Shown in pieces: positions 1 to 64,000 of a stretch of 64,000 nucleotides of DNA. Position 1 is the first letter of the stretch, and each line of letters opens with the position of its first letter. Below the pieces are notes generated by a model, which worked only from the letters and a program-made list of their open reading frames with translations, did not search any database and was not told the DNA's origin. Source of the DNA: Maricaulis salignorans (lineage in GTDB: Bacteria > Pseudomonadota > Alphaproteobacteria > Caulobacterales > Maricaulaceae); assembly GCF_900103475.1 (NCBI RefSeq), contig NZ_FNHG01000002.1, positions 124,001-188,000 of the forward strand, written 5' to 3'. The translations under genes were made by a program, and so were the position numbers.

Positions 1-332
1 ACGCGAAGCGCTTCCAGTTGTGGCGACAAATCATTGCGAAGCTCGACGGCGCGTTCGAAGTTTTCTACGCGGGCGTCGGAAGTCGACGACAAGGCGAGCT
101 CCTGCAGCACGGCACTGAGGCCCTGACTGGCTTCGCTGAGCGCATCGACGGCGAGCGTCTCGGGGATGGCGCGACTGGTGATCTGGCTGACCGCCAAATT
201 GGTCGAGTTGAAGCCCGTGACACCCACCACAGCAGCCACGAGCGTCATCACGGATGACAGAGCGAAGGCGGCCAAGAGACGAAACTTGACGCTGGAGGTT
301 TTCTCTCCAAGTCCGGCGAGTAGGGAGTTCAT
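1..332 (-). CDS. Membrane sensor / methyl-accepting chemotaxis-type protein, N-terminal part
   Basis: Only the first 110 residues are in the window; the gene continues past the left edge. The reading frame starts at an ATG at 332. After about 15 residues comes one hydrophobic segment (LLAAFALSSVMTLVAAVVGV), then a periplasmic-looking alpha-helical stretch rich in Ala, Ser, Leu and Glu with no Cys. This is the usual start of a chemoreceptor or sensor kinase with a helical-bundle ligand domain. The signalling part lies outside, so chemoreceptor and histidine kinase cannot be told apart. I infer a chemoreceptor-like protein because of the wider motility context, but the chemotaxis operon itself is 50 kb away. 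Confidence 0.6.
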   Translation of the reverse strand, partial: MNSLLAGLGEKTSSVKFRLLAAFALSSVMTLVAAVVGVTGFNSTNLAVSQITSRAIPETLAVDALSEASQGLSAVLQELALSSTSDARVENFERAVELRNDLSPQLEALR

Positions 333-465
333 TGGCTTGGCACCTTATGGTTAATGGCCTCGGGCATAAAATTACAGGCGACGCTAACGCGCCGCCCGTA
401 AATGAAACCTTATTTTCTGGCCGATCGCAGGAATCTTTTGTCCGCTAACCGGGCCTCCCGGGTCA

Positions 466-798
466 TTACCCGCCCAGGCTGAAATCGAAACGCTGGACCA
501 GGCCCTCGGTCGAGGCCTCGGCTGGCGCATAGCTCCAGCCTTCAATCGCGTTCAGGACGGCGCGATCAAACACACCTTCCGGCTGTGCCTCGACGACCGT
601 CGGATTTTCGACAGTGCCGTCAGGCGACACGGTATATTCGACAACGGCATAACCCTCGACGCCGCGACGCTCGGCGCCACGCGGATAGTCCGGAGCCTCA
701 ACGCTCGTACGTTCGCGATCTTGAGCGAGCGCTGGAGCGGCTGAAAAAGCCATGGCGGACATTGCGACCGCCAGGATCATTGTTCCCGTTTTATACAT
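466..798 (-). CDS. Small secreted TonB C-terminal-domain protein
   Basis: A 110-residue protein with a signal peptide (MYKTGTMILAVAMSAMAFSA, cleavage near ALA-QD), followed almost at once by a TonB C-terminal fold. Visible family features are YPRGAERRGVEGYAVVEYTV, the SPDGTV turn, and a final strand after GWSYAPA. There is no transmembrane anchor or proline-rich spacer, so it is not a full TonB. Stand-alone periplasmic proteins of this type are common in Caulobacterales and usually uncharacterised. I chose the ATG at 798 because AAGGG lies 8 bases upstream; an ATG at 813 is in frame but lacks a good ribosome site. It is monocistronic as far as visible. Confidence 0.8.
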   Translation of the reverse strand: MYKTGTMILAVAMSAMAFSAAPALAQDRERTSVEAPDYPRGAERRGVEGYAVVEYTVSPDGTVENPTVVEAQPEGVFDRAVLNAIEGWSYAPAEASTEGLVQRFDFSLGG

Positions 799-1153
799 TG
801 ACTTACCCTTCATCCATTTTTGGCGTGCGCCGCCCGGAATTTTTCCCGTGTTCGACGCGGTGTTTTAACGTCCGGCTCAGCAATTGCCCGGCATGAGGGA
901 CAATGACGCATACCAGTTGCCAAACGCTTAAGTAGCGGGGGAAAATTTGAGGCAGTGCTGGTTTTTTTCTTGTTTCAATCGAAAACAAAATTTACTTCAC
1001 GCGGGGCCTGAACGGCATACGTGTGTCCGGCTTTGCGGATGACACGCCCCGTTCAAGGCCGGAATATTCACAGCACACGTGACCGGCTATGGTCCCGGTC
1101 GGACCGGCCCTATGATAGCCGTCGCGAATCCCTGACCGCTGAAGTGAGACCGT
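799..1153. other. Intergenic region with no supported gene
   Basis: About 355 bases between two diverging genes. I see an A/T-rich patch near 940-1000 with a run of seven T, and a short GTGT...ACAC inverted pair near 1021-1052. Nothing looks like a tRNA, a small RNA with a clear terminator, or a conserved small protein. It presumably holds the promoters of the TonB-type gene (leftward) and the Ldh-family gene (rightward). Confidence 0.5.
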
Positions 1154-2233
1154 ATGAAGACCAGCGATATCCGCCTGCCCGCCCAGGATGCGACCGAGTA
1201 CTGTACCGCCCTCCTGCGCGCCGCCGGAACCCGGTCCGATGATGCCCGGACCGTCGCAAGCCATCTGGTGGCCGCCAGTCTGGCCGGGCATGACAGCAAC
1301 GGGATCGGTCTCCTGCCCGCCTGGCTTGACCAGCTCGACCGGGGCTTCATCAATCTCGGCAGCTGCGAGCGCGACCTGACCGAGACCGCGATCATTCTGC
1401 GCACCGATGCCGATGGCGGCTGGGGCGCGCCTGCCGCGACACGCCTGATCGAGCGGGCCGGCGCCAAGGCGCTAGAGCACGGGCTGGCCGCGGCTACGCT
1501 GGGCCATGTCCATGATCTCGGCCGCATCGGGGCTTATGGCGAGCAGGCGGCAGCGGCGGGGCTGGCGGCGCTCATCTTCGTCAACATCACCGGCCAGGCG
1601 CCCGTCATGGCGCCCTTTCATGGCTCTGATGCCCGGCTGGGCACGGACCCGATCTGCATCGCCTTCCCCGCCACAGCACATCGCTCCAGCTTCGTGCTCG
1701 ACATGGCCACCAGCCGCATCTCGCTCGGCCGGCTCAAGATTGCCGCCGCGCGCGGCCAGGACATCCCGCCCGGTTCGCTGATCAATGAGCATGGCATGCC
1801 GACGACCGATCCATCGGGCATGAGCGAACCGGTCCGCCGCGGCGCCCTCACCCCGATGGGCCGCCACAAGGGCTATGGCCTCGCCCTGGCCTGCGAACTG
1901 CTTGGCGGTGTGTTGTCCGGTGGCGGCACGATCCAGCCGGAGCATCCGCGCGAGGGGGCTGTGCGCAACGGGATGTTCGCCATGCTGATCAATCCGGCGA
2001 TGTTCGGCGAAGCCGGCTGGATGGAGCATGAAATCGAGGCGCTGGCGAAATACGCGCTCGCCTCACCGCCGATGGATTGGGACAGTCCGGTGCTCTATCC
2101 GGGCGACCCGGAGCGGGCCCTGCGCGGCAAGCGCCTGCGGGACGGGATTCCGGTCACGGCCGAGCTGGTTGAGCAGCTCAATGAGGCCGCGGCAGAAAAG
2201 GGCATCGATCTCAGGCTTCAGCCCGGCACCTGA
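1154..2233 (+). CDS. Ldh-family (malate/L-sulfolactate/ureidoglycolate dehydrogenase type) NAD(P)-dependent oxidoreductase
   Basis: 359 residues, the usual length for the LDH2/malate dehydrogenase superfamily, cytosolic enzymes that oxidise 2-hydroxy acids with NAD(P). Family landmarks in order: GHDSNGIGLLPAW near residue 45 (normally SHG..R), the catalytic histidine in HVHDLGRIGAYGE near 120, GTDPICIAFP (usually GTNP) near 165, DMATS near 185, and KGYGLALACELL near 240. The HD-NG variant and GTDP suggest a subgroup whose substrate I cannot name. The start has a GAAGTGAGA element upstream. The 3' end overlaps the convergent thioesterase gene by 16 bases. Substrate specificity is unknown. Confidence 0.85.
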   Translation: MKTSDIRLPAQDATEYCTALLRAAGTRSDDARTVASHLVAASLAGHDSNGIGLLPAWLDQLDRGFINLGSCERDLTETAIILRTDADGGWGAPAATRLIERAGAKALEHGLAAATLGHVHDLGRIGAYGEQAAAAGLAALIFVNITGQAPVMAPFHGSDARLGTDPICIAFPATAHRSSFVLDMATSRISLGRLKIAAARGQDIPPGSLINEHGMPTTDPSGMSEPVRRGALTPMGRHKGYGLALACELLGGVLSGGGTIQPEHPREGAVRNGMFAMLINPAMFGEAGWMEHEIEALAKYALASPPMDWDSPVLYPGDPERALRGKRLRDGIPVTAELVEQLNEAAAEKGIDLRLQPGT

Positions 2234-2700
2234 AACAGATCCAGCACATCGCGGCCAATCCGCATCGGACGGCGCGTCGCACGGTTGATGCGGCACCATT
2301 CCGTCACCGCGCGGGCGGAGAAGCGTTTGGCACCGGGTTTGCGGATATCGACATGGCGGTCGAAGCGCGGCCCGCGGACTTCGCCGAGCCAGGTGCGGAT
2401 CTCGGCGCTCTCGCCCGGCAGGATCGGATCGCGATACTCGATCGTGTGCTTGAGCGCGATCCAGACCTCGGCCTCGATCATCTCCGGCGTTGCGACCGCG
2501 TGCCAGTGGGTGACGGCCATATCCTGCACCCAGCGCAGATAGACGACATTATTGACATGGCCGAGCTCGTCGAAATCGCCAGCCTGCGGCGTGATCTGGC
2601 GCACCAGCGCTGTCTCGAAGGAGACACAGCCTAGCCCCTCGCCCTCGGGCGCATTTTCCAGCGGCGCGATCACGCCAAAACCTGCTGACCCGTTCGTCAT
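2218..2700 (-). CDS. Hotdog-fold acyl-CoA thioesterase (4HBT type)
   Basis: 160 residues with one 4-hydroxybenzoyl-CoA-thioesterase-type hotdog domain. The diagnostic active-site helix DFDELGHVNNVVYLRW is at residues 42-57; Asp44 and His48-Val-Asn-Asn are the usual catalytic and positioning elements. Such enzymes hydrolyse acyl-CoA thioesters in the cytosol; the substrate cannot be read from sequence. I chose the ATG at 2700 because GGTGGA lies immediately upstream; an in-frame ATG at 2733 would add 11 residues with no family similarity. It converges on the Ldh-family gene (16-base overlap of 3' ends) and is followed upstream by lpdV on the same strand, so it could be co-transcribed with acyl-CoA metabolism genes. 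Confidence 0.85.
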   Translation of the reverse strand: MTNGSAGFGVIAPLENAPEGEGLGCVSFETALVRQITPQAGDFDELGHVNNVVYLRWVQDMAVTHWHAVATPEMIEAEVWIALKHTIEYRDPILPGESAEIRTWLGEVRGPRFDRHVDIRKPGAKRFSARAVTEWCRINRATRRPMRIGRDVLDLFQVPG

Positions 2701-2781
2701 TCCACCCACACCTTCTCGCAAGGCCCTATCCATACGCGCCTGACATCCCGGATGTGAAGTGTATGGTCGGTATGCGCCAGC

Positions 2782-4212
2782 CTATTTCTTCGGTGCCGAG
2801 ATATGGATCGGATGGCCCAGCGCCGTCAGCACACTTTCGGCGAAGCCTTCGGTCAGGGTCGGGTGGACGTGGATGGTGCCGGCAATGTCTTCCAGGCGTG
2901 CGCCCATCTCGATCGCCAGGGCGAACTCGCCCGAGAGCTCGGAGACATGGGTGCCGACGGCATGGATGCCGAGGATGACGTGATCACTCTCGCGCGCCGT
3001 GACGCGGACGAAACCGCCATCAGCCCCGGCTTCCATCGAGAGATAGCGCCCGGAGGCGGCGAGCGGGAATTTGCCGGTGATGATGTCTTCACCCTTGGCC
3101 TTGGCTTCGTCCGGCGTCATGCCAACGCCGACGATTTCCGGCTCGGTGAAGCAGACGGCGGCAATCGAGACCGGATCGAATACCCGGCGGTGACCGGCGA
3201 CCAGTTCGGCCACCATCTCGCCCTGGGCCGTCGCCTTGTGGGCCAGCAGCGGTTCGCCGATCACATCGCCGATCGCCCAGACGCCGCGCATGCCGGTGCG
3301 GCATTGATCATCGACCTTGATGAAACGGCCATCGACCAGTTCGATCCCCATCGTCTCGACACCCCAGCCATCCAGGCAGGCCTTGCGGCCAACGGCGACC
3401 AGGATCTTGTCGGCTTCGATGCGCTGGGCCGCGCCCTTGGCATCTTCGTATTCGAGGAAGGTCTTGGAGCCCTCGGCGACGACGCCCTTGGCCTTGCAGG
3501 ACAGGTTCACATCGACCTTGTGCTTCTTCAGCCACATGGTGATCGGGCGGGTGATTTCCTTGTCATAGATCGGCAGGATGGCCGGCGCCGCCTCGATGAA
3601 GGTGACCTTCGAGCCGAGCTTGCGCATCGCAATGCCGAGCTCCAGACCGATATAGCCGGCGCCGACAACGACGAGTTTTTCCGGCAGCTCGGTCAGATCG
3701 AGCGCCTGGGTCGAACCGATCACGGTGTCGCCAAACGGCAGGAAGGGCAGTTCAACCTCGACCGAGCCGGTGGCGATGACGACATTCTCGGCATTGATCT
3801 CGATCTGGCTGCCATCTTCGAGATCGACAATACAGGTCTTGGCGCCGGTGAATTTGGCCCAGCCGGAGATGTGTTCGGCACCCGCCGCCTTGAGCAACTG
3901 GGCGACGCCGCCGGTCAGCTTGGTGACGATACCGTCCTTCCAGCCTTTCAGCTTGCCCATGTCGAGTGTGGGGGCGGAGGCGAGGGAAATTCCCAGCGCA
4001 TCGCCGCCGGCATGTTCGCCCATATCCTCGAATTTGCTCGCCGCGTGGATGATTGCCTTGGAGGGGATACAGCCGCGATTGAGGCAGGTGCCGCCGAGAC
4101 CGTCCTTGTCGACGATCACGACATCGAGCCCGAGCTGGCCGGCGCGGATCGCTGCGGGATACCCGCCAGGGCCACCACCGACAATGAGAAGCTGGCAATT
4201 GCGTTGTTTCAT
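2782..4212 (-). CDS. lpdA: Dihydrolipoamide dehydrogenase (E3), LpdV-like
   Basis: 476 residues. E3 reoxidises dihydrolipoamide of 2-oxo-acid dehydrogenase complexes with NAD. Seen: FAD-binding GGGPGG near residue 12, the redox disulfide in GGTCLNRGCIPSKA (Cys43 and Cys48), an NAD-binding VVVGAGYIGLELG, the second FAD motif GVWAIGDV, and the C-terminal HPTLTE with the active His450/Glu455 pair. The N-terminal IRAGQLG stretch resembles the branched-chain-specific LpdV of Pseudomonas, and the other bkd genes lie 2.8 kb away on the same strand, so I infer service in the branched-chain complex. I chose the start MKQRN, with GGAG upstream. Odd point: four unrelated genes separate it from E2. Confidence 0.93.
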   Translation of the reverse strand: MKQRNCQLLIVGGGPGGYPAAIRAGQLGLDVVIVDKDGLGGTCLNRGCIPSKAIIHAASKFEDMGEHAGGDALGISLASAPTLDMGKLKGWKDGIVTKLTGGVAQLLKAAGAEHISGWAKFTGAKTCIVDLEDGSQIEINAENVVIATGSVEVELPFLPFGDTVIGSTQALDLTELPEKLVVVGAGYIGLELGIAMRKLGSKVTFIEAAPAILPIYDKEITRPITMWLKKHKVDVNLSCKAKGVVAEGSKTFLEYEDAKGAAQRIEADKILVAVGRKACLDGWGVETMGIELVDGRFIKVDDQCRTGMRGVWAIGDVIGEPLLAHKATAQGEMVAELVAGHRRVFDPVSIAAVCFTEPEIVGVGMTPDEAKAKGEDIITGKFPLAASGRYLSMEAGADGGFVRVTARESDHVILGIHAVGTHVSELSGEFALAIEMGARLEDIAGTIHVHPTLTEGFAESVLTALGHPIHISAPKK

Positions 4213-4296
4213 CGGGAAGGCTCCATCACGGCGGCACAAATCATCAGCCGGGATTTAGCTGCTCGGCGGACAAAGGGAAAGGGCCGCACTGTCGCC

Positions 4297-4839
4297 TCAG
4301 CGCTCGCGCCCCAGGGGCACGCGCTCGAGCAGCTTCACCCGATCGCCCTTATAGCGGATGATCTGTACCGCACTGGCCCGGCAGTGGATCGACAGGCCGG
4401 CTTCATTGATCTCCGCCACGCGCGCCTTCGAGACCGCCGGCTCTGCGCCGCGTCCGATGGTAAGATGAGGTATTCCGGACGGGCCGGCCGGCCGCTCGGC
4501 TGACAGGGCGCCGGCATGGAGCTGATCCTGCAAGGCGCTCAATGCTTCACGGCCAATCGTCGGAACCAGCCATTCCATCGCCGCCTCAGCCTCGGTATCG
4601 AGGTGCGAAACCGCCTTGTCCAGCACGATATCGAAGGGTTGCTGCCCGGCCAGACGCGCGTGGATTTCGCGGGTGAAATCGCCCGGCTTCCAGCCGCTGA
4701 CGGGAGAGACGAGCGTGATATGCGGCAGGACCCGGTCGGCCAGCACGCCATCATGCTCGCGCCGCCAGATCTGGATCTGCTGATAATCCGCCAGCGCAAA
4801 TTCCGGGCAGACAAGGGCGAGCAGCGTTTCGGCGGGCAT
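4297..4839 (-). CDS. 2H phosphoesterase / 2'-5' RNA ligase family protein
   Basis: 180 residues with the two tell-tale histidine motifs of the 2H phosphoesterase superfamily: LPHITL (His40) and PHLTIG (His125), spaced as in LigT and cyclic phosphodiesterases. Members open 2',3'-cyclic phosphates or act on RNA ends; which reaction applies here is not visible. It lies between lpdV and a secreted protein gene, all on the minus strand. Immediately upstream of its start is a 4 x 15-bp tandem repeat, so copy-number change there could alter spacing to a promoter. No obvious functional link to the keto-acid dehydrogenase genes. Confidence 0.75.
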   Translation of the reverse strand: MPAETLLALVCPEFALADYQQIQIWRREHDGVLADRVLPHITLVSPVSGWKPGDFTREIHARLAGQQPFDIVLDKAVSHLDTEAEAAMEWLVPTIGREALSALQDQLHAGALSAERPAGPSGIPHLTIGRGAEPAVSKARVAEINEAGLSIHCRASAVQIIRYKGDRVKLLERVPLGRER

Positions 4840-4880
4840 GTGGGCGTTCCAATCCTGATGGCGAAGACGCGAAAAATATA

Positions 4881-4940
4881 CCTGTCCCTGTTTTCCCTGT
4901 CCCTGTTATCCCTGTCCCTGTTATCCCTGTCCCTGTTTTC
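4881..4940. repeat. Tandem repeat, 4 x 15 bp
   Basis: Four back-to-back 15-base units, CCTGTCCCTGTTTTC, CCTGTCCCTGTTATC, CCTGTCCCTGTTATC and CCTGTCCCTGTTTTC. The outer two are identical, and so are the inner two. They lie between two minus-strand genes; the last unit reaches into the stop codon of the secreted-protein gene (4939-4941). A unit of 15 keeps any reading frame, but I see no protein that uses it. It has the form of a variable-number tandem repeat. Confidence 0.95.
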
Positions 4941-5538
4941 ACTCCGCCGCCGGACACTCGGCCCGCACCGCATCGAGCAGGCGTGAATTCACCCATTCGC
5001 CGGTTTCAGGATCGCGGACGCGCCCGATCCGGCCCCAGTGATCGGCGCTGAATTGCTCGAAATGAATGTCCCGCTCCGCGACTTCCGGATAGACCTGCCA
5101 CAGCCAGAGATGACCGTCGTCGCGCACTTCCTGATGCAGCTCACGCACTTCATTATTGGTCGTGTAGTGCCAGGCCGTCTTCCACAGACCGGCAGCCTCG
5201 TCATAGATCCGCACATTGATGCCGACGCCGGATTCCGGCCGATAGCCGTAGCCGGGATCGAACCATTCATCGATGATGGCGCGTCCATCCATTCCGTAAT
5301 AGCCGTTCCAGCGCGCCGAATAGAGCGGCTCGCCCCAGGCGCCCGCCTCGGCATCCCAATTGCGCACCGCGACATCGAAATCGCCGATCATGAAGGCAAA
5401 CTGGCTGAATGCCTCAGGCATGTCGGCGTGCGGCGCGCCATAATCACCGCAACGGACCGTACCCTCGCCGGTGACCTGCGCCTGGGCCGGCGCGGCGACC
5501 GCTGCCGCGATCAGGAGTGTAGCTGCCAAATATTTCAT
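4939..5538 (-). CDS. Secreted protein of unknown function (calycin/DUF1579-like appearance)
   Basis: 199 residues, opening with a clear signal peptide (MKYLAATLLIAAAVAAPAQA, cut before Q). The mature part is rich in Trp, Tyr and acidic residues and reads as alternating beta strands: FMIGDFDVAVRNWD, SARWNGYYGMDGRAIIDEWF, GVGINVRIYDEAAGLWKTAW. The opening GDFDV followed by a strand ladder resembles DUF1579/lipocalin-like proteins, but I do not recognise the family with certainty. Two Cys, one near the mature N-terminus (RCGDYG) and one at the C-terminus (AECPAAE), could form a disulfide. The start ATG has AGGGGA upstream. It probably acts in the periplasm. Its stop codon touches the tandem repeat. 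Confidence 0.7.
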   Translation of the reverse strand: MKYLAATLLIAAAVAAPAQAQVTGEGTVRCGDYGAPHADMPEAFSQFAFMIGDFDVAVRNWDAEAGAWGEPLYSARWNGYYGMDGRAIIDEWFDPGYGYRPESGVGINVRIYDEAAGLWKTAWHYTTNNEVRELHQEVRDDGHLWLWQVYPEVAERDIHFEQFSADHWGRIGRVRDPETGEWVNSRLLDAVRAECPAAE

Positions 5539-5677
5539 CGATCATTCCCCTCTGCTGCAAAGAGTATAACCGCTGCACCGCGCTGTGCCTGCCCAACGAT
5601 TGCGTGATCGCGCCCGCACCAAAATCTCCACGCGGTTTGCCGCTGGAGGGATGAGGCGTTCCCATCGAGATGGGAGG

Positions 5678-5746
5678 GTGCGGGACGCCGGCGAATGCCG
5701 GTAACCGGTATTTGAGTATTCGCGTGACATTCGTGACGTCCCGCAC
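5678..5746. repeat. Nested inverted repeat
   Basis: Outer arms GTGCGGGACG (5678-5687) and CGTCCCGCAC (5737-5746) are perfect complements. Inside them GCGAAT (5691-5696) pairs with ATTCGC (5718-5723). There is no T-tract, so it is not a typical terminator. It lies in non-coding DNA upstream of the secreted-protein gene and may be a palindromic intergenic element. Confidence 0.75.
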
Positions 5747-6164
5747 GTGCAGTTTTCCCGTGGCGTCTCCACCGCCGTTTCCAATCCAATCAGGTATTCG
5801 GGTCGGTCGTTTAGTGCCGTCAGACCTGAAAGGACGCCCTGCCAGTGCTCAGGTTGTCACCCCTTCGCCCGGACAGGCTGCACGCTCCCGTTCGCCGCGA
5901 ATGACTGAGCTCACGCCTCCCGTGCGACCGGAACAGCTGGATTATGGGCGCAGATTTGGGGGGCGGGGATAAACTGACCCAATAATCGTCCTTCCAGCGC
6001 AGGCTGGAACCCAGCTCGTAGAGCGGAAACGGACGAAAAAATGGCGCTCACTCAAATAGATATCGGCGCGTGAATCTGTGCCCCAACCTGCAATGGGGTG
6101 ACGATAAATTGTGGCCTTGATGGGGGATAAGCCGCAATCCCTGGTCCCGTCGCGCCCGTCATCC

Positions 6165-6301
6165 TCACCAGCTCCGCCCCGGACTGCGTCCGGCGCACCT
6201 CTTCCATCAAGGAAGAGGAAGGAGACTATCAAGGCGGGAGGACATGACGCCCTCCTCTTCCTTGATGGAAGAGGTGGCCACGAAGCGGTCGGAGCTGGTG
6301 A
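6165..6301. repeat. Large palindromic element (MITE- or REP-like)
   Basis: Perfect 22-base complementary arms at 6196-6217 and 6255-6276, separated by 37 bases, with outer arms TCACCAGCTCCG (6165-6176) and CGGAGCTGGTGA (6290-6301). The whole 137 bases can fold into a long interrupted stem. There is no coding sequence and no flanking transposase. Its size and symmetry fit a non-autonomous palindromic repeat. Confidence 0.8.
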
Positions 6302-6325
6302 CGGCCTCGCGAATCCGTTGCCGAG

Positions 6326-6541
6326 CTACCCCGCGTCAGCCTTCACCGCCGCCGCCGGCAAGAAGGCCCGCACCGTCTGCACCAGCACCACAATGCCAAA
6401 TCCGCCAAAAATAATCATCGGCAAATCATGCGCGGCAATGCCGAGAGAATTGCGAAAGAACATCAGTGCGAACACGACAACGCCCCAGGCGGCAACGCCG
6501 TCACGCAACATCGAGGCAAGGCGGGCGAGACGTTTGGGCAT
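6326..6541 (-). CDS. Small membrane protein, two transmembrane helices
   Basis: 71 residues from an ATG with AAGGAG seven bases upstream. A short basic N-terminus (MPKRLARLA) precedes two hydrophobic segments, GVAAWGVVVFALMFF and LPMIIFGGFGIVVLVQTVRAFL, then an Ala-rich tail. Topology suggests both ends in the cytoplasm. No family recognised. The next gene upstream on the same strand is another two-helix small protein 94 bases away, so they may be expressed together. Its 3' end abuts the palindrome-rich stretch. Confidence 0.6.
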   Translation of the reverse strand: MPKRLARLASMLRDGVAAWGVVVFALMFFRNSLGIAAHDLPMIIFGGFGIVVLVQTVRAFLPAAAVKADAG

Positions 6542-6635
6542 GGGCGCTCCTTCGTATTCGTGCGGCCAATCAAGCCTCACCGGACGAGCCGGGTCAAGCG
6601 CCACTGTCTTGCTGCGATGCCCGCCATCGCGCCGG

Positions 6636-6887
6636 TCAGGATGCCTTGCGAGACAGATGGATCAGTGGCGCGACCGTGACGGCCACGAAAATGAGGAAGC
6701 AGGCTCCGAGCGACCATGGGAGCCAGGCCTTCCCGGCCAAAAAGACAAGAACGGACAGCGATGTGAGCAGCAGCAAACCCAGGCCATAGGCCAGAATGAC
6801 CTGCAGTGCTGCGCGCTCCGCCCGCACCAGATCCGGCGGGATCGGCCGGCGTGGCTCCGGCGGGATGCTGATTGGTTTTCGTCTCAT
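6636..6887 (-). CDS. Small membrane protein, two transmembrane helices
   Basis: 83 residues. A proline-rich, basic cytoplasmic N-terminus (about 22 residues, RRPIPPDLVRAER) is followed by two long hydrophobic helices, LQVILAYGLGLLLLTSLSVL and LPWSLGACFLIFVAVTVAPL, and a short basic tail. No recognised domain. It lies just downstream of bkdB (87 bases) on the same strand and could be read from the bkd transcript, but nothing shows a metabolic role. Confidence 0.6.
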   Translation of the reverse strand: MRRKPISIPPEPRRPIPPDLVRAERAALQVILAYGLGLLLLTSLSVLVFLAGKAWLPWSLGACFLIFVAVTVAPLIHLSRKAS

Positions 6888-6974
6888 GATGCGACGCTAG
6901 CGCGATCAAGGCCTGGCGGCATCAGGGATTGCCCCGGCCCGAATCCCGTTCGGGATCCCGGCCGGGCACAAAGC

Positions 6975-8216
6975 CTACATAAACAACGTCGCCGGGTTCT
7001 CCAGCAGGCCCTTGACGCGCTGGATCAACATGGCGGCGTCATAGCCATCGACGATGCGGTGATCGAAGCAGGAGGAGAGATTCATCAGCTTGCGGGCAAC
7101 GACCTGGCCCTTGGCGTCGAAGCGCGGCAGCTCCTGCATCTTGTTGACGCCGATGATGGCGACTTCCGGGGCATTGAGGATGGGCGTCGTGACCAGACCG
7201 CCAATGGCGCCGAGCGAAGTGATGGTGATGGTTGAACCGGTCAGCTCGTCCTTGGACGCCTTGCCGGCCTTGGCAGCGGCGCCGAGACGGGCCAGCTCGG
7301 CGGCGATCTGCCAGATATCGAGCGCTTCGGCATGCTTGATCACCGGCACCATGAGACCATTGGGCGTCGCCGCGGCAATCCCGCAATGCACGCCCTGATA
7401 TTTGGTCAGCAACATCGCCTCGCCGTCGAAATGGGCATTGGCCTGCGGCGTGTCCGGCAGGGCCTTGGTCAGGGCCATGACGAGGAAGGGAATGAAGGTC
7501 AGCTTGGTCTGGTCGTCAGACTTTTTGCTATTGAGATGGGCGCGAAGCTCTTCCAGCGCCGTGACGTCGATTTCCTCGACATAGGCGATGGAAGGGATGG
7601 TGCGCTGGGCATGCGACATGTTTTCGGAAATGCGCCGGCGCAGGCCGATCAGCTTTTCCTCGGTAATGCCCGTGCGCGGGGCCCGCAGGGCCGAACCGCC
7701 GCCGGAATGGGCAACGAGACGCCCGCCCGAGGCGATGAAGTCATCAAGATCATCATGGGTGATGCGGCCGGCCGGACCGGTGCCGGGCACGGCAGCCAGT
7801 TCGATTTCCGCGTCCAGCGCGCGCTTGCGCACAGCCGGACTGGCCAGGGCACGCTCGCCAACCGGGCGCGAGGCGACAGCGGGCGCCGGCGTCGGCTTGG
7901 CGGTCTCGACCACAGGGGCTGGCGCCGTCTCGTCGATCTCGACCTTGGGCGCGGCCTCCTCGGCCGGCACGGCACCATCAACGGCAATGAACATGATCTC
8001 GGTGCCGACCGCGATGATGTCGCCCGGCGCGCCGACCAGTTTGGAGACCGTGCCATTCACGGCACAGGGGATCTCGACGGTGGCCTTGTCCGTCATCACG
8101 TCGAGGACATGCTGGTCCTCGGTGACGGTGTCGCCAACCTTCACATGCCATTCAACGATTTCGGCCTCGACAATACCCTCGCCGACATCGGGCATCTTGT
8201 AGCGGTATTCGCTCAT
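6975..8216 (-). CDS. bkdB: Branched-chain 2-oxo-acid dehydrogenase E2 (dihydrolipoyl acyltransferase)
   Basis: 413 residues, core of the branched-chain keto-acid dehydrogenase complex; it moves the acyl group from E1 to CoA. Domains: lipoyl domain residues 1-80 with lipoyl-lysine 44 in VMTDKATVEI; an Ala/Pro linker; E1/E3-binding domain about 123-161 (SPAVRKRALDAEIEL...GRITHDDL); catalytic domain to the end with the active His386 in FDHRIVDGYDAA. Similarity to E2b rather than pyruvate E2 is supported by the preceding separate E1 alpha and beta genes. It starts two bases after the E1 beta stop, so translation is probably coupled. Confidence 0.95.
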   Translation of the reverse strand: MSEYRYKMPDVGEGIVEAEIVEWHVKVGDTVTEDQHVLDVMTDKATVEIPCAVNGTVSKLVGAPGDIIAVGTEIMFIAVDGAVPAEEAAPKVEIDETAPAPVVETAKPTPAPAVASRPVGERALASPAVRKRALDAEIELAAVPGTGPAGRITHDDLDDFIASGGRLVAHSGGGSALRAPRTGITEEKLIGLRRRISENMSHAQRTIPSIAYVEEIDVTALEELRAHLNSKKSDDQTKLTFIPFLVMALTKALPDTPQANAHFDGEAMLLTKYQGVHCGIAAATPNGLMVPVIKHAEALDIWQIAAELARLGAAAKAGKASKDELTGSTITITSLGAIGGLVTTPILNAPEVAIIGVNKMQELPRFDAKGQVVARKLMNLSSCFDHRIVDGYDAAMLIQRVKGLLENPATLFM

Positions 8217-8218
8217 GA

Positions 8219-9232
8219 TCAGGCCTCCAGAACTTCACGCATCGCGTTGATGAAACGCTTCGGACCGGGGAAATAGGACCATTCATGCGCATGCGGATAG
8301 GGCGTATCCCAGCCGGTGACGCGCTTGATCGGGGCCTCGAGGGCAAAGAAACAGTCTTCCTGGATCTGAGCCGCCAGCTCGGCGCCGAAGCCCGAAGTGC
8401 GCGGCGCTTCCTGGGCAACGATACAGCGCCCGGTCTTGTTGACCGAAGCGGCGATGGTTTCGATGTCGTAGGGGATCAGGGTGCGCAGATCGATGATCTC
8501 GGCATCAATGCCCGACTGCTCCGCCGCCGCCAGGGCGACATGGACCAGCGTGCCATAGGTGACGATCGTCATCGCCGAACCTTCACGCACAACATCCGCC
8601 TTGCCGATTGGCAGGGTGTAATGATCCTCGGGAACCTCGCCCTTGGGATGCTTGCCCCAGGCTTCCAGCGCCTTGCCGGCACCGCCGTCGAAGGGGCCGT
8701 TATACAGGCGTTTCGGCTCGAAGAAGATGACCGGGTCCGGGCTCTCGATCGCGGCGATCAGCAGCCCCTTGGCGTCATAGGGGTTGGACGGCATCACGAC
8801 CTGGATGCCGGGAATATGGGTGAAGAAGGCTTCCGGACTCATCGAATGGGTCTGGCCGCCGCGGATGCCGCCGCCGCTTGGCGTGCGGATCACGACCGGT
8901 GCGGTGAAGGTGCCGGCGGTGCGATAGCGCAGGCGCGACAATTCGGAGACGATCTGGTCGAAGCCCGGGAAAATATAGTCGGAGAACTGGATCTCGGCGA
9001 CGGGCTTGAGGCCATTGGCGGCCATGCCGATCGCCATCGCGACGATCGCGGCCTCATTGATCGGCGCGTCGAAACACCGGTCGAGACCGTATTTCTCCTG
9101 CAGGCCTGCGGTCACGCGGAAGACGCCGCCGAAATAACCGGCGTCCTCACCGAAGGCGAGCACATTGGCGTCGCGCTCCATCATGTTGTCCATGGCCGAA
9201 TTGAGGGCCTGGATCATGTTCATCTTGCTCAT
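8219..9232 (-). CDS. bkdA2: Branched-chain 2-oxo-acid dehydrogenase E1 beta subunit
   Basis: 337 residues, transketolase-like beta subunit of the alpha2beta2 E1 decarboxylase. Landmarks: MIQALNSAMD N-terminus, AFGEDAGYFGGVFRVTAGL, then FDAPINEAAIVAMAIGMA typical of the thiamine-site glutamate region, PSGGGIRGGQTHSMSPEAFF, and a C-terminal transketolase C domain (EIIDLRTLIPYDIETI, ending ...PYPHAHEWSYFPGPKRFI, a branched-chain E1b signature). It sits between E1 alpha (3-base gap) and E2 (2-base gap) in one operon transcribed leftward from 10.5 kb. Confidence 0.95.
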   Translation of the reverse strand: MSKMNMIQALNSAMDNMMERDANVLAFGEDAGYFGGVFRVTAGLQEKYGLDRCFDAPINEAAIVAMAIGMAANGLKPVAEIQFSDYIFPGFDQIVSELSRLRYRTAGTFTAPVVIRTPSGGGIRGGQTHSMSPEAFFTHIPGIQVVMPSNPYDAKGLLIAAIESPDPVIFFEPKRLYNGPFDGGAGKALEAWGKHPKGEVPEDHYTLPIGKADVVREGSAMTIVTYGTLVHVALAAAEQSGIDAEIIDLRTLIPYDIETIAASVNKTGRCIVAQEAPRTSGFGAELAAQIQEDCFFALEAPIKRVTGWDTPYPHAHEWSYFPGPKRFINAMREVLEA

Positions 9233-9235
9233 GAC

Positions 9236-10465
9236 CTATACCCCCAGATCGCGGCGTTGACGGCGCAGGCGCCAATCGGGTTCGGCATAGACATCCTCGA
9301 ACATGGTCTGTACCGGCGATAGCGGGCCGTCATGCAGTGTGCCGAAGGTCTCGGCTTCCTTGTAGGAGGCGATCACCAGCTGATCGAGTTCCTTCTCAAG
9401 CGCCGCATGACGTTCCTCATCCCATTCACCCAGACCGATGAGATGATTCTTCAGGCGCTCGACCGGATCGCCAAGCGGCCAGGCATCGGCCTCGCCCTTG
9501 GGCCGGTAGCCGGACGGGTCGTCGGAGGTGGAGTGTGCGTCGGCGCGATAGGTATAGCTTTCGATCACCGTGGCACCATGACCGGCACGGGCGCGCTCGG
9601 CGGCCCATTTCGTGGCGGCGTAGACAGCGAGGAAGTCATTGCCGTCAATGCGAAGCGAGGCGAGGCCATAGCCAATACCCTTGAGCGCAAAGGTTTCGCT
9701 GGCACCGGCGGCCATGCCCTGGAAGGTCGAGATTGCCCACTGGTTATTGACGATATTGAGGATGACCGGCGCGCGATAGGTCGAGGCCAGGACGAGCGCG
9801 CCATGGAAATCGCCCTCGGCGGAGGAGCCGTCGCCGATCCAGCTCGCCGTGATCCGGCTTTCGCCCTTGAACTGGCACGCCATCGCATAACCCACCGCTT
9901 GCGGGAATTGCGTCGTCAGATTGCCCGAGATCGAGAAGAAGTCACCCTCGGCCCAGGTGTAATGGACCGGCAATTGGCGGCCCTTGAGATTGTCACGGCT
10001 ATTGGAAATGCAATGACACATCATGTCCACGATATCGCGGCCGCGCGCGAACAGAATGCCCTGCTGGCGATAGGAGGGGAAAACCATGTCGGTCTTCTCG
10101 AGCGCCATCGCGGCAGCGACGGCAACGGCCTCCTCGCCCATGGATTTCATGTAGAAACTCATCTTGCCCTGGCGCTGCAGCTTCTGCATGCGCTCGTCAT
10201 AGACGCGGGTCAGCACCATATGGCGCAAGCCCTCGCGCATGATCTCGGGCTCGAGCTTGGGGTCCCACTCGCCGACCGCCTGGTGGTTATGGTCAAGCAC
10301 CCGTACCAGGCCGAGGGCCAGGTCGAGGGTTTCACTTCCGGCGATCGAGACATCGGGACGCCGGGCCGTACCAGCCGGCGGAATCTCGATATGGGAGAAA
10401 TCAGGCGTGTCGCCAGGGCGCACATGCGGCGCCGGGACGTGAAATCGGGGATCAGTGTGTGCCAT
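9236..10465 (-). CDS. bkdA1: Branched-chain 2-oxo-acid dehydrogenase E1 alpha subunit
   Basis: 409 residues. The thiamine-diphosphate subunit that decarboxylates keto-acids of Val, Leu and Ile. The TPP motif runs from GDGSSAEGDFHGALVLAS to NNQWAIST around residues 215-250; the phosphorylation-loop region SYTYRADAHSTSDDPSGYR is clear. The approximately 55-residue N-terminal extension before the dehydrogenase fold is typical of Pseudomonas-type BkdA1. First gene of the operon; the ATG has GAGAGC upstream. The 182 bases between it and the divergent Lrp-type gene hold several inverted repeats, matching the bkdR-bkdA1 arrangement known from Pseudomonas. Confidence 0.95.
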   Translation of the reverse strand: MAHTDPRFHVPAPHVRPGDTPDFSHIEIPPAGTARRPDVSIAGSETLDLALGLVRVLDHNHQAVGEWDPKLEPEIMREGLRHMVLTRVYDERMQKLQRQGKMSFYMKSMGEEAVAVAAAMALEKTDMVFPSYRQQGILFARGRDIVDMMCHCISNSRDNLKGRQLPVHYTWAEGDFFSISGNLTTQFPQAVGYAMACQFKGESRITASWIGDGSSAEGDFHGALVLASTYRAPVILNIVNNQWAISTFQGMAAGASETFALKGIGYGLASLRIDGNDFLAVYAATKWAAERARAGHGATVIESYTYRADAHSTSDDPSGYRPKGEADAWPLGDPVERLKNHLIGLGEWDEERHAALEKELDQLVIASYKEAETFGTLHDGPLSPVQTMFEDVYAEPDWRLRRQRRDLGV

Positions 10466-10553
10466 GAGCTCTCGCTGAAAACATCGGCAAAACCTGCCAG
10501 GAAATACATGCGCACGACCAAGCGTGTGCGAGGGCGTCTAACGCGGAAACGTC

Positions 10554-10609
10554 CACCTTGTCTACTACTGGAACAAGGTGCCATTTCCGAGTTGGTTTTC
10601 GCGGAAATG
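10554..10609. promoter_or_regulatory. Two inverted repeats in the bkdA1-bkdR divergent promoter region
   Basis: CACCTTGT (10554-10561) pairs with ACAAGGTG (10573-10580), and CATTTCCG (10582-10589) pairs with CGGAAATG (10602-10609). Both are perfect 8-base arms in the 182-base divergent region. Lrp-type regulators bind several phased imperfect palindromes, so these are candidate operators. No T-run follows, which argues against a terminator. Confidence 0.5.
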
Positions 10610-10617
10610 TAGACTAA

Positions 10618-10646
10618 TTTCCTCCAAATACTGAATTTGAGGGAAA
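10618..10646. promoter_or_regulatory. Imperfect palindrome directly in front of the Lrp-type gene
   Basis: TTTCCTCCAAAT (10618-10629) and ATTTGAGGGAAA (10635-10646) are complementary at 10 of 12 positions around a 5-base centre. The right arm includes the GAGGG ribosome site and ends one base before the start codon at 10648. Binding here would block translation or transcription start, so I infer autoregulation by the gene product. Confidence 0.5.
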
Positions 10647-10647
10647 A

Positions 10648-11127
10648 ATGCTCGCAAACCTTGATCTGATTGACGTCCGCATTCTCGAAGCCCTGCAGGA
10701 AGACGCAGGCCGCTCGGTTGCCGACATCGCCGAAATCGTGGGGCTGACCCCCTCCCCTTGCTGGCGCCGGATCCGGCGACTGGAAACCGATGGCATCATC
10801 AAGCGGCGCTCGGTCGAGCTCGACCGCCGCGCCCTCGGCCTCATGTTTACCGCCTATCTCGAGGTAAAGATATCACCGGCGCGCAAGGCCAATTACGTCA
10901 AGTTCGAGAAGGCCGTCCAGAGCTTCCCCGAAGTGACCGAGGCCTGCATGATGACCGGCCCCTATGACTATCTGGTCAAGGTCGTGATGGCCGATATCGA
11001 CGCCTATAACGAGTTCATTTCCGAACGCATGATTCCGCTCGATATCGTCGGCGATTTCCGCACCTCGGTTCAGGTGCGCAATATCAAGGACAGCAAGGGC
11101 CTGCCCCTGGGCCATATCCAGGGGTGA
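10648..11127 (+). CDS. bkdR: Lrp/AsnC family regulator, BkdR-like
   Basis: 159 residues, standard Lrp size. An N-terminal winged helix-turn-helix (LDLIDVRILEALQED...SVADIAEIVGLTPSPCWRRI) is followed by a RAM ligand domain from about residue 70 (YLEVKISPARKANYVKFEKAV; MMTGPYDYLVKVVMADIDAY). It diverges from bkdA1 exactly as bkdR does in Pseudomonas, where the protein activates the bkd operon in response to branched-chain amino acids. I infer the same role; the symbol rests on position plus family. GAGGG provides its ribosome site, embedded in a palindrome. Confidence 0.85.
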   Translation: MLANLDLIDVRILEALQEDAGRSVADIAEIVGLTPSPCWRRIRRLETDGIIKRRSVELDRRALGLMFTAYLEVKISPARKANYVKFEKAVQSFPEVTEACMMTGPYDYLVKVVMADIDAYNEFISERMIPLDIVGDFRTSVQVRNIKDSKGLPLGHIQG

Positions 11128-11141
11128 CAACGAACCGGCGC

Positions 11142-11576
11142 CTAGCGCAGCCGCTGCATGCCGGGGCCGAAATCCCGGCTGGGACGGGCTTCAAAGCCAA
11201 GCTCTGAATAGAAGCGCTCGCGCCCCTTCGCGCACATCAACATGACATGGGCAGCCGGGAAATCCGCGTCGATTCGCGCCAGCAGGCGCTGCATCATCCG
11301 CGTGCCCAGGCCGCTGCCGCGAAGCTCCGGTGCGATGATGGCATCCTGGACATAGAGATAGAGCGGATCGCCAATCGCGCGCAGGAAGCCGGCGATACGG
11401 CCCTGCGCATCATGGGCGGTGATCGCCAGCAGGCAGCCGTCGAGCGCTGCTGCGGCCAGTTCCGGAGACAACTCGCCCCAGCCACAGGCCGCCCGCATTG
11501 CAATAAAATCAGCAACCGGCGGCGGACGGTCCTCAAACCGGATTGCGTCCACCGCCTGGTCGCTGTCATGGGGCAA
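11142..11576 (-). CDS. GNAT-family N-acetyltransferase
   Basis: 144 residues with a complete GNAT fold: substrate-side strands up front, then motif A (YLYVQDAIIAPELRGSGLGTRMMQRLL, containing the acetyl-CoA loop RGSGLG, the Q/RxxGxG/A type) and a C-terminal ERFYSELGFEARP typical of small-molecule or protein acetyltransferases. Acetyl acceptor unknown. Its start lies two bases after the thiolase stop, so the two genes form an operon, which may only mean shared expression. It converges on bkdR with 14 bases between stops. Confidence 0.85.
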   Translation of the reverse strand: MPHDSDQAVDAIRFEDRPPPVADFIAMRAACGWGELSPELAAAALDGCLLAITAHDAQGRIAGFLRAIGDPLYLYVQDAIIAPELRGSGLGTRMMQRLLARIDADFPAAHVMLMCAKGRERFYSELGFEARPSRDFGPGMQRLR

Positions 11577-11578
11577 GG

Positions 11579-12766
11579 CTAGAGCCGCTCGATCGCAACA
11601 GCGGTCGCTTCGCCGCCGCCAATGCAGAGCGAGGCAACGCCCTTGGTCTTGCCGTGCTTTTCGAGCGCGGCGATCAGGGTGACGATGACGCGCGCGCCGG
11701 AAGCACCGATCGGGTGGCCCAGCGCACAGGCACCGCCATTGACGTTGACCTTGTCATGGCTGAGGCCGAGCTCTTTCATCGCAATCATTGGCACGACAGC
11801 GAAAGCCTCGTTGATTTCCCACAGATCGACATCCTCGATGGCCCAGCCGGCACGCTCGACAACCTTGCGCATGGCGGGCACCGGAGCGGTGGTGAAATAG
11901 GCCGGCTCATGGGCATGGGCTGCCGTGGCAACGATGCGCGCGAGCGGTTTGAGTCCACGGCGTTCGGCTTCCGATTTGCGCATCAGCACCAGGGCGGCCG
12001 CGCCGTCGGAAATGCCCGAAGCATTGGCGGCCGTGACGGTGCCGTCCTTGCTGAAGGCCGGACGCAGGGAGGGAATCTTGTCCGGCATGGCGCGGCGCGG
12101 CAGCTCATCGGTATCAACCACGACATCCCCCTTGCGGGTGGTCAGCGTGACCGGTGTGATTTCGCGCTTGAAATCGCCATCCTTGGTCGCGCGCTGGGCG
12201 CGGGCCAGGGTTTCCAGCGCATAGGCATCCTGCTGCTCGCGCGTGAATTGGTGTTCCTGGGCAATCATGTCGGCATAGACGCCCATCGGCTTTTTCTCAT
12301 AGGCATCTTCAAGCCCGTCCTGGGCCATGTGATCCTTGAGCACGTCATGGCCATATTTATAGCCGGCGCGGTGCGTCGGCAGCATGTGCGGCGCATTGCT
12401 CATCGATTCCATGCCGCCGGCGACGATGATGTCGGCATCGCCGGACATGATCGCCGAACGGCCCATGATCGCGGCCTGCATGCCCGAGCCACACATCTTG
12501 TTCAGCGTGGTCGCCTCGACGGATTTGGGCAGACCGCCCTTGATCCCCGCCTGGCGCGCCGGGGCCTGGCCCTGACCGGCCTGGAGCACATTGCCCATCA
12601 GGATCTGATCGACATCTTCGCCGGCCACGCCGGCCTCTTCCATCGCGGCCTTGACTGCAATGGCGCCGAGTTCATTGGCCGACAGCGTCGTCAGCTCGCC
12701 GAGCAGGCCACCCATCGGGGTACGCGCCATGCCGACAATGACGATTGGATCATCAACTGCACTCAT
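11579..12766 (-). CDS. Acetyl-CoA C-acyltransferase (thiolase)
   Basis: 395 residues, the normal length for a type II thiolase, which either condenses two acetyl-CoA or cleaves 3-ketoacyl-CoA. Active residues are visible: the nucleophile Cys in [11 protein letters not shown], the His in [16 protein letters not shown], and the second Cys in [13 protein letters not shown] chose the start MSAVDD at 12766 because GAGGAG sits nine bases upstream; longer in-frame starts give a non-homologous leader. It could serve the end of isoleucine or fatty-acid degradation next to the bkd operon, or polyhydroxyalkanoate supply. The exact chain-length preference is not readable. Confidence 0.93.
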
Positions 12767-12810
12767 CTGAAGTCTCCTCAGGGGCGGGATCATGTGTAAT
12801 TCTGGCGCGC

Positions 12811-13314
12811 ATGATGAAAACATGCGGCACCGCGTCAAGTCTTTTCGCAGATGCAACATTGGCATTGCGGACTCGGCCCGGCCGCCCAGCCTGTCTGGAA
12901 GCCCTGTCCCTGCTCACTGTTTTGACGGTTTTCGCGCTCACCGCCGGCTCCGGAGCGCATCTATTCACATTTGCATCGATGACTGACTGGCCCGGACTGA
13001 TCGGCCTCGCCCTGATCGCCATCATCATTCCCGCGCTGGGCGAGGAGATGGTGTTCCGTGTCCTGCTCGCAGGCCGGCGCGGCCGATGGCGGGCGGGGGC
13101 CGCTCTGGCGCTCTTCGTCCTCTGGCACCCGGCCCAGCTCTGGCTCGGCCTGCCCATGGCCCAGCCCGTCTTCGCCAACCCCGCCTTCCTCGCCATCACC
13201 GCAGCGCTTGGCCTCGCCTGCACGATCAGCTGGCGCCGCTCGGGTTCGGTCTGGCCAGCCGCGGCGATGCACTGGGCCCTTGTGGTGATGTGGAAGGGGC
13301 TGGCGGGCGGTTAG
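12811..13314 (+). CDS. CPBP-family intramembrane protease-like protein
   Basis: 167 residues from ATG 12811, with hydrophobic segments throughout the second half. The family's motifs are present: EEMVFR (glutamate pair plus arginine, motif 1), FVLWH (motif 2) and MHWALV (motif 3, lacking the usual Asn/Asp after the histidine). CPBP proteins are Rce1-like membrane proteases; bacterial ones process or protect against small peptides, but most are unassigned. It diverges from the thiolase gene. Noteworthy: the last 45 codons are present a second time, decayed, at 15023-15159 on the far side of the DUF2589 gene pair. Confidence 0.8.
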   Translation: MMKTCGTASSLFADATLALRTRPGRPACLEALSLLTVLTVFALTAGSGAHLFTFASMTDWPGLIGLALIAIIIPALGEEMVFRVLLAGRRGRWRAGAALALFVLWHPAQLWLGLPMAQPVFANPAFLAITAALGLACTISWRRSGSVWPAAAMHWALVVMWKGLAGG

Positions 13315-13495
13315 GCGCAGGACGGGCGACCTTCATCATGCCGCGCCTTGCGCCACCCTGCAGCCTTCAGAACCGGCCGGACCGGCTGTCTCACAAAGCC
13401 TCGTCGCGGCTTATGTCTTTGGCCGACCTCCAGAATCCCTTGATAGTATTTGATTGGATTATGGGCTAAGGTTGTATGGAAAGGTGGGTGGTAAG

Positions 13496-14224
13496 ATGCT
13501 TGACATCAGCGACCTCATCGCCGCCGTCCAGGAAGCGGTCAGCGAAGCCGCAGAGCAGGTTCACCAGAAGAACCTTGCCCTGCTCGACTATTATTTTGAG
13601 CCCGCCGAAAGCGACCCCGGACCCGACGGCCTTGGCCGGGACCATGACCGTGACCATGACGGGGATCGTGATCGGGACCGGGAAAAACACGCCCACCATC
13701 TCGCGCGCGATCCTGGCGAACCGGGGCGGAGCCAACCCCGATTGCCGCCTGCATCATTCGCGAGATCCCTTCACGCGGCCCCGGCACGAATGGAGGCGTC
13801 AGTCGCAGGCGCGGCCGCGGCGGCAGCCCGCGGCATTCCGCCGGGTCGTGAGCCTCCCGGTGGCGGCGAAAAAGATGACGGGGACGGCCCACGCGGACCG
13901 ATCAAGCCGAAGATGACGATCGTGCGTTACCCGGTCATGACTGAGAACGGGCCAACGACCCATGATGTCTGGGTGCCGCTGATTTCACTTCTGCCGCAAT
14001 CCCAGCTCGCACTGAAAGAGTTGAGGCTCAAACTCAAGGTCGAACCCACCGAAGGTGGCAAGGGTCTGCGTCTGGCGTTTCCCGGACGACGCAGCTGGTT
14101 CACGCCCGCCCGGGAAGAATACGGCGAGGTCGAAATCGTCATCGAAGGCACCCAGACGCCTGCGGGACGCTCAGAACTCATCGAAGGTTACACCAAAGGA
14201 CTGAGATCACAGATACCCGGATAA
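13496..14224 (+). CDS. DUF2589-related protein with charged, low-complexity middle
   Basis: 242 residues from the ATG at 13496. Residues 1-35 are a helical head (LIAAVQEAVSEAAEQVHQKN, then LLDYYFEP). Residues about 45-130 are low complexity: a run alternating Asp with His or Arg (RDHDRDHDGDRDRDREKHAH), then Ala/Gly/Pro-rich. The C-terminal half is ordered beta structure: TTHDVWVPLISLLPQSQLAL then KELRLKLKVEP. This lines up with TTVVLPLISAIPVALIGVDF and VRISFDMEVKSS of the next gene, so I infer common descent. No signal peptide; probably cytosolic. The function of the family is unknown. The Asp/His stretch is encoded by repetitive DNA, and a frame slip cannot be excluded. Confidence 0.6.
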   Translation: MLDISDLIAAVQEAVSEAAEQVHQKNLALLDYYFEPAESDPGPDGLGRDHDRDHDGDRDRDREKHAHHLARDPGEPGRSQPRLPPASFARSLHAAPARMEASVAGAAAAAARGIPPGREPPGGGEKDDGDGPRGPIKPKMTIVRYPVMTENGPTTHDVWVPLISLLPQSQLALKELRLKLKVEPTEGGKGLRLAFPGRRSWFTPAREEYGEVEIVIEGTQTPAGRSELIEGYTKGLRSQIPG

Positions 14225-14249
14225 AATCAAACCCTAGGGGAGAAATCTC

Positions 14250-14942
14250 ATGGCATCCGAAGACCTTATTTCAATGGCCCAGGCCTTTTCCGGCCTGCCG
14301 ATGGATCAGCTCATCGGCGTCCCATTGATCGAAGCGTGCCGCGCCAATAACCGCATGGCCCTCGCACAGACCAAATACATCCTCGATACCGGTTTCCAGC
14401 AAACGACAAATAGCGATGGCGATACCGTCTACACGCCGATCGAGATCACGCTCGATCTGAAACGGCCAATCATCACCGACATCCCGCTACTGGACAGCAA
14501 TGACGAAGCGGAATTGGACGGTGACGGCAACCCGATCATGACCAAGGGGATCAGCACTGCGGAGACCACGGTAGTCTTGCCGCTGATTTCCGCCATCCCG
14601 GTAGCCCTGATCGGGGTCGATTTCGTCCGGATCAGTTTCGACATGGAGGTCAAATCCTCCTATGCGCGCGACACCACCCAGTCCGAGAAGACGGACTACT
14701 CCGCCGCCGCCTCCCTGGAGGCGAAATTCGGCTTTGGTGGTTTTTCCGCGAAAATCACCGGCAGCGTCTCCTATCACTCGGAAAAATCCTCTGAGCAGAA
14801 GGAGCAGTATTCCAAGAGTAATAGCGCGCGCTATAATGTCGAAGTCACCGCGAAACAGCAGGCCCTTCCCCAGGGCCTCGCCGTGCTGCTCGAAGCCTTC
14901 GCCAGGAATGTCGGCCCCTATGAGGCCGCCGCGCCGGCCTGA
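14250..14942 (+). CDS. DUF2589 domain protein
   Basis: 230 residues. N-terminal helix and LPMDQLIGVPLIEACRANNR match the characteristic opening of DUF2589 proteins (a self-association-like helix that begins with a P-x-x-x-L-I-G-x-P pattern). Strands TTVVLPLISAIPVALIGVDF and VRISFDMEVKSS follow, then a segment where Ser, Lys and Glu alternate (YHSEKSSEQKEQYSKSNSAR) and a final YNVEVTAKQQALPQGLAVLL helix. No enzyme motif is visible. It follows its paralog by 25 bases with a GGGGAGAAA ribosome site, so the two are one operon. The function is unknown in the family; a structural or assembly role is only a guess. Confidence 0.75.
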   Translation: MASEDLISMAQAFSGLPMDQLIGVPLIEACRANNRMALAQTKYILDTGFQQTTNSDGDTVYTPIEITLDLKRPIITDIPLLDSNDEAELDGDGNPIMTKGISTAETTVVLPLISAIPVALIGVDFVRISFDMEVKSSYARDTTQSEKTDYSAAASLEAKFGFGGFSAKITGSVSYHSEKSSEQKEQYSKSNSARYNVEVTAKQQALPQGLAVLLEAFARNVGPYEAAAPA

Positions 14943-15022
14943 GGCATCTGAACACGGTTGACCGGACCCGGCCCGACAAGTGCCGGGTCCGGTTTGCACG
15001 GAAGACACCGCGCTGGCGCGAT

Positions 15023-15159
15023 CCGCCTTCCTCGCCATCCGCACATCTCATGCTCTCGCCCGCACCATCAGCTGACGCCGATCGGGGTCGCTCTGGCCGG
15101 CGGTCGGAATGCACTGGGCGGGGTGTCGTCATGCTGAAGGGGTTGGCGTGCGGTTAGGC
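15023..15159 (+). pseudogene. Decayed duplicate of the 3' end of the CPBP gene
   Basis: This stretch aligns with 13181-13316, the last 45 codons of the CPBP gene. Both begin CCGCCTTCCTCGCCATC and end GCGGTTAGGC. Translated, it reads AFLAI...ALARTIS, then a TGA where the intact gene has TGG (Trp), then RRSGSLWPAVGMHW against RRSGSVWPAAAMHW. One extra base after that destroys the frame. Nothing upstream of 15023 matches. It is a remnant of a second CPBP copy and ends exactly at the stop codon of the following gene. Confidence 0.85.
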
Positions 15160-15849
15160 TCACACCGCCTCCTGAGCCGGCTGGCGCTGCAGAAGAAGCC
15201 GCAGGCAGAACGCGGTCTCTGCCAGGATCGTCACCCCATATGCGGGCGTGAATGCGGCCGACCATTCCGGCGCGAAGAAGCGCAGACCGCTGCCAGTCAG
15301 ATAGACCAGACCGGCAATCACCAGGCCTGCGCCGAACACCTTCGAAATCAGGCCGGAACGCCAGACAAGCAAGCCCATCATCACGCTGTTGACGCCGAAG
15401 AAAACCAGTCCGAGATCATAGCCATGACCGTGCAGATCGAGGGAGACCAAGGCGAGCGCGTGGGCATCGGCCAGCCCGTCAGCGCCCGACAGGATCAGCC
15501 ACGCGGCCTGCAGGGCCATGAGATTGGCGGCGATCAGCACGGTCTGGATCAGCCGGAACACCATGGCCGAGAGCGCCAGACCCGGCGCTGCCGCGCGGAA
15601 GACCAGATAGAGCAAGATCGCCAGCCCGGCATCACAGAGCGCCATGACAAGATCGGCCGCGATCGCCAGCCGGAACTGGCCGGGAGCCGCAAGGATCGCC
15701 GCAGCGGTGGCGTCGGCATCGGCGAGATCGATCAGCGGACCGCGCAGGCCAAGCTCGGCGCCGAGGCCGGCGATGATGATGACGAGGTAGAACAAGCCCG
15801 CCAGGCGCGCCCTGCGCGCGAGATCGGGGGTCAGGGTGAGATTGGTCAC
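15160..15849 (-). CDS. DUF4386 family membrane protein
   Basis: 229 residues from a GTG at 15849 that has AAAGGA eight bases upstream. Six or so hydrophobic helices; the opening LARRARLAGLFYLVIIIAG and the later GVNSVMMGLLVWRSGLISKVFGAGL are typical of DUF4386 integral membrane proteins. Family function is unknown. It is last in a leftward run of genes (LysR, cyclase, wrbA, dsbA-like, EamA), 44 bases behind the EamA gene, so probably expressed with them. Its stop codon touches the CPBP remnant at 15159. Confidence 0.8.
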   Translation of the reverse strand: MTNLTLTPDLARRARLAGLFYLVIIIAGLGAELGLRGPLIDLADADATAAAILAAPGQFRLAIAADLVMALCDAGLAILLYLVFRAAAPGLALSAMVFRLIQTVLIAANLMALQAAWLILSGADGLADAHALALVSLDLHGHGYDLGLVFFGVNSVMMGLLVWRSGLISKVFGAGLVIAGLVYLTGSGLRFFAPEWSAAFTPAYGVTILAETAFCLRLLLQRQPAQEAV

Positions 15850-15893
15850 GCGGGATATCCTTTCTTGAGCGCCGGTCAGGTCTTGAGCGCTGG

Positions 15894-16781
15894 TCAGGCG
15901 GGCTTTGCCGGGGTTGAAACTGTGCACACCGGGCCGGGGTTATTGGCACGCTGGCCGGCCCAGACCGAGCCGAGGACGATGGCTGCGCCAAGCCCCTGCA
16001 ACAGTGACAGCGACTGGCCCAGCACCGCCCAGCCGAGGATGACCGCCATCACAGGGCTCATCATTGCGAGCATGGATACCGCGCCAGGGTCAAGTCGGGC
16101 GAGACCGCGAAACCAGATCGCATAGGTCGCCGCGGCGCCAACCAGGCAAAGCCAGGCCAGACCGCCGAGATTGGCGAGGGTGAGCGGTGGCAGCGGCGGC
16201 TCCAGGATGAGGGCCAGCGGCAGCAGCACCAGCCCCCCGGCAGTGAGCTGCCAGGCGGTGAAACTGAGCGCCGGGACAGGCGGCTGCCATTTCCGGCTCA
16301 GCACGGTGCCGGCTGCCATGGATGCCGCACCGCCCACCCCCGCCGCGATCCCGACCGGATCGAGCGTCGCGTCCGGGCCGATGAGCAGGAAGGCAACCCC
16401 GAGAATGCCGCTCGCCGCCGCAGCAACGGCCCCCGCCCGCACCGGTGTACCGAGCCAGCCGCGCGCCATGAGGATGACCATCATCGCCTGCAGCGATCCC
16501 AGCGTCGCGGCGACCCCGCCGGGCAGGCGGTAGGCGGCGACAAAGAGCAGCACCCAGAAGAGCGCGAAGTTGAAACTGCCCAGCAGGAAGACCCGCCCGA
16601 GCCAGGCGCGCGGCGGCAGGCTGCGTGTGACGGCCAACAGCAAAAGACCCGCCGGCAGGGCGCGCAATGCCGCGATGGTCACGGGGTAGCTGGCCGGCAT
16701 GAGCTCGGTCGTGACGAGATAGCTGCTGCCCCAGACTGCAGGGGCCAGCGCTGTCAGTAGAATATCTCTGGTGCGTGACAT
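15894..16781 (-). CDS. EamA/DMT-family transporter
   Basis: 295 residues with ten predicted hydrophobic helices in two similar halves, the drug/metabolite transporter architecture. Typical features are the N-terminal TALAPAVWGSSYLVTTELMP and, in the second half, TALS-type helix starts (FTAWQLTAGGLVLLPLALIL; SMLAMMSPVMAVILGWAVLG). Inner-membrane exporter or importer of an unknown small metabolite. I chose ATG 16781 because GGAG sits nine bases upstream. It lies 23 bases behind the DsbA-like gene in what looks like a single operon, which suggests export of a compound processed by those enzymes, but that is inference. Confidence 0.85.
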   Translation of the reverse strand: MSRTRDILLTALAPAVWGSSYLVTTELMPASYPVTIAALRALPAGLLLLAVTRSLPPRAWLGRVFLLGSFNFALFWVLLFVAAYRLPGGVAATLGSLQAMMVILMARGWLGTPVRAGAVAAAASGILGVAFLLIGPDATLDPVGIAAGVGGAASMAAGTVLSRKWQPPVPALSFTAWQLTAGGLVLLPLALILEPPLPPLTLANLGGLAWLCLVGAAATYAIWFRGLARLDPGAVSMLAMMSPVMAVILGWAVLGQSLSLLQGLGAAIVLGSVWAGQRANNPGPVCTVSTPAKPA

Positions 16782-16804
16782 GGGCCACATCTCCGGGTCA
16801 GGGT

Positions 16805-17437
16805 TCAGCGCAGCGCGTGACGCAGCTGCACCGCCAGTACATCGCGCGATCCGTTGGCGAGGCGGCTGCCAGTCTCGCGGATGATAAGGGCCGGGACGGA
16901 GCGGACCTGCTGTGCGCGGGCGAGCTGGCGGTCGGCCTCGACAGCGCAGGCGGTAGCCGGGTCGCTGAGGAAGCGGGCGAAGCCCCCCGACTCCAGGCCG
17001 CTCTCGCGGGCAAGCTGGAGCACGGTGGCAGGGTCGGCGATATTGCGGGCCTCGGCGAGATGCGCGCGCTGGAGGCGGTCAAACAGGTCCCAATGGGCGC
17101 CCGGCCCGCCGAGCCGTTCGGCTGCCTTGCATCCCAGCGCCGCCGTCATCCCGTGGGGATAGTCGAACGGGGCCTTTCGCATCGCCTCGATGTCAACGAG
17201 CTCCGGCCGGTCACTCGCCTGGCGGCAGGCCGACCAGTGCCCGAGAATGATCTCGCGGGCCTGACCCGGCGCCCCCCAGCGCGCGGCCATCTCGCCACGG
17301 CTCGCCTGCAGGACGAAGGTGCGATGCCGGATATCGAGCCCAAACTCGGCCGCCAGGCAGCGCATTCGCGACGAGATGTTGAAACACCAGCAACACACCA
17401 CGTCGTGGAAGAAATCGATGGTGAGGGCGGCCGTCAC
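16805..17437 (-). CDS. DsbA-family / FrnE-like thiol oxidoreductase
   Basis: 210 residues from a GTG at 17437 whose last bases overlap the wrbA stop (GTGA), so translation is coupled. Thioredoxin-type start [15 protein letters not shown] holds a CCWC active site (FrnE and 2-hydroxychromene-2-carboxylate isomerase-like proteins usually have CPWC). An inserted helical domain and a C-terminal [13 protein letters not shown] cis-proline region complete the fold. No signal peptide, so cytosolic. Likely a disulfide or glutathione-linked oxidoreductase; together with WrbA this suggests handling of quinones or other electrophiles. Confidence 0.8.
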
Positions 17438-18057
17438 GCCGCGGCCTCCTTCAGATTGGCACCGGCCAGGCGTGCGGCAATCCGGGCGACATGAGCGCCC
17501 TGGAAGCGGGCACCGGCGAGGTCGATCCGTGATGGCGCGCGCGAACCATCGGCTCCGGCGATCGTCCCCGCGCCATAGGGCGCGCCCCCTATAATCCCGT
17601 CCGCCGTGGTCTGTCCGGCGAAGGTGTAGGGCATGCCGGCAATCAGCATGCCGAAATGCTGGAGCGGGATCTGGGTGGAGAGCAGGGTTGCTTCGTGACC
17701 GCCGTGCTGCGAGCCGGTGGAGGCGAAAACCGCCGCGACCTTGCCGACCAGCGCGTTGCGCGCCCACAGCCCGCCGGCCTGGTCGAGAAAGGACTTCATC
17801 TGCCCGGCCATCATGCCAAACATGGTCGGCGTGCCGAGAATAATGCCGTCATAGGTTTCGAGGTCAGCGGGCGTCGCAAGCAGTGTGTCGTCAGCGATGA
17901 AGCCCGCCTTGCGCCGGATTTCCTCGGGGACGGTTTCGGGGACGCGGCGCAGATCGACATGAGTGCCAGGCACGCTGTGAGCGCCATCGGCTTCGGCCTG
18001 AGCCAGGGTGCGCACATGGCCATAGCTGGAATAATAGAGGACAAGAATCCGGGTCAT
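17434..18057 (-). CDS. wrbA: NAD(P)H:quinone oxidoreductase, WrbA type
   Basis: 207 residues. Flavodoxin-like fold with the FMN phosphate loop [13 protein letters not shown] near residue 8, [23 protein letters not shown] at about 70-92 and [15 protein letters not shown] near 113-127, all typical of WrbA, a tetrameric FMN enzyme that reduces quinones by two electrons. Slightly longer than Escherichia coli WrbA because of a C-terminal tail. It is between the cyclase gene (26 bases upstream) and the DsbA-like gene (4-base overlap). Confidence 0.92.
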
Positions 18058-18083
18058 CAGAACGAGCCTTTTTGTTTCGGGGA

Positions 18084-19067
18084 TCAGTGGATCGGCAGCG
18101 CGATCGGACGCAGGGGCGCGGCATCGGCGCCGCGCAGCTTCAGGGAGGCGCCGATGAAGGCGAACTCGTAGCGGCGCGCCTCGGCGAGGCCTTCGAGATT
18201 GACCAGCTCCATGATCGGAACGCCCATCTGCGCCAGTAGATAGGTGTGGACGGGAACGTAATTGCCGTCGATCTCGGACGGGAAGGCCTCGAAGCTCAGA
18301 TTGTCGGCCCCGACGATCATGGCGCGTGACTCTTCGGCGAGAAAGCGGGCGGCCTCGAGCCCGAGGCCCGGCGGGTTGTCCATATATCGGTTGGCGTGGG
18401 CATAGAGCGCCATGCGCCCGGTGCGGATCAGCACGACATCACCGGTGTGAAGCGCGACGCCCTGGCGCGCCAGTGCGCCCTCGAGATCCGCGCGGGTCAC
18501 ACGATAGCCCGCGGGCAGCATGTCGACGCCCTTGAAGGCGGCGACATCGATCATCACGCCCCGCGCCACGATCGGCGGGATGGTTTCGGCACCCGTCACC
18601 TGCCAGCCCGTATCGCCGAGATGTTCGTCGGCGCTGAAATGATTGTAGATCTCTCCATCGAGGCCGAAATGATTCAGCGCGTCGATATGGGTCCCGGTGT
18701 GGGTGTACATCGAGACCGCCGAGCCGGTGTAGCTGACATGGTCATTGGCCGCCTCGCCCACCTGCAAGGGGTCGTCATTCACCGTCCCGCGCGGCGTGTG
18801 AGTCATCCATATCTGATATCGGGGATCGCCGGCGGCGTGCCATCCTGGCATGCCGATGAAATACTCAACGGACAGGTCGTAAACGGTGCCTCCGGTAATC
18901 CGGGACAGGATGGAGGCGCGCGAGCGCTCCGTCATCAGATTGAGCGCGCCGAGCTGATCGTCCGGGCCCCAGGGGCTGGTGCCGACCGTGGCCGGCATTT
19001 CGGCGATGGCGGCCGGAAGGGACAGGGCCAGGCCCAGGGCGAGGGGCAATAGGATCGGGGTCTGCAT
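18084..19067 (-). CDS. Secreted cyclase-family (kynurenine formamidase-like) metal hydrolase
   Basis: 327 residues with a signal peptide ([17 protein letters not shown]). The cyclase/KynB-like fold is recognised by [14 protein letters not shown], the metal and catalytic motif [13 protein letters not shown] (family HxGTHxDxxxHF), [19 protein letters not shown] and the late [14 protein letters not shown]. Such enzymes hydrolyse amide or lactone-type bonds using a bound metal ion. Unlike cytosolic KynB this one is exported and 100 residues longer; the substrate is unknown. GGGAGATCCCG precedes its ATG. It heads the operon downstream of the LysR gene. Confidence 0.88.
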
Positions 19068-19171
19068 CGGGATCTCCCTGGCAGGTTTGACATGCCCGGG
19101 AAGATGCAGCGGGGGCCGGAGGGGAATAACCGGCCCGCTTTCACTTCATTGTTTACGCTGGTTGAATAATC

Positions 19172-20059
19172 TCAGGACCGCAGGGCTGCCCGCAGCTGGT
19201 CGAGAAACGCCGTCACTTTCGCGTCCATGCCGAGTCGCGAGGACGTCACGGCGAAGATGTCCGGGGCGGGAAGTTCCCAATCCGGCAAAACCCGAACAAG
19301 CTCGCCGCGCGCTTCGGGGGCGTTCGAGACAAAGTCCGGCAGGGTGCCGATGCCCTGCCCCGCGATCAGCAGGTCGCGCAGCACGAGACTGTTGCCAACC
19401 CGGAGCTTGGGGTCGAGTTCGACTGTGTCCGTGCCCGAAGGCCCGTGCAGTGTCCAGGAGGTGAGATGGTCCGCAAGCAGGAAGCCGATCACCGCGTGTT
19501 GCGCGATGTCTTGCGGCACCTTCGGATGGCCGGCCCGTTCGAGATAGGCGGGGGCCGCGAAAATCCTCTGCCGCACCGTGCCGAGCTTGCGTGCCACCAG
19601 CGCCGAGTCCGGCAGGGCGGCGCGGATGCGGATCGACACATCAAACCCGCCCTCGACCATGTCGACCACACGGTCATCGAGCGATAGGGTGAGCGAGAGA
19701 TCCGGATAGCTGTCGCGAAAGTCCGGAAGCATGGGGGCAATGACCGTCTGGCCGAAGGAGGCCGGGGCGTTGACCTTGAGATGGCCGCGCACGGCACCGG
19801 CGCCCTCGCGAATGCGCGTCTCGACCTTGGTCACGGCGTCGAGAATGCTGATCGCCTCGTCATAATAGAGCCGGCCGGCATCGGTCAGCGACATGGAGCG
19901 GGTCGTGCGCGTGAGCAGGACACTGCCAAGGCTTTCCTCGAGCAGCTTGATCTCGCGGCTCAGGAGCGCCGGCGAAACGCCGAGATCCTCCGCCGCGCGG
20001 GCGAAATTGCCGCGCTCGACGATGCGGCGGTAGGCGTGCATGACGGAAAGCTTGTCCAT
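19172..20059 (-). CDS. LysR-family transcriptional regulator
   Basis: 295 residues from ATG 20059. N-terminal HTH (MHAYRRIVERGNFARAAEDLGVS...LLSREIKLLEESLG) and a full substrate domain (HLKVNAPASFGQTVIAPMLP, DVSIRIRAALPDSALVARKLG, LLIAGQGIGTLPDFVS) of the CrgA/YafC subgroup. It lies 104 bases before the secreted cyclase on the same strand, so it probably controls, and may be co-transcribed with, the cyclase-wrbA-dsbA-EamA genes. The inducer is unknown; a quinone or other electrophile is possible given the enzymes downstream. A start further upstream at 20125 is in frame but adds a leader without similarity. Confidence 0.92.
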   Translation of the reverse strand: MDKLSVMHAYRRIVERGNFARAAEDLGVSPALLSREIKLLEESLGSVLLTRTTRSMSLTDAGRLYYDEAISILDAVTKVETRIREGAGAVRGHLKVNAPASFGQTVIAPMLPDFRDSYPDLSLTLSLDDRVVDMVEGGFDVSIRIRAALPDSALVARKLGTVRQRIFAAPAYLERAGHPKVPQDIAQHAVIGFLLADHLTSWTLHGPSGTDTVELDPKLRVGNSLVLRDLLIAGQGIGTLPDFVSNAPEARGELVRVLPDWELPAPDIFAVTSSRLGMDAKVTAFLDQLRAALRS

Positions 20060-20210
20060 CGCGGGCAGATACTCGGTCAGATTGATAGCCAGTCCCGCCA
20101 GGGCAGGAATTCGACCGGGTAGCACAAATCCCGATGCTCCGCGAATGGGTTGGCCCCAGCGGGCGTGACACCTACCCGATCAACCGGTGACCATTACCGG
20201 GCTGGCGGGG

Positions 20211-20525
20211 TCAGGGATCGGGGGGCTCGTCGAGCAGGTGCGCCAGAGCGCGATGACCTTCGACATAGCGCAGCACGAGAAGTACATCGCCCTGATACCG
20301 CGTCATGATGAGATAATTGCCCACAACACTGCTGCGGATGCCCGGCCCGAGCTCTTCGCGAGGACGTCCGAGTTCAAAGGGCGAAGCCGCCATCGAACGT
20401 GACCGAGCCAAGAGCTTTTCGAGAAAGCCCTGGGCGGCGGCGATGCTTCCCGTCTCGGTGTAAATGTACCGTGCAATATGATCGAGATCGTCCAGCGCCG
20501 GGCGGGTCAGCACCAGCTGGAACAC
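20211..20525 (-). CDS. parE: RelE/ParE-family toxin
   Basis: 104 residues from a GTG one base after the antitoxin stop. The ParE fold is evident: LTRPALDDLDHIARYIYTETGSIAAAQGFLEKLLARSRSMAASPFELGRPREELGPGIRSSVVGNYLIMTRYQ in family order (helix pair, then strands ending in VLRYVEGHR and a short acidic tail). ParE toxins of this group poison DNA gyrase; RelE relatives cut mRNA. The family assignment is secure, the target less so. With the preceding gene it forms a standard antitoxin-first operon. Confidence 0.9.
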   Translation of the reverse strand: MFQLVLTRPALDDLDHIARYIYTETGSIAAAQGFLEKLLARSRSMAASPFELGRPREELGPGIRSSVVGNYLIMTRYQGDVLLVLRYVEGHRALAHLLDEPPDP

Positions 20526-20526
20526 C

Positions 20527-20772
20527 TCACTGCGCTCCGGACTTCAGCTCATCGAAGGTCGCGGCGAGATGAGCCTCCGCCTCCTCGATCGTGTAACGGC
20601 GCTCATCATTGATCGCGGCCAGCAAGGAGGCCCGCAACTCCGCCAGCTTGGCCTCACGCTCCTCGACCAGGCGCAGGCCCTCGCGCACGACCTCGCTCTG
20701 GGATGTGTAGCGGCCCTGCTTGACCTGTTCTTCGACGAACAGCTCCCAGCGCTTTCCGATTGAGACATTCAT
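20527..20772 (-). CDS. parD: ParD-family antitoxin
   Basis: 81 residues. Ribbon-helix-helix start ([20 protein letters not shown] then [19 protein letters not shown]) followed by a toxin-binding C-terminal helix (YTIEEAEAHLAATFDELKSG). I chose ATG 20772 because GGAGGT lies four bases upstream; a GTG at 20778 overlaps that site. It represses its own promoter in known systems. Unusually, about 120 bases of its 5' part also lie inside the 3' part of the membrane-protein frame (20654-21277) on the same strand. Confidence 0.9.
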   Translation of the reverse strand: MNVSIGKRWELFVEEQVKQGRYTSQSEVVREGLRLVEEREAKLAELRASLLAAINDERRYTIEEAEAHLAATFDELKSGAQ

Positions 20773-21277
20773 GAGCACCTCCGATCAGTGACCTTACAGC
20801 GAAGGATAACACAAATTGCGCCGTTTTCGCTATTATCCGATCCGCCGATACCCGCGCCTGCCGCCAATAACGGGGCTGGCGACCGCGCCATCGCCAAAGG
20901 CCGTCAGGATCGTAACCTCGACCGGTCAGCCGCTTCCGAGCCCAGCGGGCGAATCGCGGCCAAAGGAAAAAACAGACGACAACATTCAATACCGCGACCA
21001 GCCTTCCTGGCGTTTTCTGCTCCAATCTTATTCCGTCCAGAGAAATATTCGGGTCAGGAAATGTCCAAGTTTCCGGCCAGACGCCCGCAAATACCAGCAT
21101 CGTCCCGGCACCAATCATGACCGCCCATCCGAGCACTCCCGCATATATCAAGCCAAGCCGGAACCAATGAGGCCCCACCGACCGTCTGAGTCCCAGATCA
21201 ATGAGCGCAAGCCAGATGGCACTACCACCGAGAAGGATCGCCAAGAGCGTCAGGTAAATCGGTCCCCACCACGTCAT
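20654..21277 (-). CDS. Membrane protein coupled to mnmA; 3' part overlaps parD
   Basis: The frame begins with an ATG that overlaps the mnmA stop (ATGA, 21274-21277), which is good evidence of a real start. The first 140 residues hold three hydrophobic helices ([56 protein letters not shown]) and a basic cytoplasmic end. From about residue 150 the sequence turns Arg/Gly-rich and runs through the parD promoter and coding region in another frame. I think the natural protein ended near residue 140-150 and that its 3' end was lost or frameshifted when parDE arrived. No family recognised. Confidence 0.55.
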
Positions 21278-22500
21278 ATCAGCCGATACCCGCTCGCGGC
21301 CGCCGTTGTCGCCGCCCCACTCGCACTCGTCTTCGCGATCCAGCCGCCGCCGAGAACCCGGCCATCATCCTCGGCCGAATAGAAAACACAGGCCTGGCCG
21401 GGTGCCACACCCTCTTCGCCGCCCGGCAGGACGACAGCGATCTCATCACCATCGACGGAAAAGGCCGCATCCACCGGCGGGCGCGTCGAGCGCACTTTCA
21501 CCCGCACGGGAACGCCGTCTGCCAGGGCTTCATCGCCGAGCCAGTTGATGTCTTTCAGCGTAATGCGATCAACCGCCAAAGCCTCGCGCGGCCCGACCAC
21601 GACCCGGGCCGTGGCGGCATCGAGCTTGACGACATAGAGCGGATCACCGATCGCGATCTTGAGACCGCGGCGCTGGCCGACCGTGTAATGGATCACACCT
21701 TCATGTCGGCCCAGAACAGTGCCATCGACATGGACGATCTCGCCGGGGCGCGAGACGCCGGGGCGCACCTTTTCGACGATATCGACATAGCGGCCCTGGG
21801 GCACGAAGCAGATGTCCTGGCTGTCCGGTTTGTCGGCGACGATCAGGCCGAAGGCCTCGGCGAGCCGGCGCGTCTGGTCCTTGTCGAGATGGCCGAGCGG
21901 GAAGCGCAGGAAATCGAGCTGTTCATGCGTCGTCGCGAACAGGAAATAGGACTGATCCTTGCCGGCGTCGTGGGCCCGGCGCAATTGCGCCCCCTTCGGC
22001 CCTTCGACGCGCTGGATATAATGGCCCGTCGCCATGCAGACAGCCCCGAGCTCGCGCGCGGTGGTCAGCAGGTCGGCGAATTTGACGGTCTGATTGCAGC
22101 GCACACAGGGAATCGGCGTGAAGCCGGCCAGATAGGTGTCGGCAAACTCCTCGATCACCGCCTCGCGGAAACGGCTCTCATAATTGAGGACGTAATGGGG
22201 AAAGCCGCATTCCTCGGCGACGCGCTTGGCGTCATAGATATCCTGGCCGGCGCAGCAGGCGCCCTTCTTCTGGATCGCGGCGCCATGATCATAGAGCTGC
22301 AGCGTCACGCCGACGACATCATAGCCGGCCCGGTGGAGCACAGCCGCAGTGACGGAAGAATCCACCCCGCCGGACATCGCCACGACGACGCGGTGATCGG
22401 CGGGATTGCCGCCCAGGCCGAGCGGATCGCCGGCGAGGCCAAATTCGTTGAGAAGGTCATCGGCACGCGCCATCGCGCGACCGGAATCGGTGTTCGTCAT
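21274..22500 (-). CDS. mnmA: tRNA-specific 2-thiouridylase
   Basis: 408 residues. MnmA puts sulfur on U34 of tRNA Lys, Glu and Gln. Seen: PP-loop [15 protein letters not shown], the catalytic pair region [10 protein letters not shown] and [31 protein letters not shown], and a C-terminal beta-barrel ending [20 protein letters not shown] chose ATG 22500, with GGAGGCGAAT in front; the upstream in-frame start at 22533 has no ribosome site. It lies 54 bases behind flgL on the same strand, so a housekeeping tRNA enzyme may be read through from the hook-junction operon. Confidence 0.95.
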
Positions 22501-22554
22501 ATTCGCCTCCAGCGGGGTCAAGGCCCGCAGCAAACGGTTGAAGTTGGGCTTGGC

Positions 22555-23469
22555 TTACCGCAAAAAGTTGAGAAGTGAAACCTGTGTCAGCGAGGCAAAA
22601 GTCTTCGCCGAGACGTCGAGCACGTTTTGCGCCGTCTGGAATTTGGTCGCGGCCTCGGCCATGTCGACATCCTCGATATCGCTGATCATACCGGTGAGGA
22701 AGTCCTGCCGGTCCTTCTGGCTTTGCTGCGAGCTTTCGATCTGCGCCTGCATCACGCCATTCATCCCGACCACGGAGATAATTCCGTCCTGGGCTGCCAC
22801 GATATTCTGCAATTCGCCGACGATGAAGGCTTGTTGGACCTCGGTCATCGGATCGACGAAGGGTCCATTCGGCCCCGCCTCGAACTCGGCGATGCGCTTG
22901 AAGGAGGCCATGATATCGGTCGCGACATCACTGGCCAGGCGCCCGACGGTCACCTCGGTATTCTGGTCAATCCGCACGGTCGGTTCGAGATCATTGTTCT
23001 GAAAGGCATCGTCGACCGTCGGCAAGGCTGCGAGCTCTGCCAGTGTGCTGATTGCCATCGGCTTGGTATCATCACGCGTGCCGCCAAACATATAGGCGCC
23101 CAGATGTTGGGTATTCAAGGCATTCACGGCGCCGTAGAAGGCGTCGGAGATCTCCTGCATGATGAAGGCGCCATTCTGCGACGTCATCGCCGAACGCAAT
23201 TCACCGGCCGAGGAGGACAGACGCTCCAGCGCGACATTCTGCGCATCGAGACGGATGCCCGAACGGACAGCCGCCTCTTCAAAGGCCTCGGAACGGGCCA
23301 GGGCCCCGCGGCTCGCGGCAATGGTCTCGGCCTGATAGCCAACACCTTTGAGATCAGCACCCTTTTTGCCGGTACTGAGCTCCTGCTGGGCCTGGAACAG
23401 GGATTGCTGCGCGCGCATCAGGTCCAGGAGGGCCGATTGCGAAGCGCCAAAAGTCGATATCCGCGTCAT
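22555..23469 (-). CDS. flgL: Flagellar hook-filament junction protein FlgL (HAP3)
   Basis: 304 residues. Flagellin-like N-terminus (ISTFGASQSALLDLMRAQQSLFQAQQELSTGKK) and C-terminus (DMAEAATKFQTAQNVLDVSAKTFASLTQVSLLNFLR), the coiled-coil ends shared by FlgL and flagellins, joined by a shorter central domain. The final LLNFLR and the position directly after flgK identify FlgL rather than flagellin. It is exported through the flagellar type III apparatus. The gene starts 14 bases after the flgK stop with GGAAGTGA upstream, so the two are an operon. Confidence 0.95.
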   Translation of the reverse strand: MTRISTFGASQSALLDLMRAQQSLFQAQQELSTGKKGADLKGVGYQAETIAASRGALARSEAFEEAAVRSGIRLDAQNVALERLSSSAGELRSAMTSQNGAFIMQEISDAFYGAVNALNTQHLGAYMFGGTRDDTKPMAISTLAELAALPTVDDAFQNNDLEPTVRIDQNTEVTVGRLASDVATDIMASFKRIAEFEAGPNGPFVDPMTEVQQAFIVGELQNIVAAQDGIISVVGMNGVMQAQIESSQQSQKDRQDFLTGMISDIEDVDMAEAATKFQTAQNVLDVSAKTFASLTQVSLLNFLR

Positions 23470-23483
23470 GGGTCAATCACTTC

Positions 23484-25625
23484 CTAGACAATACTCATAA
23501 GGGTGTCGGTCATTTCCTTCGCCGCCTGCAGCATTCTCGCCGAGGCGTTATAGGACTGCTGATAGAGCGTCATTGCGGCCAATTCCTCATCGAGGCTGAC
23601 GCCTTCCACATTCGAGCGCTTGGTTTGCGCCGTGGTCCGCAGAACATCGGCGGAGGCGGCTTCGCTCTCGGCGCGAGCCGCACGGGATCCCACACTGCCG
23701 GCCAGCCGGGCAGCATAATCCTGCAGGCTGGAATTGGCGGCATTGATCGACCCGGCCGCATCAAAACTGCGCGTCGACGTCATCGCTGATTGCAGCAACT
23801 GCCCGCCGCGCGCATCACCGGAGGTCAGCACCAGGTCGCCGGCCACTGTGGCTGCATCGAGATTCAGCTGTCCAAGGGCCAGTTTCGATGAATCGGACCG
23901 GATCGCATTATTGACCGAGAAGACCTCGGAGCGTCCCGCCGTTGCAGCCAGGCCGATGCCGAAGAGCTGCGAGAAGGACACGCCGGTGCCGGACCGGCTG
24001 GTGTCATCGCCGGTCAGGTTGAGGTCGAAGCCGTCATACCCGGTTTTTGGAACCGAGCTCAGCTTGCCGTCACTGTCCAGTGTGAATGTGGCGTAGCGGC
24101 CAAGCCCGGTGGTGGTATTGTTCAGCGCCGTCACCGCATCGCCAACCGTCTGCCCGGTCACCATCGGTATATCGATCGTGCCGGAGGGCCGTCCATCCGG
24201 CGTCGTGATCTGGAAACTCAGGGACGTACCGGTGGTAAACTGATGCGCATCCGCCGCCGAAAGGCCGGTTTCGAAAAAGCCCGGTCGGCTCGAGGAAACC
24301 AGGTCATTGAGACCGAAGAAGTGTGAAAATCCGCGGCCGGCGCGATCGCTTGGCGTGGTCGCGTCTTCCAGCGTCGCGACACCGTTTCCGGCCGTGCTTG
24401 CCGCCAGGGTCAGGACGCCATTGGCAAAGGTTGCCGAGCCATCGCCGCCCAGGGCTGTATTGATCGCTGTCGTCAGGCTGCCAACCGTCGTGCCAATCGC
24501 GACAGCAGCGCCGCCATCGACACTGAGCGTGCCGGCGTCAAAATCAATATCGACACGCTTTACCAGAGTACCGGAAGCTGCGGTCACAGCCAGCGTTGTC
24601 GCCCCGGTAAAGCTGTGCAGATCCGCGGCAACCAGCCCGGTATTGCGACCGGTCAGACTCTGCGGTGCCGGATAGGAAGCGGAGTTATTGTGCGCCAGGT
24701 TGAGCGCGTCGGCAGCGCCGGCCGTCAATTCAGCCAGTTCATCGGCGATCTCCGGCAAGATCCGGTCGCGCAAGTCGAGCAAGCCAAACAATTTGCCGCT
24801 CTGTATATGGCCACTCAACTCCCTCGCCTCGGCACCATTGGGCGGCTGCACTAAAATCTGGCCGTAGGAAACGCCGTAGGCACCGCTTCCCGTCGGGGTA
24901 TATTCGAGCTGCGTCACCCCGGTTTCGACCAGGGCGACACCGTCACCGGTACGAATGACGAGCCGTCCGCCCGCCTTGGTCTCGGTGCGGATGTCGACAT
25001 AGCCCGAGAGTTCATCGAGCAATTCCGATTGCCGGTTGGCGATGCCTGACGTGTCACCGCCGGCCACGCTCACACTCTGAGCACTGGCATTGAGCCCGCT
25101 GAGTTCACTGAGGATCTCGTTCGTGCGTTGAACGGCGGCCTGGATCTGGGCGTCGGCATCCTTGCGCTGATCGCCAATCATCAGGGAAAGCCGGTTGGTT
25201 TCATCGAAAAAGGCCTGCAAATCAGCCGCTGCGGACAGACGGGCAACCGATTGAGACGGATCAACACTGGCCTGGGACAGGCTGGAGAAAGCGCGGCTCA
25301 GCCGCGCAAACATCGAACCTTCATCGTCGAGTTTTCCGAATTGGGATTGCACCTTGTCCAGTCCGTCGGCCTGGACCCTCGCCGCCTCACCGGCGCTGAT
25401 GGCGCGGATCGAGGCTGCCTGGAGATAGACATCGGCAATCCGCGAAATGCCCGCGACCTGCACGCCCATGGCGACACCGCCAACATTGAGGGCCTGCAGC
25501 ACAGCTTCGGTGCGCGCATAGCCCGGCGTGTTGACATTGGCGACGTTGTTGGCGGCCGAATTGAGACCGGCCTGGCTCGCAGACAAGCCCGACAGGGCGC
25601 TACCGATAATACCGTTCAGCGACAT
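23484..25625 (-). CDS. flgK: Flagellar hook-associated protein 1 FlgK
   Basis: 713 residues, long for FlgK (commonly 450-650). The N-terminus carries the rod/hook signature LSASQAGLNSAANNVANVNTPGYAR type (helix plus NVANVNTPGYAR), and the C-terminus SLDEELAAMTLYQQSYNASARML is the conserved FlgK closing helix. The central 450 residues are Ser/Thr/Gly-rich beta structure with two similar blocks (FTGATTLAVTAASGT and FTTGTSLSFQITTPDG) that account for the extra length. Transcribed leftward, divergent from fliK, with a sigma-54-like promoter at 25833-25847. Confidence 0.95.
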   Translation of the reverse strand: MSLNGIIGSALSGLSASQAGLNSAANNVANVNTPGYARTEAVLQALNVGGVAMGVQVAGISRIADVYLQAASIRAISAGEAARVQADGLDKVQSQFGKLDDEGSMFARLSRAFSSLSQASVDPSQSVARLSAAADLQAFFDETNRLSLMIGDQRKDADAQIQAAVQRTNEILSELSGLNASAQSVSVAGGDTSGIANRQSELLDELSGYVDIRTETKAGGRLVIRTGDGVALVETGVTQLEYTPTGSGAYGVSYGQILVQPPNGAEARELSGHIQSGKLFGLLDLRDRILPEIADELAELTAGAADALNLAHNNSASYPAPQSLTGRNTGLVAADLHSFTGATTLAVTAASGTLVKRVDIDFDAGTLSVDGGAAVAIGTTVGSLTTAINTALGGDGSATFANGVLTLAASTAGNGVATLEDATTPSDRAGRGFSHFFGLNDLVSSSRPGFFETGLSAADAHQFTTGTSLSFQITTPDGRPSGTIDIPMVTGQTVGDAVTALNNTTTGLGRYATFTLDSDGKLSSVPKTGYDGFDLNLTGDDTSRSGTGVSFSQLFGIGLAATAGRSEVFSVNNAIRSDSSKLALGQLNLDAATVAGDLVLTSGDARGGQLLQSAMTSTRSFDAAGSINAANSSLQDYAARLAGSVGSRAARAESEAASADVLRTTAQTKRSNVEGVSLDEELAAMTLYQQSYNASARMLQAAKEMTDTLMSIV

Positions 25626-25832
25626 GATGCCATCCTCGAAACATCGCAGAAAATGAAGCCCGGATGGTCAAAACTGCCGACACTCCGGCAAGGCTTGCCG
25701 AGCCCGAACGGGATCTGCATGCCCTGACCGGCAGCCGAATTCGGCCTACAACAACCTGTTTTTGCTTCGATATTCATACGAATTCGCGTCTTTCCGACAT
25801 CCGAGCCTGATGGATGTCCTACAGGGTTAATC

Positions 25833-25847
25833 GCAAGGCTCGGGCCA
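25833..25847 (-). promoter_or_regulatory. Sigma-54-type promoter for flgK-flgL
   Basis: Read on the minus strand: TGGCCCGAGCCTTGC. Against the sigma-54 consensus TGGCAC-N5-TTGC it keeps the GG/GC core at the right 10-base spacing and all of TTGC, with one change in each of the last two bases of the -24 block. Transcription would begin about 12 bases downstream, near 25821, giving a leader of about 195 bases before flgK. Confidence 0.65.
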
Positions 25848-26049
25848 AGTCGGCGCGCGCCCTCAGAAGGCGTCCAAAAGCCCGGCCTGATCGCGGCGAA
25901 ACCCCTCCGTCGTCCTGCGGCATGGTCATGCGGCCCTGCCCGGCAGCTTCAACCCACCACCGGGCATAATCAGCCGGGCCGACGTCGTCATTTACCTGTC
26001 TTACCCAGAAATTAATACGTTAAATCAACGGGGTAACACTCACCCCCTC

Positions 26050-26064
26050 TGGCATGATGCTTGC
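26050..26064 (+). promoter_or_regulatory. Sigma-54-type promoter for fliK-flgD-flgE
   Basis: TGGCATGATGCTTGC matches TGGCAC-N5-TTGC with a single C-to-T change. Predicted start near 26076, 46 bases before the fliK ATG. FlbD, the sigma-54 activator for late flagellar genes, is encoded 8.7 kb downstream, so activation by it is expected. Confidence 0.8.
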
Positions 26065-26121
26065 GACCCACTTCTCCGACACGGCACGCATTGTGTGCCA
26101 AACGAGTGGATTAGTTTGACC

Positions 26122-28164
26122 ATGCCGATGATTGTTCCAGGCGCAGAATTCACCGCGACGACTGCGGCAACGGCCGCATCCCGGGGTGCGTCCGCGCGTA
26201 GTGATGGCGGACGGGCAAACACGGACGGGATTGATGGCGCCGCGGCGCCGTCAGCCTTCGACGCTATGGTCGGCCAGTCGACACCGCCCGCAGCACCGGT
26301 CCGGCCACAAACCCAGGGGCAGGGCCAGACTGTGGCCGATGACAGCGCCGGCGGTGACACCCCATCCGGCGGTCAGTCCCCCGGTGTGGCAAGTGCATCC
26401 GCGGGTAAAACTGCGGGCACCGAAGCGGGCAGTGGCAAGACGGCTCCCATCGCCGAGCCAGCTGCGCCCTCGACGAATCCAGCTGCCCCCTCAACGGATA
26501 GCGCGGCGGTCCAGGGCGCAACGCCGGGCAGCCAGCCGAACCCGGCGAGGCAGGAGACCGCAAACCCCGGCCATTCAGCGGCCCCCGATATCCTTCACCT
26601 CGCCTCGACCGGCGGGTCGCCAAATCAGGGCGGGCCGGAATTTGTCGGCGATATCCGGTCCGGCGCGCGCCCCGCGGCGGCGGCCACAGGGACGCCGGCA
26701 ACGCAGAGCCACACTGCCCCCGTTGCGGCCACGACCAACGCTGCGGCCACGATCAACGCCGCCGGTGCGGCCAACGCCCAGACACAAACGACCGCAAACC
26801 CGCCCGTGACCAGCGAAACGGGTCCAGGCCAAAATTCTCCTGCGTCCGGAACACCGGCCCCCGCCCCTGCGGCGGCGGCGACGGCCGGCAACGCCACACA
26901 ACAGGCGGCCGCAAATACGGCCACCACGAACAGCAACAGCACAGCCAGTGCCCCCGTTATTCCAGGCGCGGCCGCGGCCGAAACAAGCTTGCCGGCTGTG
27001 GCGAGCCAGGCCGGGGACAAGCCGGCGACCGCCAAAAGCCTTGATGCGGGCGCCACAGGCAAATCAGCCGAAACTTCTGACTCATCGGCCGGCACCGCGA
27101 ATTCTGTATCGGGTGCCACTGTCGCCAGCGCGCCTGCAGGCAAGACTGCGAAGCCGCCGGTCATGGCCGTGCTATCCCCGTCCAGCCCGGCACCGGCAGC
27201 CCCTGCTGCGGCGGCCCCCACAACCCCGCCAGCGAACCCGACAGCTTCGGCCCCGGCAGCAAGTCCTGCAGCGCCCGGCCCGACCCCGTCGCAGGCAGGA
27301 GAGACTGCCCAGGCGGCCGTCGCGGCCAGCACGCCTGCGGGACGTTTCGCGCAAGCGCGCCAGGGCGTGGATGAGCGCGACGGCAATATGGCCGCCGGCC
27401 GCAGCAAGGGAAAATCAGCCGCCAATGGCGCGAGCCCGGCAGGTGGCAAGAGCCAGGCCAATGGCGCAGCGGTGCAGCCACAGCCCGGCGCCGCCAGCAC
27501 GACCGCCTCACGACCCGACATCGCAGCCACAAGCCGCGAGCTGCCGCCATCTGCACCTCCACCGACCACGGTCCCGGCCCCGGCCCTCGCCACCGATGCC
27601 GTCCGCGTTTCGGGCGTCAGCTCGGATCCGGCGATGACGACAATGACGGACCCTGCATCAGTCGCGGCGCGTACCGCATCTCGCGGAGCCGCAGAGGCCG
27701 GCACCGGTCAGCCGTCGCGATTCACACCACACGCGGCAAACCATCTGGCTGGCCAGATATCGCAGCGCTTTGCCAATGGTTCGCGCGTATTCGGGATCCG
27801 GCTGGATCCGGCCGAGCTGGGCCGCGTCGACATCCGTCTGGAGCTCAGCGCGAACAACCGCGTGCACGCCACCTTGACGGTCGAACGCGGCGACACACTG
27901 GCCGAAATGCAACGTTCGACGCGCGATCTGGAACGCGCACTCAATGATGCGGGGCTTGAGCTCGAAGAAGACGGGCTGACGTTCGAGCTCAGCGAGGGCG
28001 GCGGCGAACAGGAATCCGCCGAGTCCGAGCAGGGCAGCCATTTCAATGTCTATGGACTGGATGAGGACAGCGCGCAGGCGCTCGCCGCCGAAATCATCCC
28101 GGGGCCGGCCGACGCATACGGATTCAGTCTGTCGCGGCGCGACGGCGTCGACCTCAGAGTTTAG
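26122..28164 (+). CDS. fliK: Flagellar hook-length control protein FliK
   Basis: 680 residues from ATG 26122 (a GTG at 26095 is also in frame). The first 500 residues are an extended, disordered Ala/Pro/Thr/Gly sequence made of degenerate short motifs, the expected molecular ruler. The C-terminal 120 residues are the conserved Flg_hook substrate-switch domain: LAGQISQRFANGSRVFGIRL, then DPAELGRVDIRLEL (the LxPxxLGxV motif) and LERALNDAGLEL. In Caulobacter this role was long unassigned because of poor conservation; position before flgD and flgE confirms it. Exported via the flagellar type III system. Confidence 0.9.
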   Translation: MPMIVPGAEFTATTAATAASRGASARSDGGRANTDGIDGAAAPSAFDAMVGQSTPPAAPVRPQTQGQGQTVADDSAGGDTPSGGQSPGVASASAGKTAGTEAGSGKTAPIAEPAAPSTNPAAPSTDSAAVQGATPGSQPNPARQETANPGHSAAPDILHLASTGGSPNQGGPEFVGDIRSGARPAAAATGTPATQSHTAPVAATTNAAATINAAGAANAQTQTTANPPVTSETGPGQNSPASGTPAPAPAAAATAGNATQQAAANTATTNSNSTASAPVIPGAAAAETSLPAVASQAGDKPATAKSLDAGATGKSAETSDSSAGTANSVSGATVASAPAGKTAKPPVMAVLSPSSPAPAAPAAAAPTTPPANPTASAPAASPAAPGPTPSQAGETAQAAVAASTPAGRFAQARQGVDERDGNMAAGRSKGKSAANGASPAGGKSQANGAAVQPQPGAASTTASRPDIAATSRELPPSAPPPTTVPAPALATDAVRVSGVSSDPAMTTMTDPASVAARTASRGAAEAGTGQPSRFTPHAANHLAGQISQRFANGSRVFGIRLDPAELGRVDIRLELSANNRVHATLTVERGDTLAEMQRSTRDLERALNDAGLELEEDGLTFELSEGGGEQESAESEQGSHFNVYGLDEDSAQALAAEIIPGPADAYGFSLSRRDGVDLRV

Positions 28165-28174
28165 GAGAAACAAA

Positions 28175-28834
28175 ATGCCAAGCGCAATCAATTCGGTAAC
28201 CGACTCAAGTCCGCAGCTTGAGAACAGCCGGACCAGCCTTGCCGATAATTACGAGATGTTTCTCAACCTGCTCACCGCGCAGATGAAGAATCAGGATCCG
28301 CTCGATCCGCTCGATGCGACACAATTCGTCGATCAGCTCGTCTCCTTCTCCGGCGTCGAGCAGCAGATCGCCCAGAACCAGAATCTGGAAAGCCTCCTGA
28401 TCGTCCAGTCGGCCGCGGCCCAGACCTCATCGGTCGGCTATATTGGACGTGTCGCCACCGCATTGACCCCGGAGAGCCGCCTGCAAGACGGTGCCGCGAC
28501 CTGGCAGTATCAATTGCCGGAAAACGCCAATGCTGCCGATCTGACGATCCGGGATTCCAGCGACCGGATCGTGTACCGCACGACCGGGGAAACCACGACC
28601 GGCCAGCATGACTTCAGCTGGGACGGCCAGACCTTGTCCGGCAGCACCGCTCCAGACGGAGTCTACACGCTTGAAATCAATGCCGCCGCACAGAATGGTG
28701 CCGAAATCACAGCCGAAATCCGGGCCTCCGCCCGGGTCACAGGCATCGACCTTTCGGGATCCGAAGTGATTGTGGAAATGGGCGGGGTGAATGTTCCCCT
28801 CTCCTCGGTCCTCGCACTTCAGGAAGAACAATAG
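28175..28834 (+). CDS. flgD: Flagellar hook assembly scaffold FlgD
   Basis: 219 residues. The N-terminal EMFLNLLTAQMKNQDPLDPL with TQFVDQLVSFSGVEQQIAQN is the universal FlgD signature. A FlgD Ig-like/Tudor C-terminal part follows (YRTTGETTTGQHDFSWDGQT, PDGVYTLEINAA). It caps the growing hook and is discarded on completion. It follows fliK by 10 bases with AGGAGAAAC as ribosome site, and is read from the fliK promoter. Confidence 0.95.
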   Translation: MPSAINSVTDSSPQLENSRTSLADNYEMFLNLLTAQMKNQDPLDPLDATQFVDQLVSFSGVEQQIAQNQNLESLLIVQSAAAQTSSVGYIGRVATALTPESRLQDGAATWQYQLPENANAADLTIRDSSDRIVYRTTGETTTGQHDFSWDGQTLSGSTAPDGVYTLEINAAAQNGAEITAEIRASARVTGIDLSGSEVIVEMGGVNVPLSSVLALQEEQ

Positions 28835-28938
28835 CAGCCATAAGCAGGCCACAGGTCTGATCCGGACCGCCAGAAAGGCGAACCGGCCTCACAAGACGGC
28901 AGAACGCTCCAAAAACAAACACCAACAAGGAGCTTATC

Positions 28939-30327
28939 GTGAGCATCAATTCCGCAATGATCGCCGGCGCGTCCGGCCTGATCGCCAATTCAAGCGCTCT
29001 CGCAGCAATTTCCGACAATATCGCCAATGTGAATACGGTCGGCTACAAACGCGCATCTGCCGTTTTCACCCCGCTCTACCGTTCCCAGGGCACGTCGCAA
29101 CATTTTGCGGCTGGCGGGATCATGAGTTCCACCAAGCTGCAGATTAGCCAGAGTGGCTTGCTGTCGCCAGGCAGCTCGCCGACCGACCTTGCGGTCTCCG
29201 GCGACGGCTTTTTCGTGGTCAGCGAAAACACGCGGGGCTTCACCACGACCGACCCGGTCGCCTTTACCCGCGCCGGCAGCTTCCATCCGGACGCCAACGG
29301 CTATCTGCAGAATTCCGCCGGCCTCTACCTCGCCGGCTGGCCGGTCCAGGCTGACGGAACCATTAATGCTGACCCGTCGGACCTGAGTTCGCTGGAAATC
29401 ATCAACCCGGTTTCCGTCGGCGGCGCCGCCGAGGCCACCACAGAGGTTGGCCTGAGCGCAAATCTGCAGGCGAGCCAGGCAGTTGCCGCGGCCGAGGCCA
29501 CCTATGCCGCGGGCGTGTCCGGGACGAATATGTCCTCCGGGGCGGTCACAGCAGATGTTGAATTCGGCATCCCGATCTATGATTCCCAGGGCGGTGTGCA
29601 CACCATCACCCTGTCGATGCTGAAATCCTCGACACCAAACCAGTGGCATGCCGAGCTGCATGTCAGCCCGGCCACGGAAGTCACCACAGGGGCCGGCCTG
29701 GTCGATGGCCAGATCGCCACCGGGATCATCGCCTTTGACTCGAATGGCAATTTCGACGCCGCGAACAGCACCGTCCCCAGCACGCTCAGCTTCCTGTCCT
29801 CGAACAATGCCGCACCGCTCGGTGCGACCAGCGTTCAGTGGGCTGCAGCCGAGGGCATTAGCGCCCAGACCATTGATATGGCTCTTGGCGGCCCCAGCAG
29901 CGCGGGTGGCCTGACCCAGTTTGACAGCCAGAGCGCCCTGGCTGCGACTTCGGTCAACGGGACACCGTTCGGGGATTTCTCCGGGGTGGATATCGATGCC
30001 AGCGGCATGGTCTACGCCAAGTTCACCAATGGTATCGTCAAGAAGATCTACCAGGTCCCGGTCGCGACCTTTGCCAATGCCGACGGTCTGGAAGCGCTGG
30101 GCGGCGGCGCCTATGGCGTTACGCGCGACAGCGGCAATTACACACTCAATACCGCCGGTGTCGGTTCTGCCGGCAATCTCGCCGCCGCGACCCTGGAGAG
30201 TTCCAATGTGGATCTGGCGACAGAATTCACCAATCTGATCATCACGCAGCGCGCCTATTCGGCCTCGTCCAAGATCATCACGACGGCAGACGAGATGCTC
30301 GATGAAGCAATCAGAATGAAGCGTTAA
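28939..30327 (+). CDS. flgE: Flagellar hook protein FlgE
   Basis: 462 residues from a GTG with AAGGAG nine bases upstream. N-terminal helix and NIANVNTVGYKR (flagellar basal body rod motif), the FlgE variable beta domains (LAVSGDGFFVVSEN; FTRAGSFHPDANGYLQNSAG; VEFGIPIYDSQGGVHTITL), and the closing EFTNLIITQRAYSASSKIIT helix. Polymerises into the universal joint outside the cell. Separated from flgD by 104 bases with no promoter I can see. A strong terminator follows at 30352. Confidence 0.95.
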   Translation: MSINSAMIAGASGLIANSSALAAISDNIANVNTVGYKRASAVFTPLYRSQGTSQHFAAGGIMSSTKLQISQSGLLSPGSSPTDLAVSGDGFFVVSENTRGFTTTDPVAFTRAGSFHPDANGYLQNSAGLYLAGWPVQADGTINADPSDLSSLEIINPVSVGGAAEATTEVGLSANLQASQAVAAAEATYAAGVSGTNMSSGAVTADVEFGIPIYDSQGGVHTITLSMLKSSTPNQWHAELHVSPATEVTTGAGLVDGQIATGIIAFDSNGNFDAANSTVPSTLSFLSSNNAAPLGATSVQWAAAEGISAQTIDMALGGPSSAGGLTQFDSQSALAATSVNGTPFGDFSGVDIDASGMVYAKFTNGIVKKIYQVPVATFANADGLEALGGGAYGVTRDSGNYTLNTAGVGSAGNLAAATLESSNVDLATEFTNLIITQRAYSASSKIITTADEMLDEAIRMKR

Positions 30328-30351
30328 ACCGCCAGACAGCGGTGAATAAAT

Positions 30352-30387
30352 GACGGGCTCCGCCATTCCAGCGGGGCCCGTCTTTTT
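30352..30387 (+). terminator. Rho-independent terminator after flgE
   Basis: Stem GACGGGCTCCGC (30352-30363) with GCGGGGCCCGTC (30371-30382), 11 of 12 paired plus one G-T, a 7-base loop, then TTTTT. It ends the fliK-flgD-flgE operon and insulates sciP. Confidence 0.9.
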
Positions 30388-30432
30388 ATGCGCAAAGCGG
30401 TCAATTTATATGAGCGTATTTTACTGGAGACG

Positions 30433-30447
30433 TTAAAGGCAAATTTA
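30433..30447 (+). promoter_or_regulatory. CtrA-type binding site upstream of sciP
   Basis: TTAAAGGCAAATTTA, a TTAA-N7-TTTA element, one base off the full CtrA consensus TTAA-N7-TTAA. It lies 77 bases before the sciP start codon in the only promoter-sized gap. In Caulobacter sciP is itself under CtrA control, so this fits. Confidence 0.65.
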
Positions 30448-30523
30448 CCCAGTGGCTTAGGCCGATGTTAAAACCCCTCCCCTATGTTGATCCTACAAAC
30501 AAACAAACGAACGGGGACCGGAC

Positions 30524-30796
30524 ATGCAGCCGCGCCTTCAAAAAAAAGAAAACTACGTAATTGGGCCGGATGGTAGCCCGCTCACTCTCGCAGACCTCCC
30601 CAATCCGGGAGCTCAGCGCTGGGTCGTTCGACGCAAGGCCGAAGTGGTCGCCGCAGTTCGCGGTGGTTTGCTGTCGCTGGACGAGGCTTGTGAGCGATAT
30701 ACGCTCACCGTCGAGGAGTTTCTCGGCTGGCAACGGTCGATCGACAAGCACGGCCTCGCCGGCCTGCGAACGACTCGTTTGCAGCACTACCGATAG
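30524..30796 (+). CDS. sciP: SciP, inhibitor of CtrA (DUF1153)
   Basis: 90 residues, close to the 93 of Caulobacter SciP. DUF1153 core: YVIGPDGSPLTLADLPNPG, then the helix-turn-helix RRKAEVVAAVRGGLLSLDEA and YTLTVEEFLGWQRSIDKHGL, ending with a basic RTTRLQHYR. SciP binds CtrA (and DNA) and blocks recruitment of RNA polymerase to CtrA-activated promoters in G1/swarmer cells. Monocistronic here: a terminator lies on each side and a CtrA-type site is in its leader. Its neighbours are exactly the flagellar operons it restrains. Confidence 0.95.
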   Translation: MQPRLQKKENYVIGPDGSPLTLADLPNPGAQRWVVRRKAEVVAAVRGGLLSLDEACERYTLTVEEFLGWQRSIDKHGLAGLRTTRLQHYR

Positions 30797-30826
30797 CGCG
30801 AAATCGCGACAATCCTTGAAAGAATG

Positions 30827-30857
30827 GCGACCCCATCCCCCCGGGGTCGCCCTTTTC
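30827..30857 (+). terminator. Terminator after sciP
   Basis: Perfect stem GCGACCCC / GGGGTCGC (30827-30834 and 30843-30850) with an 8-base loop ATCCCCCC, then CCTTTTC. It separates sciP from the fliF operon. Confidence 0.85.
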
Positions 30858-30930
30858 ATGTCTGCGACATAAAAAAACTCACCTGTCTCACCTGCCCTCC
30901 CGGACCGGATGCATCTCCTATGTTCCGGCA

Positions 30931-30945
30931 TTAAGGCCTCGTTTA
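30931..30945 (+). promoter_or_regulatory. CtrA-type binding site in the fliF promoter
   Basis: TTAAGGCCTCGTTTA, again TTAA-N7-TTTA, 71 bases before the fliF start. The class II fliF operon of Caulobacter is activated by CtrA from a site of this kind, so the role is well founded even though one base departs from consensus. Confidence 0.75.
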
Positions 30946-31015
30946 CGAGGTAGGTAGGAAAATTCTGCCCAGTGGTTCGCACAAGATGCGTGCAATCGAA
31001 CAGGCAGGATAACTC

Positions 31016-32659
31016 GTGAACGCGCTTCTCGATCAATTCAGAGCTTTCGGCATCGGCCGTCTGGCAGCCATTTTCGGCCTCGCGGCCGGCGTGGCCGCTG
31101 CGCTCGTCTATTTCTCCGGCAATGTCGGTGCCGGCTCGCAATCGCTGCTCTATTCCGGCCTCGACCCGGCTGCGGCAGCCTCGGCCGCCCAATTGCTCGA
31201 CCAGGCCAATGTCGAATACGAAATCAAGGAAGGCGGCACCGCTATCTATGTGCCGCGCGACCAGGTTGATGAGGCCCGCGTCCGGGTCGCATCCGGCGGC
31301 CCGCTGAGTGGTGCCTCGGTCGGTTACGAGATCTTCGACCGCGAAGACTCTTTCGGCCAGACCAGCTTCGTGCAGAATCTCAACGCCAAGCGCGCCCTCG
31401 AAGGCGAGCTGGCCCGCACGATCCAGTCGATGGCCTTCGTCTCCGCAGCCCGCGTCCACCTCAACCTGCCCGAACGCCGGCTGTTTGCCCGTGATCAACA
31501 GGCACCGACCGCCGCAGTGACCATCAGCACCAATGGTCAACTCAACAGCGAACAGGTTCGCGTCATCCGCAATATCGTCGCCAGCGGTGCCGGCATCGAA
31601 TCCAACCACGTGTCCCTCGCCGATGATCGCGGCCGCCAGCTGGCCGGCACCGGCGGCGAAGGCTCGGCCGTCAGCATCATGATGGACGAGCGCCAGAGCG
31701 GCATTGAAGGCCAGCTGCGCCAGAATATTCTCGACCTCGTCGAGGGCGTTGTCGGGGTCGGCGCTGCCCGCGTCCAGGTGACCGCAGAACTCAACCGGCA
31801 GAGCGTCACGGAAAGCTCGGAAACCTACGATCCGGACGGCGCCGTTGTTCAGTCTCGCGACCGCCGCAGCGAGACCAGCATCGACCAGGACGGCGCCAAC
31901 AGTAACCGCGTCTCCGCCTCGGAAAACCTTCCCGACGCGGAATCCGGTGCCGGCGCCGCAGCCGGTGCGACCTCCAATCGCGAAATCTCGAACGACGTCG
32001 TCAGTTATGCGATGTCGAGCACAACCCGCACCCAGATTACCGAAGCGGGCGGCATTGAGCGCCTCTCGGTCGCCGTCGCGGTTGACGGCATCGTCGAGAC
32101 CCAGCCAGACGGCACCGTGCAGTGGCGCGAACGGTCACAGGACGAGATCGACCGCATCGAGGCACTCGTCCGCTCGGCGATGGGCTATGTCAACGAAGTC
32201 GGCGGCCGCCAGGACTCGGTGACGGTTTCACAGATGGAATTCGCCCGGGCTGATCCATTGCTGGGCACGCCTGCAGCATCCGGCTTGAGCTTCAGCAAGA
32301 GTGATATCATGCGCGTTGCGGAAATCGCCGTGATGTTCATTACCGCCCTGCTCGTCATTTTCCTCGTGGCCCGTCCGCTCATCAAGGGCGCCGGCGGCAG
32401 CGCCATGCCGGCCGGTCTGGCGCTCGCGGGCGCGACCGGCGGTGGCGGCGCCCCTCGCATCGACAACGCCGCTGCCCCCATGGCACTGGCCGGCACGAAT
32501 CCGTCCGGCGGGGCTGCCGCGGTGGCCGATGACGGCATCGATATTTCCAAGATTGACGGCCAGGTCAAAGCCTCCTCGGTGAAGAAGGTCGCCAGCATTG
32601 TTGAGTCTCACCCCGAAGAATCGATCTCGATCCTTCGCACCTGGCTCCATGAGGGTTGA
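31016..32659 (+). CDS. fliF: Flagellar MS-ring protein FliF
   Basis: 547 residues from a GTG. Transmembrane helix 1 near residues 15-35 ([20 protein letters not shown]), ring-building domains in the periplasm ([28 protein letters not shown]-like [11 protein letters not shown]), a disordered loop, transmembrane helix 2 near residue 430 ([18 protein letters not shown]) and the C-terminal FliG-binding tail ([20 protein letters not shown]). First gene of fliF-fliG-fliH-fliN-flbD-flhA, the Caulobacter order. A CtrA-type site lies upstream. Its stop overlaps the fliG start by one base. Confidence 0.97.
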
Positions 32660-33690
32660 TGATGGCCATTGACCGCAGCAGAGCGATAGAAGACCCCGGC
32701 AAGATGACCGGCCCGGAAAAGGCCGCCGTAATCCTGCTCGCCCTGGGCGAGGATGATCACGGCCTGTGGAACCATCTCGACGAAGAGGAAATCCGCGAAG
32801 TCTCGTCGGCGATGTCCAATCTCGGCACCGTAACAGCCGCCGCCGTCGAGAAACTGATCGTCGACTTCGTCGGCCAGATGTCCTCGACCGGATCGCTGAT
32901 GGGCTCGTTCGAAGCGACACAGCGCCTGCTGGGCTCATTCCTGCCCGGCGAAAAAGTCGACACGATCATGGAAGAGCTGCGTGGTCCCGCCGGCCGGACC
33001 ATGTGGGACAAGCTTGGCAATGTGAATGAAGTCGTTCTCGCCAACTATCTCAAGAATGAGTACCCGCAGACGGTCTCCGTCGTGCTCTCCAAGGTCAAGG
33101 CCGAACACGCCGCGCGCGTGCTGGGCTCACTGCCCGAAGATTTCGCCCTGGAAGTCGTCACGCGCATGCTGCGCATGGAGCCGGTCCAGCGCGAAATTCT
33201 CGACAAGATCGAGGAGACACTGCGCAATGAATTCATGTCCAATCTGGCGCGGACTTCCAAGCATGACAGCCATGAGATGATGGCCAGCATCTTCAATAAT
33301 TTCGACCGCCAGACCGAGAACCGTTTCCTGGCGGCGCTGGAAGAACGCAATCGTGACAGCGCCGAGAAGATCCGGTCGCTGATGTTCGTGTTCGAGGATC
33401 TCTCCAAGCTCGATCCGGGCGGAATCCAGACCCTGATGCGTGCTATCGACAAGGACCAGATGGGCCTTGCCATGAAGGGCGCTTCCGACAGTCTGCGCGA
33501 TCTCTTCTTCTCCAACATGTCGGAGCGGGCCGCCAAAATCATGCGCGAAGACATGGCGGCGCTTGGCCCGGTCCGCCTGAAGGATGTCGACACCGCCCAG
33601 CAGGGCATTGTCGCGCTCGCCAAAGACCTGGCTGCCAAGGGCGAGATCCTTCTCGCCGATGGCGGCGCCGATGACGAACTGATTTATTGA
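32659..33690 (+). CDS. fliG: Flagellar motor switch protein FliG
   Basis: 343 residues. FliG N, M and C domains are intact: [21 protein letters not shown] at the start, [22 protein letters not shown] (middle, EHPQ-like), and the C-terminal torque helix with charged residues ([20 protein letters not shown]). It links the MS ring to the C ring and receives torque from stators. The ATG overlaps the fliF stop (TGATG), so translation is coupled. The FliH gene starts three bases after its stop. Confidence 0.97.
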
Positions 33691-33692
33691 GG

Positions 33693-34355
33693 ATGGCCGA
33701 GACCATGAGCCCGACGAAATTTGATTTCGACACCGAGTTCGATCACGACGGCCAGATCCTGCGTGATGGTGAGAGCTATAAGCGTTTCTTCACCCAGGAC
33801 GACATCGACTCTGCGCGCATGTGGGGCGTCGAGGAAGGCCGTGAGATGGAAGAAGGCCGCTGCGCGGAGTCCCTGCAGACAATCGGCGCGCAAATGCAGA
33901 TCATCCTGTCACGCCTGGCCGATGAGTCGGCCGCCCTTCGGGCCGGCGCCACGCAGCTGGCACTCGCCGCAGCCCGCAAGATCGCCGGCGAAGCGCTGAA
34001 CGCCTATCCGATCGACACGATCGAACAGCTCACAGCGGAAGCCGTGCAGGATTTGCGCGACGAGCCAAGACTTTCAGTGCGCTGCGCGCCGGAACTGGTC
34101 GAGGATCTGGCTGAACGGCTGGAGCGCACGGCGCGCGATCTGGGCTTTGAAGGTGCGATCCGGGTGCGCGGCAATGCCGAAATGAGCGGCGCCGATGTTC
34201 GCCTCGAATGGGCGACGGGTGCGATCGAACGCTCGGCCGAAGAAATCGACGCCCGGTTGGGCGAAGTCGTGGCGCGTTGGCTCGCTGCCGCATCCCAGGA
34301 AGAATCCGCGACAGACGCGGCGGCCGACCCGGCCGTCAACGCGTCTGCGGCATAA
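33693..34355 (+). CDS. fliH: Flagellar assembly protein FliH
   Basis: 220 residues. Weakly conserved, as usual, but the pattern fits: an acidic N-terminus (FDFDTEFDHDGQILRDGESY), a helical stretch rich in Glu/Ala, and the C-terminal V-ATPase-E-like part (AARKIAGEALNAYPIDTIEQLTAE). FliH regulates the export ATPase FliI. In Caulobacter this position in the fliF operon is called flbE. The ATG overlaps nothing and is preceded by the fliG stop with TTGAGG. Confidence 0.85.
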   Translation: MAETMSPTKFDFDTEFDHDGQILRDGESYKRFFTQDDIDSARMWGVEEGREMEEGRCAESLQTIGAQMQIILSRLADESAALRAGATQLALAAARKIAGEALNAYPIDTIEQLTAEAVQDLRDEPRLSVRCAPELVEDLAERLERTARDLGFEGAIRVRGNAEMSGADVRLEWATGAIERSAEEIDARLGEVVARWLAAASQEESATDAAADPAVNASAA

Positions 34356-34366
34356 GGAGGCTGACC

Positions 34367-34726
34367 ATGCCTGATAATACGAATTTCGACCTGCCAGAGC
34401 TCGAGAAGGACGCAACACCCGTCCCGGTCGAAGACCAGCAGCCGCGCGAAGGCATGATCGATGAAGCCGCCAAGAGCGCCGCCGATCTCGCCCCGGTTTT
34501 CGATGTTCCGGTGAATATCTCGGCGGTGTTGGGCAAGGCGCAGATCGACGTCAATTCCCTGCTCAAGCTGACCGCCGGATCCGTGGTCGAACTCGACCGC
34601 AAGATCGGCGAAGCCATCGACATCTACGTCAATAATCGCCTCGTCGCGCGCGGCGAAGTCGTCGTCGTCGACGACCGGCTTGGCGTCACCATGACTGAAA
34701 TCATCAAGGACGGGGATGCTGCGTAA
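34367..34726 (+). CDS. fliN: Flagellar motor switch protein FliN
   Basis: 119 residues. After a 45-residue acidic lead comes the SpoA domain: VFDVPVNISAVLGKAQIDVNSLLKLT, then GSVVELDRKIGEAIDIYVNN and RLVARGEVVVVDDRLGVTMT, complete. FliN builds the lower C ring and binds the CheY signal path and FliH. AAGGAGG precedes its start, 11 bases after fliH. Confidence 0.95.
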   Translation: MPDNTNFDLPELEKDATPVPVEDQQPREGMIDEAAKSAADLAPVFDVPVNISAVLGKAQIDVNSLLKLTAGSVVELDRKIGEAIDIYVNNRLVARGEVVVVDDRLGVTMTEIIKDGDAA

Positions 34727-34765
34727 GCGGCAGCTTGAGACAATGAACACAATGGAGCGGACATT

Positions 34766-36136
34766 ATGCGAGTCCTGATCGTCGGAAGCCTCGGTGGGCA
34801 ATTACACACCGCCACCAAAATCGCGATTGATCGCGGCGCCTCCGTGTCGCAGGTCGACACGATCCAGCAAGCCACGTCGCATTTGCGCGCCGGCCGCGGG
34901 GCCGACCTCATCATGGTCGATCTCTCGCTCGACGTGCAGGCGTTGATCGCGGCGAATGAGGCCGAGCGCATCATCGTTCCGGTCGTCGTGTGCGGCGTCA
35001 ATGTCCGTCCAGAGGCAGCTGCGGCCGCGATCCGCGCCGGCGCCAAGGAATTCATTCCCCTGCCACCCGACGCCGAGCTGATCGCTGCCATCCTCGAGGC
35101 GATCTCCGATGACGAACGCCCGATGATCGCCCGCGATCCGTCGATGCAGACCGTCATCACCCTGGCCGACCGGATTGCCGGTTCCGATGCCTCGGTGCTG
35201 ATCACGGGCGAAAGCGGCTCGGGCAAGGAGGTCATGGCACGCCATGTCCATGCCAAGTCCAAGCGTGCCGGTGCCCCCTTCATCTCGGTCAATTGCGCCG
35301 CGATTCCGGAAAATCTGCTCGAATCCGAACTGTTCGGCCATGAAAAGGGTGCCTTCACCGGCGCCGTCGCCCGCCGGATCGGTAAATTCGAGGAAGCCGA
35401 TGGCGGCACGCTGCTGCTCGACGAGATCTCGGAAATGGATACCCGGCTGCAGGCCAAGCTCCTGCGCGCGATCCAGGAACGTGAAATCGACCGGGTTGGC
35501 GGCACCAAGCCGGTCAAGGTCAATATCCGCATACTGGCAACCTCGAACCGCGATCTGCGCAAGGCCGTCGCTGACGGTTCGTTCCGCGAGGATTTGCTGT
35601 TCCGCCTGAATGTCGTCAATCTGGCGTTGCCGCCCCTGCGCGAACGCCCGGCCGATATTCTCGCCCTGTCCGAACACTTCATCCGCAAATATGCTGCGGC
35701 GAACCAGGTTGAGCCGCTGCCGCTTTCCGAAGCGTCCAAGGCTCACCTCGTCGCCCGCGAATGGACGGGCAATGTGCGTGAGCTGGAGAACGCCATGCAC
35801 CGGGCTGTCCTGCTTGCGACCGGCCGGGAAATCAGCCCCGATGCCATCCGCATGCCGGACGGTTCGGTCTTCTCCGGCTCGGGCAATACCGCCGTGCGCC
35901 AGGCCTCCGATGCGGCCAATGCCGCCCAGCGCGTCATGGTCGGCATGACCGTGGCCGAGGTCGAGCAGGATCTGATCCTCGACACGCTGGACCATTGCCT
36001 GGGCAATCGCACTCATGCCGCCAATATTCTTGGCATCTCGATCCGCACCCTGCGCAACAAGCTCAAACTCTATACCGAGCAAGGCGTCACGGTTCCCCAG
36101 CCCAACCAGCCCGCAATGGGCGCTTCTGTCGCGTGA
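34766..36136 (+). CDS. flbD: Sigma-54-dependent flagellar regulator FlbD
   Basis: 456 residues. The N-terminal 120 residues are a degenerate receiver (MRVLIVGSLGGQLHTATKIA, no clear phospho-Asp pocket). Then the AAA+ core: Walker A GESGSGKE, the sigma-54 contact loop GAFTGA, Walker B LLLDEIS, and the C-terminal Fis-type HTH (THAANILGISIRTLRNKLKL). FlbD activates late flagellar promoters with RpoN and represses the class II fliF operon that encodes it. Likely targets in this window are the two sigma-54 sites between flgK and fliK. Confidence 0.95.
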   Translation: MRVLIVGSLGGQLHTATKIAIDRGASVSQVDTIQQATSHLRAGRGADLIMVDLSLDVQALIAANEAERIIVPVVVCGVNVRPEAAAAAIRAGAKEFIPLPPDAELIAAILEAISDDERPMIARDPSMQTVITLADRIAGSDASVLITGESGSGKEVMARHVHAKSKRAGAPFISVNCAAIPENLLESELFGHEKGAFTGAVARRIGKFEEADGGTLLLDEISEMDTRLQAKLLRAIQEREIDRVGGTKPVKVNIRILATSNRDLRKAVADGSFREDLLFRLNVVNLALPPLRERPADILALSEHFIRKYAAANQVEPLPLSEASKAHLVAREWTGNVRELENAMHRAVLLATGREISPDAIRMPDGSVFSGSGNTAVRQASDAANAAQRVMVGMTVAEVEQDLILDTLDHCLGNRTHAANILGISIRTLRNKLKLYTEQGVTVPQPNQPAMGASVA

Positions 36137-36147
36137 TTGGATAAGTC

Positions 36148-38274
36148 TTGGTCGATACTTCAGCCTCCGGCTCGTTAGGCCCCAAGAGCGGCGCCTTCGA
36201 TCCACAGGCCTTCCTGAACCGGATTCTGAAGGGCGATGTCGCCCTGGCCGTCGGCATTCTCGGCATCCTTGTGATGCTGATCCTGCCGATGCCGAGCATG
36301 CTGCTCGACCTGGCCCTGGCGATCTCGATCTCGATCGCAGTCCTGGTGCTGATGACGGCGCTGTTTATCAAACGACCGCTTGAATTTTCGGCCTTCCCGG
36401 CCGTGCTACTGATCACCACCCTCCTGCGCCTGGGTCTCAACATCGCCTCGACCCGGCTGATCCTCTCGAAGGGGGCCGAGGGCACAGATGCCGCCGGCGA
36501 GGTCATCCAGGCCTTTGGCGCCTTCGTGATGCAGGGCAATGTCGTGATCGGCGTGATCGTGTTCGCCATCCTCGTGATCGTGAATTTCGTCGTCATCACC
36601 AAGGGTTCGGGCCGGATCGCGGAAGTCGCGGCCCGCTTCACCCTTGATTCCATGCCGGGCAAGCAGATGGCGATCGATGCCGACTTGTCGTCCGGACTGA
36701 TTACCGAGAATGAAGCGCGCCAGCGCCGCAAGGATCTTGAAGGCGAGAGCAATTTCTTCGGCGCCATGGACGGTGCCTCGAAATTCGTCCGCGGCGATGC
36801 CATGGCCGGCCTGATGATCACCGGCATCAATCTGGTCGGCGGAATCATCATCGGCGTGGCCCAGTCGGGCATGCCGTTCGCCGAGGCCGCCGGCACCTAT
36901 TCCAGCCTGACAATCGGCGATGGCCTGGTGTCCCAGATCCCGGCCCTGATCATCTCGGTCGCTGCGGGCCTCCTGGTCTCCAAGGCCGGCGTCGACGGCC
37001 AGGCCGACAAGGCCCTGTTCGGCCAGATGGTCGCCAACCCCGCCGGGCTTGGCCTGGTTTCGGCGGCGACCTTCATCATCGGCGTTCTGCCGGGCATGCC
37101 CTTTATCCCCTTCGCCCTGATGGCCGCAGGTACCGGCGCGCTCGCCTGGTTCAACCGCGACATTGTCGAACGCAAGGCGGCAGAGAAGGAGGCCGAGAAC
37201 GCGGCCGAAGTCGAGGCGCATACGCCGAAGAGCAGCGAAGCGCCAATCGAGGACAGCCTGGCAATGGACGAGCTCAAGATCGAGTTGGGCTATGGCCTGT
37301 TGCCGCTGATCAATGATGTCGATGGCCGCAAACTCACCGACCAGATCAAGGCCCTGCGCCGCTCGCTCGCCGAGGAAATGGGTTTCATCACGCCGGCGGT
37401 TCGCATTGTCGACAACATGCAATTGGGCAATCTGGAATACGCCATCCGAATCAAGGAGCTCGAAGCGGGCCGTGGCATGCTGCAACTCCAGAAGCTTCTG
37501 GTGATGGATCCGGCCGGCCTGCAGATCGAGCTGCCCGGCGAACATGTCAAGGAACCGGCCTTCGGCCTTCCCGCGACCTGGATCGACGAAAACCTGCGCG
37601 AGGAAGCCTCCTTCCGCGGCTACACGATTGTCGAACCCGCCGCCGTTCTGGTCACCCATCTGACCGAGTTGCTGCGCGACAACATGTCGGATCTGCTGTC
37701 CTATGCCGAAGTCGAGAAGTTGATCGAAAAGCTCTCCAAGGAGCACCGCAAACTGGTCGACGATATCGCCCCGTCGCAAATCAGCCGCGCCGGTATCCAG
37801 CGCGTGCTGCAGTCGCTGATTCGCGAACGCGTTTCGATTCGCGACCTGGCGACGATTATCGAGGGCATTGCCGAATCAAGTGGCACCACCAACCGCATCG
37901 AGCCGATCGTCGAACATGTCCGCAGCCGGCTGGCGCGCCAGATTTGTCACAGCAACAAGGCGCCCAATGGCAATCTGCCGGTGCTCGCCCTTGCCCCACA
38001 ATGGGAACAGGCCTTCCTGGAAGCTCTGATCGGCGAAGGCGAGCGCAAACAGCTGGCCCTCGCACCGTCGAAACTTCATGAGTTTGTCGCTGCAGTTAGA
38101 AACTCTTTTGAAACCGCATCAGCACAGGGTCATGTACCTGTACTGCTGACGAGCCCCGTGATTCGTCCGTATGTGCGTTCGCTGGTGGAACGTTTCCGCC
38201 CGCAAACGGTGGTGATGTCGCAGAACGAGATCCACCCGAGCGCACGTCTGAAAACCTTGGGGCATGTCGGCTGA
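36148..38274 (+). CDS. flhA: Flagellar export gate protein FlhA
   Basis: 708 residues, start TTG at 36148 (GGATAAG upstream), 11 bases behind flbD. Eight hydrophobic helices fill the first 310 residues (GILGILVMLILPMPSMLLDL; LIVNFVVITKGSGRIAEVAA, the FHIPEP-like segment FTLDSMPGKQMAIDADL). The cytoplasmic nonameric part follows. Forms the export gate with FlhB and moves substrates using proton motive force. Last gene of the fliF operon as read here; flhF follows by 32 bases. Confidence 0.97.
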   Translation: MVDTSASGSLGPKSGAFDPQAFLNRILKGDVALAVGILGILVMLILPMPSMLLDLALAISISIAVLVLMTALFIKRPLEFSAFPAVLLITTLLRLGLNIASTRLILSKGAEGTDAAGEVIQAFGAFVMQGNVVIGVIVFAILVIVNFVVITKGSGRIAEVAARFTLDSMPGKQMAIDADLSSGLITENEARQRRKDLEGESNFFGAMDGASKFVRGDAMAGLMITGINLVGGIIIGVAQSGMPFAEAAGTYSSLTIGDGLVSQIPALIISVAAGLLVSKAGVDGQADKALFGQMVANPAGLGLVSAATFIIGVLPGMPFIPFALMAAGTGALAWFNRDIVERKAAEKEAENAAEVEAHTPKSSEAPIEDSLAMDELKIELGYGLLPLINDVDGRKLTDQIKALRRSLAEEMGFITPAVRIVDNMQLGNLEYAIRIKELEAGRGMLQLQKLLVMDPAGLQIELPGEHVKEPAFGLPATWIDENLREEASFRGYTIVEPAAVLVTHLTELLRDNMSDLLSYAEVEKLIEKLSKEHRKLVDDIAPSQISRAGIQRVLQSLIRERVSIRDLATIIEGIAESSGTTNRIEPIVEHVRSRLARQICHSNKAPNGNLPVLALAPQWEQAFLEALIGEGERKQLALAPSKLHEFVAAVRNSFETASAQGHVPVLLTSPVIRPYVRSLVERFRPQTVVMSQNEIHPSARLKTLGHVG

Positions 38275-38306
38275 CCGACCAACAATTGACCCGGTAGTGA
38301 CCCTCG

Positions 38307-39299
38307 ATGCGTTTGAAAACCTTTGCAGCCCAGACTCTGACTCAAGCCATGGCGGACGTCCGCCGGGAGATGGGCGCAGAAGCTGTCATCATCGCCACAT
38401 CGGACGGACCCAATGGCGGCGTCCAGGTGCGGGCCGCGAGCGAAATGGCCTACCGGCCCGACCCCGTCGAGCCGGTGCTGGAGCGCACCCAGCGCCTTGC
38501 GGACGCCGCCGAGATCGCTCGCGGTGACCTCGAGGACGAGCATCTCGACCAGGTCATCCGGGCTCTCGGCTTTCACCGCACGCCCGGCGTCGCAGCCCAG
38601 TCCCTGATCAAGGCGGCACAGGATTTTGCCGATGGCCACGCGGTTGGTCGCCTGGCTCACGCGATTGAAGCCCGTTACGCCTTCCAGCCCCTGCCCGCGA
38701 TTCCTGAACATGCTGTCCTGTTTGCCGGCACGCCTGGCGTTGGCAAGACATCGGCCCTGGCCAAGACCGCAGCGCGATCGATTGCCGCCGGCTCGGTCCC
38801 GACCCTGATTTCCTGCGATGGCGAGCGCGCCGGTGCCGATGCGCGCCTGCAAGCCCTGGCGCAAAAGATGGGCGCCAGCTTCATCGCTGTCGACGACCCG
38901 CGCGAACTGGCTGATGCGATGCGCGAATTCGATGGACCGGCGCTGATCGACAGCCCGGCCGTCAACCCGTTCGAGCTCGACGATCTGGACATGACGCTCG
39001 CCTTTGCCGATTCCAGCGAGGCCGAGATCGTCTATGTTTTCGATGCCGGCCTGACGCCGGAAGATGCCGAGGATGCGGCCTCGCTCTTCGCGTCGATCGG
39101 CGCAAGCCGCTGTATTCCGGTCAAGCTGGACTGCGCGCGCCGGCTGGGCGCTGTGCTGGGCGTTGGCGAGACCGGCCTGGCCTTCGCACAGATATCATCG
39201 ACACCCTTTATCGGCGGCGGGCTGGCCCCGGCAACGCCCTTGCGGCTGGCTCGCGCCCTGATCGAAACCCGCGCTCACCCTTATGAGGAATCCGATTGA
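38307..39299 (+). CDS. flhF: Flagellar SRP-type GTPase FlhF
   Basis: 330 residues. Start LKTFAAQTLTQAMADVRREM is a typical FlhF B-domain; the GTPase follows with G1 FAGTPGVGKTSALAKTAARS, and later motifs at the D-G and T-K positions are present but variable (LISCDGERAGADARLQALAQ; VKLDCARRLG). FlhF helps set flagellar placement and number at the pole. The helix-rich lead between the B domain and the GTPase is short, as in alphaproteobacteria. It precedes flhG by two bases. Confidence 0.93.
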   Translation: MRLKTFAAQTLTQAMADVRREMGAEAVIIATSDGPNGGVQVRAASEMAYRPDPVEPVLERTQRLADAAEIARGDLEDEHLDQVIRALGFHRTPGVAAQSLIKAAQDFADGHAVGRLAHAIEARYAFQPLPAIPEHAVLFAGTPGVGKTSALAKTAARSIAAGSVPTLISCDGERAGADARLQALAQKMGASFIAVDDPRELADAMREFDGPALIDSPAVNPFELDDLDMTLAFADSSEAEIVYVFDAGLTPEDAEDAASLFASIGASRCIPVKLDCARRLGAVLGVGETGLAFAQISSTPFIGGGLAPATPLRLARALIETRAHPYEESD

Positions 39300-39301
39300 T
39301 C

Positions 39302-40102
39302 ATGAAACTTGCCTCGGCTCCCCATCATCGCGCCGCCGGGCGTGTTCTCGCAATCGCGTCCGGCAAGGGCGGCGTCGGCAAGACCACGCTCGCCGTCGGT
39401 ATGGCACGCGCCCTCTCCCTGATGGATGAGCGCGTCCTGCTGATGGATGGCGATCTTGGCATGGCCAATATCGACGTTCAGCTCGGGCTGCAGCCACGCG
39501 CCGATATCGTCAATGTTCTCAGCGGCAAGACCTCACTTGAGGACGCCGTCTGCCCGGCCATTGGCGGGGCAGCCGAGCGCGGCGGGTTTGATGTCATCTC
39601 CGGCCGTTCCGGCTCAGGTGCCCTGGCCAATCTGTCCGGACCCGGCCTGACCAAGCTGGCCACCGGTGTCGCCGCGCTGGCCCTGTCTTATGACCGGGCC
39701 ATTCTGGACCTGGCCGCCGGCGCCGACCGCGCCACCGTTCGCCTGGCCCTGACTGCCGATGATGTCATCATCGTGATCAATGACGAGCCGACCTCGCTGA
39801 CCGACGCCTATGCCTTTGTGAAGACGTTGCGTTTGCATGATGAAGGCGCATCGCCGCTGGTCGTGGTCAATAATGCACCGAATGCCAATGCCGCGCGCGA
39901 CGCTTTCGGCGCGTTTCGCAAGACCTGCGAATCCTTTCTCAGCTTCACGCCGACCCTGGCGGGCATTGTCCGGCGCGACGCCACTGTGCCCGCTGCGATC
40001 CGGACCCAGACCTGTGTCTCCGTGCGGGCGCCCGATTGCGATGCGGCCAAGGATTACCACGCGCTAGCGGGAATACTCGCGCGGGGTCGCGAAGCCGCGT
40101 AG
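39302..40102 (+). CDS. flhG: MinD-type ATPase FlhG (FleN/YlxH)
   Basis: 266 residues. Deviant Walker A SGKGGVGKTTLAVGMARALS, switch I/II-region MDGDLGMANIDVQLGL and the later ILDLAAGADRATVRLAL place it with ParA/MinD. FlhG limits flagellum number by counteracting FlhF and, in other species, FleQ-type regulators. Start MKLAS at 39302, overlapping spacing with flhF. No amphipathic C-terminal membrane helix is obvious. Confidence 0.9.
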   Translation: MKLASAPHHRAAGRVLAIASGKGGVGKTTLAVGMARALSLMDERVLLMDGDLGMANIDVQLGLQPRADIVNVLSGKTSLEDAVCPAIGGAAERGGFDVISGRSGSGALANLSGPGLTKLATGVAALALSYDRAILDLAAGADRATVRLALTADDVIIVINDEPTSLTDAYAFVKTLRLHDEGASPLVVVNNAPNANAARDAFGAFRKTCESFLSFTPTLAGIVRRDATVPAAIRTQTCVSVRAPDCDAAKDYHALAGILARGREAA

Positions 40103-40140
40103 ACTGGCGCGGCTGGCAATCAGGGGGGAACTGAAACGCC

Positions 40141-40464
40141 ATGTATGATTCATTTTTCGACCGGCTGAGCCATGGTTTTAGCGGCTATGACTGGTGGCTG
40201 ATTATCGTGCTGTCACTGGTGGCGGCGCTGATCATGCGCAAATGGCCGCAATGGCCGGCAGCTGCGGGCGTCATGTTCGTCGTTGATGCCGTCGCACCGT
40301 TTTTCTATCGCTGGGCAGTCGGGGTTCCACCGAACTTCGCCTTTGACTTCGCCTTTTCGCGGCTCGATGAGCGCGGCGGCGTGGTGGTCCTGTTGCGGCT
40401 GGCGATCTATTTCGTCCTGATCGGCGCCATCTTCTTTTCCAAACGCCGGATCGGCGAGCGCTGA
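40141..40464 (+). CDS. Small membrane protein of unknown function
   Basis: 107 residues with three hydrophobic segments (YDWWLIIVLSLVAALIMRKW; PAAAGVMFVVDAVAPFFYRW; LLRLAIYFVLIGAIFFSKRR) and a basic C-terminus. No domain recognised. It follows flhG by 38 bases on the same strand, so it may be a flagellar-cluster membrane protein, but gene position is the only support. Codon choice resembles its neighbours. Confidence 0.7.
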   Translation: MYDSFFDRLSHGFSGYDWWLIIVLSLVAALIMRKWPQWPAAAGVMFVVDAVAPFFYRWAVGVPPNFAFDFAFSRLDERGGVVVLLRLAIYFVLIGAIFFSKRRIGER

Positions 40465-40509
40465 CCTGCTGCAAGGCTTGCGCTCGCTGACCGCAGCGTT
40501 GCCATACAG

Positions 40510-41493
40510 CTAGTCCAGCACAGTGATCTGGCTGTCGAGATAGGTCTGGGCGTCAGCCCAGGCCGCATCGACATCATCCATTCCGAACAGGACGCGCTGG
40601 CCGGCATCAAGAACCGGCCCGTACAAGAGTGTGCCTTCGGCATCGTCCTCGATGTGAAAGCGACGTGCGGAACGCTCCAGCTCGAGGAAGCGATCACGCA
40701 CATGGACCCAGTAATCTTCGGTCGCATCCCAATAGGCGTGCGCCGCGGCCGCGCCCTCCAGCTCGGTGCGGCGATAGGTATTCACACCGATCTCACGGAC
40801 CAGTTCCTCGGTCACACCCTCCCGGACGACGAGTTTTGAATTGTCCTGCTCATGGGTCCAGCCCCAGGGCGTGACGGTATGGCGATTGACGGCAGCGATG
40901 ACATCATAATCCTCGCGGGTTGTGTCGTCCCGGCGCGGCAGGGGCCGCCAGGAAACCGGGGGTTCCCAGGTGGAGGCTTCGGACGTGTGGACCCACTGCC
41001 CGACAGCCGCATATCTTGGACTGTCATCGACCTGATAGACGGTCTGTGACCAGGCACCGCTGCGATCAGCGGCGGCGACATCATCCATGCGCCAGTCATC
41101 ATGGCCCTCAAAGGCGAGCACCCGCGCCGGCTCATAACGCCAGTCCTGGCGCCAATGCTTGACGATGAAGGGCTCCGGGCCATCACCGGCGAGCAGGAGA
41201 TGCTGCAACATGATGAAATCGCCGCTGTCCTCGATGACGATTACAAGCTCGCGGGCGGGCGTCAGCTTGGGCTCTGCCAGCTGATAGCCGGGCGCGATCG
41301 CCACAGTCTCGCGGAAGTCGAAGGTCACGGCATATTCGCCCTGCATGGCGAGGATGGCCTGCCGGTCGCGTTCAAACGCGGCCACATCAGCCACCTCGCT
41401 CGCCGGCGCCGTGTAGGCCGCCGCAGGGTGATGGGTCGTGGACGCGCAGCCCGTCAAGGCAAGTGCGGCGGCGGCAAGGATCAAGGTTTTCAT
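40510..41493 (-). CDS. Lipoprotein, DUF6607 type
   Basis: 327 residues from ATG 41493. Lipoprotein signal MKTLILAAAALALTGCASTT: lipobox LTGC, mature from Cys15. The body is beta-rich with many Trp and Asp residues (HWRQDWRYEPARVLAFEGHD; TWEPPVSWRPLPRRDD) and matches what I recall of DUF6607, found next to TonB receptors. It diverges from the TonB receptor gene across a shared control region containing a Fur-type box, so a role in iron or heme uptake is inferred. The family assignment is from memory of motif layout, not a search. Confidence 0.7.
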   Translation of the reverse strand: MKTLILAAAALALTGCASTTHHPAAAYTAPASEVADVAAFERDRQAILAMQGEYAVTFDFRETVAIAPGYQLAEPKLTPARELVIVIEDSGDFIMLQHLLLAGDGPEPFIVKHWRQDWRYEPARVLAFEGHDDWRMDDVAAADRSGAWSQTVYQVDDSPRYAAVGQWVHTSEASTWEPPVSWRPLPRRDDTTREDYDVIAAVNRHTVTPWGWTHEQDNSKLVVREGVTEELVREIGVNTYRRTELEGAAAAHAYWDATEDYWVHVRDRFLELERSARRFHIEDDAEGTLLYGPVLDAGQRVLFGMDDVDAAWADAQTYLDSQITVLD

Positions 41494-41535
41494 GGGCGTC
41501 TCATCATGTCTGGAGGAAATAGCGTCCCGAATGTT

Positions 41536-41560
41536 ATTGCGAATGATTCTGACTTGCAAT
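41536..41560. promoter_or_regulatory. Fur-box-like palindrome
   Basis: Core GCGAATGATTCTGACTTGC, flanked by ATT on the left and AAT on the right. It resembles the GCAAATGATTCTCATTTGC form of the Fur box and shows the TTGC...GCAA symmetry. It lies between the divergent lipoprotein (start 41493) and TonB receptor (start 41619) genes, 60 bases before the latter. Confidence 0.75.
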
Positions 41561-41618
41561 ACCGAAACTGTCGCGGCACAAGAGACTCAGTTGCAAATCG
41601 TTCGCAGAAAGGCGCGTC

Positions 41619-43712
41619 ATGAAATCCGCATTCCTCCTCGGTGCTGCCAGCATCGCCCTCGCCAGCCCCGCACTCGGACAAACGGTGGCCGGAGTGGCCA
41701 GTGCCGACGTCGAAGTGATCGTCGTTGAGGCGACACACACCAAGCTGAACGCCTTTGAATATCCGGGCATGACTTCGACGATCTCGGCTGAAACCCTGGA
41801 TCTGAACCGGCCAGCTGATCTGGACGATTTGCTGCGCCAACTGCCCGGCATGGAGATCGCCGGCGGGCCACGGCGCACCGGGCAAAGCCCCTCGCTACGG
41901 GGTCAGGGCCGCGAGAACACGACCCTCCTGCTCGACGGCGCCCGGCAGAATTTCGGATCGGCCCATGATGGTGCCCTCTTCGTCGATCCATCCCTTCTGG
42001 TTGGCGTCGAAAGCGTGCGCGGCTCGGCCTCGGCGCTTTACGGCTCGGGCGCTTCAGGCGGCGTGATCTCCCTGAGCACGGCCAATGCCCGTGACCTTCT
42101 GGCCGATGATGAAAGCTGGGGCTTCAACCTCGGAGCCGGCACACGAACCGTCGATGAGGAAGTGCGCGGCTCGGCGAGTTTCTATACCCAATCCGACCGG
42201 TTCGACCTGCTCGCCTCAGTCTCACGCCGCCAGTCCGGCGATATCGCACTGGGATCCGGCGATGATCTGCCGGCCGATGACGCTGCGACCTCCGGCCTGG
42301 TCAAGTTCGGCATGGAAGCTGCCGACGGTGTCCGCCTTGAAATGAGTTGGCAGGGTTTCGACAGCAATGTCATCGAGCCCAACAATGCCCAGGGCATGGC
42401 CGGGGTGGATTCGCTCAATGCATTGGTCGAGAAGACTGTCTCCAGCGACAATCTGGCCTTCAATCTGAACGCCTCGCCGGCCGGACTGAGCTGGATGGAC
42501 CTCGACCTGACCGTCTATCGCAATACCACCGGTGTTGATGAAGCCGAGCTCGTCTCGGGACGTTTTTTGCAACGCGACCTGGAAACCACGGGGATCCGCG
42601 CCGATCAGCGCTTTGCCTTCCAGCTCGGTCAGTTTGATGCCGGCCTGACGATCGGCGGCGAATATTACGAGGATACCCAGGACGGGTTCGACAGTGCCGA
42701 ACCCGGCGGCATTCGCGGCGGTGCCCCGGACGCATCAAGCCAGTTCACAGCGGGCTATACCCAGCTGGAACTGGACGGCCCGGCCCCGTTCGGCCTCCCC
42801 GGCCGGATTATCCTGCTGCCCGGCATCCGCTATGATTCCTTCGAGACCAGCTCCAGCCTCGCGGCCGACACATCCTCCAATGCGACCTCCAGCCGGTTTG
42901 CCGCAACCTATGCCCCGTCGGAGACTTTCAATGTCTTCGCCAGCTGGGGCGAAGGCTTCCGGGCGCCATCCATCAATGAGCTCTACCTGGACGGCACGCA
43001 TTTCTCGCTACCCCACATCATCCTGGGCGCGCCGGTCTTCATCTCCAACCGTTTCATTGCCAATCCCGACCTTCTGCCCGAGCAGACCGAAACGATTGAA
43101 GCCGGTTTCAGCCTCGACCTCGCCGACCGTTTCGCGGGCGTCGATCGGCTGGAAATACGCGCGGCCTGGTTTGAAACCAAGGCCACGGACCTGATCGATC
43201 TGAGTGTGGATTTTGCCTTCGACGCGACCTGTTTCGCACCGCCCTTCTTCCTGCCCTGTTCGGCAGGCACGACTCAGAGCAGCAATGTCAGCTCGGCGGA
43301 ATTGTCGGGCTTTGAAGCCGAGCTCAAATTCCAGAGCGGTGCCTTCGCGCTCGATGCCAGCCTCTCGGACGTAGATGGCGAGGACACCGCCAGCGGCGAA
43401 CCGATCGGCGCATCAACCCCGACCCGGCTGTATCTCGACGGGCGCTGGACGCTCGAGCCACAGCGCCTGACCCTCGGCGCGCGGGCCGAACTGGCTGGCG
43501 ATTTCGATGAAGCGAGTGATCCGGCCGGCTTCCGCGACGGCTATAGCGTGCTCGACCTCTATACCCGCTGGCAGCCCTTCGCCGGGCGCGGACTGTCACT
43601 CAATGCCGGCGTCGAGAATCTATTCGACACCGATTATGAGCGCGTCTTCGCTGGCGTCAGCGAGCCGGGCCGTTCGCTGCGGCTCGATGTCACCTGGTCA
43701 CAGAATTTCTGA
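41619..43712 (+). CDS. TonB-dependent outer-membrane receptor, heme/hemoglobin type
   Basis: 697 residues with a signal peptide (AFLLGAASIALASPALG) and a TonB box near residue 30 (EVIVVEAT). Plug domain about 35-150: SPSLRGQGRENTTLLLDGARQNF, GSASALYGSGASGGVISL. A 22-strand barrel follows, ending in the required aromatic LDVTWSQNF. The LDGARQNF stretch is typical of hemoglobin/heme receptors. The lone Cys pair (ATCFAPPFFLPCSAG) sits in a predicted outer loop, and probably forms a disulfide. Controlled by the upstream Fur box (inferred). It ends only five bases from fliJ, which is transcribed toward it. Confidence 0.92.
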   Translation: MKSAFLLGAASIALASPALGQTVAGVASADVEVIVVEATHTKLNAFEYPGMTSTISAETLDLNRPADLDDLLRQLPGMEIAGGPRRTGQSPSLRGQGRENTTLLLDGARQNFGSAHDGALFVDPSLLVGVESVRGSASALYGSGASGGVISLSTANARDLLADDESWGFNLGAGTRTVDEEVRGSASFYTQSDRFDLLASVSRRQSGDIALGSGDDLPADDAATSGLVKFGMEAADGVRLEMSWQGFDSNVIEPNNAQGMAGVDSLNALVEKTVSSDNLAFNLNASPAGLSWMDLDLTVYRNTTGVDEAELVSGRFLQRDLETTGIRADQRFAFQLGQFDAGLTIGGEYYEDTQDGFDSAEPGGIRGGAPDASSQFTAGYTQLELDGPAPFGLPGRIILLPGIRYDSFETSSSLAADTSSNATSSRFAATYAPSETFNVFASWGEGFRAPSINELYLDGTHFSLPHIILGAPVFISNRFIANPDLLPEQTETIEAGFSLDLADRFAGVDRLEIRAAWFETKATDLIDLSVDFAFDATCFAPPFFLPCSAGTTQSSNVSSAELSGFEAELKFQSGAFALDASLSDVDGEDTASGEPIGASTPTRLYLDGRWTLEPQRLTLGARAELAGDFDEASDPAGFRDGYSVLDLYTRWQPFAGRGLSLNAGVENLFDTDYERVFAGVSEPGRSLRLDVTWSQNF

Positions 43713-43717
43713 ACCGA

Positions 43718-44134
43718 TCAGTTTGGCCGGCGGTGACGGATCTGGGCAATTTCGTCCAGTTCGTCCTGCTCGGCAGCGCGCAGGGCGCGTTCGATATGAG
43801 CCAGGCGGCGTTCTTCCAGAACTTCAAACTTCTTGAGTTCCTGGAAGGCGTCGCCGAGCCGGTCACGCAGCGCGTCCGCTTGGACCTCGACCTCATCAAG
43901 CGATGAGCGGATATTCTCTTTTCGCTTGATGACAGCCTGGGCGTAGGACCCATAGGCCAGATAGCCATCACGCGATTGCGTGGCGACCGCCTGCTCCTCC
44001 GGTACCGAAGCCTCGAGCCGCTCGATCTGGCTGATCAGCGCGCCCTTGGAACGATCCAGTTCGGCCATCTGCTTCTGCAATTCCTCGACTTTGAACCGGG
44101 CCAGCCGGATCAAGGGTTCGTGTGAGCGTGTCAT
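43718..44134 (-). CDS. fliJ: Flagellar export chaperone/adaptor FliJ
   Basis: 138 residues, almost wholly coiled coil (heptads through FKVEELQKQMAELDRSKGAL, then YAQAVIKRKENIRSSLDEVE). FliJ connects FliI to FlhA and shuttles chaperones. Primary sequence is poorly conserved, so the call rests on the coiled coil, length and position: its ATG overlaps the fliI stop by four bases (44131-44134). The TonB receptor gene converges on it with a five-base gap and no visible terminator between. Confidence 0.85.
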   Translation of the reverse strand: MTRSHEPLIRLARFKVEELQKQMAELDRSKGALISQIERLEASVPEEQAVATQSRDGYLAYGSYAQAVIKRKENIRSSLDEVEVQADALRDRLGDAFQELKKFEVLEERRLAHIERALRAAEQDELDEIAQIRHRRPN

Positions 44135-45474
44135 GAGGGTATTCCTTCACCATCCAAAATCCCGGCCAGGGTCGCGAATGTCGACGGAATATCCGCCGCT
44201 TCGTCTTTTCCCTGGCCCAGGAATGCTTCCAACGGATCGTTGAGAGCAATTGCCCGGTCTAGCGCCGGGTTCGATCCGTGGGAGTAGGCCCCCAGGCGGA
44301 TCAATTCTTCCATATCGGCATAGGCCGACAACATTTTGCGCGCCTCGGCGACCAAGGGCCGCTCGGCAGGTGCGAAGACTTCAGGTGCCGTCCGGCTGAC
44401 CGATTTGAGAACATCGATCGCCGGGAAGCGGCCGCGTTCGGCAATCGCCCGGCTCATCACCACATGGCCATCGAGGATACCGCGCACGGCATCGGCGATC
44501 GGCTCATTATGATCATCACCATCGACCAGCACGGTGAACAGGCCGGAGATCGTGCCGGTCTTGCGCCCGTCGCGGCGCTCAACACCTGGGCCGGCGCGCT
44601 CGAGCAGGCGCGGCAATTCGGCGAAGACGGAAGGCGTATAGCCCCGTGTCGTCGGCGGTTCGCCGGCAGCCAGACCGATCTCACGCTGGGCGAGAGCAAA
44701 ACGCGTCACACTATCCATCAGGCACAACACGTCCTTGCGCTGGTCGCGGAAATATTCCGCAACGGTCAGGGTCAGGTGCGCGGCCTGGCGGCGGGCCAGC
44801 GCCGGTGCGTCGGAGGTTTCAGTGATCACGACCGAGCGTGCGCGGCCTTCCGGCCCGAGCACATCGTCGACAAATTCGCGTGCCTCACGGCCCCGTTCGC
44901 CAATCAGGCCAATGACAATCACATCGGCATCGCAGGCGCGTGCCAGCATCGACATCAAGACCGATTTGCCCACGCCGGAACCGGCGAAGATACCGAGCCG
45001 CTGACCGCGGCGCATGGGTGCAAAGGCGTTAAGGACGCGCACGCCCATATCCATCCGTTCGCCAAGCCGGGCACGGCCATGCGCCATCGGTGGATCGCCC
45101 TTGAGCGGGTAGGCATGAGGGCCTTCGCTGAGCGCCGGCCCGCCGTCGAGCGGGCGGGCGAAACCGTCCACGACCCGGCCCAGCCAGCTCAGGCAAGGAC
45201 GAACCCGCGCCGAATCCGGTTGCAGGACGACCTTGGCGCCAGGGCGGATGCCCTCAAGCGGCCCGAAGGGCATCATCAGGGCCGTCTGGCCCCGAAAGCC
45301 AACGATCTCGCATTCCGCTGTACCCCGGCCGGTGACGATGGTTGCATGTGCCCCCAGGCTGAGACCGGAAACGGGACCCTCGGCTTCCACCAACAGACCA
45401 TTGAGCGCCGTGACGCGTCCTTCCAGGACACGCGCATCAAGCCCGTCAATTCGATCCGTCAGGGTCTGCATCAT
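44131..45474 (-). CDS. fliI: Flagellar export ATPase FliI
   Basis: 447 residues. F1-beta-like ATPase: Walker A GIFAGSGVGKSVLMSMLARA, DADVIVIGLIGERGREAREF, Walker B DVLCLMDSVTRFALAQREIG and PPTTRGYTPSVFAELPRLLE are all canonical. Powers or primes unfolding of flagellar substrates. Two in-frame ATG codons open the gene (45474, 45471). It is transcribed leftward with fliJ as a two-gene operon, separate from the fliF operon, as in Caulobacter. Confidence 0.96.
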   Translation of the reverse strand: MMQTLTDRIDGLDARVLEGRVTALNGLLVEAEGPVSGLSLGAHATIVTGRGTAECEIVGFRGQTALMMPFGPLEGIRPGAKVVLQPDSARVRPCLSWLGRVVDGFARPLDGGPALSEGPHAYPLKGDPPMAHGRARLGERMDMGVRVLNAFAPMRRGQRLGIFAGSGVGKSVLMSMLARACDADVIVIGLIGERGREAREFVDDVLGPEGRARSVVITETSDAPALARRQAAHLTLTVAEYFRDQRKDVLCLMDSVTRFALAQREIGLAAGEPPTTRGYTPSVFAELPRLLERAGPGVERRDGRKTGTISGLFTVLVDGDDHNEPIADAVRGILDGHVVMSRAIAERGRFPAIDVLKSVSRTAPEVFAPAERPLVAEARKMLSAYADMEELIRLGAYSHGSNPALDRAIALNDPLEAFLGQGKDEAADIPSTFATLAGILDGEGIPS

Positions 45475-45524
45475 CGAAACGTCTTGCCTTTCAGGCGGGG
45501 CATATTTGCCGATTCGAACTCACT

Positions 45525-45935
45525 CTACGCCAACGCGGTTGCTTTCACGTAAACGCGGCAGTGCAAATGCGAGGCATGCTGTGTGGCGCGGTCAGGCAGG
45601 GCCGCGATGATTGGAGGACGTGCATCTTCCCCCCACCCCACGCCACCCCCGCGGATCACAAAAAAATCAATCAAACGCCGGGCGAGGCTTTTTTGGGGGC
45701 CTATGTCGGGCCAGACAGCGTAGATGCCGAGCGGGGGCAGAGTCCATTGCGGCAGAACGCGGACGAACTCGCCACCAGCGAGTTCAGCTTCGACCTCGCC
45801 GAGCGGCAGGTGTTGCACGCCGAGGCCAGCGAGGATGACGGATTTGGCGGCGGCGATGGTGTCAACTTCGATCCGCAAGTTTTCCGGCTCCAAACTCCTC
45901 GAACCGCCCTTGTGCTCCGGAATCACCGGCCACAC
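45525..45935 (-). pseudogene. LysR-family regulator remnant (C-terminal effector domain only)
   Basis: About 85 residues match the end of a LysR substrate domain: LRIEVDTIAAAKSVILAGLG, then VQHLPLGEVEAELAGGEFVRVLP and the usual PPLGIYAVWP before SLARRLIDFF. The helix-turn-helix and first half of the effector domain are missing. Upstream, an in-frame TGA lies just before the first possible start, and beyond LIDFF the frame runs on into unrelated residues. It is a truncated gene squeezed between fliI and mtfA. Confidence 0.8.
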
Positions 45936-46023
45936 CCCTCTGCACCCTCAAACGGGGTGCATGCCCGGGGACCACTGGGACAGACACGACTATCTCATCC
46001 GCCGAGGTCTGACGGCACTAATT

Positions 46024-46833
46024 TCAGCCCCAGTTTGAGGGATCAAGCTGGAACAGGCTTGCCAATTGCTGATAGACGCCGGCCTCCTCGCGCTGCAGCT
46101 CAGCTGGCCGTTCGAAGAAGGTCTCAACCGCTACCGCGAAGAATTCTTCCGGCCTGGTGGCGCCATACGGGTCAAAAACGGACCAGTGGCCGGCTTCGAC
46201 CTTTCGGCAGTGGGTCTTGAACGCCGTGACGAAGACGCGCTCCCATTCGGCGAAGTCCTGGCCCTTGCCCAGGACGGGAATTCCGTCGGTGTGACCGGAC
46301 AGGTCGTCGAGCTGGTGGGCGAATTCATGAAAGACGACATTGTGGCCATCCGTCTCGTCCAGCGCGCCCTGCCGGGCGTCAGCCCAGGAAAGGATCACCG
46401 GGCCGCGGGCCCAGCTTTCGCCCGTGCGCACGGTTTCGCGTTCCGTCACGACATAACCATTATGCTCCGCCCTTCGCGATTTGAAAGCGCCCGGATAGAT
46501 GAGAACGGTGCGGAGGTTGACGTACCAGTTCGAGGTGTTGACGACGAGAAGGCAGGCCTGCGCCGCGATGGACAGTCTCATCTCCTCGGTCACGTCCAGC
46601 CCGTTGCACCCGATAAATTCGATCTGGTGCAGAAACAGGGCGATCTTGCCTTCAAGGGCCCGCCGCAAGCTCGCCGGGAGCTTTCGAATGAGCGGCACCG
46701 AAGCTTTGACGATGGCGCGTTGGTGAGCCGAGAGCTCGGACACCAGCAGCTTCTTGCGCAGGCGCCGCTTCGACCAGTGATGAGCACCAAGGGCAACGGC
46801 GCCGAGGAGCAAGAGTGAGAGAAGGATCGACAT
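46024..46833 (-). CDS. mtfA: MtfA-type zinc peptidase
   Basis: 269 residues from ATG 46833. An N-terminal hydrophobic helix (SILLSLLLLGAVALGA) anchors it. The zinc site HEFAHQLD is at residues 169-176 (HExxH) and the third ligand lies in EEFFAVAVETFF near 230-240. MtfA in Escherichia coli sequesters the glucose repressor Mlc and has aminopeptidase activity; alphaproteobacterial members are mostly unassigned, and no mlc gene is nearby. The long gap behind it leads to ctrA on the other strand. Confidence 0.9.
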   Translation of the reverse strand: MSILLSLLLLGAVALGAHHWSKRRLRKKLLVSELSAHQRAIVKASVPLIRKLPASLRRALEGKIALFLHQIEFIGCNGLDVTEEMRLSIAAQACLLVVNTSNWYVNLRTVLIYPGAFKSRRAEHNGYVVTERETVRTGESWARGPVILSWADARQGALDETDGHNVVFHEFAHQLDDLSGHTDGIPVLGKGQDFAEWERVFVTAFKTHCRKVEAGHWSVFDPYGATRPEEFFAVAVETFFERPAELQREEAGVYQQLASLFQLDPSNWG

Positions 46834-47375
46834 GGAGCCTTGCAATGCGGGTTGGTCGGGGCGGGAAAGTGGAGTGCTCGAACTACATGGTGGCATGCCC
46901 CGGCTTCCGCAAGCCAAGCATCGATAAGATCGATAGAATTCCCAATCCAGCCTGGCCGCAGGCGGAGATCGGTTTCAGCGCGGCGCCGCGCGGTGCCTGC
47001 CCGTCTCACAGGTCATCGAAGAGGGATGTGTATCTCTGATGCGCATCCCCGGGGCAAAGGGGGTGTCTTCTGTGGGGGCAGGCACCGGAGGCACCGGTCC
47101 TTCGCAGCTGCGAAGAAATGCGCAACCAGGCGAGCGGGCCGAATTTCGGTATTGGCCTGGCTTGCGGCCACACCCATGCCCGGTCCTTCCTCTTGCCCCT
47201 TCCTCCTGGCCCTTCCTCCTGGTGTGTCCGTTTGGTGTGCCCGTCGCGCGCCGCTGGGTGACAATTGCGCGTCTTCGGCCGTTTGCCCTGTCGATCCTGG
47301 TACCGGAGACAAGCCAGCTCCACTGGCTGGCGGACTCGAAACCGGGTTTCGCACCAGAGGGCAGTAAAAATCGTC

Positions 47376-47384
47376 TGTGGATAA
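47376..47384. promoter_or_regulatory. DnaA box
   Basis: TGTGGATAA, the complement of the perfect DnaA box TTATCCACA. A lone box 337 bases upstream of ctrA; the surrounding DNA lacks the box cluster of an origin, so a transcriptional role is more likely than replication initiation. Confidence 0.6.
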
Positions 47385-47502
47385 GAATTTGGACCGGATT
47401 TCCCCTCTGCTGCGGGAATATTCTTAAGCCTGGCAGGGAAATCCGTCACGCAGCAGCGCATACTTTATGCGTGACAATAATCGCAGTAGTTCAATTTTTT
47501 CA

Positions 47503-47693
47503 GACTCATGGCCGCGTAGCGCCCGCGCTAACCCCCTATTCGTTAACGCTAATTGCGAATCAAGCTCAGCCCTGGGAGAATCGCCGAGCGGACGATTCTT
47601 GTACCCGGTCAAGCGGCAGTTAACTTTCGTTAAGGGTTTCCTCGTAGCGTCAGAATAAGGTTAATCAGACTACACACCGAACGGGATTGATTC
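47503..47693. promoter_or_regulatory. Cluster of five GANTC (CcrM) methylation sites
   Basis: GANTC occurs at 47503 (GACTC), 47557 (GAATC), 47578 (GAATC), 47594 (GATTC) and 47689 (GATTC): five in 191 bases. In this base composition one per roughly 250-300 bases is expected. In Caulobacter the ctrA P1 promoter contains a GANTC whose methylation state times ctrA transcription after replication passes. The same logic probably applies here. Confidence 0.7.
47620..47633 (+). promoter_or_regulatory. CtrA-type site in the ctrA promoter (autoregulation)
   Basis: TTAACTTTCGTTAA: two TTAA half-sites with six bases between, one short of the usual seven. A further TTAA is at 47660. They lie 88-101 bases before the start codon of ctrA. 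CtrA autoregulation through such sites is established in Caulobacter; the short spacer makes this call moderate. Confidence 0.6.
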
Positions 47694-47720
47694 GTTCGGG
47701 TACCAGACCGGAGGCGAACC

Positions 47721-48416
47721 ATGCGGGTTCTTCTAATTGAGGACGACCGGGCGACCGCGCAGTCCATCGAATTGATGCTGAAGTCAGACGGCTTCAATAT
47801 CTACACGACGGATCTTGGCGAGGAAGGGGTCGATCTCGGCAAGCTGTATGATTACGACATCATCCTGCTTGATCTGAATCTGCCGGACATGACGGGCTTT
47901 GATGTCCTCAAAACCCTTCGCGTCTCCAAGATCGATACACCGATCCTGATCCTGACCGGCAATGCCGACATCGACAACAAGGTCCGCGGCCTTGGATGCG
48001 GTGCCGATGACTATATGACGAAGCCTTTCCACAAGGATGAGATGATTGCGCGTATCCACGCCATCGTCCGCCGGTCGAAAGGGCATTCGCAATCGATCAT
48101 CAAGACCGGTTCGATCGCCGTCAATCTCGACGCCAAGACCGTTGAAGTGGACAGCCAGCGCGTCCATCTGACCGGCAAGGAATACCAGATGCTCGAGCTG
48201 CTCTCGCTGCGCAAGGGCACGACGCTGACCAAGGAGATGTTCCTCAATCATCTCTATGGCGGCATGGACGAGCCTGAATTGAAGATCATCGACGTGTTCA
48301 TCTGCAAACTTCGCAAGAAGCTGGCAGCCGCCACACAAGGCGAGCATCACATCGAGACCGTCTGGGGCCGTGGCTATGTGCTGCGTGATCCGATGGAAGA
48401 AAAAGTCGCCGTCTGA
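47721..48416 (+). CDS. ctrA: Cell-cycle response regulator CtrA
   Basis: 231 residues, the same length as Caulobacter CtrA. OmpR-type: receiver with acidic pocket IEDDR, phospho-acceptor Asp51 in IILLDLNLP, Lys in [12 protein letters not shown]-binding winged helix with [20 protein letters not shown] and the recognition helix [17 protein letters not shown], nearly invariant. Master regulator of cell cycle, flagellar class II genes and motility. The extreme C-terminus is ...EEKVAV, not the Ala-Ala degron of Caulobacter. GGAGG precedes the ATG. Its phosphodonor ChpT and inhibitor SciP are also in this window. Confidence 0.98.
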
Positions 48417-48441
48417 TCTCACGGCCGATGCAGGATTGAAG

Positions 48442-48469
48442 AGCCCGGTCCCCGCGACCGGGCTTTTTC
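48442..48469 (+). terminator. Terminator after ctrA
   Basis: Perfect 9-base stem AGCCCGGTC / GACCGGGCT (48442-48450, 48456-48464), 5-base loop, then TTTTCTT. Twenty-five bases after the ctrA stop. Confidence 0.92.
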
Positions 48470-48476
48470 TTGTCTG

Positions 48477-48500
48477 CCTCCCCTGTTCAGGGGCTTTTCG
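48477..48500. repeat. 24-bp direct repeat, copy 1, with internal palindrome
   Basis: Identical over 24 bases to 49769-49792. It contains CCCCTGTTCAGGGG, a palindrome with a 2-base centre, followed by CTTTTCG. It lies 47 bases before the start of the first of two paralogous secreted-protein genes; the second copy lies 48 bases before the second. A shared operator or promoter part is likely; alternatively the hairpin is an upstream terminator. Confidence 0.85.
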
Positions 48501-48546
48501 CCGCTTGGCGCCCCGCTAGTCTGGCTGACCAACAGCGAGGCGCCCG

Positions 48547-49698
48547 ATGAAACACCACCGATTGAGCCTGACCGCACTGGCAGTCGCAATTCTGACAGCC
48601 GGGCACGCCCTGGCACTCCAGAAAGCCTCCGGCGAGCCGGCATCGCCGCGCCCGCACATTGCGGAAATGGAGCGCTTCACAGCATCCGAGCTGATGGCAG
48701 AGCTCACCCGGCTTGCGGCTACAACGGACGGGCGCGTGGCATTCCGTGACCGCGACGGGCTGCTCGAGCGTATTCAAGGGAGGCTTGACCGGCTGACCAC
48801 CCTCGCAGATGCGCAGGGCGGCCGGTGGGGGACGGGCTTCGACATATTTCTCTCGACCAATGACCCCGCCCCCCGTCCCTGCGACGATCATACCCCGGTC
48901 ATGGTCATTTCCCGCCAGGGCACCGAATTGACGGGGACAGCTTGCCGCCTCCATACGATTCAGGACGGGGTCCCGATCGTGACCCTTGATCAGCTGCTGG
49001 ACGCGCCTTTCGAGGGTCAGACCATCCATATTCACGTCGTCACCAACATGGCCGCCGAACGGGACAGCCTGCTCGCGTCAGGCAATGAAGTCCTGTCAGC
49101 GATGGCCACCGATATTTTGCGCGCCCTCGTCCTGGCGAATCCTCGCAGCAGCGGGGAAGACTGGTTGCTGTGGCGGGATGCCCTGCAGACCCTGACGGAT
49201 CGCGCCGACGGCTTCATCCACTTCAACGCACCGGACACACTGGCCCAGGCGTTCGCGGCTGCGGTGACCGGCATTCTGGAGGCGACAGACGTGGAGGAGA
49301 CCGACTGGGGCTTCACCTTCGGGGTCGATGGCGCGCAATCCTTCTCGGATGGCGGCCTGTTTGACACCGACAGGCTTGCCACTGCGAGCCGCCCGGAAAC
49401 CGCCGCATGGTGCCTGCCCGACGTGAGTTTCATGGCAACCGGCCCGACCGGGATTGATCACACCTGGCATCAATGCGCCGGTACCCCGCCGGACGAGAAT
49501 CCCGACACCCTCATCGTCCGTAAAATCTGGACCGAGGAGCGCTCAAGCCGTGTCTATCGCTGGCTCGAACTCACCCTGTTCGGCTCAACCGAGACGCCGG
49601 ACGAACTCCCGTCGGTGGACAGGTTGACCCGCGAGTTACTGGCACTGATGGCGAACGACGTCATCATCGCGCCCCGCGCGCCGGCCGGCAGTGGTTAA
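48547..49698 (+). CDS. Secreted protein of unknown function, tandem paralog A
   Basis: 383 residues with a signal peptide (SLTALAVAILTAGHALA). The C-terminal 180 residues (DALQTLTDRADGFIHFNAPD; GVDGAQSFSDGGLFDTDRLA; AAWCLPDVSFMA; WHQCAGTPPDENPDTLIVRK) match the next gene closely; the N-terminal 170 residues (helical, with a CDDH...C pair) do not. Two conserved Cys (WC and QC) could form a disulfide. No enzyme motif is recognised. The gene follows ctrA but is separated by a terminator and has its own palindrome-bearing leader. Confidence 0.8.
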   Translation: MKHHRLSLTALAVAILTAGHALALQKASGEPASPRPHIAEMERFTASELMAELTRLAATTDGRVAFRDRDGLLERIQGRLDRLTTLADAQGGRWGTGFDIFLSTNDPAPRPCDDHTPVMVISRQGTELTGTACRLHTIQDGVPIVTLDQLLDAPFEGQTIHIHVVTNMAAERDSLLASGNEVLSAMATDILRALVLANPRSSGEDWLLWRDALQTLTDRADGFIHFNAPDTLAQAFAAAVTGILEATDVEETDWGFTFGVDGAQSFSDGGLFDTDRLATASRPETAAWCLPDVSFMATGPTGIDHTWHQCAGTPPDENPDTLIVRKIWTEERSSRVYRWLELTLFGSTETPDELPSVDRLTRELLALMANDVIIAPRAPAGSG

Positions 49699-49768
49699 TA
49701 GGCGCACGGCGCCGCGCCATGCTGCACCCGAGAGAGCCCCGCCACCGACACCCGGGAGCTTCTTGTTT

Positions 49769-49792
49769 CCTCCCCTGTTCAGGGGCTTTTCG
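49769..49792. repeat. 24-bp direct repeat, copy 2
   Basis: Second, identical copy of the element at 48477-48500, with the CCCCTGTTCAGGGG palindrome, 48 bases before the start of paralog B. Conservation of both sequence and spacing to the start codon suggests duplication of gene plus promoter, kept by selection or recent. Confidence 0.85.
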
Positions 49793-49839
49793 GCGGCTGC
49801 AGGGACCCTATGATCGCTCCAGAAACACGGAGAGACCGT

Positions 49840-50463
49840 ATGAAACATCCCCGAATGATGCTCGCAGCACTCGCGTCGGCGATCCTGACGGCCGGACAGG
49901 CCGTGGCAGCCCAGGACGTGGCCTCGCCATCCCCGGACAGCGCGGTGGACTGGCCCGGCGTGCTTCAGGACCTCAGCGACCCCGAAGCCGGTCTGATCCG
50001 CATCGAGGCGCCGGACGCGCTGGCCCGCGAGCTGGAGACCCTGCACACAGACACGCTGGCAGTGGTGGACAATTTGCGCTGGGGAATCAGCATCGGCATT
50101 GATGGCGCCCAGGCCCTTTCGCGCAATGGTGCGTATGATTTCGACCGGATCGATGAGATCGCCCGCCCGGCAACGCCGGAGTGGTGCAGCCGCGATGCGC
50201 CCTATGTCGCGATTGATGCGGCCGGGGTCCGGCGGATCTGGCAACAATGCACCGGCGCGCCTGCCGGGGAGGATCCAGACACCATATCGGTGCGAAGATT
50301 CTGGATAGAGGACACCGTGGCCGGCGATTATCGCTGGCTGGAATTCGTCGCCGTCAGCGCCACCGATAGCGGGAACGAGCTGGCCACACTCGACGCTTTC
50401 TCCCGCGAAGCACTCGGCGCCATTGCCCGCAGCATCATTATCTTCCCGGCGCCCGCCGAGTAG
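49840..50463 (+). CDS. Secreted protein of unknown function, tandem paralog B
   Basis: 207 residues from ATG 49840 (GGAGA upstream); signal peptide MLAALASAILTAGQAVAAQ. It is nearly all shared domain: IRIEAPDALARELETLHTDT, then WGISIGIDGAQALSRNGAYD against WGFTFGVDGAQSFSDGGLFD of paralog A, PEWCSRDAPYVAIDAAG, IWQQCTGAPAGEDPDTISVR, DYRWLEFVAVSA. The N-terminal half of A is missing. Both Cys are kept. Periplasmic or secreted; function unknown. A strong bidirectional terminator follows, shared with cheR on the other strand. Confidence 0.8.
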   Translation: MKHPRMMLAALASAILTAGQAVAAQDVASPSPDSAVDWPGVLQDLSDPEAGLIRIEAPDALARELETLHTDTLAVVDNLRWGISIGIDGAQALSRNGAYDFDRIDEIARPATPEWCSRDAPYVAIDAAGVRRIWQQCTGAPAGEDPDTISVRRFWIEDTVAGDYRWLEFVAVSATDSGNELATLDAFSREALGAIARSIIIFPAPAE

Positions 50464-50485
50464 GCAGGCCCCGGCCGCCATGAAA

Positions 50486-50513
50486 AACCCCGGACCAATC
50501 TGGTTCCGGGGTT
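50486..50513. terminator. Bidirectional terminator between paralog B and cheR
   Basis: Stem ACCCCGGA-CCA / TGGTTCCGGGGT with a bulge (50487-50497, 50501-50512). Each side has a run suitable for one direction: AAAAA before it (TTTTT for the leftward cheR transcript) and TTCTTC after it. Confidence 0.8.
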
Positions 50514-50546
50514 CTTCATTATGATTGGCAGGCATAAACGCCGGTA

Positions 50547-51389
50547 TCAGGCTGCGGCGGTCTTGAGCGCCGCATTGCCGACCTGGGTGTAAAGGCCACG
50601 ACGGCCCTCCACCGGTACATAATCGCTCGACAGGCCGACCACCGTCTCGGCGGCACCCATCACAAGATAGCCATCCGAGGCGGTTTGCTGCGACAGGCGC
50701 GACAGGACTTTCTTCTTCGATTCCGCATCGAAATAGATCAGCACATTGCGGCAGAAGATGACGTCAAACTTGCCCATCGAGGCGAAATTCTCGAGCAGGT
50801 TCTGTTTTTGAAAGTTCACCATCTGGCGGATATTCGGCTTGATGCGCCATTGATCACCGGTCTGGTCGAAATGCGTCACCAGGCGCTGGATCGCGAGGCC
50901 ACGCTGGACTTCAAACTGGCTGTAGAGACCGGCCTTGGCCTTTTCCAGCACCCGCGGTGCCATATCCGTTGCCACGATCTCGACGCGAAGGCCGCCGAGG
51001 CGGGCGCGCTCTTCTTCCAGCAACATGGCCAGCGAATAGGGTTCCTGGCCCGATGAACAGGCCGCACACCAGATCCGCAGCACGCCGGCATTGCCCCGGG
51101 CACGCGACAGGACGGGAAGGATGTCCTGCTTGAACAGGTCGAAGGGGGTGTTGTCGCGAAAGAAGAAGGTCTCGTGTGTCGCCAGCGCTTCAGTGATGGC
51201 CCAGAGGAGGCGATCGCTGCCTTCGCGCCGCGCCGCTGAAATCAGGGCTTCGATCGAGGCATAGCCTTCGGCACGCGCCAGCGGTGCGAGGCGGCTTTCC
51301 AGCAGATAGCCCTTGTCGGCCGACAGCACGAGGCCCGAGCGCTTGTACGCTTCGGCCGCCACGTAGAGAATTTCCTGTTTTTCCAGCAT
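50547..51389 (-). CDS. cheR: Chemotaxis protein methyltransferase CheR
   Basis: 280 residues from ATG 51389. SAM-dependent glutamate methyltransferase of chemoreceptors. Features: helical N-domain, THETFFFRDNTPFDLF (family ETxFFR), SAM-binding RIWCAACSSGQEPYSLAM, YFLCRNVLIYFD-type DVIFCRNVLIYFD and a C-terminal GAAETV. Last gene of cheA-cheW-cheY-cheB-cheR, four bases after the cheB stop, so translationally coupled. Confidence 0.96.
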   Translation of the reverse strand: MLEKQEILYVAAEAYKRSGLVLSADKGYLLESRLAPLARAEGYASIEALISAARREGSDRLLWAITEALATHETFFFRDNTPFDLFKQDILPVLSRARGNAGVLRIWCAACSSGQEPYSLAMLLEEERARLGGLRVEIVATDMAPRVLEKAKAGLYSQFEVQRGLAIQRLVTHFDQTGDQWRIKPNIRQMVNFQKQNLLENFASMGKFDVIFCRNVLIYFDAESKKKVLSRLSQQTASDGYLVMGAAETVVGLSSDYVPVEGRRGLYTQVGNAALKTAAA

Positions 51390-51393
51390 AGGC

Positions 51394-52563
51394 CTACATT
51401 CCACCCTTGGCGCGCCGGACGATGTCCGACCCGATTTCCGATAGCGGCAGTATCTGATCTGCCAGTCCGGCCTCGGCGACAGCGCCAGGCATGCCCCAGA
51501 CGATGCTGCTCGCTTCGTCCTGGACGATTATGGTTCCACCCGTCGCGCGCAGGGCGCGCACACCTTCACGCCCGTCATGCCCCATCCCGGTGAGGATGAC
51601 GCCAAGCGCACTCCCGCCCGTCGCTTCGGCGACAGAGGTGAAGAGCGGATCGACGGCAGGACGGCAGAAATTGATCGGCGGGCTCTGGTCAAGCGCGGCG
51701 TAATAGCCGCCGGCATCGCGCCGCACCGTAAAGTGAAAATCGCCGGGCGCGACATAGACATGTCCCGCCTGCAGCCGCTCGCCATGCTCGACCTCCTTGC
51801 AGGGCAGATTACTGGCCTTGGCCAGGTGCTCGGCGAGGATTTTGGTGAACAGGGCCGGCATGTGCTGGGCGATGACAATCGGGGCCGCAAGCCCGGCCGA
51901 GAATTTGCTGATCACAGTGCGCAGCGCTTCCGGACCACCGGTGCTGGACCCGATTGCAATAATCGAGGGCCGGCCGGTCGAACGCGGCGTTGTCCCGCGC
52001 GAAATCGGTGCGGAGGCTACGGGGCTGAAGGCGCGCTTGGCCAATGGCGGCGGCGCCGCACCGGGCGTGCTGCGCGCGGCTGGCGCTGCTGTACCGGGAG
52101 CCGGGCTCGCCGGTCGCGACACTTTGGGCCGCGGGGCCAGCGCCTTGAGCTTGGCAAGGAGATCACGGCGGAACTCCTCGGCCCCGGCCAGACGGCCTGC
52201 CTGGGGTTTCGGCGCGTAGTCTGCCGCTCCCATGGACAAGGCGCGGATCGTCACCTCACCGCCGCGGCGGGTCAGGGTCGAGGCCATCACGATGCGGCAA
52301 TTGGGAACGGTCTTCAGCAGAATGGGCAAGGCCGCGAGGCCATCCATCTTGGGCATTTCGACGTCAAGAATGATGAGGTCGGGGCGCAGCTCTTCAGCTT
52401 TGCGGATTCCCTGCTCGCCATCCGTGGCCGAGCCCACGAGGACAAGATCGGGATCTTCCTCGATCCAGCGTGTCATGAGACCGCGGGCGACCGCGGAGTC
52501 GTCAATAACGAGGACACGTGCCATGCCGTGGTCAGCAGCCATTTTGGGGGCGAGCTCTGTCAT
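51394..52563 (-). CDS. cheB: Chemotaxis response regulator / methylesterase CheB
   Basis: 389 residues. Receiver domain first (VLVIDDSAVARGLMTRW; phospho-Asp in LIILDVEMPKMDG; a Lys in MGAADYAPKP) and the CheB methylesterase last with Ser-His-Asp triad motifs IAIGSSTGGPEAL, VIAQHMPALF and ILTGMGHDGREG. The linker is rich in Ala and Pro. Removes methyl groups from chemoreceptors and deamidates them. GGGGAGG precedes ATG 52563. Between cheY (9 bases) and cheR (4 bases). Confidence 0.96.
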   Translation of the reverse strand: MTELAPKMAADHGMARVLVIDDSAVARGLMTRWIEEDPDLVLVGSATDGEQGIRKAEELRPDLIILDVEMPKMDGLAALPILLKTVPNCRIVMASTLTRRGGEVTIRALSMGAADYAPKPQAGRLAGAEEFRRDLLAKLKALAPRPKVSRPASPAPGTAAPAARSTPGAAPPPLAKRAFSPVASAPISRGTTPRSTGRPSIIAIGSSTGGPEALRTVISKFSAGLAAPIVIAQHMPALFTKILAEHLAKASNLPCKEVEHGERLQAGHVYVAPGDFHFTVRRDAGGYYAALDQSPPINFCRPAVDPLFTSVAEATGGSALGVILTGMGHDGREGVRALRATGGTIIVQDEASSIVWGMPGAVAEAGLADQILPLSEIGSDIVRRAKGGM

Positions 52564-52572
52564 CAGCCTCCC

Positions 52573-52947
52573 CTATGACGCTCGCAACAGGCCGGTTTGC
52601 TGGAATTTGGAGGCGATGATGTCGCCATCGAACGGCTTCATGACATACTCGTCGGCACCGGCGCGCAGTGCCTCGGTGATGTGAGCCATATCATTCTCGG
52701 TCGTGCAGAAGACCACGATCGGACGATCGCCCGTTTCCTCGCGGCGCAGCGCCTTGACGAAGTCCAGCCCGTTCATGATGGGCATATTCCAGTCCAGAAG
52801 GATCGCATCGGGCATTTGTTCCCGGCACTTTTCCAGTGCTTCCGCACCGTCGCCGGCTTCAACACACGCAAATTCAAGTTCTTCCAGAATTCGGCGGGCG
52901 ACTTTCCGGATCACGCGCGAATCGTCGACGACGAGACAGGTCTTCAT
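52573..52947 (-). CDS. cheY: CheY-type single-domain response regulator
   Basis: 124 residues. A lone receiver: acidic VVDDSR, phospho-acceptor Asp in AILLDWNMPIMNG, Thr/Ser switch in VVFCTTEND and Lys in YVMKPFDGD. All functional positions are intact. In the che operon between cheW and cheB, so it is the flagellar-motor signal or a phosphate sink. I chose ATG 52947; a longer in-frame start would overlap cheW. Confidence 0.95.
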   Translation of the reverse strand: MKTCLVVDDSRVIRKVARRILEELEFACVEAGDGAEALEKCREQMPDAILLDWNMPIMNGLDFVKALRREETGDRPIVVFCTTENDMAHITEALRAGADEYVMKPFDGDIIASKFQQTGLLRAS

Positions 52948-52961
52948 ACGCTTGCCCTTCC

Positions 52962-53444
52962 CTAGGCGGCTTCGCTTTTGACCGTTGTGCCGATAACGGC
53001 CGACACATCGAGAACCGCGAGCAATTCTTTTTCGAGGCGGTGAACCCCCTTCACCATCGAACGCCAACGGGCGTCGACATGCGCGGGAACGGGCTCCAGT
53101 TCTGCACGCGGTCGCCGCAGAACTTCACCGACAGAATCCACAATAAGTCCAAAGATTTCGCTACCGCGTTCCACGCCAAGCGCCATCCCCGCATCATCGG
53201 CATCACGCGGCGGCAAACCGAGGCGACGGCGGGCGTCAATCGCGGTCACGATGCGGCCGCGCAGATTGAGCAGACCGGCCACTTCAAGCGGCGCCAGCGG
53301 TACGGCGGTGACCGATTGTGGCGCGAAGACCTCGCGGATTGAATTGACCGGCGCGCCAAACAGCTGGTCGCCAATGCGCACCGAGACGTATTCAATCATG
53401 GCGTCAGCAGCCAGTTCCGATGATTCGTCGTAATGGTCGGTCAT
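52962..53444 (-). CDS. cheW: Chemotaxis adaptor CheW
   Basis: 160 residues. CheW beta-barrel signature: YVSVRIGDQLFGAPVNSIRE, then VAGLLNLRGRIVTAIDARRR with the NLRGxI motif, FGLIVDSVGEVLR, and LEKELLAVLDVSAVI at the end. Couples chemoreceptors to CheA. It begins inside the cheA stop (ATGA) and is 14 bases from cheY. Confidence 0.96.
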   Translation of the reverse strand: MTDHYDESSELAADAMIEYVSVRIGDQLFGAPVNSIREVFAPQSVTAVPLAPLEVAGLLNLRGRIVTAIDARRRLGLPPRDADDAGMALGVERGSEIFGLIVDSVGEVLRRPRAELEPVPAHVDARWRSMVKGVHRLEKELLAVLDVSAVIGTTVKSEAA

Positions 53445-56227
53445 GCCACCTTCTCCTCATGGGACGCTTCATCCAGCGCCGCAATCAACGCCCCCCGGTC
53501 CGAACGCGGCAGCACCATGGTGAGGCCTTCGGCTTTGGTATCTTCAGGCCAGTCGGTGACGGCGAGCGCCGGCAGATTGGCCCACATGCCCTGGGCCCGG
53601 ATTTTCTCGAGCGCGGCGGGATCGCCGACCAGGGCGTCGAATTGTTCTCCGGCCTCCGCAATCGCGAGAACCTCATGCATGCCGCCCGTCGGAGTGACGT
53701 CATAACCGGCTGCGGCGAGCAGAGGTGCGATCATGCGGCGCGCAAAGGCGTCAGCGTCGACGAGCAGGACCCGGCGGCGGCGCTTCGAGCTGCGGCGCTG
53801 GATATTGCCGGCCTGGGCCTGTTCGAGATGCCAGGCGATGTCGACCACATCGGTCGCCTTGCCCTTGATAATGGCGGAACCGATGATGCCCGGCTTGTCG
53901 GAGCGCATTTGCAGATCGACACGTTCCTCGACGACATCGACAATCTGGTCGACGGCGAGACCGATGGCGCCATGGCCCTCAGAAAAGACCAGAACCGGCT
54001 GACGCTGACCCTGCATGGCGCCGATCTGGCCGCCCAGCGGCACGATCGGCATCAGGCGCCCGCGATATTGCACCACGAGCCGTCCATTGGTGGTCTCGAT
54101 TGCATCCGGCTGGAATTCCTCGAGCCGGGTGACCAGTGCCAGCGGCACCGCCTTCGGCTCGGCGCCACCGGCGCGAACCAGCAGCAGGCGCTGCGTATTC
54201 TGTGTCTCGGCAGCGGCGGCCGCGCTGGCGTCGTAATGGGCTTCATCTTCCATGCTCGACACGATTTCTCCGGCCAGGCCGTTGGGATCGAGGATCATGA
54301 TGACGGTGCCGTCGCCCAGAATTGTGGCGCCGGAATAGGCACCGACGCTGCGCAGCGAATCCGACAGGGGTTTGACGACGATTTCTTCGGTATCCAGCAC
54401 ATTGTCGACGATCAGGCCGACATTGCGACCGCCCGCATCGAGCACGACGACGAAGCCGGTATCAACCTTGCCTTCGGGCTTCGCCTCGCCGGCAGCCTGG
54501 CTGACACCGAGGACTTCCTGCAGGTCGACCAGCGGCATGAGCCGGTCGCGCAGGCGCATCACACGGGCGCCGCTGAGGGATTCGATGGCGTGTTCGGAAC
54601 CGGCGCCGACACGGACCAGCTCACGAACGGCCAGTTGCGGGATGGCAAAGCGCTGTTTGTGGCTGCCGATGATCAGGGCCGAGACAATCGCCAGGGTCAG
54701 CGGGATCTTGATCTTGAAATGGCTGCCCTTGCCGGTGGTCGAAGTGACATCGACGACGCCGCCAATCTGTTCGATATTATTGCGGACCACATCCATGCCG
54801 ACACCGCGGCCGGACAAATTGGTCACTTTCGCGGCCGTGGAGAATCCTGGCGCGAAGATGAAGCGATGGATCTGCTGCTCGGTCATCGCGGCGAGCTCTT
54901 CATGGGTGGTGAGACCCTTTTCGAGCGCCTTTTCACCAATGCGAGCCGTGTTCAGTCCCATGCCATCATCGGCGATGGAGATGATGATATGGCCACCTTC
55001 ATGGAAGGCTTTAAGCGTAATGGTGCCCTTCTCCGACTTGCCGGCCTTGATCCGGTCAGCCGGCATTTCCAGGCCGTGATCAGCGGAATTGCGCACCATA
55101 TGGGTGAGCGGATCCTTGATCAGTTCCAGCACCTGGCGGTCGAGCTCGGTATCGCTGCCATCCATCACCAGCTCGATCTTCTTGCCGAGATCAGTGGAGA
55201 CGTCGCGAATAATACGCGGCAGTTTGCGCCAGGCATCGCCGATCGGCTGCATCCGGGTCTTCATGACCCCGTCCTGCAACTCGCCGGTGACGGCGGACAG
55301 GCGCTGTAGCGGCACTTTGAGGTCTTCGTCCTCAAGACCGCGAATGGTCTGCATCAACTGGTTCCGCGTCAGAACCAGTTCGGACACCGTCGTCATCAAG
55401 GCATCGAGGACATCGACGCCGACCCGCACGGTCTGTTGCATGCGCGGCGCGCCATCGCCGCCCATAATGTGATCATCAGCACCCTTGAGCTCTGCGACGG
55501 CGGTCTGCAGGGCTTCGGTCGTGCTCATATCCGGGGTAATCGCGGCCGGCGCCATGCCGGCTGCCGGCTCGGCGGAATTGAATGCGGCCTCAAGTTCGGC
55601 CACGGATACCTCGCCGGGGCGTAGTTCGCGGCCCAGTTCCGGATCGAAATCGCCAACGCCGAGATGCTCGGCAGCGGGCTCGTCATCAACTTGCGGGACG
55701 TCGACTTCAGCGTCGGTATTCAGAAAGGCCGCTTCGAGATCAGCAAGGGAGACTTCGCCCGGGCGCAATTCGCGGCCGAGATCGGCGTCCCAGCCCTCAG
55801 GCACGGTTTCGGCCGGCGCGTCAGGCTCGACGGCTTCGACGACACGGCCCTGGGAGGCGTCTTCAAGACGGCCGATCAGTTCGCTGTCTTCGCCAGCGGG
55901 TTCATTGCCCGTCTCTTCGATATTGTGAAGGATGACCTTGATCTGATCGATCGATTCCAGGACCAGGGTGACCATCGGCGGCGAAACAGCCAGATCGCCA
56001 TCCCGGAATTTTCCGAGCAGGGTTTCACCGGCATGCGCGACAGCCTCAAGGCGCGGCAGACCGAGGAAGCCACACGTCCCCTTCACCGTGTGCAGGAGCC
56101 GGAAAATATTGTCGAGAATAGCCCGGTCTTCCGGATTGTTTTCGAAACGGACCAGCTCCGCATCAATGACATCAAGGCTTTCGCCAGTCTCCGTCAGGAA
56201 TTCACTGATCAGATCGTCCATTGCCAA
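53441..56227 (-). CDS. cheA: Chemotaxis histidine kinase CheA, with extra C-terminal domains
   Basis: 928 residues, larger than a standard CheA (650-700). Order: Hpt domain 1-105 with phospho-His46 (LLHTVKG); linker containing a duplicated 25-residue segment (about 146-170 and 194-218, each with GRELRPGEVS and LEAAF); dimerisation; kinase with N, G1 and G2 boxes (LTHMVRNSADHGLE; ISIADDGMGL; GRGVGMDVVRNNIE); CheW domain; a second CheW-like block (GRLMPIVPLGGQIGAMQG; AIGLAVDQIVDVVEE); and a C-terminal receiver (RRRVLLVDADAFARRM) keeping the Asp but lacking the KP lysine. First gene of the che operon. Confidence 0.95.
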   Translation of the reverse strand: MAMDDLISEFLTETGESLDVIDAELVRFENNPEDRAILDNIFRLLHTVKGTCGFLGLPRLEAVAHAGETLLGKFRDGDLAVSPPMVTLVLESIDQIKVILHNIEETGNEPAGEDSELIGRLEDASQGRVVEAVEPDAPAETVPEGWDADLGRELRPGEVSLADLEAAFLNTDAEVDVPQVDDEPAAEHLGVGDFDPELGRELRPGEVSVAELEAAFNSAEPAAGMAPAAITPDMSTTEALQTAVAELKGADDHIMGGDGAPRMQQTVRVGVDVLDALMTTVSELVLTRNQLMQTIRGLEDEDLKVPLQRLSAVTGELQDGVMKTRMQPIGDAWRKLPRIIRDVSTDLGKKIELVMDGSDTELDRQVLELIKDPLTHMVRNSADHGLEMPADRIKAGKSEKGTITLKAFHEGGHIIISIADDGMGLNTARIGEKALEKGLTTHEELAAMTEQQIHRFIFAPGFSTAAKVTNLSGRGVGMDVVRNNIEQIGGVVDVTSTTGKGSHFKIKIPLTLAIVSALIIGSHKQRFAIPQLAVRELVRVGAGSEHAIESLSGARVMRLRDRLMPLVDLQEVLGVSQAAGEAKPEGKVDTGFVVVLDAGGRNVGLIVDNVLDTEEIVVKPLSDSLRSVGAYSGATILGDGTVIMILDPNGLAGEIVSSMEDEAHYDASAAAAAETQNTQRLLLVRAGGAEPKAVPLALVTRLEEFQPDAIETTNGRLVVQYRGRLMPIVPLGGQIGAMQGQRQPVLVFSEGHGAIGLAVDQIVDVVEERVDLQMRSDKPGIIGSAIIKGKATDVVDIAWHLEQAQAGNIQRRSSKRRRRVLLVDADAFARRMIAPLLAAAGYDVTPTGGMHEVLAIAEAGEQFDALVGDPAALEKIRAQGMWANLPALAVTDWPEDTKAEGLTMVLPRSDRGALIAALDEASHEEKVA

Positions 56228-56361
56228 CCTCTTGCCGTCGATATGCCTGTCAGGGCGTGATTTGACGGTAAGTTGACACGAGCTTGGTTAACGGACTGTT
56301 GGTACAGGTCCGTGGAAATCCAGTCTTCACTTCATAGCTTATTACCAGCTTTTACAGCTGG

Positions 56362-57033
56362 TCAGCCGAGCGTTGAGGGGTGCGGCTGGATCAGGGCGAC
56401 GAACTCGACCCGTTCCTCGCTGGCATGGGCGCTGACACGTCCGCCGGCATTGCGCGCAATCAGGCCCGCAAAATAGGGCTGGATCGAGCGGCCATCATAG
56501 CCGGTTTCGGGGGCCTGTCCCTCGAGCGCCACGACAGCGTCGGCATTGAGCCGTGCCCGTGGGCCTTCCGCGACGATGCGGATGCGGGCACCGCCACCGG
56601 TTTCAGTGGCCTCGACGGTCACCTTGCCGCCGCGCGGTACAGATTCAACTGCGAGGATGCAGAGATTCATCAACAGGCGTGAGGGTGTCTTCTCGAGTCC
56701 TGGCGTTTCGACCTTCCAGACGATTTCCGGCTTGGACGCCGAAAACATCGCCTCTGTAAGGCGCTGCAGCTCGCGCGTGTCGAGTGTTGCCGGTGCCGAA
56801 CCGCCCGCGCCATAGGCGAGGCGGGCAAATTCCAGCTTGGCCTGGGCCTGGCGCGAACTGTCGCGCACCAGGTCCATTGCATCTTCATGCATGTCGGCGG
56901 AGCTTTCATCGTCGAGCACGCTGAGTGCCGCGCCGAGTGCGGACACCGGGCTGACTAGATCATGACAAAGCCGCGCGCAGAGCAGTGCGGCTAATTGGTC
57001 GGCGGCCATTTCGGCGGGGCGTTGTTCTTGCAT
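56362..57033 (-). CDS. chpT: Histidine phosphotransferase ChpT
   Basis: 223 residues from ATG 57033. ChpT passes phosphate from the CckA receiver to CtrA and CpdR. The phospho-histidine is in LCARLCHDLVSPVSALGAAL (His24), followed by the four-helix dimerisation region and a degenerate HATPase-like domain (SRLLMNLCILAVESVPRGGK; SIQPYFAGLIARNAGGRVSA) without ATP-binding boxes, exactly as in Caulobacter ChpT. Divergent from the M23 peptidase gene, as in other Caulobacterales. With ctrA and sciP it gives this window most of the CtrA control circuit. Confidence 0.93.
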   Translation of the reverse strand: MQEQRPAEMAADQLAALLCARLCHDLVSPVSALGAALSVLDDESSADMHEDAMDLVRDSSRQAQAKLEFARLAYGAGGSAPATLDTRELQRLTEAMFSASKPEIVWKVETPGLEKTPSRLLMNLCILAVESVPRGGKVTVEATETGGGARIRIVAEGPRARLNADAVVALEGQAPETGYDGRSIQPYFAGLIARNAGGRVSAHASEERVEFVALIQPHPSTLG

Positions 57034-57206
57034 CGGGCAATCGATACACGATTCTCTCGCTCGCCGACCCGGTTTCGCAGCACAAATCCAATCGAGGCGT
57101 GGAAAGGACTTGGCAACCGAATGCGTCCAAGACATGATTCGGGCGGGTTATGGGGCCCGGGCGAGAAGTGCGGATGCACTTTGCACCGGTGCAAGACTTG
57201 CTTGAG

Positions 57207-58733
57207 ATGACGCGTGATGGAACGAAGCTTCGGAGTGTCCACATAACCATGCCCGGATTTGATGTAACCCAAGCCGATGAACGCCGTGCCCGCGGCCTGG
57301 TCGTATGCGCCAGCCTGGTGCTCTCGGCCGGCCTGCTCGCCGCCCTGATGACGTCGAAGGACACGCGCAGCGACGCCGCCGGCCTGGCCGCGCCCGCCGC
57401 TGCTGTGGCTGTGCTGGACGTCAATGCCGCCGCCCTTGAAATCGACGCCGTGACGGACACAACCGTGCTGCGCGCCGACAGGACGACGCCGGCGGTGCCA
57501 CTTCACCCGGCCCTGCTCGATACCAATGCCTTTACCTCCTGCACCCGCTGCCCGGTCCATCTCCAGGTCGAGCGCGTTGTGCCCCGTGGTGGCACACTGG
57601 CTGGCCTGCTCGACGATGCCGGGGTCGATCCCACTGACGCCGTCAAGGCAATCCGCGCGCTGAACCAGGTCTATGACCTGCGCTATCTGCGCGCTGGCCA
57701 GAGCCTCAACCTCTATCTCGAGACCGAACCGGATGCGGCGATCGAAGCCGATGAGGAGACCCAGAGCCGTCTGCGGCTGAGCGGCATCTCTTTCCGCCCG
57801 GATGTCGAACGCTCCATCACAGTGGCGCGTGTCAGCGGCGATGAATACCGCACACGTGAGACCATTGCCGAGTTTGAACGCCAGATCGTGCGCTCCTCCG
57901 GCTCCATCACCTCCTCGCTCTATGTCGACGCGCTCAATGCCGGTGCCACCGACCGCATCGTGGTCGAGCTGGCTGGCGTGCTCGCCTATGCGATCGACTT
58001 CCAGCGCTCGATCCAGCCCGGCGACGGTTTCGACATATTGTTCGAGCGCTTCGTCAATGAAGAGGGCCAGACCGCCCGCACCGGCGATATCCTCTATGCC
58101 CGCTATGAGGGCCGCGGCGACCCGAAGGAATTCTTCCGCTTCGAGACGTCCGATGGCGGCATTGGCTATTACAGTGCCGAAGGTGCGAGCGCCCAGCGCC
58201 TGCTGATGCTGACCCCGATCAATGGTGCCCGCCTCTCCTCCTCCTTCGGTCGCCGGCGTCACCCGATCCTGGGCTATACCCGCGCCCATAACGGCACCGA
58301 TTTCGCCGCCCCGACCGGCACGCCGATCTTCGCCGCCGGCAATGGCGTCGTCGAACGCGCCAACCGCTTCGGCAGCTTTGGCAATTACGTCCGGATCCGC
58401 CACGCCAATGGCTTCGAAACCGCCTATGCCCATCTCAACGGCTTTGCCCGCGGCCTCCGCGCCGGCAGCCGGGTCACCCAGGGCCAGGTCATCGCCTATG
58501 TCGGCACCACGGGCCGCTCCACCGGGCCGCACCTGCATTACGAGGTTCATCAGAACGGCCGTCCGGTCAATCCGATGACGCTCGACCTGCCGACCGGCCG
58601 CCAGCTAACCGATGCTGACATGCCGGCCTTCATCGCCGAGCGCGACCGTATCATCGCGATCCGCAACGACGCCCGGCCGGCCAATGCAACTGAAACGCCC
58701 TTGATGGCGGATTCCAGTAGCGGCGCGCGCTAA
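57207..58733 (+). CDS. M23-family (LytM) murein peptidase, membrane anchored
   Basis: 508 residues from ATG 57207 (57174 and 57249 are other candidates). One transmembrane helix (VVCASLVLSAGLLAALM) near the N-terminus, an opioid-growth/LysM-like region (LNQVYDLRYLRAGQSLNLYL), then LytM: RRRHPILGYTRAHNGTDFAA, YVRIRHANGFETAYAHLNGF and the zinc-binding HLHYEV. All catalytic residues appear present. Cleaves peptidoglycan crosslinks in the periplasm. Diverges from chpT; the 173-base gap holds both promoters. A palindrome without T-run follows at 58753. Confidence 0.92.
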   Translation: MTRDGTKLRSVHITMPGFDVTQADERRARGLVVCASLVLSAGLLAALMTSKDTRSDAAGLAAPAAAVAVLDVNAAALEIDAVTDTTVLRADRTTPAVPLHPALLDTNAFTSCTRCPVHLQVERVVPRGGTLAGLLDDAGVDPTDAVKAIRALNQVYDLRYLRAGQSLNLYLETEPDAAIEADEETQSRLRLSGISFRPDVERSITVARVSGDEYRTRETIAEFERQIVRSSGSITSSLYVDALNAGATDRIVVELAGVLAYAIDFQRSIQPGDGFDILFERFVNEEGQTARTGDILYARYEGRGDPKEFFRFETSDGGIGYYSAEGASAQRLLMLTPINGARLSSSFGRRRHPILGYTRAHNGTDFAAPTGTPIFAAGNGVVERANRFGSFGNYVRIRHANGFETAYAHLNGFARGLRAGSRVTQGQVIAYVGTTGRSTGPHLHYEVHQNGRPVNPMTLDLPTGRQLTDADMPAFIAERDRIIAIRNDARPANATETPLMADSSSGAR

Positions 58734-58752
58734 CCCGTCTCTTGACTTGATC

Positions 58753-58782
58753 CCCGTGGCGCGGCAAAAGCCGCGCCACGGG
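58753..58782. terminator. Strong stem-loop after the M23 peptidase gene
   Basis: A perfect 13-base stem, CCCGTGGCGCGGC with its complement, around the loop AAAA. It starts 19 bases after the stop. There is no T-run, so it may stabilise the mRNA 3' end or need Rho. Confidence 0.7.
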
Positions 58783-58924
58783 TCTGGAGATGCCCGCCGC
58801 TCGCAGGCGCAAGCCGTGGTGAAATCTCCGATATGACCTCATCCGTCGACCCAGTGTCATGCGATGTGATGGCAATGCGAGCCCCGTCCGAAATACGCAT
58901 GCAGTCACTGAGACAGGCGACGAC

Positions 58925-59362
58925 ATGTCCATTATCCAGACCCTCCCCGCGCTTGAGGTCCTCAAGGCCCAGGCCAAACGCTTGCGCCAGAGCCTGACGG
59001 CCGAGGGCAATTTCATCTCCCACAGCGAAGCGCTCGAATTGCTGGCCCACCAGCATGGCTATCGCGACTGGAACACGCTCCACGCAGCCGCCGGCAATCG
59101 CCCGGCCAGCCCGCTGACGCTCGGGGCCCATATCACCGGCCGCTATCTCGGCCAGCCCTTCAAGGGCGAGATCATCGCCCTGGCCCAGCTCAATCACGGA
59201 AGCCATTACCGGCTCACCGTGGAGTTCGACGAACCGGTCGATGTGGTCACGTTCGACAGCTTCTCGGCTTTCCGAAAACGCGTGAATTGCACCGTGGGCG
59301 CCGATGGCCGCTCGCCGGCGCTGACTGGAGATGGCGAGCCGCAGATGGCGATTGCGGTTTAG
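58925..59362 (+). CDS. Small protein with glyoxalase-superfamily N-terminal-like domain
   Basis: 145 residues from ATG 58925. The first 55 residues carry the Glyoxalase_8-type helical motif ALEVLKAQAKRLRQ followed by SHSEALELLAHQHGYRDWNT; the rest is beta-rich (LGQPFKGEIIALAQL; HYRLTVEFDEPVDVVTFDSF). The metal-binding glyoxalase fold itself is not evident, so I would not call it a lyase. Function unknown. Upstream is a terminator-like stem-loop, downstream a second. Confidence 0.65.
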   Translation: MSIIQTLPALEVLKAQAKRLRQSLTAEGNFISHSEALELLAHQHGYRDWNTLHAAAGNRPASPLTLGAHITGRYLGQPFKGEIIALAQLNHGSHYRLTVEFDEPVDVVTFDSFSAFRKRVNCTVGADGRSPALTGDGEPQMAIAV

Positions 59363-59391
59363 GGGGGCCTTCCAAACCCACCACACACAAG

Positions 59392-59425
59392 CTTCCCCGG
59401 AGGCGCGCAGCGAATTCCGGGGAAG
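59392..59425 (+). terminator. Terminator-like hairpin
   Basis: Arms CTTCCCCGGA (59392-59401) and TTCCGGGGAAG (59415-59425) with a 13-base loop, followed by TAAATTATTGTATTT. The A/T tail is weak but the stem strong. It closes the small glyoxalase-domain gene and insulates the TetR operon. Confidence 0.7.
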
Positions 59426-59502
59426 TAAATTATTGTATTTGCTGGATCATAGGCCCTGCGCGCGGCCACAGCCCCCACGCGCCATTGCCGCGAATTGACT
59501 CA

Positions 59503-59520
59503 ATACCAACTAGTTGGTAT
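59503..59520. promoter_or_regulatory. Perfect 18-bp palindrome, TetR operator
   Basis: ATACCAACTAGTTGGTAT reads the same on both strands. It ends 25 bases before the TetR-family start codon, where promoter or leader DNA must be. It matches the ACCAACTAGTTGGT core seen in front of autoregulated TetR genes of the NemR/AcrR-like type. No second copy was noticed in the window. Confidence 0.85.
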
Positions 59521-59545
59521 GTTCGGCGAAACCGGAAAGGGCGAG

Positions 59546-60172
59546 ATGTCAAAACCAGCGACAAAACAGGATGCCAGGGCGAAATTGCTTGATGCGGCGC
59601 TGTCGGTGATCCGGACCAGGGGCTATTCGGCGACCACGGTCGATGCACTCTGTGCGGCCGCCGGCGTCACCAAGGGCGCCTTCTTCCACCATTTCAAGAG
59701 CAAGGACGAACTCGCCATCGCGGCGGCGGAGCATTGGTCACAGATCACCGGCACCCTGTTTGCCGATGCGGCCTATCACGACCCTGCCGACCCGCTGGAC
59801 CGCGTCCTCGCCTATCTCGAGTTTCGCAAGGCCCTCCTGCAAGGCGATCTGCCTGATTTCACCTGTCTGGTCGGCACCATGGTGCAGGAAACCTATCAGA
59901 CCGCGCCCGCCATCCGCGAGGCCTGCGAGCGCAGCATCGCCGGCCACGCCGAGACACTGGAAGCCGATATCGAGGCGGCCAGAGTCGAGCGCGGCATGAA
60001 ACCCGAATGGACAGCGAAATCGCTCGCCCTGCACACCCAGGCCGTCATCCAGGGCGGCTTCATCCTCGCAAAAGCCACTGGGGCAGCAGCGATCGCTGCC
60101 GACAGTATCGACCATCTGCGCCGCTACATCGAAATGCTGTTCAGCGCCCCAGCAAGGCAATCACCCCGGTAG
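59546..60172 (+). CDS. TetR-family transcriptional regulator
   Basis: 208 residues from ATG 59546. N-terminal HTH: AKLLDAALSVIRTRGYSATT, then VDALCAAAGVTKGAFFHHFKS with the usual FHHF. The C-terminal ligand domain contains Cys residues (FTCLVGTMVQ; EACERSIAG), which may sense electrophiles as NemR does. It heads a run of TetR, DHFR-like and DUF1428 genes and has a perfect palindrome upstream, so I infer self-repression relieved by a ligand. Confidence 0.92.
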   Translation: MSKPATKQDARAKLLDAALSVIRTRGYSATTVDALCAAAGVTKGAFFHHFKSKDELAIAAAEHWSQITGTLFADAAYHDPADPLDRVLAYLEFRKALLQGDLPDFTCLVGTMVQETYQTAPAIREACERSIAGHAETLEADIEAARVERGMKPEWTAKSLALHTQAVIQGGFILAKATGAAAIAADSIDHLRRYIEMLFSAPARQSPR

Positions 60173-60191
60173 CCGGGAAAGGAGACAGACT

Positions 60192-60806
60192 GTGAGACAC
60201 ATTAAAATCATCGAGCACATCTCGCTCGACGGCGTGATCCAGGCACCTGGTGGGCCGGGCGAAGATTACGAAGGCGGGTTCGAACATGGCGGCTGGGCCT
60301 TCCCGCATTTCGATCCGGCCATTGGCGAGGCGATCGACGCGGCGCAGGGCGGGGGCTTCGACCTTCTGCTCGGCCGGCGCACCTATGATATTTTCGCAAA
60401 CTACTGGCCAAACCAGACCGGCCCGATGGCCGACACGCTCAATGGCGCCAGGAAGTTCGTCGCCACGCACAGGCCAGACAGCCTCGACTGGGGACCGGCC
60501 AAAGCGCTCGGCGCGGATATCATTGAAGGCATTGCACGCGTCAAGGCAGCGTCCGGCCCCGATCTGATCGTCTGGGGCAGTTCGACCCTGACACCGCTCC
60601 TGATCGAACAGGGGCTGGCGGACGAGGTCCTGCTCCTCGTCTTTCCTGTCCTGCTTGGAACGGGCAAGCGCTTGTTCTCGGACAGGGTCGCACCGAGCGA
60701 GCTCGGCCTGGTCGATACGAAGACAGCAGCGTCCGGCGTGATCATCAGCACTTACAAACCAGCTGGTGCCCTGCGGACGGGGAGCTTCGCCGATGCTGCG
60801 GATTGA
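60192..60806 (+). CDS. Dihydrofolate-reductase-like (RibD C-terminal) family protein
   Basis: 204 residues from a GTG 19 bases after the TetR stop (GGAGACAGACT leads it). RibD-C/DHFR fold: HISLDGVIQAPGG, DLLLGRRTYDIFANYWP, VATHRPDSLDWGPAKALG and LIVWGSSTLTPLLIEQGLAD. Members are NADPH-dependent reductases of unknown substrate, often next to TetR genes. Not a true folate enzyme by sequence. Probably the main target of the palindrome upstream. Confidence 0.85.
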   Translation: MRHIKIIEHISLDGVIQAPGGPGEDYEGGFEHGGWAFPHFDPAIGEAIDAAQGGGFDLLLGRRTYDIFANYWPNQTGPMADTLNGARKFVATHRPDSLDWGPAKALGADIIEGIARVKAASGPDLIVWGSSTLTPLLIEQGLADEVLLLVFPVLLGTGKRLFSDRVAPSELGLVDTKTAASGVIISTYKPAGALRTGSFADAAD

Positions 60807-60870
60807 GTCCGTTTTTGATCAAGCTTCGCGAGCACCGGAGGCGATGCTCGCCAATTGAGGGAGACTTGAA

Positions 60871-61266
60871 ATGAGCTATATCGACGGATTCGTGATCGCC
60901 GTGCCGACCACGAACAAGCAGAAATTCATTGATCATGCCAATTTCGCCAACGGCGTCTTCATGGAACTTGGTGCCCTGCGGGTGATGGAATGCTGGGGCG
61001 ATGATACGCCAGACGGGAAGGTCACCGATTTCCGCAAGGCCGTGCAGGCGAAGCCGGACGAGACCGTCGTCTTCTCCTGGATCGAATGGCCCGACAAGAC
61101 GACACGCGATGCCGGCATGGCGAAAATGATGGAGTGGATGGAGAATCCCGAAACCGGCGACCCGCGCATGGATCCGGTGCGCAATCCGATGCCCTTCGAC
61201 GGCAAGCGGATGGTTTTTGGCGGGTTTTCGCCGGTGGTGGAGCTGCCAAGCCGCGACAAAGGCTGA
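60871..61266 (+). CDS. DUF1428 domain protein
   Basis: 131 residues, ABC-type antibiotic-monooxygenase-like ferredoxin fold of DUF1428. Recognised by YIDGFVIAVPTTNKQKFIDH, GALRVMECWGDDTPDGKVTD, TVVFSWIEWPDKTTRDAGMA and DGKRMVFGGF. The family has no known reaction. GGGAGA precedes its ATG. It lies 64 bases after the DHFR-like gene and is probably in the same TetR-controlled operon. Confidence 0.9.
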   Translation: MSYIDGFVIAVPTTNKQKFIDHANFANGVFMELGALRVMECWGDDTPDGKVTDFRKAVQAKPDETVVFSWIEWPDKTTRDAGMAKMMEWMENPETGDPRMDPVRNPMPFDGKRMVFGGFSPVVELPSRDKG

Positions 61267-61317
61267 TCCGACCGGGCGCCGGTGGAAGCCGCCTCTCCCT
61301 CGCAGCCAAACCAAACC

Positions 61318-61380
61318 GTTGTCATTCCGGACGAATGCCCGGACGCGGCTACGATCCGGGCGCAGATTCGGGATGACAAC
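61318..61380. repeat. Intergenic inverted repeat
   Basis: GTTGTCATTCCGGA (61318-61331) pairs with TTCGGGATGACAAC (61367-61380), 12 of 14 matched, around 35 bases that also contain CCGGAC/ATCCGGG. This GTCATTCCGGA...GGGATGAC form is a common dispersed intergenic element of alphaproteobacteria. It is not followed by a T-run. Confidence 0.6.
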
Positions 61381-61447
61381 GTTATTGTTTTTATGGAGAT
61401 TTGCGGGCGCACGCGCGGGCACACCCCGCCAGAGAACCTACGCGGAC

Positions 61448-61483
61448 AAAAAAGCGGCCGGAAAGCACATCGCTCTCCGGCCG
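61448..61483 (-). terminator. Terminator of clpB
   Basis: On the minus strand: CGGCCGGAGAGC, 5-base loop, GCTTTCCGGCCG, one mismatch, followed by CTTTTTTG. It lies 28 bases beyond the clpB stop codon. Confidence 0.9.
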
Positions 61484-61510
61484 TTCTCTATTCAAGTCTC
61501 CGCAGAGCCG

Positions 61511-64000
61511 TTAATTCACCACAGCCTTCAATGGCCGCTTCTCACCAATGGCGATGCCATTGATGGTCAGCACGCCGGCTTCGCTGGAGACCACGATATT
61601 CTCGCCGTCCTTGATTGTGCCTTCCAGCAGCATACGGGCGAGCGGGTCTTGCAGGTCTTTCTGGATCACGCGCTTCAAGGGGCGGGCCCCGTAGGCGGGG
61701 TCATAGCCCTTGGCGGCAATCCAGTCGCGGGCTGACGCGTCGAGATCGATCGTCATGCGGCGATCGGCCAGGAGTTTTTCCAGACGCTTCATCTGGATAT
61801 CGACAATGGCGCCCATATCCTCGCGAGCGAGCTTGTTGAACAGGACGATCTCATCGACCCGGTTGAGGAATTCCGGACGGAAATGCAGGCGCACGGCCTC
61901 CATCACCATTTCGCGGGCATCCTCGGAATTCTCGACGGCCTGCAGATGTTCGGCCCCGAGATTGGAGGTCATGATGATGATCGTATTGCGGAAATCGACC
62001 GTGCGGCCCTGCCCGTCGGTGAGACGGCCATCATCGAGAACTTGCAGCAGCACGTTGAAGACATCCGGGTGCGCCTTCTCGATCTCATCGAGCAGGATCA
62101 CCTGATAGGGCCGGCGGCGCACGGCTTCGGTGAGCGCACCGCCCTCCTCATAACCGACATAGCCCGGAGGCGCGCCGATCATGCGGGAGACGGAGTGCTT
62201 CTCCATATATTCCGACATATCCATGCGGGTGACCGCGTGTTCATCGTCGAACAGGAAGGCGGCCAGCGCCTTGGTCAGCTCGGTCTTGCCAACACCCGTG
62301 GGCCCGAGGAACATGAAGGAGCCGATCGGACGGGCTGGATCCTTCAAGCCCGCGCGCGCGCGGCGCACCGCATCGGAGACCGCTTCCAGCGCCGTTTCCT
62401 GGCCGACGACGCGGCCATGCAGGGCTTCTTCCATGCGCAGCAGCTTGTCGCGCTCGCCTTCGAGCATTTTGTCGACCGGCACACCGGTCCAGCGTGAGAC
62501 GATCTGGGCGATCTGCTCGTCATCGACGACTTCCTGCATGGTCTGCTCACCGTCATCACTGCTGGTCTCGGCAAGGGCCAGACGGCTCTCAAGATCAGGC
62601 AATTGGCCGTATTTGATCTCCGAAGCCCGGCCAAGATCACCGCGCCGTTCGGCATCGGCCAGCTCGGCACGGGCGTGCTCGATCGATTCCTTGAGCGTCG
62701 TCGCACCGGCCAGTTTCGCCTTCTCGGCGCGCCAGGTCGCGGTCAGCTCGGCCGAGCGCGATTCCAGCTCCGCCACTTCCTTGGTGATCGCGGCCAGGCG
62801 TTCCTTGGAGGCCTCGTCGGACTCCTTTTTCATCGCTTCGGCTTCGATCTTGAGCTGGATCGCCCGGCGATCAATCTCGTCGAGCTCTTCCGGCTTGCTG
62901 TCGATCTGCATGCGCAGACGGGCCGAGGCCTCGTCCATCAGATCGATCGCCTTGTCGGGCAAAAAGCGGTTGGTGATGTAGCGATTGGACAGGTTGGCGG
63001 CAGCGACAATGGCGCTGTCGGCAATGCGCACGCCATGGTGCACCTCGTATTTTTCCTTCAACCCGCGCAGGATGGAGACCGTGTCTTCCACGGTCGGCTC
63101 CTCGACCATGACCGGCTGGAAACGCCGCGCCAGGGCCGCGTCCTTTTCGACATGCTTGCGGTATTCGTCCAGCGTCGTCGCGCCGATACAGTGCAGTTCA
63201 CCGCGTGCCAGGGCAGGCTTCAGGAGATTGGACGCATCCATGGCGCCATCGCCCTTGCCGGCACCGACCAGTGTGTGCATCTCGTCGATGAAGAGAATGA
63301 TCTGGCCATTGGCGGCCGTGACTTCATTGAGCACGGATTTGAGGCGTTCCTCAAACTCGCCGCGGAATTTCGCACCGGCAATCAGGCCGCCCATATCGAG
63401 CGCCAGCAGGCGTTTTTCCTTGAGGCTTTCAGGCACATCGCCATTGACGATGCGCAGGGCCAGGCCCTCGGCGATGGCCGTCTTGCCGACGCCGGGCTCA
63501 CCGATCAGGACCGGGTTATTCTTGGTCCGGCGCGACAAGACCTGGATGGCACGGCGAATTTCCTCGTCGCGACCGATCACCGGGTCGAGCTTGCCTTCGC
63601 GCGCCACCTCCGTGAGGTCGCGGGCGTATTTCTTCAACGCTTCATAGGTGTCTTCCGACGACGCGCTGTCAGCGGTGCGGCCCTGGCGCAGATCATTGAT
63701 CGCGGTGTTCAGGCCCTGCGGCGTAACACCGGCAGCTTTGAGAATATCGAAGGCCTTGGTGCCGGTTTGCAGGCTGAGCGCCTGAAGCAGGCGCTCGGCG
63801 GTGACGTATTCATCGCCGGCCTTGGTCGCCGCCGTCTGCGCCGCATCAAACAGCTTGGCTGTGGGTGGGGCCATATAGAGCTTGCCCTCGCCGCCCTCGA
63901 CCTTGGGCAGGGCGCCCAGAGCCTGGGTGACACCATCGATCACCTGATGCGCGCTGCCGCCAGCAGATTTGATGAGATTGGTCGCCAGGCCAGCCGTATC
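61511..64000 (-). CDS. clpB: ATP-dependent disaggregase ClpB, N-terminus outside window
   Basis: At least 829 residues in the window; the frame runs off the right edge in the Clp N-domain (about 30-40 residues missing). Order: Clp repeat domain ([20 protein letters not shown]), NBD1 with Walker [16 protein letters not shown] and [15 protein letters not shown], the coiled-coil M domain (residues rich in Glu/Lys/Ala, [20 protein letters not shown]), NBD2 with Walker [16 protein letters not shown] and [18 protein letters not shown]. Dissolves aggregates together with DnaK. A clear terminator follows. Confidence 0.97.

Follow-up and report, generated by a model that had tools for sequence, protein, structure and literature searches.

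The literature searched yielded a single passing mention of the DUF2589 family (PF11655), to which no function is assigned. The described systems closest to the locus analysed here are the CPBP / Rce1-like family (PF02517), whose last motif usually takes the form H-x3-N, and the Type 10 secretion and phage lysis cassettes (holin plus endolysin). We followed up a DUF2589 gene pair located between an intact CPBP gene and a decayed CPBP 3' end in a 64,000-nucleotide stretch of Maricaulis salignorans DNA (hereafter, the window), which to a sequence-only reading had looked like a mobile or defence-type cassette. Our preferred reading, to which we give a probability of about 0.6, is that the locus is a variable slot holding an accessory gene pair, that CPBP is a resident neighbour of the pair by position and not its partner, that the decayed end is a partial duplicate of the genome's own CPBP gene, and that the pair would work at the cell wall. 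The site itself is mostly ordinary; the part worth following is a family-wide association of DUF2589 genes with cell-wall hydrolases.

The thiolase-mnmA slot and its genes

The slot would lie between resident genes, thiolase and CPBP to its left and mnmA to its right. Its main features in the window are as follows.

11579..12766, minus strand: thiolase gene, left border of the slot and kept neighbour of CPBP (the mechanical ORF reaches 12865)
12811..13314, plus strand: CPBP / Rce1-like predicted intramembrane protease gene, 167 aa, matching PF02517; resident of the thiolase-mnmA interval, similarly placed in relatives from the genus and family
13496..14224, plus strand: DUFA, DUF2589 paralogue, 242 aa, PF11655 27.9 bits; N-terminal helix, charged low-complexity linker, no Ser/Thr-rich hairpin; orthologues in G032 (a genome of another genus) and in genomes of a third genus
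14250..14942, plus strand: DUFB, full-length DUF2589 protein, 230 aa, PF11655 82.4 bits; Ser/Thr-rich amphipathic beta segment at residues 134-192
14960..14994, plus strand: strong hairpin just 3' of DUFB, fold -36.6 kcal/mol, z -4.4
15023..15160, plus strand: decayed duplicate of the CPBP 3' end, 78% identical, with one in-frame stop and one +1 frameshift
21274..22533, minus strand: mnmA-like gene (named from its sequence), right border of the slot in relatives

The CPBP ORF scores 41.4 bits against PF02517 (curated cut-off 22.4) and is one of six members of this family in the genome. An EExxxR motif is seen in its sequence, and its last motif reads HWALV in the place of the usual H-x3-N; its protease activity is a prediction. 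DUFA and DUFB both exceed the curated PF11655 cut-off of 23 bits, which places them in the family, and profile comparison shows them to be homologous (97.8% probability, E 9e-13). Their earlier description as paralogues of undescribed role, one with a repetitive Asp/His/Arg linker, holds; the linker sits in DUFA, at approximately residues 45-70. By eye, neither protein shows a signal peptide, and the two probably act together. The hairpin at 14960..14994 is likely the transcription terminator of the pair; a simple terminator scan did not call it, because few T residues follow the stem. The pair would then constitute an accessory two-gene unit closing with its own hairpin. No integrase or transposase was found among the genes scanned around the pair, and no tRNA gene in the window.

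The same interval contains a ParE/ParD toxin-antitoxin pair recognised by Pfam (20211-20525 and 20527-20778, minus strand), and a ParD-like ORF is also present in the CPBP-mnmA gap of genome G007 (locus L080). Between the remnant and mnmA, positions 15160-20125 hold accessory genes (DUF4386, EamA, DSBA-like and others), and two adjoining 18-bp copies, 94% identical, lie at the start of the DUF4386 gene (15863-15898).

Position of CPBP and the pair among relatives

CPBP was matched in 18 of the 19 genomes of the genus, the exception being one incomplete genome. It stands divergently beside the thiolase gene in all 14 other genus genomes whose locus was compared, and mnmA comes next after it in all but one of them. 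DUF2589 is absent from 18 of the 19 genomes, and 17 congeners carry CPBP without the pair. The CPBP-mnmA interval ranges in the genus from 50 bp to 3.5 kb, with cargo that differs between genomes, and reaches about 8 kb in the window; the intervals of the genus relatives contain no DUF2589 or CPBP relics and no second CPBP.

PF11655 is rare, being found in 8 of 398 genomes of the order and 9 of 398 of the phylum. The gene order in G032 is GNAT-thiolase-CPBP-DUFA-DUFB. Four genomes of the third genus show thiolase followed directly by DUFA and DUFB in the same slot, without CPBP, and mnmA is next after the pair in the three whose contigs reach that far. The pair occupies this slot in three genera, of which two also have CPBP there and one does not, and CPBP and the pair stand side by side only in the window genome and G032.

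These arrangements bear on the proposal that CPBP and the pair make up one functional (defence or toxin) cassette. Adjacency and a common direction in two genera speak for it, but the pair occurs in the same slot without CPBP in the four third-genus genomes, CPBP occurs without the pair in the 17 congeners, and the CPBP-DUFA gap measures 181 bp in the window and 87 bp in G032. Moreover, a search of PADLOC-DB 2.0.0 gave no match at E 0.01 for CPBP, DUFA, DUFB or two DUF2589 relatives. No CPBP was detected at 93 other DUF2589 loci with a model built from 18 local CPBP proteins plus a motif scan, which is weak evidence of absence since the model is narrow and the motif scan misses even the CPBP of the window. 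Nor was PF02517 among the families listed when 181 genes flanking DUF2589 loci were scanned with Pfam. We consider a single cassette very improbable. A functional CPBP-DUF2589 link, as the sequence-only reading had suggested, is not supported, and the two look linked by position only. For the window, the value of this result is mainly corrective: the seeming cassette partner is a resident neighbour.

The decayed CPBP 3' end and the history of the pair

The arrangement originally described, with an intact CPBP gene, two DUF2589 genes and a CPBP 3' end decayed by a stop and a frameshift, proved real by Pfam, alignment and shuffling. Alignment of 13181-13316 with 15023-15159 confirmed homology in two blocks, 13181-13277 with 15023-15119 at 79% identity and 13281-13319 with 15124-15162 at 82%. 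The homology extends to about 15162, a few bases beyond the old stop codon, and touches the minus-strand gene that follows, at its stop codon (15160). The local alignment scored 81, against a maximum of 30 among 200 shuffles, and when the CPBP protein was searched against the translated whole genome, the remnant was the sole second match (E 5e-8, with a TGA inside). The lesions consist of a TGG to TGA change plus a 1-nt insertion, and 20 of the 97 bases of the first block differ (10 at third, 5 at first and 5 at second codon positions). Among the CPBP genes compared, the one at 12811-13314 and those of 17 relatives, the remnant scores best with the copy of its own genome (73.5; next 43). In the CPBP tree the remnant likewise pairs with its own genome's gene (support 94/75), with branch lengths of 0.28 for the remnant and 0.037 for the window CPBP gene.

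Being closer to its own CPBP than to the copies of the 17 relatives, the remnant probably stems from a partial duplication of the CPBP 3' end that is specific to this lineage, and drifts freely. The lineage would have duplicated the 3' portion of its own CPBP, most simply by a tandem duplication followed by loss of most of the second copy, and what appears to be an insertion scar would be a decayed partial duplicate.

The main rival to tandem duplication with later loss is integration through CPBP homology, in which the pair would have been acquired by recombination with the DNA of another alphaproteobacterium; single-crossover or tandem integration would have left it flanked by CPBP sequence. 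Such an event is consistent with the direct repeat of the CPBP 3' end that flanks the pair, with the absence of the pair from the 18 congeners, and with the divergence of the window copies, since the window DUFB branch is long (1.3-1.7) and identity to the same-slot copies is only 45-48%. However, no donor was found, no repeat accompanies the pair in the slot of other genera, and the two CPBP copies are mutual closest relatives, so that recombination would need a close donor, which counts against it. We regard this route as a real but rather unlikely alternative. A pair inserted between the copies of a pre-existing tandem CPBP duplicate would also be bracketed by a repeat, and the long branch of the remnant is as for an old, freely drifting copy; yet no relative has a second CPBP in the slot, and the remnant was sought and not found in G032, the other genome with CPBP plus the pair. 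This order of events seems improbable.

The preferred reading, a partial duplicate of CPBP in a variable slot, leaves two routes for the pair. The window genome is nested inside its own genus, so that the distribution of the pair calls either for repeated loss or for transfer into the same slot. In the DUFB tree, the window copy falls in an alphaproteobacterial clade with the same-slot copies and one Rhodospirillales sequence (95/89), and a single clade of same-slot copies is not rejected (p-AU 0.34). For a pair found in only this member of the genus, transfer fits as well as loss.

The wider DUF2589 family and its hydrolase neighbours

A genome scan recovered 80 DUF2589 loci across Pseudomonadota, Bacteroidota, Myxococcota, Acidobacteriota, Spirochaetota, Fibrobacterota and others, with DUFA-like and DUFB-like genes both present in most of them. 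DUF2589 is also carried by 13 viral contigs, some plainly phage, and by three plasmids, all non-mobilizable. Many phyla and some phage contigs carry the pair, which is conserved as a two-gene module of sporadic occurrence. Phage records gave no match to the window DUFB, and DUF2589 relatives matched one unannotated record; a PHROGs search with DUF2589 proteins returned none. On one viral contig (L179:49-6588) the pair directly follows a gene for an 1849-aa tail-spike-like protein. A small conserved protein of about 94 aa (cluster c1) lies beside DUF2589 at 27 loci of one branch (e.g. L131:6707-7024), and a small zinc-ribbon-like protein (cluster c4) adjoins it at L096:6663-6986 and nine other loci.

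The shared neighbours of DUF2589 genes include GH108, GH19 and GH25 enzymes. An endolysin-type peptidoglycan hydrolase ORF was present within about 6 kb at 34 of 87 genome loci (80 from the genome scan and 7 from a separate phylum draw). The types comprise GH19, GH24, GH25, GH108, amidase and others, with families confirmed by Pfam; GH24, Amidase_3 and GH19, also Pfam-confirmed, occur in the separate draw. An M15-like call in L202 is our reading of the sequence and has no Pfam match. None of the 46 control loci, totalling 0.43 Mb (DUF2589 loci: 1.02 Mb), held a muralytic-enzyme ORF, the hydrolase seeds having been taken from the same DUF2589 loci and the controls being shorter and all from one order. 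A distal-gene control of 74 genes showed no hydrolase family with two or more members among the families listed. After thinning of near-duplicate species, the hydrolase lies on the DUF2589 strand in 23 of 23 cases (p 2.4e-7), and 19 of these 23 enzymes have no N-terminal hydrophobic stretch. The association is concentrated in one family branch (25 of 39 loci), with 4 of 41 loci in the window's own branch.

This neighbourhood suggests a cell-wall or lysis-related role for DUF2589 pairs, and makes it testable whether the pair acts with cell-wall hydrolases. No peptidoglycan hydrolase was recognised near the pair at the window locus, so the role of this copy is extrapolated from its relatives' neighbourhoods: the pair may form a beta-rich assembly at the cell wall, with endolysin-type hydrolases where these are linked.

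Across the family, residues 134-192 of DUFB are rich in Ser/Thr (32% vs 13%) and show strong beta-type alternation (1.03 vs 0.63 when shuffled); any exposed or buried amphipathic strand alternates too, so the alternation is no proof of a pore. The window DUFB also contains one hydrophobic 19-residue stretch with a mean of 2.34, a value above 1.6 being reached in only 19 of 94 relatives, which makes membrane contact of this copy conceivable. The structure models of DUFB and DUFA are of low confidence (pLDDT 69 and 71, respectively). With the DUFB model, neither Foldseek (best E 0.45) nor VIA (Z at most 4.5) gave a significant match; SecB-like and hot-dog-like VIA rows were set aside as weak (Z about 3). 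VIA on the DUFA model gave no row at Z 2 or more, and a profile search of PDB sequences gave no match. In BFVD, the DUFB model had one significant structural match, the unnamed viral protein A0A516MP19 (E 1.1e-6).

A bolder proposal sees in DUF2589 pairs a partner module of endolysin-type hydrolases, widespread and so far undescribed. The Ser/Thr-rich alternating segment of DUFB, partnered by DUFA, would form a beta structure that crosses the membrane and let leaderless wall-cutting enzymes or cargo through, a holin-like task performed without helical holins. We hold this to be unlikely as a whole. No holin or spanin stood out among the shared neighbours of DUF2589 loci.

Compared with the DUF2589 family at large, the window locus is typical in that both proteins pass the PF11655 cut-off and most relatives are also DUFA-DUFB pairs, whereas DUFA matches the model only in part and has a long charged linker, and the window copy stands without the hydrolase neighbour common in one branch. 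As to the beta-pore-forming proteins, neither sequence comparison with the PDB nor Foldseek or VIA on the low-confidence models matched a known fold. The relation to Type 10 secretion and phage lysis cassettes is one of resemblance and not of membership, no hydrolase having been recognised at the window locus; the likeness lies in the relatives, where endolysin-family muralytic enzymes, mostly without an N-terminal hydrophobic stretch, are encoded beside the pair.
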